Shown here one piece after another: positions 1 through 33,289 of a stretch of DNA of 33,289 bases. The notes beneath the pieces were generated by a model, which was not told the DNA's origin, did not search any database, and saw only the letters and a list, made by a program, of their open reading frames with translations. The DNA is taken from positions 1 to 33,289 of the IMG/VR virus record IMGVR_UViG_3300031997_000038; one strand, given 5' to 3'. The translations under genes and the position numbers were made by a program. This DNA comes from a virus. How positions within the stretch are numbered: the first letter of the stretch is position 1; each line of letters starts with the position of its first letter.

Positions 1-2
1 AA

Positions 3-881
3 CTTCTGCTTTCGGAATCTATTGAAAGCACCACGCTGATCCAGACGGAAATTAATCGCACGGTTATGGAAGGCAGCGAGCCTGCAAAGTGTTTCCGTAA
101 CGCCGTACCGATCTTCAACATGAACGCTAACACCATGCAGATCAATATCGGCGAGACTGGCACGTATGCCCCGTTCATTGCAGAAGGATCCGAGATCCCG
201 ATCAATACACAGGCATACACCGCCCGCACCTGGACGAGCAAGAAGTTCGGCGAACGGCCAATGATCACCCGTGAAATGGTTGACGACTCCCTGTTCTCTG
301 TGGTTGAACTTGAAGTCCGCAAGACCGGGTTCCGCATTGAGAACACCCTTAACCAGTGGATGCTGCAGGTTCTCATTGAGAACGCAGGGAACGAACACGA
401 CATCAACGCAGCAGCCGGCGTCGTTGCTGGTGTTGCTGCGGTTATCGCCGCACGCCAGGCAAACAGCGCTGACGGGTTCATCTCAGACACCATTGTTCTG
501 CACCCCGCAATGACGAACTACCTGTATAAGGATTTCGTGCCAGGATACAACGTGCTTGCACAGCAATACACCAACACCGGGCAACTCCCGAACGTCATGG
601 GATGCCGCGTGTTTGAATGTGGGGTTGAACTGACCAGCACATCAGCACCAACCAAGTCCAGTGCCGCAGGGCTCGACTGGGCCCCACCGGCAGACGCCAA
701 GATCGGCGGGCTGGTATTCGACAGCAAGAGCTGTGGTGGTATCGGCATGAGACAGGATATCCGTGTCGAACGGTATGCAGACCCGGTACGGGACCTTATC
801 GGCATGAGCACAACCATGCGGGCAGCCTGCCAGTATGGCGTTGCAAATGCAATATGCCGTATCGAAACCGGTGGAGCGTAA
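3..881 (+). CDS. Major capsid protein, HK97 fold (5' end outside window)
   Basis: The reading frame is open from base 3, so the N-terminus is cut off by the window edge; the first ATG inside (66) is internal. The product looks like an HK97-fold major capsid protein, the shell subunit. The visible region starts with a helix-like stretch, followed by a segment resembling the E-loop/P-domain transition (GTYAPFIAEGSEIP), a REMVDDS region and a long-helix segment rich in Asn and Gln. The C-terminal half is A-domain-like, with a VLHPAMTNYLYKDF region of the kind that precedes the axial domain. Length (at least 292 residues) fits the family. It sits directly upstream of connector genes, as expected. 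No individual catalytic residue is expected. Family assignment is from pattern recognition, not a search. Confidence 0.85.
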   Translation, partial: LLLSESIESTTLIQTEINRTVMEGSEPAKCFRNAVPIFNMNANTMQINIGETGTYAPFIAEGSEIPINTQAYTARTWTSKKFGERPMITREMVDDSLFSVVELEVRKTGFRIENTLNQWMLQVLIENAGNEHDINAAAGVVAGVAAVIAARQANSADGFISDTIVLHPAMTNYLYKDFVPGYNVLAQQYTNTGQLPNVMGCRVFECGVELTSTSAPTKSSAAGLDWAPPADAKIGGLVFDSKSCGGIGMRQDIRVERYADPVRDLIGMSTTMRAACQYGVANAICRIETGGA

Positions 882-902
882 GCCTGAGGGAGGCCATCCC
901 TC

Positions 903-1097
903 ATGTTATCGTCACAGAACAGCGGCAAATACTTTACCCGAACATATTGGCGGGATAAAGAAGCGGGAGAGCGGGATAAGTCCGGCTTAACCGCAGCCGA
1001 ACTCTCCTTTTTGGAAATCCAGGATGGAGAAGCACAAGCAAAGTTTGATCTTGAACGGTTAAGGGAGAAGACCGATGGCATACTGCACGACAACTGA
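903..1097 (+). CDS. Small conserved structural-region protein, unknown function
   Basis: This 64-residue charged protein lies between the capsid gene and the first connector. A GGGAGG ribosome-binding site at 888-893 supports the ATG at 903. Its 3' end overlaps the next start by 23 bases in another frame, implying translational coupling. The sequence is Lys/Glu rich with a short amphipathic helix near residues 30-55 (ELSFLEIQDGEAQAKFDLER). In many siphovirus genomes this position holds a small head protein or a short connector-associated protein. I do not recognise a family. It could be a head decoration or connector accessory; this is inference from location only. Confidence 0.6.
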   Translation: MLSSQNSGKYFTRTYWRDKEAGERDKSGLTAAELSFLEIQDGEAQAKFDLERLREKTDGILHDN

Positions 1098-1461
1098 CGT
1101 TTACCTGGAAGCGGGAACCTCTCTCGGTACAATCCAGATTAACGATATCGGTAGTATGATTACGCGCAGTGATGCCGAGATAAACGATACTCTTACGATT
1201 AAAGGCGTATCCGCACCAACATCATCAACACTGTTAAAGACAGCCTCTATCGCTCTGACCATTGCCAAGATCAAGCGGAGACAATCACAGGAACTCAGCC
1301 GGACGAACTCTGCCTCAGTTGGGGGGGACATCTCATACTCCGTCTCTCCTGAAGTGGAGGCAGCCGCGTATGAAGCCAAAGCCAAGATCGCGATTGATCA
1401 GTACGTCCTTTCAATTAATGGCGGTGTCCGGGCATCCCGGGTCCGGTCGGGGTGCCACTGA
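1075..1461 (+). CDS. Head-tail connector/adaptor protein (Gp36/gp6-like)
   Basis: This 128-residue protein has the opening typical of phage head-tail adaptors of the DUF1320/Gp36 or gp6 type (MAYCTTTDVYLEAG). A helical bundle region follows, ending in a long C-terminal helix containing AAYEAKAKIAIDQYV. Such proteins form the ring that docks onto the portal after packaging. The start is supported by an AGGGAGAAG ribosome-binding site ending about six bases upstream. Its TGA overlaps the ATG at 1461 (TGATG), so it is coupled to the next gene. Position after the capsid gene agrees with the family. The exact family name is an inference from length, opening motif and order. Confidence 0.65.
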   Translation: MAYCTTTDVYLEAGTSLGTIQINDIGSMITRSDAEINDTLTIKGVSAPTSSTLLKTASIALTIAKIKRRQSQELSRTNSASVGGDISYSVSPEVEAAAYEAKAKIAIDQYVLSINGGVRASRVRSGCH

Positions 1462-2036
1462 TGGTTTTACCGGCAGTCTTCCTGATCCATAGCGCCACCC
1501 TCCACCAGATGCAGAAGAACTTCACCCTGGCATATGATGGCGGGACCGCGGTCTTCACGGCAGGTAAAACCCTCACGGGCGCAACCTCGCACGCAACCGC
1601 GATCATTGTATCCACCGGCGCATCAGCAACGGGAACACTCACCCTGCACACCATTTCCGGCACCTTTGCCAATGATGAGGTCCTGAGCGACAACGGGACC
1701 GTGCCCGGGGCGGCAGTTGCCAATGGCACGATCGCGGAAGCCTTCGACGGCAACGGGGAACTCTCGTACACGGATGTGACCGCTACGGTCTCGTGCCGGT
1801 TCGTTGGCCCTACAGAATCCTTCCGGGGCAAGCCGGTATACATCGTCAGCACTCCACGGGTCCTGCTTCCTGCAGGCACAGCCGTGAATGAAGGCGACAC
1901 TCTTACCAGCACCGTGCTTGGGTTCGCGGGAACCTTCCGGATTAATTCCGTCAAGCAGACCTACGAGGCGACCCAGGCTGTAGTCTCGCATATCACCTGC
2001 GAGATCGCTGCTGCAGGCGCCACGGGAGGCGCGTGA
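1461..2036 (+). CDS. Head closure or neck protein with a beta-rich N-terminal domain
   Basis: ATG 1461 is preferred over GTG 1452 because it forms a TGATG junction with the preceding stop. The 191-residue product has two parts. The first (about residues 15-80) is a Gly/Thr-rich beta segment of the form GxTLTGATSHATAI...FANDEVLSD, a small domain seen in many phage minor structural proteins. The second (about 90-185) contains FRGKPVYIVSTPRVLLPAG and resembles a head-completion or stopper beta-barrel. A degenerate copy of the first domain occurs inside the tail hub protein at 7795. Function as the head-closure protein is inferred from its place between adaptor and tail-completion genes. Confidence 0.55.
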   Translation: MVLPAVFLIHSATLHQMQKNFTLAYDGGTAVFTAGKTLTGATSHATAIIVSTGASATGTLTLHTISGTFANDEVLSDNGTVPGAAVANGTIAEAFDGNGELSYTDVTATVSCRFVGPTESFRGKPVYIVSTPRVLLPAGTAVNEGDTLTSTVLGFAGTFRINSVKQTYEATQAVVSHITCEIAAAGATGGA

Positions 2037-2037
2037 A

Positions 2038-2307
2038 GTGGAAGAGACAGTGAATTGTTCCGGTCATCAGGAACTCCGGGATATTGTCATTGAGACACGC
2101 ACAGATGTAAAACACATCTTATTCGAGCTTGGAAAAGGCGAGATCCGGATGAAAAACCACGAAACGCGGATCAATACTCTGGAATCAATCAAGGATCAAC
2201 AGACCGGGGCAGATCGGCAGGTAGCAAAGACAGCTGGGATAGTTGCCGGTGTGATTTCCCTGATTGGCGTGATTGTCTCCATTATCGTCTCAATCTGGAG
2301 GGGCTGA
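2038..2307 (+). CDS. Small membrane protein with coiled coil and C-terminal TM helix (XhlA-like)
   Basis: The 89-residue protein starts at GTG 2038, two bases after the previous stop. Residues about 10-60 form a heptad-like helix (ELRDIVIETRTDVKHIL, then RINTLESIKDQQ). Residues about 64-87 are one hydrophobic membrane span rich in Val, Ile and Gly, ending in IWRG. This arrangement matches XhlA/hemolysin-type phage proteins, which cooperate with holins, and also some phage membrane-anchored neck-region proteins. It lies oddly among head-tail connector genes rather than in a lysis cassette. A holin-accessory role is possible but unproven. Its last base overlaps the start of the next gene. Confidence 0.6.
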   Translation: MEETVNCSGHQELRDIVIETRTDVKHILFELGKGEIRMKNHETRINTLESIKDQQTGADRQVAKTAGIVAGVISLIGVIVSIIVSIWRG

Positions 2308-2741
2308 TGGCCGATATCATTGTCGATGGCCTGGCGGAACTTCTCGGTGCGTTCGACAAGCTTGCAGAAGAGATCCAGAAACGCCAGTCGATCGCCGTCG
2401 GATTAGCCGCGAACGAGTACAAGAACGACGTTCAGGCGACTGTCACGGAGATCGGCCTCTACAAGACCGGGAACTATCGGACCTCGATCCACGTCGAACC
2501 CGGCATTGATCTGGATGGTGTTCCTTACGCCCTCACCGGTACCGACCGGGTAGACGCCAAACAGCACGAGTTCGGAGGGGTAATCAAGGCAAAGAATGCC
2601 CCGTATCTCGTCTTCAAAATAGATGGGAAATGGGTCAAGGTTAAGCAAGTCACGCAACCCCCGCACCCGCATTTCCGTCCGGCCCTTGACCGGAACCGCG
2701 AGAAGTATCAGGGCATGATCGCGGAGCTGATGCTGAAATGA
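2307..2741 (+). CDS. HK97-gp10-like tail completion protein
   Basis: This 144-residue protein fits the HK97-gp10 family, which acts at the head-tail junction. It opens with the typical ...DGLAELLGAFDKLAEEI helix. It continues with KNDVQATVTEIGLYKTGNYRTSI (the family's V-x-T-G-x-L-R-x-S-I-like core) and HEFGGVIKAKNAPYLVF (the family's E-x-G-T...PFL-like segment). It ends with the PHPHFRPALDRNREK motif, the conserved P-F-x-P-A near the C-terminus. ATG 2307 overlaps the preceding gene by one base and its TGA overlaps ATG 2738. Length is normal for the family. This is one of the surer calls among the connector genes. Confidence 0.85.
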   Translation: MADIIVDGLAELLGAFDKLAEEIQKRQSIAVGLAANEYKNDVQATVTEIGLYKTGNYRTSIHVEPGIDLDGVPYALTGTDRVDAKQHEFGGVIKAKNAPYLVFKIDGKWVKVKQVTQPPHPHFRPALDRNREKYQGMIAELMLK

Positions 2742-3157
2742 CCGACGAGCCCGACATGGTTCTCGCGGTTATCACCCGGCTGAAAGCGGATACCCCGGTC
2801 GTCGCGGTTGTGGTTGCCAGGATATACCGGAGAGGTGACGCCCCAAAGATACCAATCTATCCGTACATCGAGGTTACCGAGGTAAGCGATATCGGAGATG
2901 ACGATACCAACACGTCAGGATATGCTCACAGCAGGGTCCAGTGCACCTGCTTTGCATCTTCAGACCGCGTCGCCAACCAGCTCTCGAAAAAGATCCGGAG
3001 GGCATTGCATCGCACTACGAGCACAGCATTACCGGCCGGTACCGGCAGCGTCTATGTAATCAGCATATTCGACGCCGGTGATGGGTCGGACGGGGACGCT
3101 GAAATCCCGTTATTCATGTATTACCGGGACTTCGCAGTCCATTATGAGTATCAGTAG
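2738..3157 (+). CDS. Tail terminator/tail completion protein (DUF3168-like)
   Basis: The 139-residue product starts with an amphipathic helix (MVLAVITRLKADTPVVAVV) followed by the segment IYRRGDAPKIPIYPYIEVTEV. It then has a strand and helix pair with SRVQCTCFASSDRVANQLSKKIRRALHR. This order (helix, P-x-x-x-P-Y-I strand, Q-V-xxx-F-xxx-xxx-A-xxLxxxVRxAL) is that of tail terminator proteins, which cap the tail tube and join it to the head. It follows the gp10-like gene and precedes the tail tube gene, the classical order. ATGA overlap with the upstream gene suggests coupled translation. The C-terminal segment is acidic and beta-rich. Confidence 0.75.
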   Translation: MTDEPDMVLAVITRLKADTPVVAVVVARIYRRGDAPKIPIYPYIEVTEVSDIGDDDTNTSGYAHSRVQCTCFASSDRVANQLSKKIRRALHRTTSTALPAGTGSVYVISIFDAGDGSDGDAEIPLFMYYRDFAVHYEYQ

Positions 3158-3180
3158 GAAACAAGGAGGAAACGAACACT

Positions 3181-3936
3181 ATGGGAGAACAAGCAGTATC
3201 GGCGGCAGGCTACCATGTAATCTGGGGAACCAGTTATATCGGGGAGGCCATCGATCCAAAAATGCCGGACGAAACCCGGAACATGGTCGACAACACCACC
3301 CACGACGCCCTCGCGGCGAACGGTGGTTATGAGACAAAGAGCAAGGGTATCATCACCCAGGGAGATGGATCCATCAAGATCTACTACATCGGATCGACTG
3401 TCCACAAGGCACTCCGAACAGACTTCCTCGCGGGAACCGAACGGGATGTGTACTTCATCAGGCCGTCCTTGGGAGACCTCGCTTTCACCTGCAAGAAATG
3501 CACCGCCATCATCTCCAAGATGGCCGAACCCATCGACAAGAAAGGCAACGTTACCTGGGAACTGGCCATCACCCCGACATCCAGCCAGACGGATATCGAG
3601 ACCGCGGCAACCGGCCTGACCACGCCGTTCTTCGCGATCGCCGATGACGACAGCCCCACGAACGCCATCACCCCGGTACCCGCAGCGGCGGCGGCTGTCT
3701 ATGCATACCGCGCCGAGCTCTATGCGGACAACGCAACCTTCACCGTCACCCCGACCGCCACGGTCGGCTCGATCTACGTGAACGGTACCCTCGTGATATC
3801 CGGCGCTGCATCCGGGAACATCACCGCACCTGCAGCCGGGAAGAAGATGTACCTTCCGATCGTGGTCTTCGAGGCCAACAAGTGCCCGAAACCTTACCTG
3901 GTGATCATCGCGAAGGGACCAACGAACCACCCGTGA
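3181..3936 (+). CDS. Major tail tube protein with C-terminal Ig-like extension
   Basis: This 251-residue protein has an AAGGAGG ribosome-binding site at about 3163-3169, the strongest in the structural region, as expected for an abundant protein. Residues about 1-160 look like a tail tube fold, with MADETRNMVDNTTHD-like and ITQGDGSIKIYYIGSTVHKAL segments and a KKGNVTWELAITPTS strand. Residues about 165-251 form a separate beta domain (VYAYRAELYADNATFTVTP, then GSIYVNGTLVISGA) typical of Ig-like/cadherin-like decorations on tail tubes. Such domains often bind sugars on the cell surface. It precedes the chaperone pair and tape measure in standard order. Tube assignment is firm by synteny; the Ig-like domain is inference. 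Confidence 0.8.
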   Translation: MGEQAVSAAGYHVIWGTSYIGEAIDPKMPDETRNMVDNTTHDALAANGGYETKSKGIITQGDGSIKIYYIGSTVHKALRTDFLAGTERDVYFIRPSLGDLAFTCKKCTAIISKMAEPIDKKGNVTWELAITPTSSQTDIETAATGLTTPFFAIADDDSPTNAITPVPAAAAAVYAYRAELYADNATFTVTPTATVGSIYVNGTLVISGAASGNITAPAAGKKMYLPIVVFEANKCPKPYLVIIAKGPTNHP

Positions 3937-3944
3937 GGTGACCA

Positions 3945-4358
3945 GTGACTGACCGATCCATCCCGTTCCAGCTTGGGAAAGGCACTCATCTCCGATTTAA
4001 TCGGGGGGATATTGAGGCCCTGGAGACTGCATTCAGCACTATCAGCGGTCGCCGTATTGGATACCCCCAATTCCCCGATTTCCTCCACAGCCTGACCGGC
4101 CAGGGGTTCTTTGTCTGGCGCGGGCTGAAAATGGAAGCCCCGGACGGGAAACTCATCCATACTTTCCCCCTTAACGTGGCGGGCAGCGAGGAGGCCGGGG
4201 ACGCCGTCTTTGCTTTCATCCAATGCGGCAAACCCGGGATCCTTGGAGGGGCGATCGCGGACGCGCTCGTATCTACTGGTCTTTGGAAATCAAAGACCGA
4301 CAGTGAAAAACAGGATACATCGGAAGGGGTGGACGGACCAAAAAACTCACCGACCTGA
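3945..4358 (+). CDS. Tail assembly chaperone, G-type product (upstream frame)
   Basis: This 137-residue protein starts at GTG 3945 after a GAGGTGA ribosome-binding site. Between tail tube and tape measure genes, siphoviruses encode the chaperone pair equivalent to lambda G and GT. The N-terminal part (IPFQLGKGTHLRFNRGDIEAL) is typical of the upstream chaperone. Twelve bases before its stop lies the slippery heptamer AAAAAAC in the correct phase, so part of the ribosomes should shift -1 into the 4358 frame and give a 232-residue fusion. The stop overlaps the downstream ATG (TGATG). Function is inferred from order plus the frameshift signal. Confidence 0.8.
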   Translation: MTDRSIPFQLGKGTHLRFNRGDIEALETAFSTISGRRIGYPQFPDFLHSLTGQGFFVWRGLKMEAPDGKLIHTFPLNVAGSEEAGDAVFAFIQCGKPGILGGAIADALVSTGLWKSKTDSEKQDTSEGVDGPKNSPT

Positions 4359-4392
4359 TGGCGGACATCATCCCGATCGCCCTCAGGTACGG
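4340..4392 (+). promoter_or_regulatory. Programmed -1 ribosomal frameshift signal (slippery site plus stem-loop)
   Basis: The heptamer A-AAA-AAC occupies 4340-4346 in the phase of the upstream chaperone (codons CCA AAA AAC). Reading on from 4346 in the -1 phase gives CTC ACC GAC CTG ATG, exactly the frame of the downstream ORF. After a six-base spacer a stem-loop follows: ACCTGA (4353-4358) pairs with TCAGGT (4383-4388). Inside it, GGCG (4360-4363) pairs with CGCC (4378-4381), and an outer CCG/CGG (4350-4352/4390-4392) can extend the stem past a single bulged base. Slippery site, spacer and stem match the classical arrangement. Confidence 0.9.
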
Positions 4393-4642
4393 AATAACAG
4401 ACGAACGGACGTGGTGTATGACATATGGAGAACTGATAGCGGAAATTGAGGCAAACCAAAAACGAGAGCAGTTCCTCGATCTCCTAAATGGAAAACGCTG
4501 CGTTATCGACGCCTCACTTCACGGGATCGCATCCTGCCCGGCCGATTACATGGTAACAACGACAACAACCGAAGAAACTCATCCGACCCCTGAAGAGATC
4601 TGCGATCGCGCCTTCAGAGCCTTTGCGGGGGCTGGTTTATGA
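4358..4642 (+). CDS. Tail assembly chaperone, T-type domain (reached by -1 frameshift)
   Basis: This 94-residue frame lies between the G-type chaperone and the tape measure. It can be entered by the -1 frameshift at 4340-4346, or possibly by reinitiation at ATG 4358. Its sequence (RYGITDERTWCMTYGELIAEIEANQKRE) resembles the second chaperone of siphoviruses, which recruits tail tube subunits to the tape measure. The fusion would be 134 residues from the upstream frame plus 98 from this one. The last residues overlap the tape measure start (ATGA). The C-terminal part is rich in Thr and Glu before a short Ala-rich helix. Lambda T is made only as the GT fusion; the same is expected here. Confidence 0.75.
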   Translation: MADIIPIALRYGITDERTWCMTYGELIAEIEANQKREQFLDLLNGKRCVIDASLHGIASCPADYMVTTTTTEETHPTPEEICDRAFRAFAGAGL

Positions 4643-6087
4643 GCCTCATCGATGCACTCCTGGGGGATAAGGGGCTGGTTGTCAAATTCAAGGCAGACCT
4701 CACCGATCTACAGGCCGGGATCGCCAAGGCAAAAACCGACCTGATCGGCTGGAGGGACGAGACTAATGTGAATACGCGTGACATGGCATCATGGGGGGCC
4801 GCCATCACCGCGAACGTGGCCCCGGTTCTCGCCCTGGGAGCTGCAGTATATGGCATGCAGCAGAAGTACGGGGCGCTGGCATCGGAGATCACCGATATGT
4901 CCACCAGTACCGGCTTGAGCATCGACAAGATCCAGCAACTCCAGTATGCTGCCGTGCTCTCCAACACCGCGTTTTCAAACGTGGCGATGGGGGTCAACAC
5001 CCTCACGCTTGCGATCTCCAAGGCCGGGGATGTTTCCAGCGAGGCCGGGAAAGCCTTTGCCGAGATTGGTGTCTCCACAAACGGCCGGTCGGTCGATCAG
5101 GTGTTCGAGGACGCCACCACCGCTCTGGTGGGGATGGAGAATACCACCCGCAGGAACGAGATCGCCATGACCCTCTATGGCCGAAGCTGGAAAGAGATGC
5201 TGCCGTTCATGGAGGACTATATCAAAAACAAAGAGAAGATCCAGAGTTCTCCGACGTTCTCGAAGCAGGACCTGCAGGACCTGAAAGACGCGAAGAAGGC
5301 ATGGGACGATCTCGGGAACAGCGTCACGGTTTATACCGGGAAGGCGCTGGTGGAGGTGCAGAAAGGGACAAGTTTCCTCCTCACTATGGATGCGGCATAC
5401 CGGAAGCTGGCGAAGGGAGATGTCGGGGGTTTTCTCGACGCGGCCGCAGAGGAACGCAACCGGCAGATAATGGTGGAGCATGACAAGCTCACCAATCTGA
5501 TAGCGACCAACAGCGGTCCACAGAAAGCGTGGTCTCCCGCTGGTGCCCCGGCAACTGATCCCTTCTCCGGTCTGACCGCCCAAGAGGCCACGATCAAGAA
5601 TCTGTCTGATTTTACAATCCCGGATCTTGAAAAGAAATTGAAGGACCTGCAGACAAGCGGCACGGCCACTTATGCCGAAACCGCAAGCGCATCGCTCGAC
5701 CTGATCAACGCGAAACAGGAACTGATCGACCTCACGACAAAGGAAACGGATGCCCAGAAGGACCTCAAGACCGCGACGGACGACCTCTATGATGCCCAGG
5801 ACAAGCTTCACGATATCAACAAGGATTTCCAGCGCGAAATGTCGACCCTGAACCCCCGGGATGTAAGTGCTGCCAGGAACCTGATCATCCATAATCAATG
5901 GGCGACCGAGGACCAGCAGGGTGCCATCAGCAAAGCCCAGGAAAAGGTAGGTGCCCAGGCCCAGGCAAAAGCATCCGGGGATCTCATCATCAACATTGAC
6001 GGCAAGCAGTTTGCGAAGGTTCCCAGGGTAGTTGCCGGTGACCTTACACCAGACAAACTAACTTCACGCGGGATAAGGATAGCCTGA
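4639..6087 (+). CDS. Tail tape measure protein (short)
   Basis: The 482-residue protein is mostly helical with regions of coiled coil. It opens like tape measure proteins, with a VKFKADLTDLQAGIAKAKTDL segment. A hydrophobic stretch (about residues 52-72, AITANVAPVLALGAAVYG) follows, then the motif MSTSTGLSIDKIQQLQYAA, where the T-G-x-S-x-x-x-x-Q-x-L pattern is characteristic of the family. Tape measures set tail length; at about 0.15 nm per residue this predicts a tail near 70 nm, short for a siphovirus. It lacks peptidase or lysozyme domains often found in longer versions. ATG 4639 overlaps the upstream stop. Family call is confident; tail length is a rough inference. Confidence 0.9.
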   Translation: MSLIDALLGDKGLVVKFKADLTDLQAGIAKAKTDLIGWRDETNVNTRDMASWGAAITANVAPVLALGAAVYGMQQKYGALASEITDMSTSTGLSIDKIQQLQYAAVLSNTAFSNVAMGVNTLTLAISKAGDVSSEAGKAFAEIGVSTNGRSVDQVFEDATTALVGMENTTRRNEIAMTLYGRSWKEMLPFMEDYIKNKEKIQSSPTFSKQDLQDLKDAKKAWDDLGNSVTVYTGKALVEVQKGTSFLLTMDAAYRKLAKGDVGGFLDAAAEERNRQIMVEHDKLTNLIATNSGPQKAWSPAGAPATDPFSGLTAQEATIKNLSDFTIPDLEKKLKDLQTSGTATYAETASASLDLINAKQELIDLTTKETDAQKDLKTATDDLYDAQDKLHDINKDFQREMSTLNPRDVSAARNLIIHNQWATEDQQGAISKAQEKVGAQAQAKASGDLIINIDGKQFAKVPRVVAGDLTPDKLTSRGIRIA

Positions 6088-6088
6088 A

Positions 6089-6430
6089 ATGACGACGTGC
6101 ACGTTTGACGGAACGACCGTCCAGAGCCGACAGATCACCAGGGAACTTATACTCGGCTCGATGGTCTTTGAAATCGAGATCACCTGTCGGACCACGAACC
6201 GCTCCGAATATACCACCCTGGCGGCGAAGGCGGGCCATATCGGCAAGAAACGCCTGCTATCCGGATATACCCGGGTCACAACAAAAGGCGGCACGAAAGG
6301 GACGCTTGTCCTGAATGGAGCCACCTATACGAATTGTTATATTGAAAAAATCAGCGCTGCCGAGGTCAGTCAGTCAAACCTCGCGGCGTGGGATTACACG
6401 ATCAGTTTTGTGAGGCATACAGCATCATGA
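6089..6430 (+). CDS. Small distal tail protein, beta-rich
   Basis: This 113-residue protein follows the tape measure by one base. It is predicted to be mainly beta strands, with the segments RELILGSMVFEIEIT, KRLLSGYTRVTTKGG and TLVLNGATYTNCYIEKI, and ends with WDYTISFVRH. The pattern of a small beta protein with a closing Y-x-I-x-F strand after the tape measure recalls tail-tip adaptor proteins of siphoviruses that join the tube to the hub. No catalytic motif is visible. Its TGA overlaps ATG 6427. Assignment as a tail-tip component rests on position and strand pattern; the exact family is not recognised. Confidence 0.6.
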   Translation: MTTCTFDGTTVQSRQITRELILGSMVFEIEITCRTTNRSEYTTLAAKAGHIGKKRLLSGYTRVTTKGGTKGTLVLNGATYTNCYIEKISAAEVSQSNLAAWDYTISFVRHTAS

Positions 6431-6588
6431 CAGAAGGAAGATTGCGAGGAATCGCCGAAATGGATGTCGTCCACAAAGACAAGGACGGCAAGGTATTAGC
6501 ATCTGACCATGTTGAAACGCCCGTCACGTACCGGCTGGACGCAGACGGCAAACCGATTGATGTCCAACCAGAGGAGAAGAAATCATGA
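6427..6588 (+). CDS. Short acidic/charged protein in tail module, unknown
   Basis: The 53-residue frame from ATG 6427 overlaps the preceding stop (ATGA) and its own stop overlaps ATG 6585. A longer reading from 6388 would run into the upstream gene and is not needed. The sequence is hydrophilic (GIAEMDVVHKDKDGKVLASD, then YRLDADGKPIDVQPEEKKS) with two D-x-D-G-K turns, suggesting small beta hairpins. I recognise no family. Its place between tail-tip genes suggests a minor structural or assembly protein. Tight coupling on both sides supports that it is translated. Confidence 0.5.
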   Translation: MTEGRLRGIAEMDVVHKDKDGKVLASDHVETPVTYRLDADGKPIDVQPEEKKS

Positions 6589-7001
6589 GATTCTCATCAT
6601 TACTTAAAGCATTCCTAACCCTCGTCACGGTGACATATGTGGGAATGGAATACCAGGCACGGTTTACGAACCAGAGCACCGTTGGTGCGTGGAAATGGAT
6701 GGCGATCGGGAAAGGCGCCACCGCTGAGGACGCCAGTCATACTGCACTTGTAAATGAGTGTACGGAAACCACGATGATCCGGGCGCTCGCAACGCTCTCC
6801 TACGAGAGCTCCTACAAGAGCGTGTGGACATACACCTACACCAACGGGACTGGTTCAACCATCGCAGTCAACGAGGCGGGAATCTTCGACCAGCTCGCGG
6901 TCGGGGGGCACATGCTCATGCGGGGCCTGATGCCGGCAACCTATAACGTAGCCGCCGGCCAGACGCTTGAAGTGACCATGAAACTCGCGCAGAGCGTGTG
7001 A
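6585..7001 (+). CDS. Tail-tip structural protein, paralogue of the 22299 protein
   Basis: This 138-residue protein contains the pattern W-x-x-x-x-G-x-G-x-T (AWKWMAIGKGAT), then NEAGIFDQ and GHMLMRGLMPATYNVAAGQTLEVTMKL. That pattern is common in phage tail-fibre-associated proteins, where a beta domain ends in EAGIF...MLxR...GxTLxVTxxL. The protein encoded at 22299 has the same pattern in the same order, so the virus carries two diverged copies, one in each adhesion module. The first 20 residues are somewhat hydrophobic (LLKAFLTLVTVTYV). ATG 6585 overlaps the upstream stop. A role in the tail tip or fibre attachment is inferred. Confidence 0.6.
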   Translation: MRFSSLLKAFLTLVTVTYVGMEYQARFTNQSTVGAWKWMAIGKGATAEDASHTALVNECTETTMIRALATLSYESSYKSVWTYTYTNGTGSTIAVNEAGIFDQLAVGGHMLMRGLMPATYNVAAGQTLEVTMKLAQSV

Positions 7002-7003
7002 TC

Positions 7004-7789
7004 ATGACCATTGCATCACTCGACGGATACATTGCGAGCGCCAAGCAAAAGCTGCTGATTGTGAAATCCGCCTCGAAGACGACGGTAGCATATTGCACGT
7101 TCGTGGTCTTTGACCTTGCAGGGATTCCCCCTGCCGGGACGCTCTCGCCGGGCAATACCGCGAATGGTCTCGTCCCAACGGATGCCGATGTCGGGTTTCC
7201 CCTGATTTCCGCACTCGGAGCAGTCGGATACATCACCCGCGTCGTCTACACCAACTCTGTTGCGGGAAACCTCAGTATCTATGACAAGGTGTTCCACTGC
7301 GGGGCATACACCTTCAATGCCGACGTCACCCTATCAGCACAACCCTCGTATGCAGGAAGGATGCCCGGGGCGGATTACTGCGGCACCGAACTCTGGTATG
7401 AGTGTGTGACCGCAATCACGACCGCACAGTCGGTTCAGGTCAACTATCTCGACCAAGATGGCAACGCCGGTGACACGGGTGTCGTTGCGCTCGGTATCGC
7501 ACCCACGCAGGGCAGAATGTTCCGGTTGAATCTCGCCGCAGGGGATTGTGGTGTCTCGCAGATTACGCGGGTACGCAGCACCGGAGCGACCGCTGGGACG
7601 TTCAACATCATCGTCATACGGCCGCTCTGGTCGGGACGAGTCAAGGTTGCCAACGAGCTCAATGTCGATGATCTTCTCACGACCGGGATGCCACAGGTCT
7701 ACGATACCTCGGCGTTGTATCTGGTTCTCGACCCCGACTCCACATCGTCCGGCTTACCTTTAGTCAGAATCGAGGTCGCTGACGGATAA
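7004..7789 (+). CDS. Distal tail protein with beta-rich domains
   Basis: The 261-residue frame is read from ATG 7004; an in-frame GTG at 6998 overlapping the upstream stop is an alternative that adds two residues. It is a mostly beta protein. An N-terminal helix (ASLDGYIASAKQKLLIVKSA) leads into an alternating strand pattern with YCGTELWYECVTAITTAQ and VQVNYLDQDGNAGDTG. The second half contains MFRLNLAAGDCGVSQITRVRSTGAT, a jelly-roll-like segment common to phage structural proteins of unknown role. Six cysteines are scattered without a metal-binding pattern. It lies between two other tail proteins and ends six bases before the tail hub gene. Likely a virion protein. Confidence 0.6.
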   Translation: MTIASLDGYIASAKQKLLIVKSASKTTVAYCTFVVFDLAGIPPAGTLSPGNTANGLVPTDADVGFPLISALGAVGYITRVVYTNSVAGNLSIYDKVFHCGAYTFNADVTLSAQPSYAGRMPGADYCGTELWYECVTAITTAQSVQVNYLDQDGNAGDTGVVALGIAPTQGRMFRLNLAAGDCGVSQITRVRSTGATAGTFNIIVIRPLWSGRVKVANELNVDDLLTTGMPQVYDTSALYLVLDPDSTSSGLPLVRIEVADG

Positions 7790-7794
7790 GTCCC

Positions 7795-10059
7795 ATGACC
7801 ATCGCAAAGTCAGTCTTCAGGCGGTGTCTCGGAGGCCGCCTTAAGCTGGCCAATCTGGTCAGAAAAGACCGGCAGTCCGTATCAGATCATATAGCGGCAG
7901 ATTTCTTTGAGGGGGGACTGTTTTTATCCCTTAACCCTCCGACTATCCGGATCATCCCCAGCGTGATCTATATCACGGGCATCAATGAGGCTGTTCAGAT
8001 CGATACCGCTACACTCATCCTGGCACCGGATGCACTCTGGGCCTCGGCTGCCATGAAGGGTATCATCAGGATGACGCCGGGGGGAATCTACATCAAGGGT
8101 GTGAATGATTTCGTCGTCTTTGATACCGCCGCGATCACGATGACCCCGGAAACGATTGATCCCCCACACCTGATCACGTTCTGGACGGAACTCAAGATTG
8201 AGGGTTCCCTCCATTGCGGCCCCGCCCCCCCGCTGCATCAGTATTACGGATCGATATTCCGCCGGGCAGTGGGGGATAGACTACAAATAAGCAATCTTAT
8301 TCAGTGGAATAAATACGATAACACTCAGCCCCTGCCAGTAGCAGCCGAGTTCTGGGAACCCGGCATGGGAATAATATTCTCAGCTGCCCAACTTCATCTC
8401 ACCGGCACCATGTTCATCGCCAATATCAATGCGCAGGTTGCCCTGCAGGGCACGATCAAGATGGTGCCGGTATTACCTTCGGTTGCCGCAAGCGTCGTAA
8501 TGGAGGGTACGATCTACAATGTGCCGGTCCAGGTGGTGATCAAGGAATCCGTCATCGTATCCCCGCTCAATATCGACATAACCGTCTCCCGTTCGATGGT
8601 AGATCCGATATCTCACGCCACGTTCAATTTTGATGGTGACGAAACGGGCGGGCAGTTCAGTAGCATCTATTACCGTGACATTATCGTGACAATGCCCGAT
8701 TACCAGAGTATCGAACGCCCGGTCTTCGTCGGGTTTTTCCCGTCATCGCAATCGAAGTACGGGACTGTCGACCTGTCGGAATCTTTCAGCGCGTTCGATT
8801 ACGCGTGGTATCTCTCTATGCAGGAGATTGACGATGCCGATCTTGCACTCCTCACCCCGACCGGGCAGGCCGATATCTCACAGCACCGGTATATGCTCCA
8901 GTATGATTTTGTCGTCCGGCAATTTGAAATCGGGATGATTGTTACCGGGGAAACGACCGGGCACATCGGCCGAATCCTCGAGATCCATCCATACGGTTAC
9001 CGGTATATTATCATGACCATTTTTACCTCCGGCAGCGGCCCGTTCTTCCAGGACGATGAACAACTCCTCGTGGATGATGTAGTCTATGCAGCTGCGAATG
9101 GTCGCACAATGGATGTCACCGGCTCTGCCGGCACGAAATACCCGGACGACCGGGTCCGGAGCCTGCTTGGCGGGGATAATTGGGCGAACGTGACCGGGAT
9201 CTGGCCGTTCCGGATCGCCAATACCGCATCCGTCTGGGGAGGCACGAAACCCGCGGTTGATTTCATCTCCGGGGCCACGGACCCCAAGCTGAAAGCGATT
9301 GATGAAATGGCCGAATATCTCGAATTCATTCGGGAGATCAAACCCCGGGCGTTCGGATCCACATACGTTGATGCCTTATATTTCATCCCGCAAAGCGACA
9401 TTGATGATCCATATTCCGGTCTTGATCTGCCGGCCCCGATCTACATCACCGCACCATCCGCATTTCTGGACGAGCCTGTCCTTCTTACTCAGGACGGCGG
9501 TACGAAATATAACCGGATTACAGTCTGGTGCCAGTCATTCACCGGCGCATGGCTCCACAAACGGATCCAGTCATCCGGAGTGGATAACGGCACGGAGAAA
9601 CTTATTACTTTCTCCCAGACCGACCGCAACATCGCCACACAGACAGAATGTAACCAGCGCTGCCAGGACCTCTGGGATTACAACCACATGCAGATCCTGA
9701 AATGGCAGGCCGTATTCATTGAACGCCCGGACCTCCAGAAATACCAGAAACTCGTCTTCTCCGGGTATGGTTTACATATTGCCAATGGAACGTACCGGAT
9801 TATTGATATCCAGTACCGGCGTGCAGACGGGGGAACGACTAATACCCAGACCTGTACACTGATCCAGAATAGCCAGTTCTCAGCATACCTCAACCTGAAC
9901 CGGGTATTCACGGATTCGATCAAGATTGTCGAAGCCCTGATTGAGAATGGAATTAACAAACGCGGCGTAACCGAAAGCGGCACCGTCTTCATCGACACTG
10001 ACGGTAAACTGGTTGTCACGACCGAACGCGGAATACCTCGGATCGCCCGGAGTCCGTGA
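7795..10059 (+). CDS. Large tail hub / tail-associated protein
   Basis: This 754-residue protein is the largest in the tail cluster. Its N-terminal part has two related blocks, each opening with V/I-FRR-xxGxRLxxxNL (about residues 7-25 and 150-168) and followed by beta hairpins (IYITGINEAVQID, IYIKGVNDFVVFD). The centre (about 255-720) looks like a tail hub of the gp27/Tal class, with a FSAFDYAWYLSMQEI segment and a C-terminal RIIDIQYRRADGG region. A Gly-rich inserted domain (about 380-440) resembles the N-terminal domain of the 1461 protein. Hubs anchor fibres and trigger DNA release. No protease or lytic motif was seen. Confidence 0.65.
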   Translation: MTIAKSVFRRCLGGRLKLANLVRKDRQSVSDHIAADFFEGGLFLSLNPPTIRIIPSVIYITGINEAVQIDTATLILAPDALWASAAMKGIIRMTPGGIYIKGVNDFVVFDTAAITMTPETIDPPHLITFWTELKIEGSLHCGPAPPLHQYYGSIFRRAVGDRLQISNLIQWNKYDNTQPLPVAAEFWEPGMGIIFSAAQLHLTGTMFIANINAQVALQGTIKMVPVLPSVAASVVMEGTIYNVPVQVVIKESVIVSPLNIDITVSRSMVDPISHATFNFDGDETGGQFSSIYYRDIIVTMPDYQSIERPVFVGFFPSSQSKYGTVDLSESFSAFDYAWYLSMQEIDDADLALLTPTGQADISQHRYMLQYDFVVRQFEIGMIVTGETTGHIGRILEIHPYGYRYIIMTIFTSGSGPFFQDDEQLLVDDVVYAAANGRTMDVTGSAGTKYPDDRVRSLLGGDNWANVTGIWPFRIANTASVWGGTKPAVDFISGATDPKLKAIDEMAEYLEFIREIKPRAFGSTYVDALYFIPQSDIDDPYSGLDLPAPIYITAPSAFLDEPVLLTQDGGTKYNRITVWCQSFTGAWLHKRIQSSGVDNGTEKLITFSQTDRNIATQTECNQRCQDLWDYNHMQILKWQAVFIERPDLQKYQKLVFSGYGLHIANGTYRIIDIQYRRADGGTTNTQTCTLIQNSQFSAYLNLNRVFTDSIKIVEALIENGINKRGVTESGTVFIDTDGKLVVTTERGIPRIARSP

Positions 10060-10063
10060 GGCA

Positions 10064-11443
10064 ATGGCAGATCAGATTATCCTGCCAGCACTTGGAAAGG
10101 ATCTCACACTCCCTGTTAGCGCTCCTGCGGTCGGAGGGAAGGTGCTTATCGTGGACGCATACGGGAAAGCAATTGCAATTCCCATTGTACCCGTAACCGT
10201 GGGGGATAAAGTAACCCTCATCAACACCCCGGGAAAGACGATCGCGATCAAGGCAGGTACCGGCGGTTCTGATGCGAGTGTCGACCCCTGCAAATCGCTT
10301 TCCGTCATCCTGAACCCCTCCGATCCCTCGTATATCTTCATCACATGGGTGCCGGGGGATAACAACGATTATATCGAGTATGAGATTTCTACGACAGGGT
10401 TCTCCCTGCATCATAATGATGGAGATCTTGTAAGTCGACGTACAGCAACCGACCTTATGGCAGAGGAACCCAGACTCAAATACGCCTGCTGGCATTACGT
10501 TACCATCTGGGGAATGCGAGGTGGACGATATTCTAAGGTAGCACTCTACGCAAGAGTGGAGGTGCCGCTGGATGGTCTTTTTCAGTATTTCAAGATGTAT
10601 ACCACTCGGATCACCAATCAGGTGATGTATCACATCGGGGACGGATTCCCATTCACCCCATTCACATACAAAGAGCCACAGCTCTGGCTGGGAGAATACT
10701 ATCTGGGGGATCCTTATTATGGAGAGCCTACCATAGACGTGGTCACGGCCACTGGATATGACGGCAATCCAACCTCTGTGGTGAGAACCATATCAGGTGT
10801 AGGCCAATACGCCTCGTTCCGTCGATACGCGGATATGACTGGTGTGACTAATATCCGATGGCGATACAATCAATTCACTCATGCGTATGGAGGTGGGTGC
10901 TGTCTCAGAATCCGTAAAGACGACGTCTGGTATGAATTCAATCTAGGACTCGACGCTGGAGGATGGGGGCAATGGAATGTAGACATCACCTCTCTGGGAC
11001 TGACCGGGTGGTGCACCCTGTCGTGGGGATGGGGGAGCTTTTACTTGGTCGCAGGGCCGATATCATACTATCGGGACGACTTTGAGATAATCGGAGGGAT
11101 AGACACAGGCTCATGGTGGCTGTATGGGAATAATGGGCCTCCACCCACAGAGCTGTATGGGAGTGGAGTATACGTCGCCACCAGTATGCGTCAGAGCCCA
11201 CCGAGGCAGGCTGAGGCGCAGTGCACGATCTGGTTCCATGACTCAGACGGCTATAATGGCTATATCTCGTTCAGGATGATAGACCCAGACAATGGTATTC
11301 TAGAGATTTGGGGATGGGTCAAGGAATTGGGATACAAGCGGGAGCTCTATGCCGGTAATATCAATCTCTGCGGGAATGTCCATACCCTGCCGGGGCTGAC
11401 GTATCACGGATGGTTGCCGATCAGTATGATCTTATCAATCTGA
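10064..11443 (+). CDS. Receptor-binding / tail fibre-like protein
   Basis: Start ATG 10064 is chosen over 10013 because the upstream in-frame bases lie inside the hub gene. The 459-residue product begins with an attachment-like region in which the VGDKVTLINTPGKTIAIKAG and VGGKVLIVDAYGKAIAIPI blocks repeat each other. A fibronectin-III-like segment (SVILNPSDPSYIFITWVPGDNNDYIEYEIS, about 90-190) follows. The rest is a Trp, Tyr and Gly rich region consistent with carbohydrate-binding beta sandwiches (GGWGQWNVDITSLGLTGW). Composition shifts within the gene, with more A/T-ending codons after about 10400, suggesting exchange of the binding part. Its end converges with the leftward tRNA. Confidence 0.6.
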   Translation: MADQIILPALGKDLTLPVSAPAVGGKVLIVDAYGKAIAIPIVPVTVGDKVTLINTPGKTIAIKAGTGGSDASVDPCKSLSVILNPSDPSYIFITWVPGDNNDYIEYEISTTGFSLHHNDGDLVSRRTATDLMAEEPRLKYACWHYVTIWGMRGGRYSKVALYARVEVPLDGLFQYFKMYTTRITNQVMYHIGDGFPFTPFTYKEPQLWLGEYYLGDPYYGEPTIDVVTATGYDGNPTSVVRTISGVGQYASFRRYADMTGVTNIRWRYNQFTHAYGGGCCLRIRKDDVWYEFNLGLDAGGWGQWNVDITSLGLTGWCTLSWGWGSFYLVAGPISYYRDDFEIIGGIDTGSWWLYGNNGPPPTELYGSGVYVATSMRQSPPRQAEAQCTIWFHDSDGYNGYISFRMIDPDNGILEIWGWVKELGYKRELYAGNINLCGNVHTLPGLTYHGWLPISMILSI

Positions 11444-11451
11444 AGAACAAT

Positions 11452-11474
11452 GTGAGGGATGGGATTTGAACCCA
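11452..11474 (-). repeat. tRNA 3'-end relic (T arm plus acceptor half), possible att site
   Basis: Directly downstream (leftward) of the complete tRNA-Thr lies a second T-arm-like segment. On the minus strand, TGGG TTCAAAT CCCA forms a 4-bp stem with a normal T loop, followed by TCCCTCA as an acceptor 3' half. No 5' half of such a tRNA is present. It shares 13 bases (GGGTTCAAATCCC) with the T arm of the complete tRNA. A lone 3' tRNA piece is the usual trace of site-specific integration (attP or attR core), but no integrase is visible in this window. Confidence 0.55.
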
Positions 11475-11548
11475 AGCCCATGGGGGGATTTGAACCCCCG
11501 ACTTTTTGCTTACCAAGCAAACACGCTACCGGTCTGCGTTACATGGGC
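11475..11548 (-). tRNA. tRNA-Thr (anticodon GGT)
   Basis: On the minus strand from 11548 to 11475 all arms fold. The acceptor is GCCCATG/CATGGGC (7 bp) and the D stem is ACGC/GCGT with a loop carrying GG. The anticodon stem TTTGC/GCAAA holds the loop TTGGTAA, giving anticodon GGT (Thr, codon ACC). The T stem is GGGGG/CCCCC with the loop TTCAAAT. The discriminator is T, as in archaeal tRNA-Thr, and no CCA is encoded. The 5' end is only six bases after the stop of the leftward regulator gene, so the two may be co-transcribed and separated by RNase P. Confidence 0.93.
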
Positions 11549-11554
11549 GTTTTT

Positions 11555-11737
11555 TTAGGAGGCATACCTTTCAGGGGCATCCTTAATAAGGCCCTGGTTT
11601 TTCCGTCTATCTACAAACTCACGGCATGCAATGATCACGATGTCAGATCGGTCCTTAAGTCCCATGTCTTTTTTTATCTGGTCGAGTTGTTCGACGAGAT
11701 CCGTATCCATCCTAAATCCAACCGGGGTAGTCCCCAT
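11555..11737 (-). CDS. Ribbon-helix-helix transcriptional regulator
   Basis: This is the only leftward protein gene I accept in the window. From ATG at 11737 the product has 60 residues; an upstream in-frame GTG at 11746 would add three. It shows the ribbon-helix-helix plan: a short strand (VGFRMD), helix one (DLVEQLDQIKKDMG), a turn with KDRSD, and helix two (DIVIIACREFVDRRKN). Such proteins bind palindromic operators as dimers, and a GACGTT/AACGTC palindrome at 11785-11800 lies in the divergent promoter. A TATA-like box on the minus strand (11777-11770) is well placed. It probably controls itself and the rightward early operon. Confidence 0.8.
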   Translation of the reverse strand: MGTTPVGFRMDTDLVEQLDQIKKDMGLKDRSDIVIIACREFVDRRKNQGLIKDAPERYAS

Positions 11738-11769
11738 ATCGTCCACCTTTCACTTAATTGTCTATTTAG

Positions 11770-11846
11770 TTTTTATACTTTTTTGACGTTACACAACGTC
11801 GTGCAATGTTTACCAATGCTTAACATATTTTAAAAAGTTTTAAATA
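11770..11846. promoter_or_regulatory. Divergent archaeal-type promoter region with palindromic operator
   Basis: This AT-rich region separates the leftward regulator from the rightward early genes. Minus-strand TATAAAAA at 11777-11770 is preceded by an A/G-rich BRE-like run. Plus-strand TTTTAAATA at 11838-11846 is preceded by AAAAAG. Transcription would start about 24-28 bases downstream of each box, close to both genes. Between them lies the palindrome GACGTT-ACAC-AACGTC (11785-11800), a likely operator. Box and spacing rules come from known archaeal promoters; the starts are inferred. Confidence 0.6.
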
Positions 11847-11879
11847 CTTGTGCGCTATATTGGTAATTGGTGCATAACA

Positions 11880-12104
11880 ATGCAGAACAATGTTACAGGA
11901 AGAGAGAACGGAAAACCTATCGATTCCCTTGGTGGCCGCGTGCCGCCGGAATTGCAGGACGAACTCGCTTACCTCTATGAGCGCGGGTACACCCCGACGG
12001 AAATCATCAAGGAAGGGATACGGTGCTGCTCTGACAAGGAAGGCGTGATGGTGCGCAGGCGCGAGACCGCGAATGCCCGCCCGGGGATGATGCATGCCGC
12101 GTAA
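11880..12104 (+). CDS. Ribbon-helix-helix-like small regulator
   Basis: ATG 11880 is preferred to GTG 11850, because the latter would lie upstream of the predicted transcription start. The 74-residue protein has a ribbon-helix-helix-like core: the strand GRVPP, a helix ELQDELAYLYERG, the Y-T-P-T-E turn, and a helix EIIKEGIRCC. The next gene (12094) has a diverged copy of the same core, so this is a tandem duplication. It is the first gene of the rightward early operon and overlaps the next gene. A role as early-gene regulator is inferred from fold and position. Confidence 0.65.
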   Translation: MQNNVTGRENGKPIDSLGGRVPPELQDELAYLYERGYTPTEIIKEGIRCCSDKEGVMVRRRETANARPGMMHAA

Positions 12105-12249
12105 AAACGATGAAAGAATGATTGCCGCGAAGGTCAGGCCCCCGCTGCTCGACACCGTGGATAAACTGCACGATATCGGGTACTCCGACAGTGAGATTGT
12201 GCGGCAGGGTATCCGGCTGCTCGCTCGCCGGGAGAAGGTAGCAGCATGA
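12094..12249 (+). CDS. Second ribbon-helix-helix-like small regulator (paralogue)
   Basis: This 51-residue frame overlaps the end of the 11880 gene and its TGA overlaps the next ATG (12246). It aligns with its neighbour over the helix-turn-helix pair: KVRPPLLDTVDKLHDIGYSD against GRVPPELQDELAYLYERGYT, then SEIVRQGIRLLARRE against TEIIKEGIRCCSDKE. The shared pattern is L-x-x-x-x-x-L-x-x-x-G-Y-x-x-x-E-I-x-x-x-G-I-R. A basic N-terminus (MPRKNDERM) could contact DNA. It may form heterodimers with the neighbour; this is inference. Confidence 0.6.
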   Translation: MPRKNDERMIAAKVRPPLLDTVDKLHDIGYSDSEIVRQGIRLLARREKVAA

Positions 12250-12392
12250 GCTGCCGTGCCGTGAGACAGTCAGACGTGGACTGGTATAAAGCCAAGTATC
12301 CCGATGAGTCTGACGACATTGAACGGTGGAAGGCCTCCGGAGAGATTGTAGTGATTGATGAACAGGAGAATGAGAATGCAAACAAGCACTGA
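12246..12392 (+). CDS. Small hypothetical protein
   Basis: A 48-residue frame coupled by ATGA to the preceding regulator gene. It is hydrophilic and acidic with three Trp/Tyr positions in the middle (SDVDWYKAKYPDESDDIERW). No family is recognised. It overlaps the start of the next gene at 12376. Coupled position in a compact operon is the main support for translation. No membrane segment or metal site is visible. Confidence 0.45.
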   Translation: MSCRAVRQSDVDWYKAKYPDESDDIERWKASGEIVVIDEQENENANKH

Positions 12393-12738
12393 AAAAAACG
12401 ACAAGGGCGGGATACCCGGGAAGGTCACACGCCCTGTAATTATTGAAACGCTATCAGAGAACAAAACACTTTCGCACCCCGCACTTTGTCAGCGGTGCGA
12501 TGGTGAGTACGCCATCCAGGAAGATGGCCCGGACGCAGGGAAACTATTCGCCTGCGGGATCATGATGGAGAACATCCGGGAGGGCTGCATGTCCTTTACA
12601 TGCCCGTATTTCAAGCCCTCGATCGCGCCGATCATCGACAGCGAGACCGCGAACGCTGCACTATCCTTACGAGCTGCAGCGGAATCGATTGAACCGTGTT
12701 TCAACCCGCAGCGGTGGCTGGCAGAGAGGGGATTATGA
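12376..12738 (+). CDS. Cys-containing hypothetical protein, possible zinc binding
   Basis: Of three in-frame ATGs (12355, 12370, 12376) the last fits best with the AGGAG at 12363-12367. The 120-residue product has a Cys cluster: C-x-x-C in LCQRCDGEY, then FACG, and EGCMSFTCPYFKPS. These could bind one zinc ion with a large loop. The rest is helical (NAALSLRAAAESIE). Related single-zinc proteins of this size are frequent in the early regions of archaeal viruses, but I do not recognise the family. It lies between the regulator pair and a coiled-coil protein. Function unknown. Confidence 0.55.
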   Translation: MQTSTEKNDKGGIPGKVTRPVIIETLSENKTLSHPALCQRCDGEYAIQEDGPDAGKLFACGIMMENIREGCMSFTCPYFKPSIAPIIDSETANAALSLRAAAESIEPCFNPQRWLAERGL

Positions 12739-13178
12739 ATGCCCGCGAAGAGGCACAGGACCTCGCGCTGAACCCCCTGCCAACCGTTGTGATCGTGGAC
12801 CCGCTCACCCGCGTGTGGAACCTGGAGAAGGAGATCCAGCATCTCACAGAACTGATCGGCGATCTCATCCGGGAGAAGAACGAGGCGCTTGATTACGCCA
12901 TCAAAGAGCAGATCGCAGAGGACGAACACTGCCGGCTGGAGCAGAAGATCAAGCGGTTCCGGTCCCTCAATGTTGAGCGGTTCCGTGATGTGTTCCCCCA
13001 GGAATATGATATGGCCTGCACCATTGAGCGCAAAGAGAAGATGGAGGCACTCGATCACATCGGGGAGAAGGTCAACCTCACGCTGGTGGACCGCCTTGTG
13101 AAGAAAGCCGCTCTTGAAGCTGCGCAGGGTGTCGTGTCGGTGAAAGAAACGGTATCCTACGCGGTGATCCGCAAATGA
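12735..13178 (+). CDS. Coiled-coil protein, possibly recombination-associated
   Basis: From ATG 12735, with a GAGAGGGGA ribosome-binding site just upstream, the product has 147 residues. Residues about 25-75 are a strong coiled coil (EKEIQHLTELIGDLIREKNE). Then comes a basic helix (RLEQKIKRFRSLNVERFRDVF) and a C-terminal helical domain ending VKETVSYAVIRK. The gene is coupled to a possible single-strand-binding protein (13175), a pairing that recalls phage recombination or nuclease-inhibitor genes such as Gam. The similarity is only in architecture, so function stays open. Confidence 0.5.
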   Translation: MNAREEAQDLALNPLPTVVIVDPLTRVWNLEKEIQHLTELIGDLIREKNEALDYAIKEQIAEDEHCRLEQKIKRFRSLNVERFRDVFPQEYDMACTIERKEKMEALDHIGEKVNLTLVDRLVKKAALEAAQGVVSVKETVSYAVIRK

Positions 13179-13636
13179 CCGAAGGTCTCAAGACCATCGA
13201 AGGCCAGATCGCCAGCATCAATCTCGAAAAGCGGTTACTGGCGATTGAGGACCGGAACGGGGTAATCTTTTATTCTGTCTCGTGGTTGCAGACGCAGGAC
13301 CCGAAGATCCAGAAGTTGAAGGTCGGGTATTACGTCAAACCGACGGTTGAAGTCAAAGGCGATTCCAGCGGACGATTGATTGATTTACCATTCAGTGAAC
13401 GCCCGGCAGACTGGCCGAAAAGCAATAAAGGCGGCGGGAACTGGCAGCCAAAGAAACCACGGTTTACGATCGGGTTCACCATTCCCCTGGCACAGTTTGA
13501 AAGCGTCCGGATAGATGTTGAGGGGAACAGCCCGGAGGAGTGCAAAGCGGGCCTGGCAGAGTCCATTGACAGTCTGGGAAAGAACAACCCGGCGGTAAAA
13601 GACATGCTGCAGAAGTTCAAGGGTCGATTATTATGA
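13175..13636 (+). CDS. Possible OB-fold nucleic-acid-binding protein (SSB-like)
   Basis: The 153-residue protein begins with a five-strand pattern typical of an OB fold (GQIASINLEKRLLAIEDRNG, then FYSVSW, and KVGYYVKPTVEVKG, residues about 8-65). A Gly/Trp/Lys-rich linker (about 78-92, SNKGGGNWQPKK) and a C-terminal alpha-beta domain (FTIPLAQFESVRIDVEGNSP) follow. OB fold plus flexible linker suggests single-strand DNA binding, but the usual acidic C-terminal tail is absent; it ends KFKGRLL. It follows a coiled-coil gene with ATGA overlap. Single-strand binding is a reasoned guess that needs profile searching. Confidence 0.45.
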   Translation: MTEGLKTIEGQIASINLEKRLLAIEDRNGVIFYSVSWLQTQDPKIQKLKVGYYVKPTVEVKGDSSGRLIDLPFSERPADWPKSNKGGGNWQPKKPRFTIGFTIPLAQFESVRIDVEGNSPEECKAGLAESIDSLGKNNPAVKDMLQKFKGRLL

Positions 13637-13842
13637 CTATAAACCTCGGAATTATCGACTACGCCGATCGCCCGTATGGAGATCCACCGGTCAAGAAAGC
13701 GATCCATATACCGTGTAAGTGTGTGCATTGCCAGAAGATGTCGGTCCGGACGATCGACTGCCCGGACCGGCTGCAGGGTGCTAAGCCGGGTTCATTTGTC
13801 ACGGTGGATGCGGATGGCAGGTTGCAGGCAAAGGTGGGCTGA
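13633..13842 (+). CDS. Small zinc-finger-like protein
   Basis: This 69-residue frame is coupled to the preceding gene (ATGA at 13633). A metal-binding pattern is visible in its middle: C-K-C-x-x-C (IPCKCVHCQK) followed by DC 14 residues after. The C-terminal part (PGSFVTVDADGRLQAKVG) forms a beta hairpin. It belongs to a series of very short Cys-rich proteins in this early region. Such proteins often bind nucleic acid or host proteins. No family is recognised. Confidence 0.5.
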   Translation: MTINLGIIDYADRPYGDPPVKKAIHIPCKCVHCQKMSVRTIDCPDRLQGAKPGSFVTVDADGRLQAKVG

Positions 13843-13983
13843 ATGTCCGAAGAGAGAAATACTGACATTCACATCCTGCTTCATCGCACCGTCAAGGCGG
13901 GGGATCTGATCACAATCACGATGGACGGGGTCTTGCTGCTCAACGATCAGGTGCAGAACGAGAGCCAGATGGAGCTGATGTAA
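13843..13983 (+). CDS. Small hypothetical protein
   Basis: A 46-residue frame directly after the zinc-finger-like gene. It contains a beta segment (ILLHRTVKAGDLITITMDG) and a polar C-terminus. Its stop (TAA) overlaps the next ATG (TAATG at 13981-13985). Nothing else is recognisable. Its G-D-L-I-T-I turn resembles small beta-barrel modules but is too short to assign. Confidence 0.4.
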   Translation: MSEERNTDIHILLHRTVKAGDLITITMDGVLLLNDQVQNESQMELM

Positions 13984-14138
13984 TGCCGAAATGGAAATGC
14001 ACCCTTTGTTGTGGGAATTCAAAAACGGCAGTCCCCTGTTACCTTAAAGTTGATCGCGGGGATCTGCGGGACCCTGTAAGCTGTCCCTTCACTGAGGGGA
14101 TTGGGCACCTCTACAAAGCAGAGTGGAAGAGGTGCTAA
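13983..14138 (+). CDS. Small Cys-rich protein, likely zinc binding
   Basis: This 51-residue frame has six cysteines. The first group is C-x-x-C-C near residues 6-10 (KCTLCCGN). Single cysteines follow in VPCYLKV and VSCPFTEG, and it ends in KRC. The layout C-x-x-C...C...C-P resembles a short zinc ribbon. The adjacent gene at 14140 has a similar plan (YRCSGCPQGYC, then HCPW), suggesting a duplicated pair. ATG overlaps the preceding stop. Function unknown. Confidence 0.5.
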   Translation: MPKWKCTLCCGNSKTAVPCYLKVDRGDLRDPVSCPFTEGIGHLYKAEWKRC

Positions 14139-14139
14139 A

Positions 14140-14295
14140 TTGCCCGTCTATCGTTGCAGCGGATGTCCTCAGGGATACTGCACTCTGTTTATCCTGGATG
14201 ATGATTGCGCCGAACCAACCCACTGCCCATGGATGACAGACGGGAACGAACCGGCGTGGCGGGAAATGAAAATTTGTGACGGGGTGTGTGACTGA
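14140..14295 (+). CDS. Small Cys-rich protein, paralogue-like partner of 13983
   Basis: The likely start is TTG 14140, two bases after the preceding stop; a TTG at 14101 would overlap the whole end of the neighbour. The 51-residue product opens PVYRCSGCPQGYCTLF, has DDDCAEPTHCPWMTDGNEP, and closes MKICDGVCD. The C-x-x-C...C...C-P-W arrangement recalls its neighbour. The TTG start is uncommon and lowers confidence in the exact N-terminus. Likely another small zinc protein of unknown role. Confidence 0.5.
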   Translation: MPVYRCSGCPQGYCTLFILDDDCAEPTHCPWMTDGNEPAWREMKICDGVCD

Positions 14296-14640
14296 ATGAG
14301 CGCGATCGAGATCCCCTTCTCCTATGAGATGGCCGTTGCAATCATTGACGGGAAAAAGGTAGCCACAACCCGCAGAGAAGCGAAAGGGCAGATCGGGGAT
14401 GTGTTCAACATTGAACTTGTCCGCGATGATGTCCTGCGGGGCATACCGGTGAAGCGGTGCTTAACTCTCCGCATCATCGAGATCATGGCCGTGGACCTTG
14501 AAACCGTCCGGGATCTGTATTTCCGTCTTGAAGGATTCGACAGCCCGGAAGCATTTGAGGAGACATGGAGAAGCCTGCACCGGGGGCACTTCACGACCGT
14601 GAAGTTGTATTATATTCATTTTTTCGGAAGAGTGGTTTGA
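14296..14640 (+). CDS. ASCH domain protein
   Basis: This 114-residue protein matches the ASCH (PUA-like) domain plan over its whole length. It begins IPFSYEMAVAIIDGKKVATT with a following RREAK, the usual S-x-x-M-x-x-A-I-x-x-G-x-K-x-x-T-R-R opening. A G-D-V-F strand comes next, then a strand-rich core and the closing EGFDSPEAFEETWRSLH motif, typical of the family's E-G-F-x-S-x-x-x-F-xxx-W-xxx-H. ASCH proteins bind RNA or modified nucleotides, and some are nucleases of modified nucleosides. The start follows the preceding TGA directly. Substrate here is unknown; family confidence is high. Confidence 0.85.
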   Translation: MSAIEIPFSYEMAVAIIDGKKVATTRREAKGQIGDVFNIELVRDDVLRGIPVKRCLTLRIIEIMAVDLETVRDLYFRLEGFDSPEAFEETWRSLHRGHFTTVKLYYIHFFGRVV

Positions 14641-15633
14641 ATGAGATCTCAAGAATGCAGGAAACACATCCAGAAAACGGGTAAGGTTTGTAAATTATCC
14701 ACGAAGACAATGGACGCGGTTCAGAAGGTATTAGAATTTGTGGAAGATCATCCCCAAATTTCGGATTTATCAACGGACGCAGCAAAGGCTCTAATGGACA
14801 TTCCAGACCCGATAATACAACAAAAGGCGATTTCACACATAGAAAATGCCCTAACTCGCAAAACACCGAGGGGGGGATCATACAAAAAAAGGCTCACAAA
14901 ACCCGAAGTTGAGAAGGTCATCAAAACGGTTTCACCGCCTGAAAACGTGAAAAAGGAATTGTATGTGGCAAAACCGCCCGTTTCGAAAAAGGAGCCCATT
15001 TCGCTCCATCCAAATATCAAAAAACAAGACCCCTCAAAATGCTTCAGTTACCAACCGGGCACAATCCCAGTCACTGATGCCCCACCGATTGAATCATTGG
15101 GGGAGAAGGTCCGCAAACAGGAGATGGTAGAAGCCGAGAAGAACCAGCCCACCCCGGTTGAGGAACCCGTCCAGGAACTCCCACCACGACCACCAACCCC
15201 CGCACCGTGCTTATCCCTGAAGCAATGCCCGGACCTGAACTATCATTGCAAGACCGAGAAGGTCCGGGGCCGGGTCTGTGATGTAATTGGGATCCCGTGC
15301 AACCAGTTACCCGACAACGAGTGTCCACTGGAGCGTAAGAATCGGTTGAAGGGGACGGCACCAGCTCAGTTTGTGCGGGCTGGCGAACTGATGGACGAAC
15401 TGGATGCAGCGAAACCCATCAAGCCGGTGCCGTTGAAGATCAGCAAAGTCCGGCTTACTGATAGTGAACGGGACTCTTATTGCGATGCCCTGGTTGAACG
15501 TACCGGGTTCACGGCGAAAGATATCGAACAGATAGATGAATTAGTCACTGCCGGGTATGATGGCTGCAAGTGTCGGTTTGATCTCGTTGAGACCGCGGTA
15601 ATGCAGTATCTGGCCAAAGCGGAGGGAGCGTAA
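14641..15633 (+). CDS. Multi-domain hypothetical protein with Cys-rich middle
   Basis: The 330-residue protein has three visible parts. Residues about 20-105 are helical and DNA-binding-like (TMDAVQKVLEFVEDHPQI, then DIPDPIIQQKAISHIENAL, and RLTKPEVEKVIKTV), reminiscent of helices found next to ParB-type proteins. Residues about 105-190 are a Pro/Lys/Glu linker. Residues about 190-240 are Cys-rich (CLSLKQCPDL, YHCKTEK, DNECPLER). The C-terminal part (about 265-330) is helical with DGCKCRFD. The first 450 bases are clearly more A-rich than the neighbours, suggesting a composite origin. I do not recognise the whole protein. Confidence 0.6.
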   Translation: MRSQECRKHIQKTGKVCKLSTKTMDAVQKVLEFVEDHPQISDLSTDAAKALMDIPDPIIQQKAISHIENALTRKTPRGGSYKKRLTKPEVEKVIKTVSPPENVKKELYVAKPPVSKKEPISLHPNIKKQDPSKCFSYQPGTIPVTDAPPIESLGEKVRKQEMVEAEKNQPTPVEEPVQELPPRPPTPAPCLSLKQCPDLNYHCKTEKVRGRVCDVIGIPCNQLPDNECPLERKNRLKGTAPAQFVRAGELMDELDAAKPIKPVPLKISKVRLTDSERDSYCDALVERTGFTAKDIEQIDELVTAGYDGCKCRFDLVETAVMQYLAKAEGA

Positions 15634-15635
15634 GA

Positions 15636-16076
15636 ATGTCACTGACAGTAAAAGTATCAATTATTGAGGCATGGAACGAAGACGGCAAAGGTTGGGTTGC
15701 AGAGGTCAAAGACTTCGGACTGACCTCCAATGCAAGGACATTTGAACAGACTGTTGAACAGATCCAGCCCAAGATCGAGGAGTACCTGCAGAAGATGTTC
15801 GGCACTGAAAAGCGCGTCGTTGCTTCCGTTGGTGCTGCAACCGGGAAGATTGAGTTTGAGATCGATGTTCAGAAAGACCGATCGCTGGATGAGTTCGTTC
15901 ACCCTCTTGTCAAGATTGCCAAACGACCCGATGCTGGTAAAATCCTCGAGACCGCCAACACCATCATGGAGATCTCAAAATCGACGGGAATCCCCCCGAT
16001 GGAAGTGTTCAATAAAGCAAAGTCAAAACTCCGTCAGAAGAAGAACGATATCGTTCCGGAGGCCCCGACAGCATGA
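15636..16076 (+). CDS. HicB-like N-terminal domain protein
   Basis: Residues about 1-50 of this 146-residue protein follow the HicB/DUF1902 plan: a strand, a turn and another strand with an acidic beginning (VKVSIIEAWNEDGKGWVAEV), KDFGLTSNARTFEQ, then a helix (VEQIQPKIEEYLQKM). HicB proteins are antitoxins with a partly degraded RNase-H-like fold. No HicA toxin is next to it, so a stand-alone regulator is more likely. The C-terminal part (about 85-130) is a helical segment (AGKILETANTIMEISKSTGI). It is coupled to the antirepressor gene by ATGA overlap. Confidence 0.55.
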   Translation: MSLTVKVSIIEAWNEDGKGWVAEVKDFGLTSNARTFEQTVEQIQPKIEEYLQKMFGTEKRVVASVGAATGKIEFEIDVQKDRSLDEFVHPLVKIAKRPDAGKILETANTIMEISKSTGIPPMEVFNKAKSKLRQKKNDIVPEAPTA

Positions 16077-16876
16077 CCGAAGCACTCGCGACACTCTTTG
16101 AAGGAAAAGAGATCCGCGTTATTGAACAAGCCGGGGATGTCTGGTTGCCGCTCATTGATCTATCTCAGGCATGGTCTCTCGATCGCTCAACACTGTTCAA
16201 ACACATCGAACGGAACCCGGAACTCTTCACCGACTGTACCCGCATCATTGACTTTTTGTCAAAGGACGGGATTGAGGCCGTGCGGTGTGTGAATGAAGAG
16301 GGATTATACCTGCTCATTGCCCGTATCAGTTCCGGGAGACTGAAAGATCCGTCTGCGAAGGCTGCAATCATGCACTTCCGTATGGCCGCTCCGAAACTGA
16401 TCAAGGCATACCGGAAAAAGGAGATCGTGCATCAACCTGTCAACCAGGATGCAGCACTCAAAGCATCGCTCAGTACCGCACGATTGCTTGCCACAGAAAC
16501 CGGAGGAGAACTCGCAGCGTTCCAGAAGATTGCCCTGGAGAAGTGTGGCTTGGGTGAATGGGCGCCGGCGCTCAGTACGGTATCGACGATTGTCCATGGC
16601 GAACCCGGCTGGCACAACGCCACGCAATTAGGTGAGATGTGCGGTCTGACCGCTGAACAGGTCAACGCATACCTCTATAACAAAGCGTTCCAGTACCGGG
16701 AGGGCAGGATCTGGAGGTTGAACCCGACTGGTGAAATGCACGGCAAAGAGTACATTTTCGAGGCAACTTCCGGTCATCGTGAAATCAGGATCCGGTGGAG
16801 AGAATCAATTTTATATGCCTCTGGATTGAAGCGGCCTGTTGATGCATCACAGATCGCATTGCCGGTACGAGCGTGA
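16073..16876 (+). CDS. Bro-N domain antirepressor-like protein
   Basis: The 267-residue protein has a Bro-N domain at residues about 5-110: the strand LFEGKEIRVIEQAGDVWLPL, a LSQAWSLDRSTLFKHI helix-turn-helix-like part, and the marker VNEEGLYLLIARI. A helical linker follows, then a C-terminal domain (about 180-260) with NATQLGEMCGLTAEQVNAYL and REGRIWRLNPTGEMHGK. That domain resembles the KilA-C/antirepressor C-terminal DNA-binding domain. Such proteins counter repressors or host regulators. It sits after the HicB-like gene and before small coiled-coil genes. The family is well supported, but the target is unknown. Confidence 0.8.
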   Translation: MTEALATLFEGKEIRVIEQAGDVWLPLIDLSQAWSLDRSTLFKHIERNPELFTDCTRIIDFLSKDGIEAVRCVNEEGLYLLIARISSGRLKDPSAKAAIMHFRMAAPKLIKAYRKKEIVHQPVNQDAALKASLSTARLLATETGGELAAFQKIALEKCGLGEWAPALSTVSTIVHGEPGWHNATQLGEMCGLTAEQVNAYLYNKAFQYREGRIWRLNPTGEMHGKEYIFEATSGHREIRIRWRESILYASGLKRPVDASQIALPVRA

Positions 16877-16879
16877 ACC

Positions 16880-17005
16880 ATGGGAAAGAAAAAGAGGAAT
16901 TTATTGGCCCGGCTCGCGGCTTTGCAGAACCGTAGAGAGCAGGCACTTATGAACCGGCAGGGGATCGATACCTGGACAATACGAGCGGAAAGGGTGAAGG
17001 CATGA
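16880..17005 (+). CDS. Short basic protein
   Basis: A 41-residue, strongly basic frame (MGKKKRNLLARLAALQNRRE) forming one amphipathic helix. It starts three bases after the antirepressor stop and its TGA overlaps the next ATG (17002). It may bind nucleic acid or a partner helix. Too short for family assignment; support comes from position in the operon and clean coupling. Confidence 0.4.
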   Translation: MGKKKRNLLARLAALQNRREQALMNRQGIDTWTIRAERVKA

Positions 17006-17178
17006 TCATCCTCACTGATCCGACCATGGCAGGAACAAAGGATCCTCGCAGGAAGATCGAGAAATTATCTGATCGTATCAGTCATTTACGGGAGGAGATT
17101 GCGATCAGAGAGGATCAGATTCAGATTATGAACGGAGAGATCTGGTTGATGGTGCAGGAGTTAAACCATGAAGTTTAA
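17002..17178 (+). CDS. Short coiled-coil protein
   Basis: A 58-residue frame coupled to the preceding gene by ATGA. Residues about 18-55 form a heptad-patterned helix (RKIEKLSDRISHLREEIAIR, then EDQIQIMNGEIWLMVQEL). It probably forms a dimeric coiled coil. It is the last gene of this operon; a palindrome-rich intergenic region follows. Function unknown. Confidence 0.45.
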   Translation: MIILTDPTMAGTKDPRRKIEKLSDRISHLREEIAIREDQIQIMNGEIWLMVQELNHEV

Positions 17179-17221
17179 ATACCCCTCTCAAATTCCTCTA
17201 CTACTACTACTAGCTAGAAAC

Positions 17222-17253
17222 ATTGTAGTACAGTACTACTGTAGTACTACAAT
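17222..17253. promoter_or_regulatory. Nested palindromic TAGTAC operator-like array
   Basis: The 32-base block reads ATTGTAGTAC, AGTACTACTG, TAGTACTACAAT in succession. Its outer ten bases on each side are perfect inverted repeats, and its last part contains the perfect 12-base palindrome TGTAGTACTACA. Four TAGTAC/GTACTA half-sites lie in alternating orientation. A run of CTA triplets precedes it at 17198-17213. It lies 19 bases before the start of the 17272 gene, whose product has a ribbon-helix-helix-like start. Cooperative binding of such dimers to repeated short half-sites is well known; the pairing here is inferred. Confidence 0.6.
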
Positions 17254-17271
17254 TCAAAAAACGGAGGCATT

Positions 17272-17631
17272 ATGAGAAAACAATATGCCGAGTCCTCCGT
17301 TACTTCTGTCAGGTGTGAACACTCTCTTGTAAAACTGGCAGATATGTTAGATATCACTCTATCAGAAGCCCTGAAAAAGGGTATTCTGTTTACTGCCGAG
17401 TTTAAGTTGCAGGAGATGACCGACCAGTTCCCGGCAGAGACCCACAACCTGTTCCTGGCACTCAAGCACAAAGACCTGGAGGATTTCTCTGAGTGGTTGC
17501 AGGAGCAGAAATTCAAGGAGATGAAGATCTCCGAAATGATCGAGCAGAAACGGAGATCTGAACAGTTCACACTTGTCCGGGAATGGGATCCGGATGAAGA
17601 GAAGTATATCAAAAAGAAGGTGCCGGTATGA
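17272..17631 (+). CDS. Ribbon-helix-helix-like DNA-binding protein with coiled-coil tail
   Basis: The 119-residue protein has a strong GGAGG ribosome-binding site at 17263-17267. Residues about 10-45 show a strand (TSVRCEHS), a helix (LVKLADMLDI), the T-L-S-E turn and a second helix (EALKKGILFTAEFKLQEM), the ribbon-helix-helix order. Residues about 60-105 are charged helices (DLEDFSEWLQEQKFKEMKIS) that may multimerise. It follows the palindromic array at 17222-17253, so self-regulation is likely. It overlaps the next gene by four bases. Alternative: any small regulator with a similar strand-helix-helix layout. Confidence 0.6.
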   Translation: MRKQYAESSVTSVRCEHSLVKLADMLDITLSEALKKGILFTAEFKLQEMTDQFPAETHNLFLALKHKDLEDFSEWLQEQKFKEMKISEMIEQKRRSEQFTLVREWDPDEEKYIKKKVPV

Positions 17632-17843
17632 GCAGCCTCAGATCTCACCCGCTGCGGGAGAAGAAGGTTGTTGCATGGATTGACGCCCTCCCGGACGGCA
17701 AAGAGTTCCACGCCCGGGAAATCGCCAAGGCGCTGAATCTTATGGGAGTAGAAGTGGGAAATATCCTTAAATCCCAGACGAACGTGATCAAGAGCCGGAA
17801 AGAGTTCTTATCCGGTCAGATATGGCAGAAGGTGCCGGCATGA
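17628..17843 (+). CDS. Small winged-helix-like protein
   Basis: The 71-residue protein is coupled to the preceding gene. It has a helix-turn-helix-like pattern, KKVVAWIDALPDG followed by FHAREIAKALNLMGVEVGNI and ending [18 protein letters not shown]. The order helix, F-H-A-R-E-I-A-K-A, helix, and a closing wing strand is that of small winged helices. The wing residues (SGQIWQK) are polar. It probably contacts DNA, perhaps with the neighbouring ribbon-helix-helix-like protein. No family name is claimed. Confidence 0.55.
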   Translation: MSSLRSHPLREKKVVAWIDALPDGKEFHAREIAKALNLMGVEVGNILKSQTNVIKSRKEFLSGQIWQKVPA

Positions 17844-18034
17844 ACCACCGTACCTCATCCAAGAGCAGTAATTGTCAGAAACGACCGACCCGGGTATTCC
17901 TGAACTGTATAATCTGCGGCAAACGGTTCTCAGTGAATGCATCTGAGTACCGGTATAAGTTGAAGCAAGGAACGCAACCGAAGAATTGTTCTCAGAAGTG
18001 TGGGGCACAGGCCCGCCGGGGAGTGAAGGCATGA
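17840..18034 (+). CDS. Small zinc-finger protein
   Basis: From ATG 17840 (overlapping the preceding TGA) the 64-residue product has one clear zinc site: C-x-x-C in [13 protein letters not shown] and C-x-x-x-C in [14 protein letters not shown], 28 residues apart. This is the layout of short zinc ribbons or treble-clef knuckles that commonly accompany phage nucleases and methyltransferases. Its last bases overlap the start of the methyltransferase locus (18031). Probably binds DNA or RNA; the exact family is not recognised. Confidence 0.6.
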
Positions 18035-18195
18035 CGGATTTAACGCACCTCTCCCTGTTCAGCGGTATCGGAGGCATAGACTTGGCTGCGGAATGGGCAG
18101 GGTTCAGGACCATTGGGCAGGTGGAACTCGCAGACTATCCCTTTCGCAGTCCTCCAGAAACATTGGCCCGATGTGCCAAAGTGGAGGGATATTAG
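18031..18195 (+). CDS. C5-cytosine methyltransferase N-terminal fragment
   Basis: This 54-residue frame starts at ATG 18031, overlapping the previous stop. It contains motif I of C5-cytosine methyltransferases ([17 protein letters not shown]), the S-adenosylmethionine binding loop, plus the following VELADYPF. It then leaves the family sequence at 18138-18142 and ends at TAG 18193. Reading one base further on restores the family sequence ([12 protein letters not shown]), so the break is a one-base gain in the CCC run or a +1 shift site. Two bases after its stop, an ATG (18198) opens the other long frame. See the two overlapping entries. Confidence 0.7.
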
Positions 18196-19228
18196 GGATG
18201 TCACAAGTGGATCTTACAGGGAACGCTGTGGAGAATCTCCCCTCACAATATTGTCCGGTGGATTCCCCTGCCAGCCGTTCAGTTGTGCCGGGAAGCGACA
18301 AGGCGAGAAAGATGACCGTTTCCTCTGGCCTGAAATGCTCCGCGTTATTACGGAGCTCAAACCATCTTGGATTATTGGAGAAAACGTGCCTGGGATCATC
18401 ACAATGGCACTCGACAATTGTCTTACTGGCATGGAAAATATCGGCTACTCCTGCAGGGCGTTCAATATTCCAGCTTGTTCCGTCGGTGCCGTTCATAGAA
18501 GAGCAAGAATCTTCATTGTTGCCCACAGTAACAACGCAGGAAGTGGAACCCCCGGAGATGGAATTATCGGAAAATGGAAGACGCCTGACAAAGAACAACC
18601 AGAACTCCCATTCCATAAACCTGGCAGATCGGTTGCTAATGACTCCATCAGCGACCAACATAGAGGGCGGGTCCGATCGGACCGAGAAGAGAACGAAGTA
18701 TCGGGAATCAATCGGAAGGCATTACGTTCCCGGAGGTTTGGCAGAACAGATCAAGATGTTACCACCCCTCAGGGCAAACGACAACGATCAAGGAAACCAC
18801 GAAGCAATTCTGAAAGCGGGATCGTCGTGGAAAGGGCAGAAACGGGGAAGTACGGTAGCAACAGCAATAGCAATGCTCCCGACCTGCACAGCCAGGGATT
18901 ACAAGGATACAGGACAGAATACAAACTATCGCAAACTATCCGAGAAGTGCATACTATCCGGAAGGATTGCAATGCTTCCGACAGTCACGACCCCACGACC
19001 CCACGACTCGGAGAAAACGGCAGGGGAATATATCCCAAGTCAGAACCAGGTGGATCTGACTGTAATCCTTGGAAAGAACAATGGCTTGAAGTTGCAACCC
19101 GCCTTTGCCGAGTGGATGATGGGTTTCCCAGAAGGGTGGACCGCCTTAAATGCCTCGGAAATGCCGTTGTCCCGCAGCAAGTCTATCCGATCCTCAAAGC
19201 GATTGCAGACATTGAAAGGGGGTGCTGA
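18031..19228 (+). CDS. DNA C5-cytosine methyltransferase, interrupted by a +1 frame break
   Basis: After the break near 18140 the frame running to TGA 19226-19228 carries the other conserved motifs. Motif IV is GGFPCQPFS, with the catalytic Cys codon at 18269-18271. Motif VI is ENVPG (18380-18394), motif VIII is HRRARIFIV, and motif X is GNAVVP (19157-19174) with RLKCLGN before it. The stretch between motifs VIII and X (about 170 residues, Ser/Arg/Asn rich) would hold the target recognition region. This frame has no good start of its own, so an intact enzyme needs a frameshift or a sequencing correction. Viral enzymes of this kind protect DNA from restriction. The same bases also encode another long frame (18198-19235). 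Confidence 0.75.
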
Positions 19229-19235
19229 AGTATGA
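18198..19235 (+). CDS. Overlapping 345-residue frame with methyltransferase-associated motifs
   Basis: This frame is open for 345 codons over the same bases as the methyltransferase, shifted one base. Its ATG lies two bases after the TAG of the 54-residue fragment and nine bases after GGAGGG (18183-18188). Its stop overlaps the next start (ATGA at 19232), as for most genes here. It carries five LPT-x-T/TPSAT-like blocks at 18519, 18639, 18756, 18873 and 18972 ([46 protein letters not shown]). It then has [15 protein letters not shown] (from 19107). From memory, similar sequences occur in many phage and viral-metagenome proteins labelled methyltransferase or hypothetical; I cannot verify this here. 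Confidence 0.55.
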   Translation: MSQVDLTGNAVENLPSQYCPVDSPASRSVVPGSDKARKMTVSSGLKCSALLRSSNHLGLLEKTCLGSSQWHSTIVLLAWKISATPAGRSIFQLVPSVPFIEEQESSLLPTVTTQEVEPPEMELSENGRRLTKNNQNSHSINLADRLLMTPSATNIEGGSDRTEKRTKYRESIGRHYVPGGLAEQIKMLPPLRANDNDQGNHEAILKAGSSWKGQKRGSTVATAIAMLPTCTARDYKDTGQNTNYRKLSEKCILSGRIAMLPTVTTPRPHDSEKTAGEYIPSQNQVDLTVILGKNNGLKLQPAFAEWMMGFPEGWTALNASEMPLSRSKSIRSSKRLQTLKGGAEV

Positions 19236-19513
19236 CCCAACCCATCCCCCGGGACTGGACGAAATGCCAGAAAGAGATTGACAGCTTACTCCGGTTCTAT
19301 GATCCGGAGTATGAGAGCCGGACGTATCTCAAATCGGGGTTTTATATCCATGATATTGCAGATCACCCGGAGAAGTATCCTTTATTAGCGGCATTATCAC
19401 CACAGCTCCGGAAACGGCATATCAGTATCTACTTGAAACAACAGGGCCGGATACCAAGGACTCATACGATTGGTGTTGAGATCGTGTGGATGCTGCCCGG
19501 GGTGCTGGCATGA
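19232..19513 (+). CDS. Hypothetical protein downstream of methyltransferase
   Basis: The 93-residue protein starts at an ATGA overlap with the 18198 frame. It is mixed helix and strand, with the pattern YLKSGFYIHDIADHPEKYPL and LRKRHISIYLKQQGRIPR, where a basic helix might contact DNA. The end (VEIVWMLPGVLA) overlaps the HNH gene start. No domain is recognised. It may act with the methyltransferase or HNH gene, judged only from neighbourhood. Confidence 0.5.
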   Translation: MTQPIPRDWTKCQKEIDSLLRFYDPEYESRTYLKSGFYIHDIADHPEKYPLLAALSPQLRKRHISIYLKQQGRIPRTHTIGVEIVWMLPGVLA

Positions 19514-20091
19514 CCGATCATTCAGTCTCATGCCCGGCTGCACGTGCCACCAAAGGGCGCCGGAAGGGTCTGAACCGGGTCTGGTCAACCAAAGAGCACA
19601 AGGCAACCGTAAAGGCGTTCTGTGAAGGAAAGACCTGCCAGTGGTGCGGGTCAAGGGACAAACTCACGGCGCATCACCCGTATATCGAATCGTATAAAGG
19701 ATGCTATACGGATCTCGAGCTTAGCGGTTGTTTCGTTCTGTGCAATCGCTGCCATTTCAGCCTGCACAAAGGTCTGATCCTCTGCCCGGTCTGCAAGAAA
19801 CATTATCACCGGGTCGGTGCGGAGATGTGCAAAGAGTGTTTCCTGAAGAAGCACCCGGAGATCGTGGCACGGAGGATTGCGTTCTATAATGAATTGGCAG
19901 CCAGCCGGAAGGCAATCAAAGACGCCCGGAACGCCAAGAACCGGGCAGCCAAGAGAAAACATCCCTGTAAATCCCGAACGATAAGCGGCAGGTGTCAGCG
20001 GTCAGCGATTGGCAGCCGGTGTACGTATGCTCCTACTAAGGCTGAGGCGGGATGTATGGATTTTATCAGGAAGAAAGGAGTGAAGGCATGA
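19510..20091 (+). CDS. HNH endonuclease-like zinc protein
   Basis: The 193-residue protein carries an HNH-type fold. C-x-x-C (TCQWCGSRD) is followed by LTAHHPYIESYKG with the paired histidines, then LELSGCFVLCNRCHFSLHKG with C-x-x-C-H and the final H. This is the zinc-stabilised beta-beta-alpha-metal layout (H-H, N, H). A second zinc site follows (LCPVCKKHYHR, MCKECFLKKH), then a basic Lys/Arg-rich C-terminus likely to grip DNA. Start ATG 19510 overlaps the preceding stop. HNH enzymes near virus terminase genes can aid packaging, but this one lies by a methyltransferase, so a free-standing homing or nicking enzyme is equally possible. Confidence 0.75.
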   Translation: MTDHSVSCPAARATKGRRKGLNRVWSTKEHKATVKAFCEGKTCQWCGSRDKLTAHHPYIESYKGCYTDLELSGCFVLCNRCHFSLHKGLILCPVCKKHYHRVGAEMCKECFLKKHPEIVARRIAFYNELAASRKAIKDARNAKNRAAKRKHPCKSRTISGRCQRSAIGSRCTYAPTKAEAGCMDFIRKKGVKA

Positions 20092-20195
20092 CCTTTAACG
20101 ATGCGATGGGAATGCTCATATTCGGAGTATTATGCTGGACATTTGGCTGGTTTATTGGATACCTGTATCAGAGGGGATGGAGGATGCCGCCATGA
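20088..20195 (+). CDS. Very small single-span membrane protein
   Basis: A 35-residue frame coupled by ATGA at both ends. Residues about 7-27 form one hydrophobic span (MGMLIFGVLCWTFGWFIGYL), followed by a short basic tail (QRGWRMPP), which suggests the C-terminus stays inside. Single-span viral microproteins of this size often modulate host membrane proteins or act as small holin partners. No family assignment is possible. Confidence 0.5.
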   Translation: MTFNDAMGMLIFGVLCWTFGWFIGYLYQRGWRMPP

Positions 20196-20428
20196 GCACA
20201 CCCCGGATCCCGCCGGAAGATTGCCCGTGCGGGAAAGCCCAGACCTGTTATGAATGCACACATCCCCCGTCCGAACGGGATAAGGTGCTGGATGATTATT
20301 GCATTATTGATCTCACCTATTATGTTTGGGGTGAAGCGGAATCCGATGACGTTCGATTATGCCAAGGGAAGGGGTGTAATTATTGTGGGAAATATAATGC
20401 AGAACTCCGGCAGGCAGGTGAACCATGA
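20192..20428 (+). CDS. Small Cys-rich protein sharing its 3' end with the next gene
   Basis: The 78-residue frame begins at ATG 20192. It has an N-terminal Cys group (EDCPCGKAQTCYECTH) that could bind zinc, the segment SERDKVLDDYC, a second Cys pair (GKGCNYCGKY) and ends ELRQAGEP. The elements SERDKVLD and LRQAGEP recur in the following gene, and the last 26 bases are identical. It looks like one member of a duplicated cassette of short accessory proteins. Function unknown; the zinc site is an inference. Confidence 0.55.
   Translation: MSTPRIPPEDCPCGKAQTCYECTHPPSERDKVLDDYCIIDLTYYVWGEAESDDVRLCQGKGCNYCGKYNAELRQAGEP
20403..20428 (+). repeat. 26-base direct repeat, copy 1 (end of 20192 gene)
   Basis: Bases 20403-20428 and 20729-20754 are identical over 26 bases, covering the last codons and stop of two neighbouring accessory genes. 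A second shared stretch (GCGGGATAAGGTGCTGGATG-like, near 20273 and 20581) lies upstream in both. The repeats fit recombination-driven exchange of gene cassettes. Confidence 0.85.
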
Positions 20429-20754
20429 ACCAGTATAGATGTGAAACGTGCGATAAAGATTGTGTTTATGCAAATCAAACACCAACGGATGAACTATTCT
20501 ATTGTCAAAAATTTGAATATGATTGGGTGAGAAAATTTACTTCGGTAAAGGGTTGTACCAGCCACAGTAATTTCCAGAGCGAGCGGGATAAGGTGCTGGA
20601 TGCCGTATTTGCCTCTATGGATACCTTCTTTGGAAATATTCCAATGGATTCACACATCATCCAGTGGGCTATATCAAAACAAGACTCCTTTGTGACAGCA
20701 GCAATGGCAACATATTTGGAATCGAGAAAACTCCGGCAGGCAGGTGAACCATGA
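20425..20754 (+). CDS. Small Cys-rich accessory protein, cassette partner
   Basis: The 109-residue product starts at an ATGA overlap and has a Cys group at residues about 6-13 (CETCDKDCVY) and single cysteines in FYCQKFEYD and KGCTSH. It repeats the SERDKVLD motif of the previous protein, followed by a longer helical part (ASMDTFFGNIPMDSHIIQWA), and ends ESRKLRQAGEP. The first half is A+T-richer than the surrounding genes, so the 5' part was probably swapped by recombination between the shared ends. No function is known. Confidence 0.55.
   Translation: MNQYRCETCDKDCVYANQTPTDELFYCQKFEYDWVRKFTSVKGCTSHSNFQSERDKVLDAVFASMDTFFGNIPMDSHIIQWAISKQDSFVTAAMATYLESRKLRQAGEP
20729..20754 (+). repeat. 26-base direct repeat, copy 2 (end of 20425 gene)
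   Basis: Second identical copy of the repeat at 20403-20428, again ending in the stop codon overlapping the following start (ATGA at 20751). Only two copies are visible, with unrelated sequence between, so this is not a CRISPR array. Confidence 0.85.
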
Positions 20755-20909
20755 CTGATGTTATCATTCAGTATATGGTAAAGTGCCCGGTGTTATTTGA
20801 ACACGAACCCGTTGATTTAGTATCAGTGAACGCCTGTCAAACCTGTATATATCTACGATGGAGATACGGCAACAAAGTTGATTGTAAGTACGGTGAATCG
20901 AATGACTAA
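20751..20909 (+). CDS. Small Cys-containing hypothetical protein
   Basis: A 52-residue frame starting at ATG 20751 overlapping the preceding stop. It contains C-x-x-C (NACQTCIYLRW) and single cysteines in VKCPVLF and VDCKYGES, possibly one zinc site. Its stop overlaps the next start region (ATGACTAA at 20902). No family is recognised; it continues the run of short Cys-rich genes. Confidence 0.45.
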   Translation: MTDVIIQYMVKCPVLFEHEPVDLVSVNACQTCIYLRWRYGNKVDCKYGESND

Positions 20910-21099
20910 CTTACTCGAGCAGGGTATTACCATCAACGTCATGGCACCGGAACCGGAGCAGCGGTTCATCATCAAAGAGAACCTCGACTGGCCGGCAGCC
21001 CTTGAACTCGCGCTTCAGAACCGCAAGTGTCACCCAAACGAACCCATAGAACTCACTCCCGGGGATCTCGGCTGGCAGGTTGTCCGGGTGGTGAAGTGA
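20902..21099 (+). CDS. Small hypothetical protein
   Basis: From ATG 20902, overlapping the end of the previous gene, the 65-residue product has a strand (GITINVMAPEP), a helix (WPAALELALQNRK) and a closing strand (GWQVVRVVK). The compact alpha-beta outline is typical of short phage accessory proteins. Its TGA overlaps GTG 21096. An earlier in-frame ATG at 20878 is less likely because it lies deep inside the neighbour. Confidence 0.45.
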   Translation: MTNLLEQGITINVMAPEPEQRFIIKENLDWPAALELALQNRKCHPNEPIELTPGDLGWQVVRVVK

Positions 21100-21329
21100 A
21101 CGCGGGGATTTGGGGCATTACCCGCAAAATGAATATTGTGCATTGCTTTCGGGATGGCCGGGTAATCCATCCGACCGGCCCGTGCGGGAAACGCGGGTGG
21201 TTGTTCATGCCCCGCCCGAAGTGGAACACGGCCGCCCCGGACACCTGCCCGATCTGCCTTCGGGTCCTGGAACTGGAACAGATCGAAGAATCACTATCCA
21301 AACTATCTGAACTATCTACCCTATCTTAA
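21096..21329 (+). CDS. Small zinc-ribbon-like protein
   Basis: The 77-residue frame starts at GTG 21096 (GTGA overlap) or possibly ATG 21129. It has HCFRDG, then PTGPCGKRGW, and the C-x-x-C pair DTCPICLRVLELEQIEE, a probable single zinc site followed by a helix. The last residues are a Ser/Leu repeat (SKLSELSTLS). It is the last gene of the early operon; a pyrimidine-rich stretch follows. Function unknown. Confidence 0.45.
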   Translation: MNAGIWGITRKMNIVHCFRDGRVIHPTGPCGKRGWLFMPRPKWNTAAPDTCPICLRVLELEQIEESLSKLSELSTLS

Positions 21330-21365
21330 ATCATAACCCCTTTCTTTTATCATTCTCTCTTATAG
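21330..21365 (+). terminator. Pyrimidine-rich probable archaeal terminator
   Basis: After the stop at 21329 the plus strand has CCCCTTTCTTTTATC and further T-rich bases (to about 21362). Archaeal termination commonly uses such T-rich tracts without a strong hairpin. It separates the early operon from the membrane protein gene. Confidence 0.4.
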
Positions 21366-21383
21366 CCCCGTTTCCGAACGGGG
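21366..21383 (+). promoter_or_regulatory. 7-bp hairpin with TCCG tetraloop upstream of membrane protein
   Basis: CCCCGTT (21366-21372) pairs perfectly with AACGGGG (21377-21383) around the loop TCCG, a member of the stable UNCG class when transcribed. It ends 12 bases before ATG 21396, so it would lie in the 5' leader or act at the end of the upstream transcript. It could protect the mRNA, affect translation or help termination. Confidence 0.65.
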
Positions 21384-21395
21384 AGTGTGTACACC

Positions 21396-21908
21396 ATGGA
21401 AAACATAACAATTGCAATTGTCATCAGTATCGTTATTACGGCCCTCTATGCTGTAATGAAGTATGCTGAGAAGTATTACGGTACGAATCCCGAAGCATGG
21501 GACCAGACTAAGTTCCTGCAGCTCGTTGTTGTCGCAGTTGTCCTGGTAGTTGTCGGGTACTTCGGCCAGGGTATAATCAGCCAACCGGACTTCTCAATGA
21601 TTGAACAGACTATGGCCATGCTCGGTGCTGCGGTCTTTGCCCTTACTGGCATTAAGTTGGGAAAGAACGCCGCGACGACGGTTACCACCACACCGACACC
21701 AACGCCGCCCGGGGCTGTCGCAAAGAAAGTCAATCGGGAATGGGCTACCTTCGATGCAACACCGGAGAATAAGGAACTGATCCTGAAACAAATCGACGCC
21801 GCAGAAAATGCCGGTCTCTGGTCATTTAAAGTCACTTTTACCGGCGGGTATTACAAATTTGAAAACGGTCAGATGATCGAGGGTGCCGGCAACCCGTCGG
21901 GGAAATAA
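21396..21908 (+). CDS. Three-span membrane protein (holin candidate)
   Basis: The 170-residue protein (ATG 21396; GTG 21387 is possible) has three hydrophobic spans: about residues 5-20, 43-62 and 72-92. They are followed by a Thr/Pro linker (TTVTTTPTPTPPG) and a soluble C-terminal domain with WATFDATPENKELILKQIDA and GYYKFENGQMIEG. Small multi-span proteins next to structural genes are often holins, but the long soluble tail is unusual for one. A membrane-anchored virion or superinfection-exclusion protein is an alternative. It stands alone between a T-rich terminator and a TATA-like box, so it has its own unit. Confidence 0.6.
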   Translation: MENITIAIVISIVITALYAVMKYAEKYYGTNPEAWDQTKFLQLVVVAVVLVVVGYFGQGIISQPDFSMIEQTMAMLGAAVFALTGIKLGKNAATTVTTTPTPTPPGAVAKKVNREWATFDATPENKELILKQIDAAENAGLWSFKVTFTGGYYKFENGQMIEGAGNPSGK

Positions 21909-21913
21909 ACCCC

Positions 21914-21923
21914 ATATTTTAAA
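21914..21923 (+). promoter_or_regulatory. TATA-like box of the adhesion module
   Basis: ATATTTTAAA with an A-rich flank lies just after the membrane protein stop. An archaeal start about 22-27 bases downstream would fall near 21945, giving a leader of about 200 bases before the first small gene (22148). The box is the only A+T-rich element in an otherwise GC-rich gap, which supports the call. Confidence 0.5.
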
Positions 21924-21944
21924 AAACAGTATTGCACGTCCAGG

Positions 21945-22140
21945 GCTTGTGCCTCCAGGGGGAAACACCGCCGTTCAGACCGGCCACAGGCCCATTCCTC
22001 ATGGGTGGTTTTATTCACCTTATCCATTCCGTGAGAATAGAAGAACATGACAATGTTTCCCTCACAAAATCCACCAAAACCGCACCACACCGGGCTCACA
22101 GCACCCCGGTCGGTGCATTCCCTCAGGGGAAAGGCCTTTC
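21945..22140 (+). ncRNA. Probable structured leader or non-coding RNA
   Basis: This gap contains no supported gene. GGGGGAAACA (21958-21967) pairs with TGTTTCCCTC (22054-22063), 10 bp with one G-U, enclosing several local hairpins: GCCG/CGGC (21970-21973/21981-21984), CCCAT/ATGGG (21991-21995/22001-22005) and ATTC/GAAT (22026-22029/22035-22038). A further hairpin, ACCGGG/CCCGGT, lies at about 22089-22110. The arrangement is a multibranch fold with a closing helix. It could be a leader controlling the adhesion genes or a free RNA. Folding was done by eye; no known class was recognised. Confidence 0.45.
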
Positions 22141-22147
22141 AAAAAAT

Positions 22148-22297
22148 ATGAACGTTCAAGAACAACCGAAAGTAACCGTCAGCGCGATAAAATACTGCGC
22201 CGATGGCAGAGTCATCAACTACGGTGTAGTTACCGGTGGCTCGATCTTTGACAGACTGAAGAACAAAATCATCGCCATAACTGGCAGGAGAGCATAA
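22148..22297 (+). CDS. Small hypothetical protein at start of adhesion module
   Basis: From ATG 22148 the 49-residue product has a beta segment (PKVTVSAIKYCADGRVINYG) followed by a basic helix (FDRLKNKIIAITGRRA). It is followed closely by the 22299 gene. The longer open frame upstream (from 21932) runs through the structured region and is rejected. A role in fibre assembly is possible by location only. Confidence 0.4.
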   Translation: MNVQEQPKVTVSAIKYCADGRVINYGVVTGGSIFDRLKNKIIAITGRRA

Positions 22298-22298
22298 C

Positions 22299-22676
22299 AT
22301 GGTAGCAACAAAATTAACAACGGCGGGGATCACCGCTATGGCAACGGATCTCTATGCAGCCGGGGTAGGAGTCTGGCATCACATCGGATGGGGTATCGGT
22401 ACTACCGACCCGGTGATTGCGAACACGGCACTTGAGAACGTAACGGGTTGTGGTGAAACTCGTGCAACAGCAACGATCACCAATCCGTCAGCAGCGGTCT
22501 ATCGTGCGGTCGGTTCCCTGACGTGCAACGCAACTGGCAAAACGATCTCTGAAGCGGCGTTGTTCAACGATCCGACAACCGGGACAATGCTCATACGCGG
22601 TACGTTCACCGGGATTCCTGTCGTGCAAAACGATGTGATACAGTTCACGTTTGACCTGACATATACCACATCATAA
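22299..22676 (+). CDS. Fibre-associated structural protein, paralogue of the 6585 protein
   Basis: The 125-residue protein shares with the 6585 protein the order W-x-x-x-G-W-G-x-G-T (VWHHIGWGIGTTDP), TALENV, GKTISEAALFND, GTMLIRGTFTGIPVVQNDVI and a final strand. Such proteins are common near receptor-binding genes of tailed viruses and probably form a beta domain at fibre bases. Having two diverged copies, one in each tail module, suggests that each attaches a different fibre. Start ATG 22299 follows the previous stop after one base. Confidence 0.65.
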   Translation: MVATKLTTAGITAMATDLYAAGVGVWHHIGWGIGTTDPVIANTALENVTGCGETRATATITNPSAAVYRAVGSLTCNATGKTISEAALFNDPTTGTMLIRGTFTGIPVVQNDVIQFTFDLTYTTS

Positions 22677-22700
22677 TCATCTTTTTGGAGATGATGTGAG

Positions 22701-23051
22701 ATGGCATATACAATCGACAGAGCAAGTTTCAGAGCGACGAAAACCAACGATCCGCTTGTCTTCCGAGTTGACTTTGAGTTCACCGATGATACTATTGCTG
22801 ATGTAAATGTGGCATGGATTTACACATGGAAATCAGCGTCTTTCATGTGGAACTCCAACATGGACGCACCTGCTCTTACGGCTGCTCTTACGGCTGCGGT
22901 GGTTGCTGCTCGGAAACCCGATGCTGAAACTACTGCTGAAACCGCATTAAGGAATCGCGGTACGGTTGTCATAAGAACCAACCCGACAGTAACACCAGTA
23001 AATGACGGACACACTGAAGCGTTACCACTGTTCGTTAAGGTGGTGACGTAA
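22701..23051 (+). CDS. Adhesion-module structural protein
   Basis: The 116-residue protein is preceded by GGAGATGATGTGAG. It is beta-rich at the start (DPLVFRVDFEFTDDTIADV) with an aromatic stretch (WIYTWKSASFMWN), then an Ala-rich helix (APALTAALTAAVVAARKPDA). It ends at the same position as the next gene starts. No motif identifies it; its neighbours suggest a virion component. Unknown family. Confidence 0.5.
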   Translation: MAYTIDRASFRATKTNDPLVFRVDFEFTDDTIADVNVAWIYTWKSASFMWNSNMDAPALTAALTAAVVAARKPDAETTAETALRNRGTVVIRTNPTVTPVNDGHTEALPLFVKVVT

Positions 23052-23419
23052 TGGCACTCACAAAATCGGTATCGACACAGGTCAGCAATCAGACAGTAGC
23101 AGCCGCAACCGAATATGCGTTATCGTCTATCACGGCAGTTGACTGTTCAGCCGTTCTTATCGCCGATATTGAAGGACTCTGCACTTACAACGCATCAGGA
23201 ACAACGGCAGCAATTATCAGAGTCTATGCTTCACAGGACAACTCGAATTGGGGTAGTTCGCCGGTTGACCAGTTTACTATGCCCTTTGCAGCGAATACGA
23301 CAAAGCGATGGTCAAAGACCATTGTGCCATCTGCGAAGTATCTGAAAGTTACCGTCTATAACGCCGATGCAAGTTACTCGATAACTGCGGCATACGTCTA
23401 TCTGACCACACAGGCATAA
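23051..23419 (+). CDS. Adhesion-module beta-sandwich-like protein
   Basis: This 122-residue protein alternates strands through its whole length (EYALSSITAVDCSAVLIADI, AIIRVYASQDNSNWG, SAKYLKVTVYNADASYSIT). The F5/8-type pattern S-x-D-x-x-x-W and W-S-K-T-I-V-P-S-A-K-Y-L-K-V suggests a discoidin-like sandwich, typical of proteins that bind surface sugars. ATG 23051 overlaps the preceding stop. It is followed by a DUF2341 adhesin. A binding role is an inference. Confidence 0.55.
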   Translation: MALTKSVSTQVSNQTVAAATEYALSSITAVDCSAVLIADIEGLCTYNASGTTAAIIRVYASQDNSNWGSSPVDQFTMPFAANTTKRWSKTIVPSAKYLKVTVYNADASYSITAAYVYLTTQA

Positions 23420-23432
23420 GGGAGACTCTTAA

Positions 23433-24437
23433 ATGGGTTTCTTTTATCCTCAATGGCAGAAGATTATCAGAATCGGGGTAACAACTCCACCGACTACTAC
23501 CGGGTATCAGGTAAAAGTTGAAATCCCTTGGCAACCCGGAATGCGAGACGATTTTGCCGACCTTCGGTTCTCTGATTATTATCGAATACTGCCATACTGG
23601 ATTGAAACATCGACCACTCGTTCAACTGCTACGGTGTGGGTAAAACTTACTGAGGTTAATACTGCCGCCAACGAGTTCTTTTGTTATTATGGAAATGGTG
23701 GAGCATCATCGGAAAGTAACGGTGATAACGTCTTTGAGTTCTTTGATGATTTTCTTGGTTCTGCATTAGATACAACAAAGTGGACACAAACTACCGACCC
23801 GGCAACCACTCTTGAAGTATCAAATAGTGAGTTGCATATTATTAACACACACGCTGCGGTGAGCGGGGTTTATGCCACAACATCCTTTGGAGTGAACTAT
23901 ACTATAACAGCCAGATGGAAACCACTGACAACCGGGTATAGTTACCCGATGATAGGATCAGATAGTAGAGCGACTGGAGGAACAGATAGGGCAATTGCGT
24001 TTGTGCACGATTATAGTGGCACTAGGTATTATTGGTTAGAAACCACCGCGGTTTCAACGACAAGCACCAGAACGAGTTTAGTAAACGATGGATTATATCA
24101 TGTTATAACAATTTCAAGAAATGGAACGACAAGTGTAATTTTTACGATTGGGACAACCACTGTTACAAATACAGTAAATGTCCCATCAGGATCTATTGCT
24201 CCATCAATAACATCTTTTTATAGTAGTACTTCTGGAGAACAATATGTTGATTGGTTTGCAGTCCGTAAATATCAATCAACCGAACCCACCTGCACACCGG
24301 CAGAGAGCGGGATTAATACTGCATTTTACCAGGCACTATTAAGAGCCAAGCACGTTTTTGATGTGGCAACCTATCCCTACACCCTTGCAGTATCGTTCGT
24401 CACTGACCACATGCACTTGACATGGACTGAACCGTAA
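23433..24437 (+). CDS. DUF2341 adhesin-like protein
   Basis: The first 100 residues of this 334-residue protein match the DUF2341 plan: an opening Y-P-Q-W-Q-K, then a strand, ADLRFSD, LPYWIET, TATVWVKL and EFFCYYGNGGASSESNG, closing with FEFFDDFLGSALDTTKW. That family is common in surface and virus proteins of methanogens and other archaea. The C-terminal part (about 115-290) resembles a concanavalin/LamG-type sugar-binding sandwich (VDWFAVRKYQ). The middle third is A/T-rich compared with the ends, hinting at domain swapping. Likely a fibre or adhesin subunit. Confidence 0.75.
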   Translation: MGFFYPQWQKIIRIGVTTPPTTTGYQVKVEIPWQPGMRDDFADLRFSDYYRILPYWIETSTTRSTATVWVKLTEVNTAANEFFCYYGNGGASSESNGDNVFEFFDDFLGSALDTTKWTQTTDPATTLEVSNSELHIINTHAAVSGVYATTSFGVNYTITARWKPLTTGYSYPMIGSDSRATGGTDRAIAFVHDYSGTRYYWLETTAVSTTSTRTSLVNDGLYHVITISRNGTTSVIFTIGTTTVTNTVNVPSGSIAPSITSFYSSTSGEQYVDWFAVRKYQSTEPTCTPAESGINTAFYQALLRAKHVFDVATYPYTLAVSFVTDHMHLTWTEP

Positions 24438-27013
24438 TGGCAACCAAACTGTATCTGAACTCGGCAACTGCTGATGCACCAGTACCAAACGCAAAACAGT
24501 CTGCCGATACGATTTTAGACGATTTCGCTTCATCGTATGCCACCTACGCAGCACCGGCACAGATGACCATAACTAACGGTAGTAACAACCGTTCAAACTC
24601 CGGTACTGGAACATCAACAACAAGCAACCATAAATCGCATTACGGGACGTGGGTGAGCGCTCCGCTTGGAGCTCAGACATGGACTTCGTGGACTGTCACG
24701 ATTGCGCTCTCGATGCTCGAAACCAGAGCAAAGCAGAACAATTATCCGAGAGTGAAAATCTACAAATGGTTAGCCAATGATACATTTGGTTCCGACATTT
24801 TAGCCCTCGTAAATTCTGGAACAGAAGTCGGCATTACTGCGTCACTTGTTACTTACTTCTCTGCGGTAAGTCTGACAAACACAACATTTGCAGCAGGTGA
24901 CCGGGTAGTTATTGAGATAGAAGATGACGCTACACCGACAGAGACGTATGCCGTTGATCATGCTTTACAGTTCGACGGTGCTGATGCCGGCGCATACGGT
25001 TCTTATGTATCTTTTTCAGGAACGATTACATGGGGTACACAGACATACGATCAGAGCGTTTCAGCCAATGCAACCTTTACACCGTCCGTATCAAGAGCAG
25101 AAACGCTTTATCGTTCTCTTGGTGTAAATCTCGCGTCAACCGTTGGAATCACCCGGCAAACGTATAAAACACTATCAGCATCGCTGACCTTCACCGTTCT
25201 GCTTTCCACACTCTATGCACTACTTCAGAGAAAGACCGGGTCTGGTGGAACGTATGCCGATCTGAAGAAAGTGTTGTGGGGTGATGCGGTACTCGACGAT
25301 TATACCGGGTCAAGCGGGAACACTTACTATTATCGGCTGGCGAAATACATCGATGGTGTATCGCAAGGATGGTCGAACGAAGTAAGTGCTGCATGGACCG
25401 GAGCATCGACCTTCTACCAGACCGTTTCCGCTTCAGCGACGTTCACAGCAGCATTATCAAAGATAGCCACACGATACCGGACGTTATCAGCAAATGCCAC
25501 ATTCACAGCGACGTTATCACGGTTCGTTACCGCATACCGTTCATTATCAGCCTCGGCAACCTTTACCCCCACACTCTCACGATTAGCAACCCGGTATCGG
25601 TCACTATCCGTCAATGCAACCTTTACGGCAGCACTCTCACGTATTCCGACGTATTGGAGAACGATAAGCGCGTCGGCAACCTTTACCCCCACTATTATCA
25701 GGCAGACATACCGGACTCTGGTAGCCTCAGCTACGTTCACGGTTGCATTATCGCGGATCGCCACTCACCTAAAAACAATATCTGTCTCAGCGACGTTCAC
25801 ACCATCAATCGTCCGACAGGGATACAGAACACTAGCTGCAAATGCAACTTTTACAGCGACAATCGGAAAAGCCCTGACCTTATACCGGTCACTTGCTGCA
25901 AATGCCACGTTTACCGTCTCAATCCTCTCACAGAAAACCAAGTATATCACCCTATCAGCCTCAGCCGCATTCACCGTAACGATAGCGAGACTTACAACCC
26001 GATACCGGACGATTTCAACTAACGCCACGTTTACTGTCACATTGACAAAGGCATTGACATTATACCGGACAATCGCTGCAACCGCAACCTTCACCGTCTC
26101 AATTATCCGGCAGTTTTACAGATCACTATCAGTCAGTCTTGCATCTACCGTTACGCTGTCAAGAATAGCAACCTTCTACCGCTCACTATCAGTATCAGCC
26201 ACGTTCACACCGGCACTCACAAAAGTAAAGACCAAACTTCAATCAATCGCCGTAAATGCTACATTCACGGTATCAATCGTCCGGCAGACATACCGCTCAT
26301 TAGCAGTTAGTGCAACCTTTACCGTTGCATTATCCCGGGCATTAACGCTGTATCGTTCACTCGCAGCACCAGTAACATTCACAGTCTCTATTATTCGCCG
26401 AATGTACCGGACGCTTGCGACAAATGCCACGTTCACGGTAACTCTCTCCCGGCTGGCAACCCTCTATCGAACCGTATCAGCATCACTGGCAAGCACCGTC
26501 TCACTCATCGCAACATTACAGGCCGGCACCCGGTATGTCACGCTATCAGCCTCCGCAACGTTCACATCAACCGTTTCAACACTCACCACACGATGCCGGA
26601 CATTATCAGCCAGCCTTGCATCAACGGTCTCGTTATCCAGGACCGCAACCTTCTATCGAACACTCGCGGCAAACCTTACCTTTACGGTCCTGCTATCAAG
26701 AATTTCAACCTTTTACCGGACCTTATCAGCACCACTCACGTTCACGGTATCACTGATAAGAAGAATCTCAGCGTACCGCACCCTGTCCGTTACGGAAGAG
26801 ATCACCCCCACACTTTCACGAACAATCAGTCTGTCCCGGACATTATCGGCAGCCGCTTCATTTATTGTTACTCTGGCTGCCGCAATCTGGAACCTATACC
26901 CCCTGACCGTTACGATCAGCATCCTGAAACGGATTGCAGCTCTCTTAACCCAGCCCCGGACGGTAACACTCTCAGCCCAACCCCGGGCCTGTATTCTGGA
27001 GGTAATTGAATGA
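24437..27013 (+). CDS. Giant repeat fibre/adhesin, about 28 short tandem repeats
   Basis: The 858-residue protein is the longest in the window. Residues about 1-205 are a beta-rich domain (TWVSAPLGAQTWTSWTVTIA). Three repeats follow, then a fibronectin-III-like insert (about 265-325, TYYYRLAKYIDGVSQGWSNE), then about 25 further repeats to near residue 825. The repeat unit is 18-20 residues of the form Y-R-[ST]-L-[SA]-x-[NS]-A-T-F-T-[VPA]-x-[LI]-x-[RK]-x-x-T. Each unit has two short strands separated by a basic turn, so a long beta-solenoid or fibrous rod is expected, studded with Tyr-Arg. A length-variable fibre or surface adhesin is likely. Confidence 0.65.
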   Translation: MATKLYLNSATADAPVPNAKQSADTILDDFASSYATYAAPAQMTITNGSNNRSNSGTGTSTTSNHKSHYGTWVSAPLGAQTWTSWTVTIALSMLETRAKQNNYPRVKIYKWLANDTFGSDILALVNSGTEVGITASLVTYFSAVSLTNTTFAAGDRVVIEIEDDATPTETYAVDHALQFDGADAGAYGSYVSFSGTITWGTQTYDQSVSANATFTPSVSRAETLYRSLGVNLASTVGITRQTYKTLSASLTFTVLLSTLYALLQRKTGSGGTYADLKKVLWGDAVLDDYTGSSGNTYYYRLAKYIDGVSQGWSNEVSAAWTGASTFYQTVSASATFTAALSKIATRYRTLSANATFTATLSRFVTAYRSLSASATFTPTLSRLATRYRSLSVNATFTAALSRIPTYWRTISASATFTPTIIRQTYRTLVASATFTVALSRIATHLKTISVSATFTPSIVRQGYRTLAANATFTATIGKALTLYRSLAANATFTVSILSQKTKYITLSASAAFTVTIARLTTRYRTISTNATFTVTLTKALTLYRTIAATATFTVSIIRQFYRSLSVSLASTVTLSRIATFYRSLSVSATFTPALTKVKTKLQSIAVNATFTVSIVRQTYRSLAVSATFTVALSRALTLYRSLAAPVTFTVSIIRRMYRTLATNATFTVTLSRLATLYRTVSASLASTVSLIATLQAGTRYVTLSASATFTSTVSTLTTRCRTLSASLASTVSLSRTATFYRTLAANLTFTVLLSRISTFYRTLSAPLTFTVSLIRRISAYRTLSVTEEITPTLSRTISLSRTLSAAASFIVTLAAAIWNLYPLTVTISILKRIAALLTQPRTVTLSAQPRACILEVIE
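25425..26850 (+). repeat. Degenerate tandem repeat array inside the fibre gene
   Basis: About 25 units of 54-60 bases each encode the Y-R-T-L-S-A-x-A-T-F-T block. Units alternate between lengths of 54 and 60 bases in several places, suggesting an ancestral two-unit repeat. Units have diverged at silent and replacement sites but keep the pattern, so they are not recent copies. The third frame and the minus strand stay open across it, producing shadow frames. Confidence 0.85.
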
Positions 27014-27285
27014 CAACAACAACAGTTCACAAAGGAGACACGATCAGGCTGAAAGCCTCATTTTACACGTTTGCCGGTGTCCTGACCGATCCGACAAGTG
27101 TAACGTACACAGTGTATGACGATGCAGAAACGGTAGTGACAACCGGGAATGCCACAAAGGAAACGACCGGGGTCTATTACGCCGATTATACCACGACAGT
27201 AAGAGGCACGTTCTCGTATGAATTCTCCGGGACACTTGAATCAAAAAGTATTCTCTCCCGGGATTACTTCGCGGTGATATGGTGA
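27010..27285 (+). CDS. Small Ig-like structural protein
   Basis: The 91-residue protein starts at an ATGA overlap with the fibre gene. It is composed of strands: VHKGDTIRLKASFYTFAG, PTSVTYTVYDDAETVV, GVYYADYTTTVRGTFSYEF. The D-P-T-S-V-T-Y-T-V-Y pattern and G-x-Y-Y-A-D-Y-T-T resemble single-Ig-domain proteins found near phage baseplates and upper fibres. It probably caps or binds the fibre. Its stop overlaps the next GTG. Confidence 0.65.
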   Translation: MTTTTVHKGDTIRLKASFYTFAGVLTDPTSVTYTVYDDAETVVTTGNATKETTGVYYADYTTTVRGTFSYEFSGTLESKSILSRDYFAVIW

Positions 27286-27413
27286 AGTGTACCGATTGCC
27301 GGAACTGGAGTAAGTGTACAGAGTTGGACCGGCAGAAACACGATGCCTCCGGTACCTGTGATACGTTCCTGAAGATCGACTGGTCGGTACTCGGGGAAAG
27401 GCACTGGACATGA
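27282..27413 (+). CDS. Small Cys-rich protein before ParB-like gene
   Basis: The 43-residue frame begins at GTG 27282 (GTGA overlap) and ends overlapping ATG 27410. Its start KCTDCRNWSKCTELDRQKHD and DASGTCDTF give a C-x-x-C-x(5)-C...C pattern, likely one zinc ion. Such DCRNW-type micro-proteins are common in phages as accessory genes. Coupling on both sides supports translation. Confidence 0.55.
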   Translation: MKCTDCRNWSKCTELDRQKHDASGTCDTFLKIDWSVLGERHWT

Positions 27414-27904
27414 ACTTCAAAAAAGTATTCATCAGCGAACTATCGCCAGCGAAATACAATCCCCGGAAAGACCTGCAACCGAACGACCCGGAATATCAAG
27501 CGATAAAGCGGTCGATTGAAGAGTTCGGATATGTTGACCCGGTTATTGTAAACAGCGATTATACGGTGATCGGAGGACACCAAAGATTAAAGGTGCTGAA
27601 AGAACTGGGACACGCACAGATTGACGTTGTAGTTGTGGATATCCCGAAGATCAAAGAGAAGGCGCTGAACATCGCTCTGAACAAGATCACGGGCGAATGG
27701 GACACGCAACGATTAACCGACCTGCTCGGGGAACTGAAAGCAGAGGGAATGGATATCAGCATCACCGGGTTTGATGATGCTGAATTTGACCGAATAATTC
27801 GGGATATGAACATACCGGAAACCGAAAAAGAATATGATGAATCCGTCGCCGATGATGTGGAAATGATAACGTGCCCCCATTGTGGAAAGGAGTTTCCTCA
27901 ATGA
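27410..27904 (+). CDS. ParB/Srx-fold nuclease-domain protein with zinc knuckle
   Basis: The 164-residue protein opens with a ParB-like domain (about 5-95): FISELSPAKYNPRKDL, IKRSIEEFGYVDPVIVN, the signature TVIGGHQRLKVLKELGH, and IPKIKEKALNIALNK. The G-G-H-Q-R box is the nucleotide-binding motif of the family. The C-terminal part carries C-P-H-C-G-K (one half zinc knuckle). Viral ParB-like proteins next to methyltransferases and terminase are frequent and often regulate packaging or modification; they are seldom real partition proteins. Its stop overlaps the methyltransferase start. Confidence 0.85.
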   Translation: MNFKKVFISELSPAKYNPRKDLQPNDPEYQAIKRSIEEFGYVDPVIVNSDYTVIGGHQRLKVLKELGHAQIDVVVVDIPKIKEKALNIALNKITGEWDTQRLTDLLGELKAEGMDISITGFDDAEFDRIIRDMNIPETEKEYDESVADDVEMITCPHCGKEFPQ

Positions 27905-28893
27905 GTTTTAAGGTTGTATCTCTCTTTGCAGGGTGTGGGGGTTCATCTACTGGTTACGTCATGGCGGGGGGGAAAGTCCTCCTTGCAGTAGAATGGGATG
28001 ATAATGCGGTTGCCACATACAAAGCGAATTATCCAGATACCCCCGTTTATCATGGAGATATTGGGAAATTATCAATAGAGGAGATCCTAAAAACAACAGG
28101 ACTTAAACCCGGCGAACTGGATATTTTAGACGGTTCACCCCCATGTCAGGGATTCAGCACGGCGGGAAAACGGGATTTTTGCGATACGAGAAACCAACTC
28201 TTTAAAGAATATGTCCGGATCCTTCAGGGACTCCACCCAAAAGTATTTGTGATGGAAAATGTTTCCGGAATGGTAAAAGGCAAAATGAAATTAATATTTG
28301 CCGAAATCCTCCGGGAACTCAAAGGATCAGGGTATCAGGTAAAAGCCCGGTTAATGAATGCAATGTATTATGGCGTTCCCCAATCCCGGCAGAGGATGAT
28401 CTTTGTTGGGGTACGGAACGATTTAGGGATTGAACCGAGCCATCCGAATCCACAGACAAGACCTATACCAGTAAAAGAGGCATGGAAAAATATAAAGAAC
28501 GAAAATTATGCCCGACCGTTGGCAACTGTGGCAACAAACGTATGGAACGCTATAAAACCCGGACAGAATGGTTCTGCATATAGACCGGGATATTATTTTG
28601 GATCTCCTAAACTCGATCCCAATAAACCATCACCAACAATGAATAAATCCCTACCCGGGATTGGGGGATTATTACACCCCATTGAAAAGAGGACCATTAC
28701 AATAGAAGAAGCAAAGCGCATTCACTCATATCCAGATTCATATATTTTCCTCGGTTCTTTTACCGATAGATATGCAAGAATCGGCAATTCCGTTCCCCCA
28801 TTACTCACCAAAGCAGTAGCAGAGCATATAGACAAAAACATCCTCCAGCGGTATAGGGACACGTTCAAGAAAGAGCCGGTGCTGATGAAATGA
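27901..28893 (+). CDS. DNA C5-cytosine methyltransferase (intact)
   Basis: ATG 27901 overlaps the preceding stop, so the upstream in-frame start at 27871 is not used. The 330-residue enzyme contains all main motifs: I FAGCGG (9-14), IV SPPCQGFS with catalytic Cys82, VI ENVSG (119-123), VIII QSRQR (161-165), and the motif IX-X region with PDSYIF and GNSVPP (about 302-307). It transfers a methyl group from S-adenosylmethionine to carbon 5 of cytosine. The target recognition region is short (about 180-250). No restriction enzyme is adjacent, so it is probably a solitary viral enzyme. The gene is more A/T-rich than its neighbours, suggesting separate acquisition. Confidence 0.95.
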   Translation: MSFKVVSLFAGCGGSSTGYVMAGGKVLLAVEWDDNAVATYKANYPDTPVYHGDIGKLSIEEILKTTGLKPGELDILDGSPPCQGFSTAGKRDFCDTRNQLFKEYVRILQGLHPKVFVMENVSGMVKGKMKLIFAEILRELKGSGYQVKARLMNAMYYGVPQSRQRMIFVGVRNDLGIEPSHPNPQTRPIPVKEAWKNIKNENYARPLATVATNVWNAIKPGQNGSAYRPGYYFGSPKLDPNKPSPTMNKSLPGIGGLLHPIEKRTITIEEAKRIHSYPDSYIFLGSFTDRYARIGNSVPPLLTKAVAEHIDKNILQRYRDTFKKEPVLMK

Positions 28894-29402
28894 CCAAAAA
28901 GAAAGACGCCGACAAACTCAAAAAAAGAGGGCGGAAATCCCTATTTGACCCGAATAAACACCCCCAACAGGTAAAAGCACTGGCAGAGCAGGGAAAGACA
29001 AACGAGCAGATCGCCGATGCGCTGAATATCAGCACTGTAACTCTCAGCTCGTGGATGAAGAATAACCCCGCTTTTCTTTGCGCCATTAAAGAAGGGAAAG
29101 CATACGCCGACGGGGAAGTAATAGACTCGTTATTTGCCCGGGCAAAAGGCGGGATAAAAATAAAGGAAATTACGGTCATCCAGAACCCCGATGGCACGAC
29201 AAGGAAGGAAATTAAGGAAAAGGAGATGCCCCCGGACGTTACCGCTCAAAAGTTCTGGTTAATGAACCGTGACCCGAAAACATGGCGGGAGAGGCAATCA
29301 CAGGAGATCACCGGGAAGGATGGCGCACCCATCAAAACCGAAACCACCCTCAACATCTCAGAGGAGGTGAAGAAACTTGTCGGAATCCTGCCCGTTAATT
29401 AG
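28890..29402 (+). CDS. Terminase small subunit
   Basis: The 170-residue protein precedes the large terminase gene. A basic N-terminus (KKDADKLKKRGRKS) leads into a helix-turn-helix, PQQVKALAEQGKTNEQIADAL followed by NISTVTLSSWMKNNPAF, which binds the packaging start site. A long helical part and a KFWLMNRDPKTWRERQ segment, typical of phage small terminases, follow. The C-terminal tail (about 145-170) likely contacts the large subunit. Start ATG 28890 overlaps the methyltransferase stop. Its end overlaps the large terminase start by 26 bases. Confidence 0.85.
   Translation: MTKKKDADKLKKRGRKSLFDPNKHPQQVKALAEQGKTNEQIADALNISTVTLSSWMKNNPAFLCAIKEGKAYADGEVIDSLFARAKGGIKIKEITVIQNPDGTTRKEIKEKEMPPDVTAQKFWLMNRDPKTWRERQSQEITGKDGAPIKTETTLNISEEVKKLVGILPVN
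29361..29370 (+). promoter_or_regulatory. Perfect Shine-Dalgarno that fixes a TTG start of terminase
   Basis: GAGGAGGTGA ends six bases before TTG 29377. GGAGGTGA is fully complementary to the usual 16S rRNA 3' end. No ATG lies at usable distance (the next in frame is 29413), so the large terminase probably begins at TTG inside the small-subunit gene. Confidence 0.75.
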
Positions 29403-30696
29403 CGCAGCACAAATGCCGTATGCCGTCCGGTATCTGGAAACCGTCCGGTGTAATAAGTATATCCCGCACGAACCGACGCCAAAACAAGCGATGTTCTTAA
29501 CCCGCGATCATATCCCGGAGATCCTCTATGGCGGTTCAGCAGGCGGCGGGAAATCAGACGCTCTCTTAATGGCAGCCCTGCAGTATGTCCACGTTCCCGG
29601 ATATGCAGCACTCTTATTGAGACGCACTTATGCGGATCTCTCATTACCCGGTGCGATCATGTCACGGTCGTTTGAATGGCTGAACGGCACGGACGCACAC
29701 TGGCATGATAAAGAGAAAACATGGTCGTTCCCGTCCGGTGCATCAGTATCGTTCGGATACCTGGACACACCCCGCGACCATTATCGATACCAGGGTTCAG
29801 AGTTCCAGTTCGTTGGATTTGATGAAGTTACCCAGTTTAAGGAAGTGCAATACCTTTACCTGCACTCACGATTACGGCGTCTGGCAGCTTCGGATATCCC
29901 GATCCGTATGCGGGCTGCCAGCAACCCGGGCGATATCGGGCACGAATGGGTAAAGGCGCGGTTCATCGCGGTAGAGAGCCGCGTTAAAGAATGTATGTTT
30001 ATCCCGGCATCCCTGTCAGATAACCCGCATCTTGACCGTGACGCTTACGTTCAATCATTAATGAAACTCGATCCCATTACCCGCGAGCAGTTACTATCCG
30101 GTAACTGGGATGTCCGGCCAGAAGGCGGGTTGTTCAAACGGGAATGGCTGAAACTTACTGATAACACGCCCCGGAATATGCAATTATGCCGGTACTGGGA
30201 TAAGGCAGCCACGGAAGGCGGCGGCGATTGGACAGCCGGCGCTCTTGTCGGTATTCACGACGGCCATGTTTACATTCTTGACGTTAAACGCACACAAAGC
30301 CGTCCGGCAGGAGTTGAATCGCTTATCCTTCAGACCGCACAGCTGGATGGGCACGAAGTCATGATCCGGATGGAACAGGAGCCGGGGAGCGCAGGGGTAG
30401 ATGTGATTGACCATTACGCCCGGCAGGTGCTCACAGGTTACAATTTCAAAGGCATCAAGAGCACGGGGTCAAAGGTAAGCAGAGCAGCGGCGTTAAGCAC
30501 GGCAGCCGAACAAGGCAATTTATTCATATTACACGGGCATTTCACAGGAGCACTTATGGACGAACTGGTATTGTTCCCGACAGAGGGGGCGCATGATGAT
30601 CAAGTGGATGCCGTCAGCGGCGGGTATAATGCGCTGGCATTGAGAACCGGCGGCCACATCCGGGCCACGGGCAGGACTATGGAGAAAAGGACATGA
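29377..30696 (+). CDS. Terminase large subunit
   Basis: The 439-residue packaging motor starts at TTG 29377, backed by a perfect ribosome-binding site. The ATPase domain has Walker A GGSAGGGKS (52-60) and Walker B FQFVGFDE (133-140). The nuclease domain (RNase H fold) shows YWDKAATEGGGDW with its first acidic residue (Asp265), then ILDVKRTQSR, and DDQVDAVSGG (407-416) with further metal ligands. It uses ATP to pump DNA into the prohead and cuts it at the end. Length is normal. It sits between small terminase and portal, the usual order, and overlaps both. Confidence 0.97.
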   Translation: MSESCPLISAAQMPYAVRYLETVRCNKYIPHEPTPKQAMFLTRDHIPEILYGGSAGGGKSDALLMAALQYVHVPGYAALLLRRTYADLSLPGAIMSRSFEWLNGTDAHWHDKEKTWSFPSGASVSFGYLDTPRDHYRYQGSEFQFVGFDEVTQFKEVQYLYLHSRLRRLAASDIPIRMRAASNPGDIGHEWVKARFIAVESRVKECMFIPASLSDNPHLDRDAYVQSLMKLDPITREQLLSGNWDVRPEGGLFKREWLKLTDNTPRNMQLCRYWDKAATEGGGDWTAGALVGIHDGHVYILDVKRTQSRPAGVESLILQTAQLDGHEVMIRMEQEPGSAGVDVIDHYARQVLTGYNFKGIKSTGSKVSRAAALSTAAEQGNLFILHGHFTGALMDELVLFPTEGAHDDQVDAVSGGYNALALRTGGHIRATGRTMEKRT

Positions 30697-32123
30697 AAAT
30701 CACAGCACTAGGACGAACATTGTCGTTATTGGAGGGCCCGACACTGGCAGCAGTCACCCGGGCTAAGGCATGGAATATGAAAGGCGGGCTGGACCTCACG
30801 CAGGACCCGAACCGCACCTTCAAGCGTATGCGGGGATTCCGCAACATCTACCTGCAAGGCGGGTATGTGGCGGAAGGCATCGACCTGTTCCCGATCTACG
30901 CTATCGGAGGGGGGTATGAGATTGAGATCGACGAGAAGATCGCGGAGAAACTCGGAATCGATGGTGAGGCCGAACAGCAGACTGTTAAGGAGTTCTTCGA
31001 GACGATCAACTTCTTTGATGTCCAATGGCAGTTGTCAGTCGATGCAGCAACCGTGCGAGACGGTGTGGCAGAGATCGTGTATGGCAGAGGACAGGCATCC
31101 ACAGTCCCGATCAACGTCATCCCCCGCCCGGCGGAATGCTTCGAGTTCACGACTAACACTACCGGCACGATTGAATCCTACGATCAGATGTATGATAACC
31201 GGGGCAACAGCATCACCAAGATCCCGCTGGAGCCGTCGCAGGTTCTGCATTACCAGTTCCTTTCCCGCCCGGATTCCCCGTATGGGATCTCGCTGATTGA
31301 ACGCACGGTGCACGATATCGGACGGGATACCAAGGTCACGGAAGCAATCACAGCCGGTATCTGCCTGCACGGGACACCGAAGTTTGTCACAACTGTGAAC
31401 GGCAACAAACCCGACACCCCAAAACTCTCCGATGAAGAATGGGCCGAACTACAGGATAGTCAGAAAGACTTCAACGCAAAGGACAATTTCCTTTATGAGG
31501 GTGACATTAAGATGGATGTCATCGACACAGCCGGGGTCCCGAATGTCCAGCAATACAGCGACGTGACGCTCATTCGTGTTGCGGCGGGTATGGGTTTCCC
31601 GGCAGAACTTATCGGAGTGCGGCAGGGCACCACCGACGCCACGGCAGTATCCCGGATCGGGGCATTCCTCAAGAAAATCAAGATCGTCCAGCGGGATATC
31701 GAAAGCCTGTGGAACCTCAACATCATCGGCAAACTCACAGCAAAACCCGGGCTTATTAAACTGAAACTCAATGACGCCTCTCCAGAAGACTTCGTACAGA
31801 TATCGGCAGCCATTGCACAGCTCAGGAGCGGGCAGAATCCGGAGAAGGTAGCGCCGTATCAGTGGTGCCGGCAGCGGTTGAATATCCCGACCAATGAAGA
31901 GCTCGGGATTGAGGAAGTGCCGGAGGATGAACCTGCACCGGACCCAAGCCAGGGATGGACTCCCGGAGCACTTGACCAATTAGTAAGACTCGATCAGGGT
32001 GTGAGGAAAGACCAAAACCCCCCTCCGGACAAGAGCGATGAGGAGATCGCCGCCACCAAGGAGATGGCCGCCGCCGCTCATGAACTCTCGCAGATCGTGA
32101 GGAAAGCAGTAAAGGAGGTATAA
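30693..32123 (+). CDS. Portal protein
   Basis: The 476-residue protein follows the terminase with ATGA overlap. It has the portal layout: an N-terminal region with LQGGYVAEGIDLFPIYAIG, a wing domain, then the stem marker ...VLHYQFLSRPDSPYGISLIE, and a stem/crown helix segment (VQRDIESLWNLNIIGKL). The motif P-x-S-P-Y-G-x-S is characteristic of portals. The C-terminus is acidic and Pro-rich (EEVPEDEPAPDPSQ) before a final helix. Twelve copies form the DNA channel at the capsid vertex. The strong AAGGAGG near its end probably serves the next gene. Confidence 0.93.
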   Translation: MKITALGRTLSLLEGPTLAAVTRAKAWNMKGGLDLTQDPNRTFKRMRGFRNIYLQGGYVAEGIDLFPIYAIGGGYEIEIDEKIAEKLGIDGEAEQQTVKEFFETINFFDVQWQLSVDAATVRDGVAEIVYGRGQASTVPINVIPRPAECFEFTTNTTGTIESYDQMYDNRGNSITKIPLEPSQVLHYQFLSRPDSPYGISLIERTVHDIGRDTKVTEAITAGICLHGTPKFVTTVNGNKPDTPKLSDEEWAELQDSQKDFNAKDNFLYEGDIKMDVIDTAGVPNVQQYSDVTLIRVAAGMGFPAELIGVRQGTTDATAVSRIGAFLKKIKIVQRDIESLWNLNIIGKLTAKPGLIKLKLNDASPEDFVQISAAIAQLRSGQNPEKVAPYQWCRQRLNIPTNEELGIEEVPEDEPAPDPSQGWTPGALDQLVRLDQGVRKDQNPPPDKSDEEIAATKEMAAAAHELSQIVRKAVKEV

Positions 32124-32124
32124 T

Positions 32125-32970
32125 ACGGCCCTCCCCCACCTCACCCGGGCGATCAACCGTTTCACCCGAGCAGCCATCGGATTACAGAAAGTCCGGGAGA
32201 AAGACCAGCTCGCCCGGGCTCACCTGCTGGATGTTGAGACATTCTTCCTGAAGCAATACGGGACCGTGATGTTCCGGTTCCAGTTCATGCAGGAGTATTT
32301 CCCGCAGCCGGCTCCGGAACCCGTGCGAGTGATGGAAGCCAAGAAGGCAATAAATCCCGCAGCACTGAAACGATGGTCGGATATCTGGGAAAGCATCGAG
32401 ACTGAGACCACCGGCACATTACAGCACACCATCAAGGCAATAGAGGGCGATGCACTCCTGAAAGGTGCTGACCAGCTCAGGACACAATTGCGATTCGATG
32501 CAAAGACCACGTTCAGCCTGAGTAACCCCCGGGCCGTGTCGTTCTTCCGCAAGACAGGCGGCTCCGTTGATTATATCAAAGGTATCCAGGCAACTACCGC
32601 AGAGAGCCTGAAGCGGGTCATCACTACGGGGCTGGATGAGGGCTGGTCCTATAACGACACCGCAAAGGAGATCCGGAAGTTATACGATGGACCGATCAGC
32701 AGGGACCGGGCGCAACTTATCGCCACGCACGAGGCAGCGCAGGCATACGAAGCGGGCAACCGGGCATTTGCGGATACTATCGTTGATGACGGGATCGAGA
32801 TGGAGAAGATGTGGACCACCTCCCACGATGACCGTGTGAGCGACGGATGTGAGGAGAACGAATCGGACGGATGGATCCCAATCGATGAGGCACATACCAG
32901 CGGTGACCAGGAACCCCCAAGGTTCCCCGGATGCCGGTGCTATGAGCAGTACAGGCAGGCGAAAGCATGA
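32125..32970 (+). CDS. MuF-type head morphogenesis protein (non-ATG start, uncertain)
   Basis: The frame containing ATG 32266 is open upstream with family-like sequence (LTRAINRFTRAAIGLQKVRE). The only well-placed ribosome-binding site is AAGGAGG at 32112-32118. Six bases after it the frame has ACG (32125), not ATG, GTG or TTG, so the true start is either ACG, a downstream CTG or GTG, or a mutated ATG. The C-terminal MuF domain is clear: DRAQLIATHEAAQAYEAGNR, MWTTSHDDRVSDGCEENESD, and PPRFPGCRCYEQ. MuF proteins work with the portal inside the head. The ATG-start version would be 234 residues. Confidence 0.8.
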   Translation, partial: TALPHLTRAINRFTRAAIGLQKVREKDQLARAHLLDVETFFLKQYGTVMFRFQFMQEYFPQPAPEPVRVMEAKKAINPAALKRWSDIWESIETETTGTLQHTIKAIEGDALLKGADQLRTQLRFDAKTTFSLSNPRAVSFFRKTGGSVDYIKGIQATTAESLKRVITTGLDEGWSYNDTAKEIRKLYDGPISRDRAQLIATHEAAQAYEAGNRAFADTIVDDGIEMEKMWTTSHDDRVSDGCEENESDGWIPIDEAHTSGDQEPPRFPGCRCYEQYRQAKA

Positions 32971-33173
32971 CAGCGAAAAAAACCACACCCAAAAAACAGG
33001 AACCGTCAGCAGAACAGCCACCGGAAGATCCGGTAGAGGAGGAGGTTTACAAACCGATGGCCGTGCCGGAACCCGATCCCATTGAACGGCTGGCAGCGCT
33101 TGAATTGAGAATGGCAGCGATGGAGAAGGCAGTCAGCCAGCACAACCGTTACCATTTCGGCAGGATGACGTGA
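32967..33173 (+). CDS. Small head-module protein, possibly scaffold-related
   Basis: A 68-residue charged protein coupled by ATGA to the MuF gene. It is rich in Lys/Pro/Glu at the start (AKKTTPKKQEPSAEQPPEDP) and has a helix (ERLAALELRMAAMEKAVSQHN) with coiled-coil features. In this position other viruses place scaffold, protease or small minor head genes. No catalytic residue is seen. Its stop overlaps GTG 33170 of the last, partial gene. Function unknown. Confidence 0.45.
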   Translation: MTAKKTTPKKQEPSAEQPPEDPVEEEVYKPMAVPEPDPIERLAALELRMAAMEKAVSQHNRYHFGRMT

Positions 33174-33289
33174 CCTTCAAACCACCTTTTACTGAAGGAG
33201 AGGTAGGGTTTATTCGGAAATTCATTGATAAATATTACCCCTCTGAATTGGCTTTTAAAATCAGTAGTTTAAATCAAAAGGGCAAACTC
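33170..33289 (+). CDS. Start of an unknown gene cut by the window end
   Basis: The frame from GTG 33170 (GTGA overlap with the previous gene) stays open to the last base, 40 codons. The visible part (PPFTEGEVGFIRKFIDKYYP) has a helix-turn-helix flavour (E-V-x-F-I-R-x-x-x-x-x-Y-P-x-x-E-L-A) as found at the start of some HNH or DNA-binding virus proteins. The bases are A/T-rich compared with the head genes. Too little is present to name it. Confidence 0.4.
   Translation, partial: MTFKPPFTEGEVGFIRKFIDKYYPSELAFKISSLNQKGKL

What the first reader, a model, noticed from the sequence alone, without database searches (positions are those of the whole stretch)
4340..4392. Textbook -1 frameshift signal in tail assembly chaperone genes
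The phase-correct A-AAA-AAC heptamer, a six-base spacer and a stem-loop of 10 paired bases (13 with the outer extension) lie just before the upstream stop. The -1 frame enters the downstream ORF exactly, giving a 232-residue fusion beside the 137-residue product. The G/GT arrangement is conserved in lambda-like tails, but here it would operate on an archaeal ribosome if the host inference is right, where few -1 signals are well characterised.
Basis: partly seen in the sequence, partly recalled or inferred. Interest (0 to 1): 0.7.

Follow-up and report, generated by a model that had tools for sequence, protein, structure and literature searches.

The report
Tail-chaperone frameshift in a methanogen-type virus
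A virus that probably infects a methane-making archaeon carries a conserved "slip back one base" signal that lets ribosomes make two versions of a tail-building helper protein from one gene, a trick common in tailed phages and already reported in viruses of salt-loving archaea.

Summary
A AAA AAC lies at 4340-4346 in codon phase with ORF1 (3945-4358, 137 aa). It is followed by a 6-nt spacer and a 10-pair stem (13 with the outer CCG/CGG). The -1 frame runs to 4642, giving a 232-aa fusion. Among 8,209 codon positions checked in this window it is the only in-phase A AAA AAC. Six further distinct relatives (ORF1 74% down to 28% aa identity) all keep the in-phase heptamer and the open -1 frame. In four of them the -1 frame has no start codon until 53-77 nt after the heptamer, inside a conserved block that begins earlier, so reinitiation cannot make it. 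Relatives' -1 products match Phage_TAC_6 / rcc01693, and a tape-measure gene follows, so these are tail assembly chaperones of the G/GT type. The stem is kept in three sequences, shows no compensatory change, and is absent in two relatives: it is probably an accessory stimulator. The archaeal host is well supported but indirect. Novelty is low: A_AAA_AAC for G-T expression has been reported in haloarchaeal virus HCTV-2. What is added is a conserved methanogen-type family. No frameshift product has been measured.

The parts
3181..3936 (+). major tail (tube) protein gene upstream of the chaperone pair
   Evidence: phrog_158 major tail protein E 2.5e-5; homologue in relatives at the same place
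3945..4358 (+). ORF1, 0-frame tail assembly chaperone ('G'), 137 aa, GTG start
   Evidence: position between tail tube and tape measure; homologues in 6 further distinct loci; 5 of 7 members match phrog_2115 'tail protein', best E 4.6e-9, though the window member itself has no hit
4326..4332 (+). possible internal Shine-Dalgarno-like stretch (GGGGTGG) about 8 nt upstream of the heptamer
   Evidence: duplex with anti-SD -9.7 kcal/mol, top 5% of background; L003 -10.5 (top 2.1%), L023 -10.5 (top 2.0%), but L013 and L027 unremarkable
4340..4346 (+). slippery heptamer A AAA AAC, in phase with ORF1
   Evidence: identical and in phase in all 7 distinct loci
4347..4352 (+). 6-nt spacer TCACCG (its CCG can pair with 4390-4392, leaving a 3-nt spacer)
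4350..4392 (+). stem-loop, 10 inner pairs plus 3 outer pairs
   Evidence: 13 pairs, 97.4% kept over three sequences, no compensatory change; not found in L023 and L027
4346..4642 (+). -1 frame extension ('T' domain) read after slippage; also contains ATG 4358 overlapping the ORF1 stop (TGATG)
   Evidence: relatives' equivalents match Phage_TAC_6 PF09550 (L027 37.0 bits against cut-off 23.4) and TIGR02216 rcc01693 family
4639..6087 (+). tape measure protein gene, 482 aa
   Evidence: phrog_9483 and phrog_8462, E 7e-11 to 8e-11; homologue in a Methanomicrobiales virus, 46.9% identity

Best explanation
[quoted passage not shown] Most ribosomes read ORF1 to TGA 4356-4358 and make the 137-aa chaperone (G-like). 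A minority, with tRNA-Lys on AAA and tRNA-Asn on AAC, slip back one base on A-AAA-AAC, aided by the downstream stem and perhaps an upstream Shine-Dalgarno-like stretch, and read to 4642 to give a 232-aa G-T-like fusion. By analogy with lambda, the G part binds the tape measure protein and the T part recruits tail tube subunits. Shown here: sequence anatomy, conservation of the in-phase heptamer and -1 ORF, family match of the relatives' -1 products, gene order. Inferred: that slippage occurs, its efficiency, the stimulators, the chaperone roles and the host.
For: In-phase A AAA AAC with an open -1 frame in 7 of 7 distinct loci, ORF1 identity to the window 74, 50, 30, 30, 28 and 28%. It is the only in-phase copy among 8,209 codon positions of the window. 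The KKL[TA] junction and the following I-P-A-YGI block are conserved in the -1 frame. In L020, L022, L023 and L027 the first start codon in the -1 frame is 53-77 nt after the heptamer, downstream of where the conserved block and the PF09550 match begin (residue 14 of the -1 product). The single base difference between window and L003 just after the heptamer (TCA/TTA) changes the 0-frame residue and is silent in the -1 frame. Codon identity at conserved residues is 19/20 in the signal against 35/89 upstream versus L003 (Fisher p 3e-6), and 10/11 against 29/59 versus L013 (p 0.01). Tape measure gene immediately downstream, tail tube gene upstream.
Against: No protein or reporter data. The stem is supported by only three sequences, without compensatory changes, and L023 and L027 show no significant structure. 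The elevated window-L003 identity extends about 60 nt past the stem (11/13 codons identical), so part of it may reflect a recently exchanged segment rather than RNA constraint. In the window, L003 and L013 a TGATG overlap would also allow reinitiation. The window's own ORF1 and ORF2 have no significant family hit by themselves.
Confidence: 0.92

Rival explanations
1. ORF2 is a separate 94-aa protein made by termination-reinitiation at ATG 4358 (TGATG overlap), and the heptamer is incidental.
For: The stop and start overlap at 4356-4360 in window, L003 and L013.
Against: Four homologous loci have no start codon near the ORF1 stop; the first is 53-77 nt past the heptamer, within the conserved domain. 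Heptamer phase is invariant in all loci. Residues encoded before ATG 4358 (KKLT.L) are conserved in the -1 frame. No Shine-Dalgarno-like stretch is visible just before ATG 4358.
Confidence: 0.04
2. Both occur: frameshifting makes the fusion, and reinitiation at ATG 4358 also makes some free T domain in the window-L003-L013 group.
For: TGATG is conserved in the three group members while the heptamer is conserved throughout.
Against: No direct evidence of a free product; the ATG can also be explained by the conserved L-M-A residues of the fusion.
Confidence: 0.2
3. The frame change is made by RNA polymerase slippage on the A6 run rather than by the ribosome.
For: The site is a homopolymeric A run.
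Against: The run is only six A, is never longer in the seven loci, and is always followed by C in the exact tandem-codon phase. Transcriptional slippage usually needs longer runs (general knowledge).
Confidence: 0.03

Closest known systems
Lambda G/G-T tail assembly chaperone -1 frameshift, widely conserved in long-tailed phages (review PMC5009743, citing Xu et al. 2004)
   Different: Heptamer A AAA AAC instead of lambda's G GGA AAG (lambda site from own knowledge); no ORF1 sequence match to a lambda G family was found; host inferred to be archaeal
G-T frameshifts of haloarchaeal viruses HVTV-1 and HCTV-1, -2, -5 (PMC5009743, PMC8211752) and Hardycor1 (PMC7911831)
   Same: Archaeal tailed viruses, same gene position; HCTV-2 uses the same heptamer A_AAA_AAC
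   Different: A methanogen-type rather than haloarchaeal virus; no sequence relation of the chaperones to haloarchaeal ones was detected; here the site is shown across seven distinct loci
Rhodobacter gene transfer agent chaperone family rcc01693 (Phage_TAC_6 PF09550, TIGR02216)
   Same: The -1 products of relatives match this family (L027 37.0 bits in Pfam; TIGR02216 best E 1.3e-5)
   Different: The window's own ORF2 falls below detection; how the Rhodobacter genes are joined was not examined here

Membership tests
Programmed -1 frameshift signal of the tandem-slippage type | X XXY YYZ heptamer in phase with the upstream ORF | tested here: met
   A AAA AAC 4340-4346
Programmed -1 frameshift signal of the tandem-slippage type | -1 frame open from the heptamer into the downstream ORF | tested here: met
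   open to 4642, 232-aa fusion
Programmed -1 frameshift signal of the tandem-slippage type | conservation of heptamer and frame relation in diverged relatives | tested here: met
   7 of 7 distinct loci
Programmed -1 frameshift signal of the tandem-slippage type | downstream stimulatory structure 5-9 nt away | tested here: inconclusive
   present in window, L003 and L013; L020 and L022 fold strongly but not beyond codon shuffles; L023 and L027 none
Programmed -1 frameshift signal of the tandem-slippage type | measured frameshift product | not testable with these tools
   needs mass spectrometry, ribosome profiling or a reporter
Tailed-virus tail assembly chaperone G/G-T gene pair | position between tail tube and tape measure genes | tested here: met
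   phrog_158 upstream, phrog_9483/8462 downstream
Tailed-virus tail assembly chaperone G/G-T gene pair | sequence match to a tail assembly chaperone family | tested here: met
   met through relatives: PF09550 in 5 of 7 members of A9, TIGR02216 in 4, phrog_2115 in 5 of 7 members of A8; the window's own proteins have no significant hit alone
Tailed-virus tail assembly chaperone G/G-T gene pair | chaperone fold | tested here: inconclusive
   AlphaFold mean pLDDT 44.6 for ORF1 and 67.2 for ORF2; too low to compare
Virus of an archaeon (methanogen) | closest named homologues are archaeal viruses | tested here: met
   capsid: only haloarchaeal viruses match; terminase: best is psiM2, though many bacterial phages also match; tape measure: best is Methanomicrobiales vir524. 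The tail tube's only match is a phage assigned to Syntrophomonadaceae at 33.5%
Virus of an archaeon (methanogen) | direct host link (spacer, provirus or isolate) | not tested
   no provirus found in genome contigs with two queries; no CRISPR spacer search available

The most novel reading that the evidence does not exclude
In methanogen viruses of this family the archaeal ribosome slips efficiently on A-AAA-AAC, a heptamer with a second codon regarded as mammalian-like rather than bacterial, largely without a fixed downstream structure, so the heptamer with archaeal tRNA-Asn would carry most of the effect.
Probability: 0.2. Interest if true: 0.5.

Novelty: new member of a known kind. Interest (0 to 1): 0.33.

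Why it matters
-1 frameshifting by archaeal ribosomes rests on few cases: Sulfolobus fucA1 has been shown in vitro, and the virus cases named in the reviews read here are described as apparent or likely. This family gives an invariant site with natural variants: with and without a downstream stem, with and without an upstream SD-like stretch, and with a stop 0 to 33 nt downstream. That makes it a ready test set for which elements an archaeal ribosome needs. It also shows that annotation of these methanogen-type viruses should join the two ORFs.

Tried and rejected
No match to ORF1, or to the relatives' ORF1 and ORF2, in annotated phages by tblastn. No relative in genome contigs with ORF1 or tail tube alignments. 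The DNA pattern of the heptamer plus start region found only the known near relatives. AlphaFold models of ORF1 and ORF2 were too poor for a fold search, so none was run. Rfam: only a flavivirus frameshift element at 15 bits against a cut-off of 43, treated as chance. Portal protein had no hit in annotated phages. A covariance model was not built because the stem is seen in only three sequences. Several loci are duplicates of one contig or near-identical contigs (L002/L003, L012/L013, L019/L020, L021/L022) and were counted once; L020 and L022 are counted as distinct but are very similar in the chaperone region.

Full report
What is there. The window is an IMG/VR virus record of 33,289 bases. 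ORF1 runs 3945-4358 (GTG, 137 aa). The heptamer AAAAAAC lies at 4340-4346, and the ORF1 codons are CCA AAA AAC, so it is the phase-correct A AAA AAC. Slipping back by one base continues as KKLTDLMADIIPIALRYGI... to the stop ending at 4642, a 232-aa fusion. All numbers in the finding are right; if the outer pairs form, the spacer is 3 nt rather than 6.

Is it more than chance? The heptamer by itself is not unusual: 8 copies on both strands, 4.9 expected. In codon phase it occurs once in 8,209 codon positions of the 33 + strand ORFs checked, and that one is here. The 50 nt after the heptamer fold at -21.0 kcal/mol, a value reached by 1.1% of 50-nt windows in the structural region and by 1.2% of codon shuffles.

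Relatives. Loci from IMG/VR gave six further distinct chaperone regions: L003 (with L002), L013 (with L012), L020 (with L019), L022 (with L021), L023 and L027. ORF1 identity to the window is 74, 50, 30, 30, 28 and 28%. All keep A AAA AAC in phase near the end of ORF1 and an open -1 frame of 105-116 aa. The distance from heptamer to the ORF1 stop varies from 0 nt (L020, L022) to 33 nt (L023), so the heptamer is not kept merely as part of a fixed stop/start overlap.

Frameshift against reinitiation. Window, L003 and L013 carry TGATG, which would permit reinitiation. In L020, L022, L023 and L027 the first start codon of the -1 frame lies 53 or 77 nt after the heptamer, while the conserved -1 product begins directly at the heptamer: KKLA.DW.A.IEP.AYGIC. 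The Phage_TAC_6 match in L027 starts at residue 14 of the -1 product (37.0 bits, cut-off 23.4), before any start codon. Frameshifting is therefore the only simple way to make the domain in those loci, and by homology the best explanation in the window. Between window and L003 the one base difference just after the heptamer alters the 0-frame residue (S/L) and is silent in the -1 frame.

Constraint on the DNA. At conserved residues, window and L003 use the identical codon at 19 of 20 positions in the signal against 35 of 89 upstream (Fisher p 3e-6). Against L013 it is 10 of 11 against 29 of 59 (p 0.01). A caution: identity with L003 remains high for about 60 nt past the stem (11 of 13 codons), and the tail tube gene also has a stretch with 90% identical codons, so local exchange between viruses may contribute.

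The stem. Thirteen pairs are 97.4% kept over the three closest sequences, with one U-A to U-G change, one broken pair and no compensatory change. That is compatible with the stem but does not prove it. L020 and L022 fold strongly but no better than their codon shuffles, and L023 and L027 have no notable structure. An SD-like stretch upstream is strong in window, L003 and L023, borderline in L020 and L022, and unremarkable in L013 and L027. The heptamer is thus the invariant element and the stimulators vary.

Gene identity. The pair lies between a major tail protein (phrog_158) and a tape measure protein (phrog_9483, phrog_8462). The window's own two ORFs have no significant family hit alone, but relatives' ORF1 match phrog_2115 'tail protein' (5 of 7, best 4.6e-9) and their -1 products match Phage_TAC_6 (5 of 7, best 4.8e-9) and TIGR02216 rcc01693 (4 of 7). 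AlphaFold models were too uncertain to add anything.

Host. The major capsid protein matches only haloarchaeal tailed viruses in the annotated phage collection. The terminase's best match is Methanobacterium phage psiM2 at 48.8%, though many bacterial phages also match. The tape measure's best match is a Methanomicrobiales virus at 46.9%. The tail tube protein's only match, at 33.5%, is a phage assigned to the bacterial family Syntrophomonadaceae. Together this supports an archaeal, probably methanogen, host but is not a direct link; no provirus was found.

Known and new. G/G-T frameshifting is widely conserved in long-tailed phages, and -1 G-T frameshifting has been proposed for HVTV-1 and HCTV-1, -2 and -5; HCTV-2's site is A_AAA_AAC (PMC5009743; PMC8211752). 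Hardycor1 has G GGA AAT (PMC7911831). Sulfolobus fucA1 is the archaeal case shown in vitro (PMC8211752). Searches of the held library found no description of such a site in a methanogen virus, which is weak evidence of absence because most subscription papers are not held. The finding is therefore a well-supported new member of a known kind.

What remains inferred: that slippage happens, at what efficiency, whether the stem matters, the G/T roles by analogy with lambda, and the host.

Noticed in passing
L010 13209-13948 (psiM2, AF065411): psiM2 ORF19 carries an in-phase A AAA AAG at 13712-13718 with an open -1 frame (78 aa from the heptamer) that is not annotated: a likely G-T frameshift in a virus with a known methanogen host.
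   Followed up: partly
L035 1495-2230 (psiM100, AF301375): The psiM2 relative psiM100 keeps a similar -1 frame extension by eye (AEEEWIHLKR...) but has no canonical heptamer at the end of ORF19; the run is G AAA AAG.
   Followed up: partly
L011 19288-19885 (Methanomicrobiales virus vir524, BK063669): The two ORFs before the tape measure gene are in a +1 (or -2) relation, with GTT CCC CCA TGA at the first stop, so a related virus may use +1 slippage instead.
   Followed up: partly
window 3181-4642 against L020: Tail tube protein is 90% identical to that of L020 while the adjoining chaperone ORF1 is only 30% identical: a sharp mosaic boundary between tube and chaperone genes.
   Followed up: no
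window 24437-27013: An 858-aa ORF made of many degenerate repeats of the type LSASATFTVTLSR; no DNA-level tandem array is detected.
   Followed up: no
window 11475-11548: tRNA-Thr (ggt) gene on the - strand beside the tail module; could be an integration-site remnant or a virus-carried tRNA.
   Followed up: no

Follow-up and report, generated by a model that had tools for sequence, protein, structure and literature searches.

Strong evidence for a gene overprinted on a phage cytosine-C5 methyltransferase gene, and its probable role as the target-recognition part of the same enzyme

The locus at positions 18031–19235 of a viral DNA stretch of 33,289 nucleotides (IMG/VR record IMGVR_UViG_3300031997_000038; the whole stretch is referred to as the window) most probably encodes a two-polypeptide cytosine-C5 methyltransferase, with both chains read from one stretch of DNA in two frames, according to the design of M.EcoHK31I; we estimate the probability of this reading at about 80%. 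In such an enzyme AdoMet would be bound by the alpha chain, which would also bring the catalytic Cys and motif X (motifs I–VIII and X overall); the target-recognition region would be contributed by the beta chain together with motif IX, and both chains would assemble into one enzyme, as in M.EcoHK31I. The window copy would be inactive unless ribosomes shift by +1 at CCC-UUU-C. The evidence that beta is a protein-coding gene is much stronger than the evidence for its role as a subunit.

The window belongs to a tailed phage, with matches to terminase, portal and tape-measure proteins. The locus is a single gene-sized stretch composed of three pieces, in which two long frames, giving alpha (frame 2) and beta (frame 0), overlap by about 1 kb. 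Its features are as follows:

18018–18023, plus strand: Shine-Dalgarno-like GGGGAG ahead of the alpha start (from the sequence)
18031–18141, plus strand: N-terminus of alpha with motif I (LFSGIGG), frame 1, the ORF stopping at 18195 (PF00145 positions 2–31; phrog_363, 2.1e-11)
18136–18147, plus strand: TATCCCTTTCGC, the +1 frame break between the alpha N-terminus (frame 1) and the core (frame 2), common to the window and locus L032
18143–19228, plus strand: alpha core, frame 2, with motifs IV (PCQ), VI (ENV), VIII (RRARIFIV) and X (GNAVVPQ) (PF00145, 2.5e-27; phrog_363, 1.4e-57)
18183–18188, plus strand: GGAGGG, Shine-Dalgarno-like, nine bases 5' of the beta ATG
18198–19235, plus strand: beta, a 345-aa ORF overprinted on alpha in its +1 frame (phrog_1008, 1.7e-35; dual-coding statistics on relatives)
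18519–18989, plus strand: LPTxT-type blocks of beta (18519, 18876 and 18975; weaker ones at 18639 and 18759), above the target-recognition region of alpha
19092–19148, plus strand: motif IX-like segment of beta, 19 residues
19142–19180, plus strand: motif X of alpha, overlapping in the other frame the end of the motif IX-like segment of beta
19232–19235, plus strand: ATGA, in which the start of the next gene (19232–19513) and the stop of beta overlap, as is typical of coupled genes

The frame ending at 19228 encodes the catalytic portion of a cytosine-C5 methyltransferase. It matches PF00145 and phrog_363 and exhibits PCQ, ENV, RxR and GNAV in order (GGFPCQPFS at 18257–18283, GENVPG at 18377–18394, HRRARIFIV at 18494–18520, motif X at 19142–19180), in agreement with a sequence-only reading of this DNA, made without database searches, which had placed C5 motifs IV, VI, VIII and X in this frame. 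The same reading had described a methyltransferase locus with two overlapping frames between 18031 and 19235; the two frames were found, but the N-terminus with motif I actually lies in a third one (18031–18141). In most relatives motif I and the core share a single reading frame, while in the window they are in frames 1 and 2, so that this copy is a frame-broken C5 gene, which by homology still belongs to the C5 family. The alpha sequences of relatives span the profile from motif I to motif X, and the window alpha does so only across the frame break. The alignment of alpha with M.HhaI covers motifs I–VIII only (1e-29), and no recognisable motif IX was found in alpha. The Rfam search gave no match within the locus. 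Elsewhere the window contains a second C5 methyltransferase gene (27871–28893), which is canonical and single-frame, with a +1 frame full of stops that serves as a control, and a tRNA-Thr (GGT) gene on the minus strand (11475–11548; ARAGORN).

The frame ending at 19235 is open for 345 codons from the ATG at 18198 and carries LPTxT-type blocks at 18519, 18876 and 18975, as the sequence-only reading had it; these blocks are also conserved in A3/A4. Its suggestion that two widespread styles of protein sequence are one DNA read in two frames was borne out, with beta 19113–19142 lying over alpha 19112–19141. Its chance figure of 6e-8 for 345 open codons needs correction, because it ignores the limit that the alpha codons set on +1 stops. 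Under a synonymous shuffle of alpha, 5.4 +1 stops are expected in the window locus and none of the 100 shuffles was stop-free, so that its openness alone would be worth about 0.005 (a Poisson estimate). The strong evidence for dual coding comes from the relatives and not from the openness of the window copy.

The 198 loci gave 223 overlapping ORF pairs; relative to alpha, beta is in the +1 frame in 209 of them, in the same frame in 9 and in the +2 frame in 5, and all 21 loci with beta matches that were later derived from genomes (some of them the same place counted twice) are in the +1 frame. For 167 dual loci (42,528 overlap codons), shuffling of alpha codons among synonyms predicts 734 stops in the +1 frame, where none is observed, whereas the +2 frame is unaffected (2581 stops vs 2609 expected); the beta-profile score of the natural sequence exceeds that of every shuffle in 167 of 167 loci, including 67 bacterial loci that were outside profile building. 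Because the 167 loci had been chosen partly for an open beta, loci found by alpha alone were also tested. Homologues with an intact enzyme and a broken second frame, which the sequence-only reading had listed among the findings that would speak against overprinting, turned out to be the minority: 51 of the 58 alpha-selected loci have no +1 stop and the remaining 7 do, with 17 stops in total vs 214 expected. Stops are not depleted in the negative controls, neither in E. coli dcm (9 vs 11.3 expected) and the other C5 enzyme of the window (18 vs 17.3), nor in 25 canonical viral C5 genes (336 vs 358).

The analysis of synonymous constraint, a check proposed along with the sequence-only reading, leads in the same direction. 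In 88 related pairs the divergence of alpha at fourfold sites, which is 0.487 upstream of beta, falls to 0.183 and 0.142 where the two frames overlap and returns to 0.407 beyond the end of beta; although the pairs are phylogenetically non-independent, this is a large effect, and within the same genes it reverses where beta begins and ends. Across the target-recognition stretch alpha varies most at codon position 1, which corresponds to the wobble position 3 of beta, and in this region beta is better conserved than alpha in about 85% of the pairs; in the catalytic core alpha is the better conserved protein. It might be argued that the second frame is an untranslated shadow, open and similar among relatives only through the conservation of alpha, as for a single gene the openness of the +1 frame is just moderately improbable (about 0.005 here). 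This explanation is rejected by the synonymous shuffling, the fourfold-site constraint, the enrichment of start signals (see below) and the canonical C5 controls, as well as by the superior conservation of beta in the target-recognition region, and we regard it as extremely improbable. A chance ORF as the source of the second frame is rejected on the basis of the shuffling, the alpha-selected loci, the constraint, the start signals and the canonical controls. The proposal that the second frame is a real overprinted protein is upheld by a frame kept across phyla, a loss of stops confined to +1, suppressed synonymous change and internal start signals, and the interpretation of beta as a genuine, conserved, overprinted protein-coding gene is strongly supported by these sequence comparisons.

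A beta-frame ATG preceded by a Shine-Dalgarno sequence is present just 5' of the conserved part of beta in 109 of 168 loci, vs 15.7 expected; in the window the signal is GGAGGG, nine bases, and ATG 18198. Separate initiation within alpha is therefore the likely route to beta. The sequence-only reading had offered an alternative C-terminus as a second option, in which ribosomes would reach the second frame by frameshifting from alpha and thereby append a different tail to the catalytic domain. Single-frame versions do exist among the relatives (L100 and part of L241), which speaks for this option; however, beta has its own ATG and Shine-Dalgarno sequence in most loci, and the overlap starts before motif IV, which would be needless for an alternative tail. 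These start signals favour independent initiation over an alternative C-terminus, which we consider very improbable.

Beta is a widespread protein family. The PHROG family phrog_1008, labelled 'DNA methyltransferase', is matched by the window beta (1.7e-35) and by all 109 sampled betas; no Pfam model is matched by the window beta or by the 109 sampled relatives, and the NCBIfam search yielded a single stray match among the sampled betas, with no model that describes beta. The tblastn searches proposed in the sequence-only reading, carried out with either frame, retrieved the same DNA in phages of several hosts (Paenibacillus, Lacticaseibacillus/Lactobacillus, Bacteroides and Klebsiella). Profile searches identified at least 426 viral and at least 262 bacterial stretches; the bacterial records listed, part of which are metagenome bins, include Bacillota, Bacteroidota, Pseudomonadota, Acidobacteriota, Verrucomicrobiota, Chlorobiota and Calditrichota, as well as a Coriobacteriia bacterium, a Ktedonobacterales bacterium and Treponema. 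Many of the bacterial copies may be prophage-borne. Counting the respective centre genome, beta was found in 20 of 398 sampled species genomes of the phylum of a Pseudomonadota genome and in 4 of 398 of the phylum of Merdimmobilis. The plasmid search returned six records, and the window DNA gave no match to E. coli genomes. A literature search for overprinting of phage methyltransferases found no description of it.

As to its function, beta probably belongs to the same enzyme as alpha and provides its target-recognition part and motif IX, a role suggested by the logic of the motifs and by rearranged relatives. The C-terminal consensus of beta reads L-N-P-x-W-V-E-W-L-M-G-F-P-x-G-W-T, with M, G, P, G, W and T conserved at 96–100%. 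The sole alignment of this C-terminus with canonical C5 enzymes falls at motif IX (LTPLECERLMGWPDNHT), in register, albeit statistically weak (hhalign probability 1.6%, E 0.03), and the profile of the beta end matches motif IX of L093 and L068 weakly (iE 0.13 and 0.21). Neither full-length beta nor its motif IX piece retrieved a methyltransferase from the solved structures searched. AlphaFold models of beta alone were of low confidence, with pLDDT of 59 and 66 and pTM of 0.26 and 0.30 for the window beta and the short beta of L023, respectively (alignments of 103 rows, with sequences from annotated phage records left out, and of 78 rows), and Foldseek matched nothing to the window model.

Among the rearranged relatives, L115, L134 and L183 have an alpha that ends past motif VIII and a beta-frame ORF that comprises LPTP blocks, an IX-like segment and motif X; in L318 the IX-like segment and motif X occur together in one beta-frame ORF; and in L100 and gp65 of mycobacteriophage DLane a single frame encodes everything from the core and the LPTP blocks to the IX-like segment and motif X. 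The IX-like segment sits ahead of motif X in L134, L115, L183, L318 and L100. Or perhaps beta is real and overprinted, but a separate phage protein, e.g. a regulator or an anti-restriction factor, with no part in the methyltransferase? The weakness of the motif IX match and the lack of a confident fold for beta alone would be compatible with this. However, beta overlapped alpha throughout the loci examined, alpha has no recognisable motif IX, motif X lies in the beta frame of L115, L134, L183 and L318, and L100 unites all parts in one frame, all of which makes a separate protein unlikely compared with a target-recognition subunit.

Some relatives carry peculiar changes near the conserved motifs. 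In L174 (778–780), L199 (2994–2996) and L214 (3015–3017) an in-frame TGA occurs right before the catalytic Cys of alpha, in the context GGFP-TGA-TCG/CTG-TGC/TGT-CAG/CAA, and in L174 and L199 an HNH-like ORF is inserted in frame upstream of it, which suggests a homing element at the active-site codons. In L102 (about 1200–1500) an end resembling an intein C-terminus (...GIVVHN) adjoins the catalytic CQPFS of alpha on the 5' side. In L024 (about 3919–4300) an HNH-like coding insert separates the IX-like end of beta from motif X of alpha, and part of the motif IX-like DNA is repeated 3' of the insert.

The window copy of alpha presents a problem of its own, as one extra base in TATCCCTTTCGC (18136–18147) parts its N-terminus from the core. 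The same extra base is present in L032 (about 4017–4028), which represents a related phage and is the only other contig found with the break. The first 148 nt of the gene (18043–18190) are 84% identical between the window and L032, and the end (19110–19217) is 81% identical; the middle, with the catalytic and target-recognition parts of both frames, has been replaced, and the comparison identifies this as a swap of a double-frame module. The 33 codons 5' of the break differ at 14 sites (1, 1 and 12 at codon positions 1, 2 and 3), with one amino acid changed, and this third-position bias indicates that the N-terminal fragment stayed under selection at the protein level. A slip at CCC-UUU-C would yield the expected ...DYPFAVL... 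sequence, and a selected fragment with a shared break, albeit in two sequences only, fits a tolerated +1 ribosomal frameshift. An alternative for the window copy, compatible with the model of the family, is a decaying gene, with alpha inactivated by the additional base and beta as a remnant. The separation of motif I and the core into different frames and the rarity of the break speak for decay; the L032 copy, with its mostly third-position changes in the 84% identical stretch and its fragment under selection, and the fact that the core and beta are fully open in both sequences, speak against it. We consider decay and tolerated frameshifting equally likely for this copy.

Outside small viruses, it is rare for two genes on one strand to retain a long overlap through deep divergence. 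The overlap of alpha and beta (about 0.5–1.3 kb) is retained in phages and in bacteria from many phyla, and its statistics are strong enough for a reference case of overprinting. Should beta prove to be the target-recognition part, many 'complete' C5 methyltransferases in databases would be half enzymes, a number of 'hypothetical proteins' would be their missing other halves, and specificity predicted from alpha alone would be wrong. If the overprinted-subunit design is true, one DNA segment would evolve catalysis and target recognition simultaneously in two frames, and the locus makes it testable how target specificity changes in a stretch of DNA while a second frame is kept intact. More tentatively, the overprinted target-recognition subunit could be an old, common and largely unrecognised design of C5 enzymes, with the lineage of the window requiring in addition a +1 frameshift at CCC-UUU-C; we find this broader version possible but rather doubtful.

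Among known systems, the single-chain C5 enzymes M.HhaI and Dcm encode motifs IX and X within a single frame, unlike the locus described here; alpha aligns with M.HhaI over motifs I–VIII, and in Dcm, in contrast to alpha, +1 stops are not depleted. The label of phrog_1008 gives no hint that its members are encoded in the +1 frame of a different methyltransferase gene. In Paenibacillus larvae phage Bloom, BLOOM_56 and BLOOM_57 are overlapping ORFs in the same +1 relation, both annotated as DNA cytosine methyltransferase; the parts of the Bloom paper that were available contain no comment on dual coding. Two-chain C5 enzymes are represented by M.AquI, naturally split past motif VIII so that the small chain bears IX and X, and M.EcoHK31I, with motifs I–VIII and X on the large chain and motif IX alone on the small one (PMC3404938). 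M.AquI (CYCGRG) is resembled by L115, L134, L183 and L318, whose beta-frame ORF carries both of these motifs, but in the window motif X is in the frame of alpha and the two frames overlap by about 1 kb. With M.EcoHK31I (YGGCCR) the window family shares a large chain with motifs I–VIII and X but without IX. The second chain of the window family is read from an alternative frame of the gene for the first, and the M.EcoHK31I small subunit is reportedly also read from an alternative frame inside the large-subunit gene. M.EcoHK31I, likened here by its description, differs in being a bacterial restriction-modification enzyme; in addition, beta in the window family also spans the target-recognition region, where it is the better conserved frame, and the window alpha is frame-broken.

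Follow-up and report, generated by a model that had tools for sequence, protein, structure and literature searches.

Layout of the methyltransferase locus

A C5-cytosine DNA methyltransferase (MTase) locus with two long overlapping frames is found in the virus record IMGVR_UViG_3300031997_000038, whose whole stretch of 33,289 bases was analysed and is called the window here. The frame-broken MTase is referred to as alpha and the gene nested in it as beta. The features of the locus are as follows.

17822 to 18034, + strand: preceding small gene, overlapping the alpha start as ATGA
18031 to 18144, + strand: N-terminal part of alpha in frame 0, with motif I SLFSGIGG; PF00145 positions 2-31, phrog_363 at E 2.1e-11
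18139 to 18147, + strand: putative +1 shift site CCC_TTT_CGC, within GCAGACTATCCCTTTCGC, combining CCC_U and UUU_CGN
18143 to 19228, + strand: alpha motifs IV-VIII and X in the +1 frame; PF00145 at E 2.5e-27, phrog_363 at E 1.4e-57
18145 to 18195, + strand: unshifted tail of the motif-I frame, with its stop TAG at 18193-18195; unconserved against the related contig L018
18183 to 18188, + strand: Shine-Dalgarno sequence GGAGGG of the nested gene, built by the alpha codons TGG AGG GAT (W-R-D)
18198 to 19235, + strand: nested beta-like gene of 345 aa, +1 relative to the main alpha part; phrog_1008 at E 2.4e-35
19110 to 19142, + strand: motif IX-like stretch in the nested frame, aligned by hhalign to motif IX of in-frame MTases
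19157 to 19174, + strand: motif X GNAVVP in the alpha frame, from the DNA sequence and the shift-read protein
19232 to 19513, + strand: next gene, its ATG at 19232 overlapping the nested stop TGA 19233-19235 as ATGA; family searches gave no family

A sequence-only reading of this DNA had already placed ATG 18031, the CCC TTT at 18139-18144, the TAG closing the unshifted frame, the GGAGGG nine bases upstream of ATG 18198 and the ATGA overlap at the end of the second frame, and all of these positions were confirmed. Its claim that the MTase needs a +1 shift was likewise borne out. PF00145 is matched at positions 2-31 in frame 0 and at positions 40-321 in the +1 frame, so a single C5-cytosine MTase is split over two frames; the continuous reading frame that PF00145 MTases have is absent, and the +1 break follows motif I. 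While motif I lies in frame 0, the +1 frame contains PCQ, ENV, RRARIF and GNAVVP, which we take to be motifs IV, VI, VIII and X. Whether the shift occurs at CCC-T or at TTT-C, the product is identical.

With regard to the virus itself, the named phages nearest to its terminase are the methanogen phages psiM2 and psiM100 (48-49% identity), nearly equalled by Gordonia phages, and the phage-collection matches of its major capsid protein are haloarchaeal tailed viruses only (7 records). From these two proteins, the virus would be a tailed virus of an archaeal host, probably a methanogen. A virus-encoded suppressor tRNA was sought in the window and none was found, the sole tRNA there being a tRNA-Thr with anticodon GGT (11475-11548, minus strand), a possible attachment site or virus tRNA. 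The window also carries a second C5 MTase, unbroken and of ordinary design, at 27871-28893, with 27410-27904 upstream and a ParB-like gene adjoining.

The frame break is carried by two viruses

Comparison with relatives, which the sequence-only reading had named as a check, covered 370 loci. Among the 283 distinct relatives that could be resolved, 282 read through the junction in one frame and L018 alone is broken; 5 loci were unresolved, and the remainder were duplicates or lacked the gene. L018 is a 42-kb virus contig (L096 and L293 are the same contig fetched again), and its break is identical to that of the window, GAC_TAT_CCC_TTT_CGC. L018 was again the only contig returned when viral contigs were scanned by pattern and by N-terminus for further break-bearing relatives, and when they were searched for the +1 spacing while the flanking codons were kept constant. 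The MTase of L018 (2916-3657) is a mosaic, whose 5' part is 82% identical to the window and whose 3' end is more so, while its middle has been replaced by that of another MTase type, in which the frame is open (PF00145 E 1.3e-25).

Over the first 160 bases, the window and L018 share 82% identity, and the 18-base block GCAGACTATCCCTTTCGC around the putative shift site is unchanged between them. Before the break, 12 of the 13 changed codons are synonymous in frame 0 and 1 is non-synonymous (binomial P 4e-7). After the break, the +1 frame shows 6 synonymous changes and 1 non-synonymous change (P 4e-4), in a comparison of 14 codons that all lie upstream of the nested start; in the unshifted frame, the changes are 1 synonymous and 8 non-synonymous. 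Three codons at the beginning of the compared stretch and three alpha codons at its end, all of them non-synonymous, are omitted from these counts.

A sequencing or assembly error at the CCC/TTT run was one of three options that had been offered for the break. Because a diverged virus has the same break, with changes that respect the shift, such an error is effectively excluded, and we rejected it as nearly refuted. Judged by the comparison of the two viruses, the break is real and common to both viruses, with coding selection on both of its sides. Most economically, the break arose once, in an ancestor, and both parts stayed under selection afterwards; this requires either translation that joins the two frames or a joint function of the two pieces. 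Of the three options, the programmed +1 shift has the strongest support, since the sequence on each side of the break evolves under coding constraint, with the downstream frame displaced by +1; a disabled enzyme remains its rival.

Two pieces working together need not be joined by the ribosome. A 54-aa motif-I peptide and a separately started polypeptide of the +1 frame might assemble in trans without any frameshift, the second chain beginning at TTG 18113 or similar (GTG in L018), and C5 MTases are described as tolerant of splitting, with fragments of several able to complement (PMC3404938). However, the +1 frame has no opening ATG there, the tail of the motif-I peptide is unconserved against L018 (the 1 synonymous and 8 non-synonymous changes given above), and the best complementation, as described in PMC3404938, came from cuts far downstream, near the recognition domain. 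We consider such a split enzyme improbable.

A conserved gene is nested inside the MTase

The second long frame, in contrast to a mere shadow of a conserved MTase, carries its own signs of selection. In relatives, stops in the +1 frame between motifs IV and X were counted at the 95 loci, among 258 with an alpha ORF, whose motifs I, IV and X all fall within a single complete frame; 169 were observed against 520.1 expected from shuffling synonymous codons. In the same 95 relatives the +2 frame held 1183 stops against 1195.1 expected, and 85 other genes of the same loci, used as a control, held 1231 +1-frame stops against 1294.0. The +1 translation was also closer to the nested protein of the window than all 20 synonymous shuffles in 130 of 140 relatives, these being what remained of 158 loci with nested-frame data after 18 with an open stretch of more than 30 bases past the alpha stop were dropped.

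The nested start falls at one of two places in most relatives, and each is preceded by a Shine-Dalgarno-like site made from MTase codons. The arginine of W-R-D is encoded by AGG, which gives GGAGGG, in 13 of the 15 relatives that share the nested start of the window, and by AGG in just 3 of the 72 whose nested gene starts further on (101 distinct loci, 14 of them without a nested start at either place). By the synonymous-codon shuffles, the frame controls and the control genes, the possibility of a shadow was rejected. The nested frame is a real, conserved +1-frame gene inside the MTase family.

All 55 nested proteins that were scanned match phrog_1008. In Paenibacillus phage Bloom, the nested gene carries the annotation 'DNA cytosine methyltransferase', as does the gene that encloses it, and its product BLOOM_57 matches phrog_1008 at E 6e-72. 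The label of phrog_1008, 'DNA methyltransferase', is probably inherited, because the nested proteins gave no MTase match in Pfam and are encoded in the frame +1 to that of a genuine MTase. A homing HNH insertion, of the kind found in phage ShiLan, was rejected because the nested protein has no HNH match in Pfam or PHROGs. A PDB sequence search with the nested protein and a PADLOC search returned no match. SHOCT-like domains are matched by some nested proteins (SHOCT in 8 and SHOCT_2 in 3 of 55, best E 3.2e-5). AlphaFold2 predicted the nested protein with a mean pLDDT of 51.7, ordered just at about residues 50-97 and 300-310; for alpha, modelled as one chain across the shift, the mean pLDDT was 38.7.

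Motif IX in the nested frame points to a probable two-subunit MTase

The C-terminus of the nested proteins has the consensus LNPxWVEWLMGFPxGWT, which can be aligned to the motif IX of those MTases whose motifs IX and X share a frame. When the nested profile was compared with motif IX by hhalign, the probability was 92.5 (E 4.7e-7 for a single comparison), while 20 column-shuffled controls reached at most 18.1 and the reversed profile gave 0.09. In single proteins the signal is weak: a motif IX HMM found 8 of 132 nested proteins at E <0.01, against 0 of 132 reversed sequences and 0 of 97 alpha proteins (best alpha match, E 0.28), and it gave the window's own nested protein just E 0.22. The nested frame of the window holds the motif IX-like string MMGFP, and no such string occurs in any of the 97 alpha frames that have motif X. 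The motif IX glycine and motif X are about 12 codons apart in the window, compared with 20-26 in in-frame enzymes.

Since the conserved nested gene carries motif IX, its product probably serves the MTase as a partner subunit and is unlikely to be an unrelated protein. A two-chain enzyme with such an arrangement is M.EcoHK31I, in which the small-chain gene is nested in the large-chain gene, in another frame. The likeness to the window is one of motif distribution, with the same split of motifs over two chains. As described for M.EcoHK31I, the larger chain has motifs I-VIII and X together with the recognition domain, and the smaller chain has motif IX (PMC3404938). Because the split is equal, we may conclude that the pair probably represents alpha (motifs I-VIII and X, frame-broken) and beta (nested, with motif IX) of a two-subunit MTase, thus a variant of a known two-subunit design and not a new kind of system. 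We infer from the motif split that the two chains would form one enzyme. Unlike the alpha of the window, the large chain of M.EcoHK31I is presented without a +1 break in the description drawn on here (PMC3404938).

The motifs could also be brought together in cis, if further shifts made one monomeric MTase whose recognition domain and motif IX come from the nested frame. Between motifs VIII and X, alpha looks to be of low complexity, and the nested frame has repeated LLPTxTAxD units. Against this, the nested gene has its own ribosome site and start, conserved in many relatives, and it overlaps motif X instead of abutting it, and we hold a monomer to be very improbable.

Frame damage within the family

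The rival that deserves the most weight is that an inherited frameshift killed alpha and the nested gene was kept for another role. Frame damage does occur in the MTase family, because the end of the gene, with motif IX in the nested frame and motif X in the MTase frame, is out of register with the front in 14 of the 111 loci (among 150) in which both motifs were recognised, and these frame breaks lie elsewhere in the gene. In the 14 loci (L206, L216, L178, L210, L136, L225, L222 and L215; also L116, L212, L226, L221, L197 and L247), the IX/X end has moved by one base as a unit, and the MTase front enters the nested C-terminus or the third frame. This displacement could be decay or more frameshifting. 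At L091 2985-3000, and also in L207, a further MTase from the family changes frame at a six-G run just before motif IV, a homopolymer that suggests sequencing error or phase variation.

Further points in favour of a disabled enzyme come from L018 and from the distribution of the gene. The motif X of L018 alpha reads RNAVVP, with loss of the glycine, while GN is found in all 118 family members scored there, so that this alpha is possibly decaying. The break is carried by two viruses only, which counts against a programmed shift, and the MTase locus gene was present in 1 of 16 related virus records searched, that of L018 (several of the records being short fragments), so it may be dispensable. 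On the other side stand the 6 synonymous changes against 1 non-synonymous in the alpha frame after the break, within the 14 codons before the nested start, and the openness of alpha, which continues for 371 codons in the window and through the swapped-in middle in L018. Taken together, a dead alpha seems unlikely to us, and the programmed +1 shift remains the reading that we prefer.

The putative shift site and the proposed translation path

A known shift-prone sequence, CCC_UUU_CGC, is present at the break. Listeria phage PSA shifts +1 at CCC_U, which forms its first part, and influenza PA-X does so at UUU_CGN, with related sites in plant and insect viruses; for UUU_CGN, the favoured explanation in these sources is that tRNA-Phe re-pairs from UUU to UUC (PMC5009743, PMC3498833). 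In-frame TTT_CGN occurs 0 times in 34 genes of the window (107 TTT codons), compared with about 3.9 expected from the product of codon counts. Cruder gene calls give 2 occurrences in the window where 5.4 are expected, and 17 where 28.1 are expected across four viruses, which indicates that any avoidance is mild. Neither CCC nor CGC is a rare codon in the window.

In the window, the first base of the unshifted stop lies 5 bases ahead of the nested ATG, and in L018 it lies 7 bases past that ATG, so unshifted ribosomes would be well placed to restart on beta. However, 2 of 15 unbroken relatives likewise have a stop in the corresponding frame no more than 7 bases from where the nested gene starts, and the adjacency alone thus lends weak support. 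Predicted RNA structure was not significant against shuffles (z -1.43 and -1.06; -1.43 and -0.58 for a hairpin enclosing GGAGGG). The predicted hairpin at 18145-18200, which is no better than shuffles, pairs CCTCCA with TGGAGG, and it would mask the nested ribosome site until a ribosome arrives at the TAG.

According to the proposed path, translation would begin at ATG 18031, and the ribosomes that slip +1 at CCC_UUU_CGC would make alpha, the slip being most simply a re-pairing of tRNA-Phe from UUU to UUC, or else of tRNA-Pro on CCC_U. Ribosomes that do not slip would terminate at TAG 18193 and, with GGAGGG as an aid, reinitiate at ATG 18198 and produce beta, after which they would continue via the ATGA overlap into the next gene. 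The coupled path from the motif-I fragment through the second frame to the next gene had been proposed before and is consistent with the sequence; what goes beyond that proposal is the recognition of a conserved nested gene (phrog_1008) with motif IX in the second frame. In this way, a single start site would set the ratio of alpha to beta. We infer the ribosome shift, the slip codon and the restart on beta from the DNA, and we lean, with some reserve, towards a programmed +1 shift that makes alpha while unshifted ribosomes restart on beta. The fuller proposal, that in an archaeal tailed virus the +1 shift at CCC_UUU_CGC acts as a switch between two subunits, with its efficiency setting their stoichiometry, is more tentative, and we give it rather less than an even chance.

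Relation to known recoding and overlapping genes

The contexts of Listeria phage PSA on the one hand and of influenza PA-X with the plant and insect viruses on the other are both held in CCC_UUU_CGC; the shifts of those systems, as covered in the two sources, make capsid, tail or host-shutoff proteins, whereas the shift here would restore an enzyme (PMC5009743, PMC3498833). Programmed frameshifting in archaea is exemplified by fucA1 (-1) and by the virus HSTV-2 (+1, predicted), and according to the same review, +1 shifting in archaea is so far predicted only (PMC8211752). These cases resemble the present one as recoding in archaea and tailed viruses, but the genes and sites differ (PMC8211752).

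Phage ShiLan offers a likeness of another sort, with an out-of-frame HNH endonuclease in a phage methylase, that is, a second protein hidden in another frame (PMC11855218). While the ShiLan gene is described as a mobile HNH insertion (PMC11855218), the nested gene of the present locus lacks an HNH match and belongs to the MTase throughout the family. In the literature on overlaps inside phage cytosine MTases, subscription papers being outside its scope, our search found no description of the nested family.

Significance

If the preferred reading is true, the locus would offer a directly testable +1 frameshift in an archaeal virus, in which recoding and overprinting jointly set the composition of a two-subunit enzyme. 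The nested motif IX gene is the larger finding of the two. Independent of the frameshift, it is widespread in phage and prophage C5 MTases, and databases give it as a second 'DNA methyltransferase' or omit it, so that such MTases, when annotated by the alpha frame alone, would miss a part.
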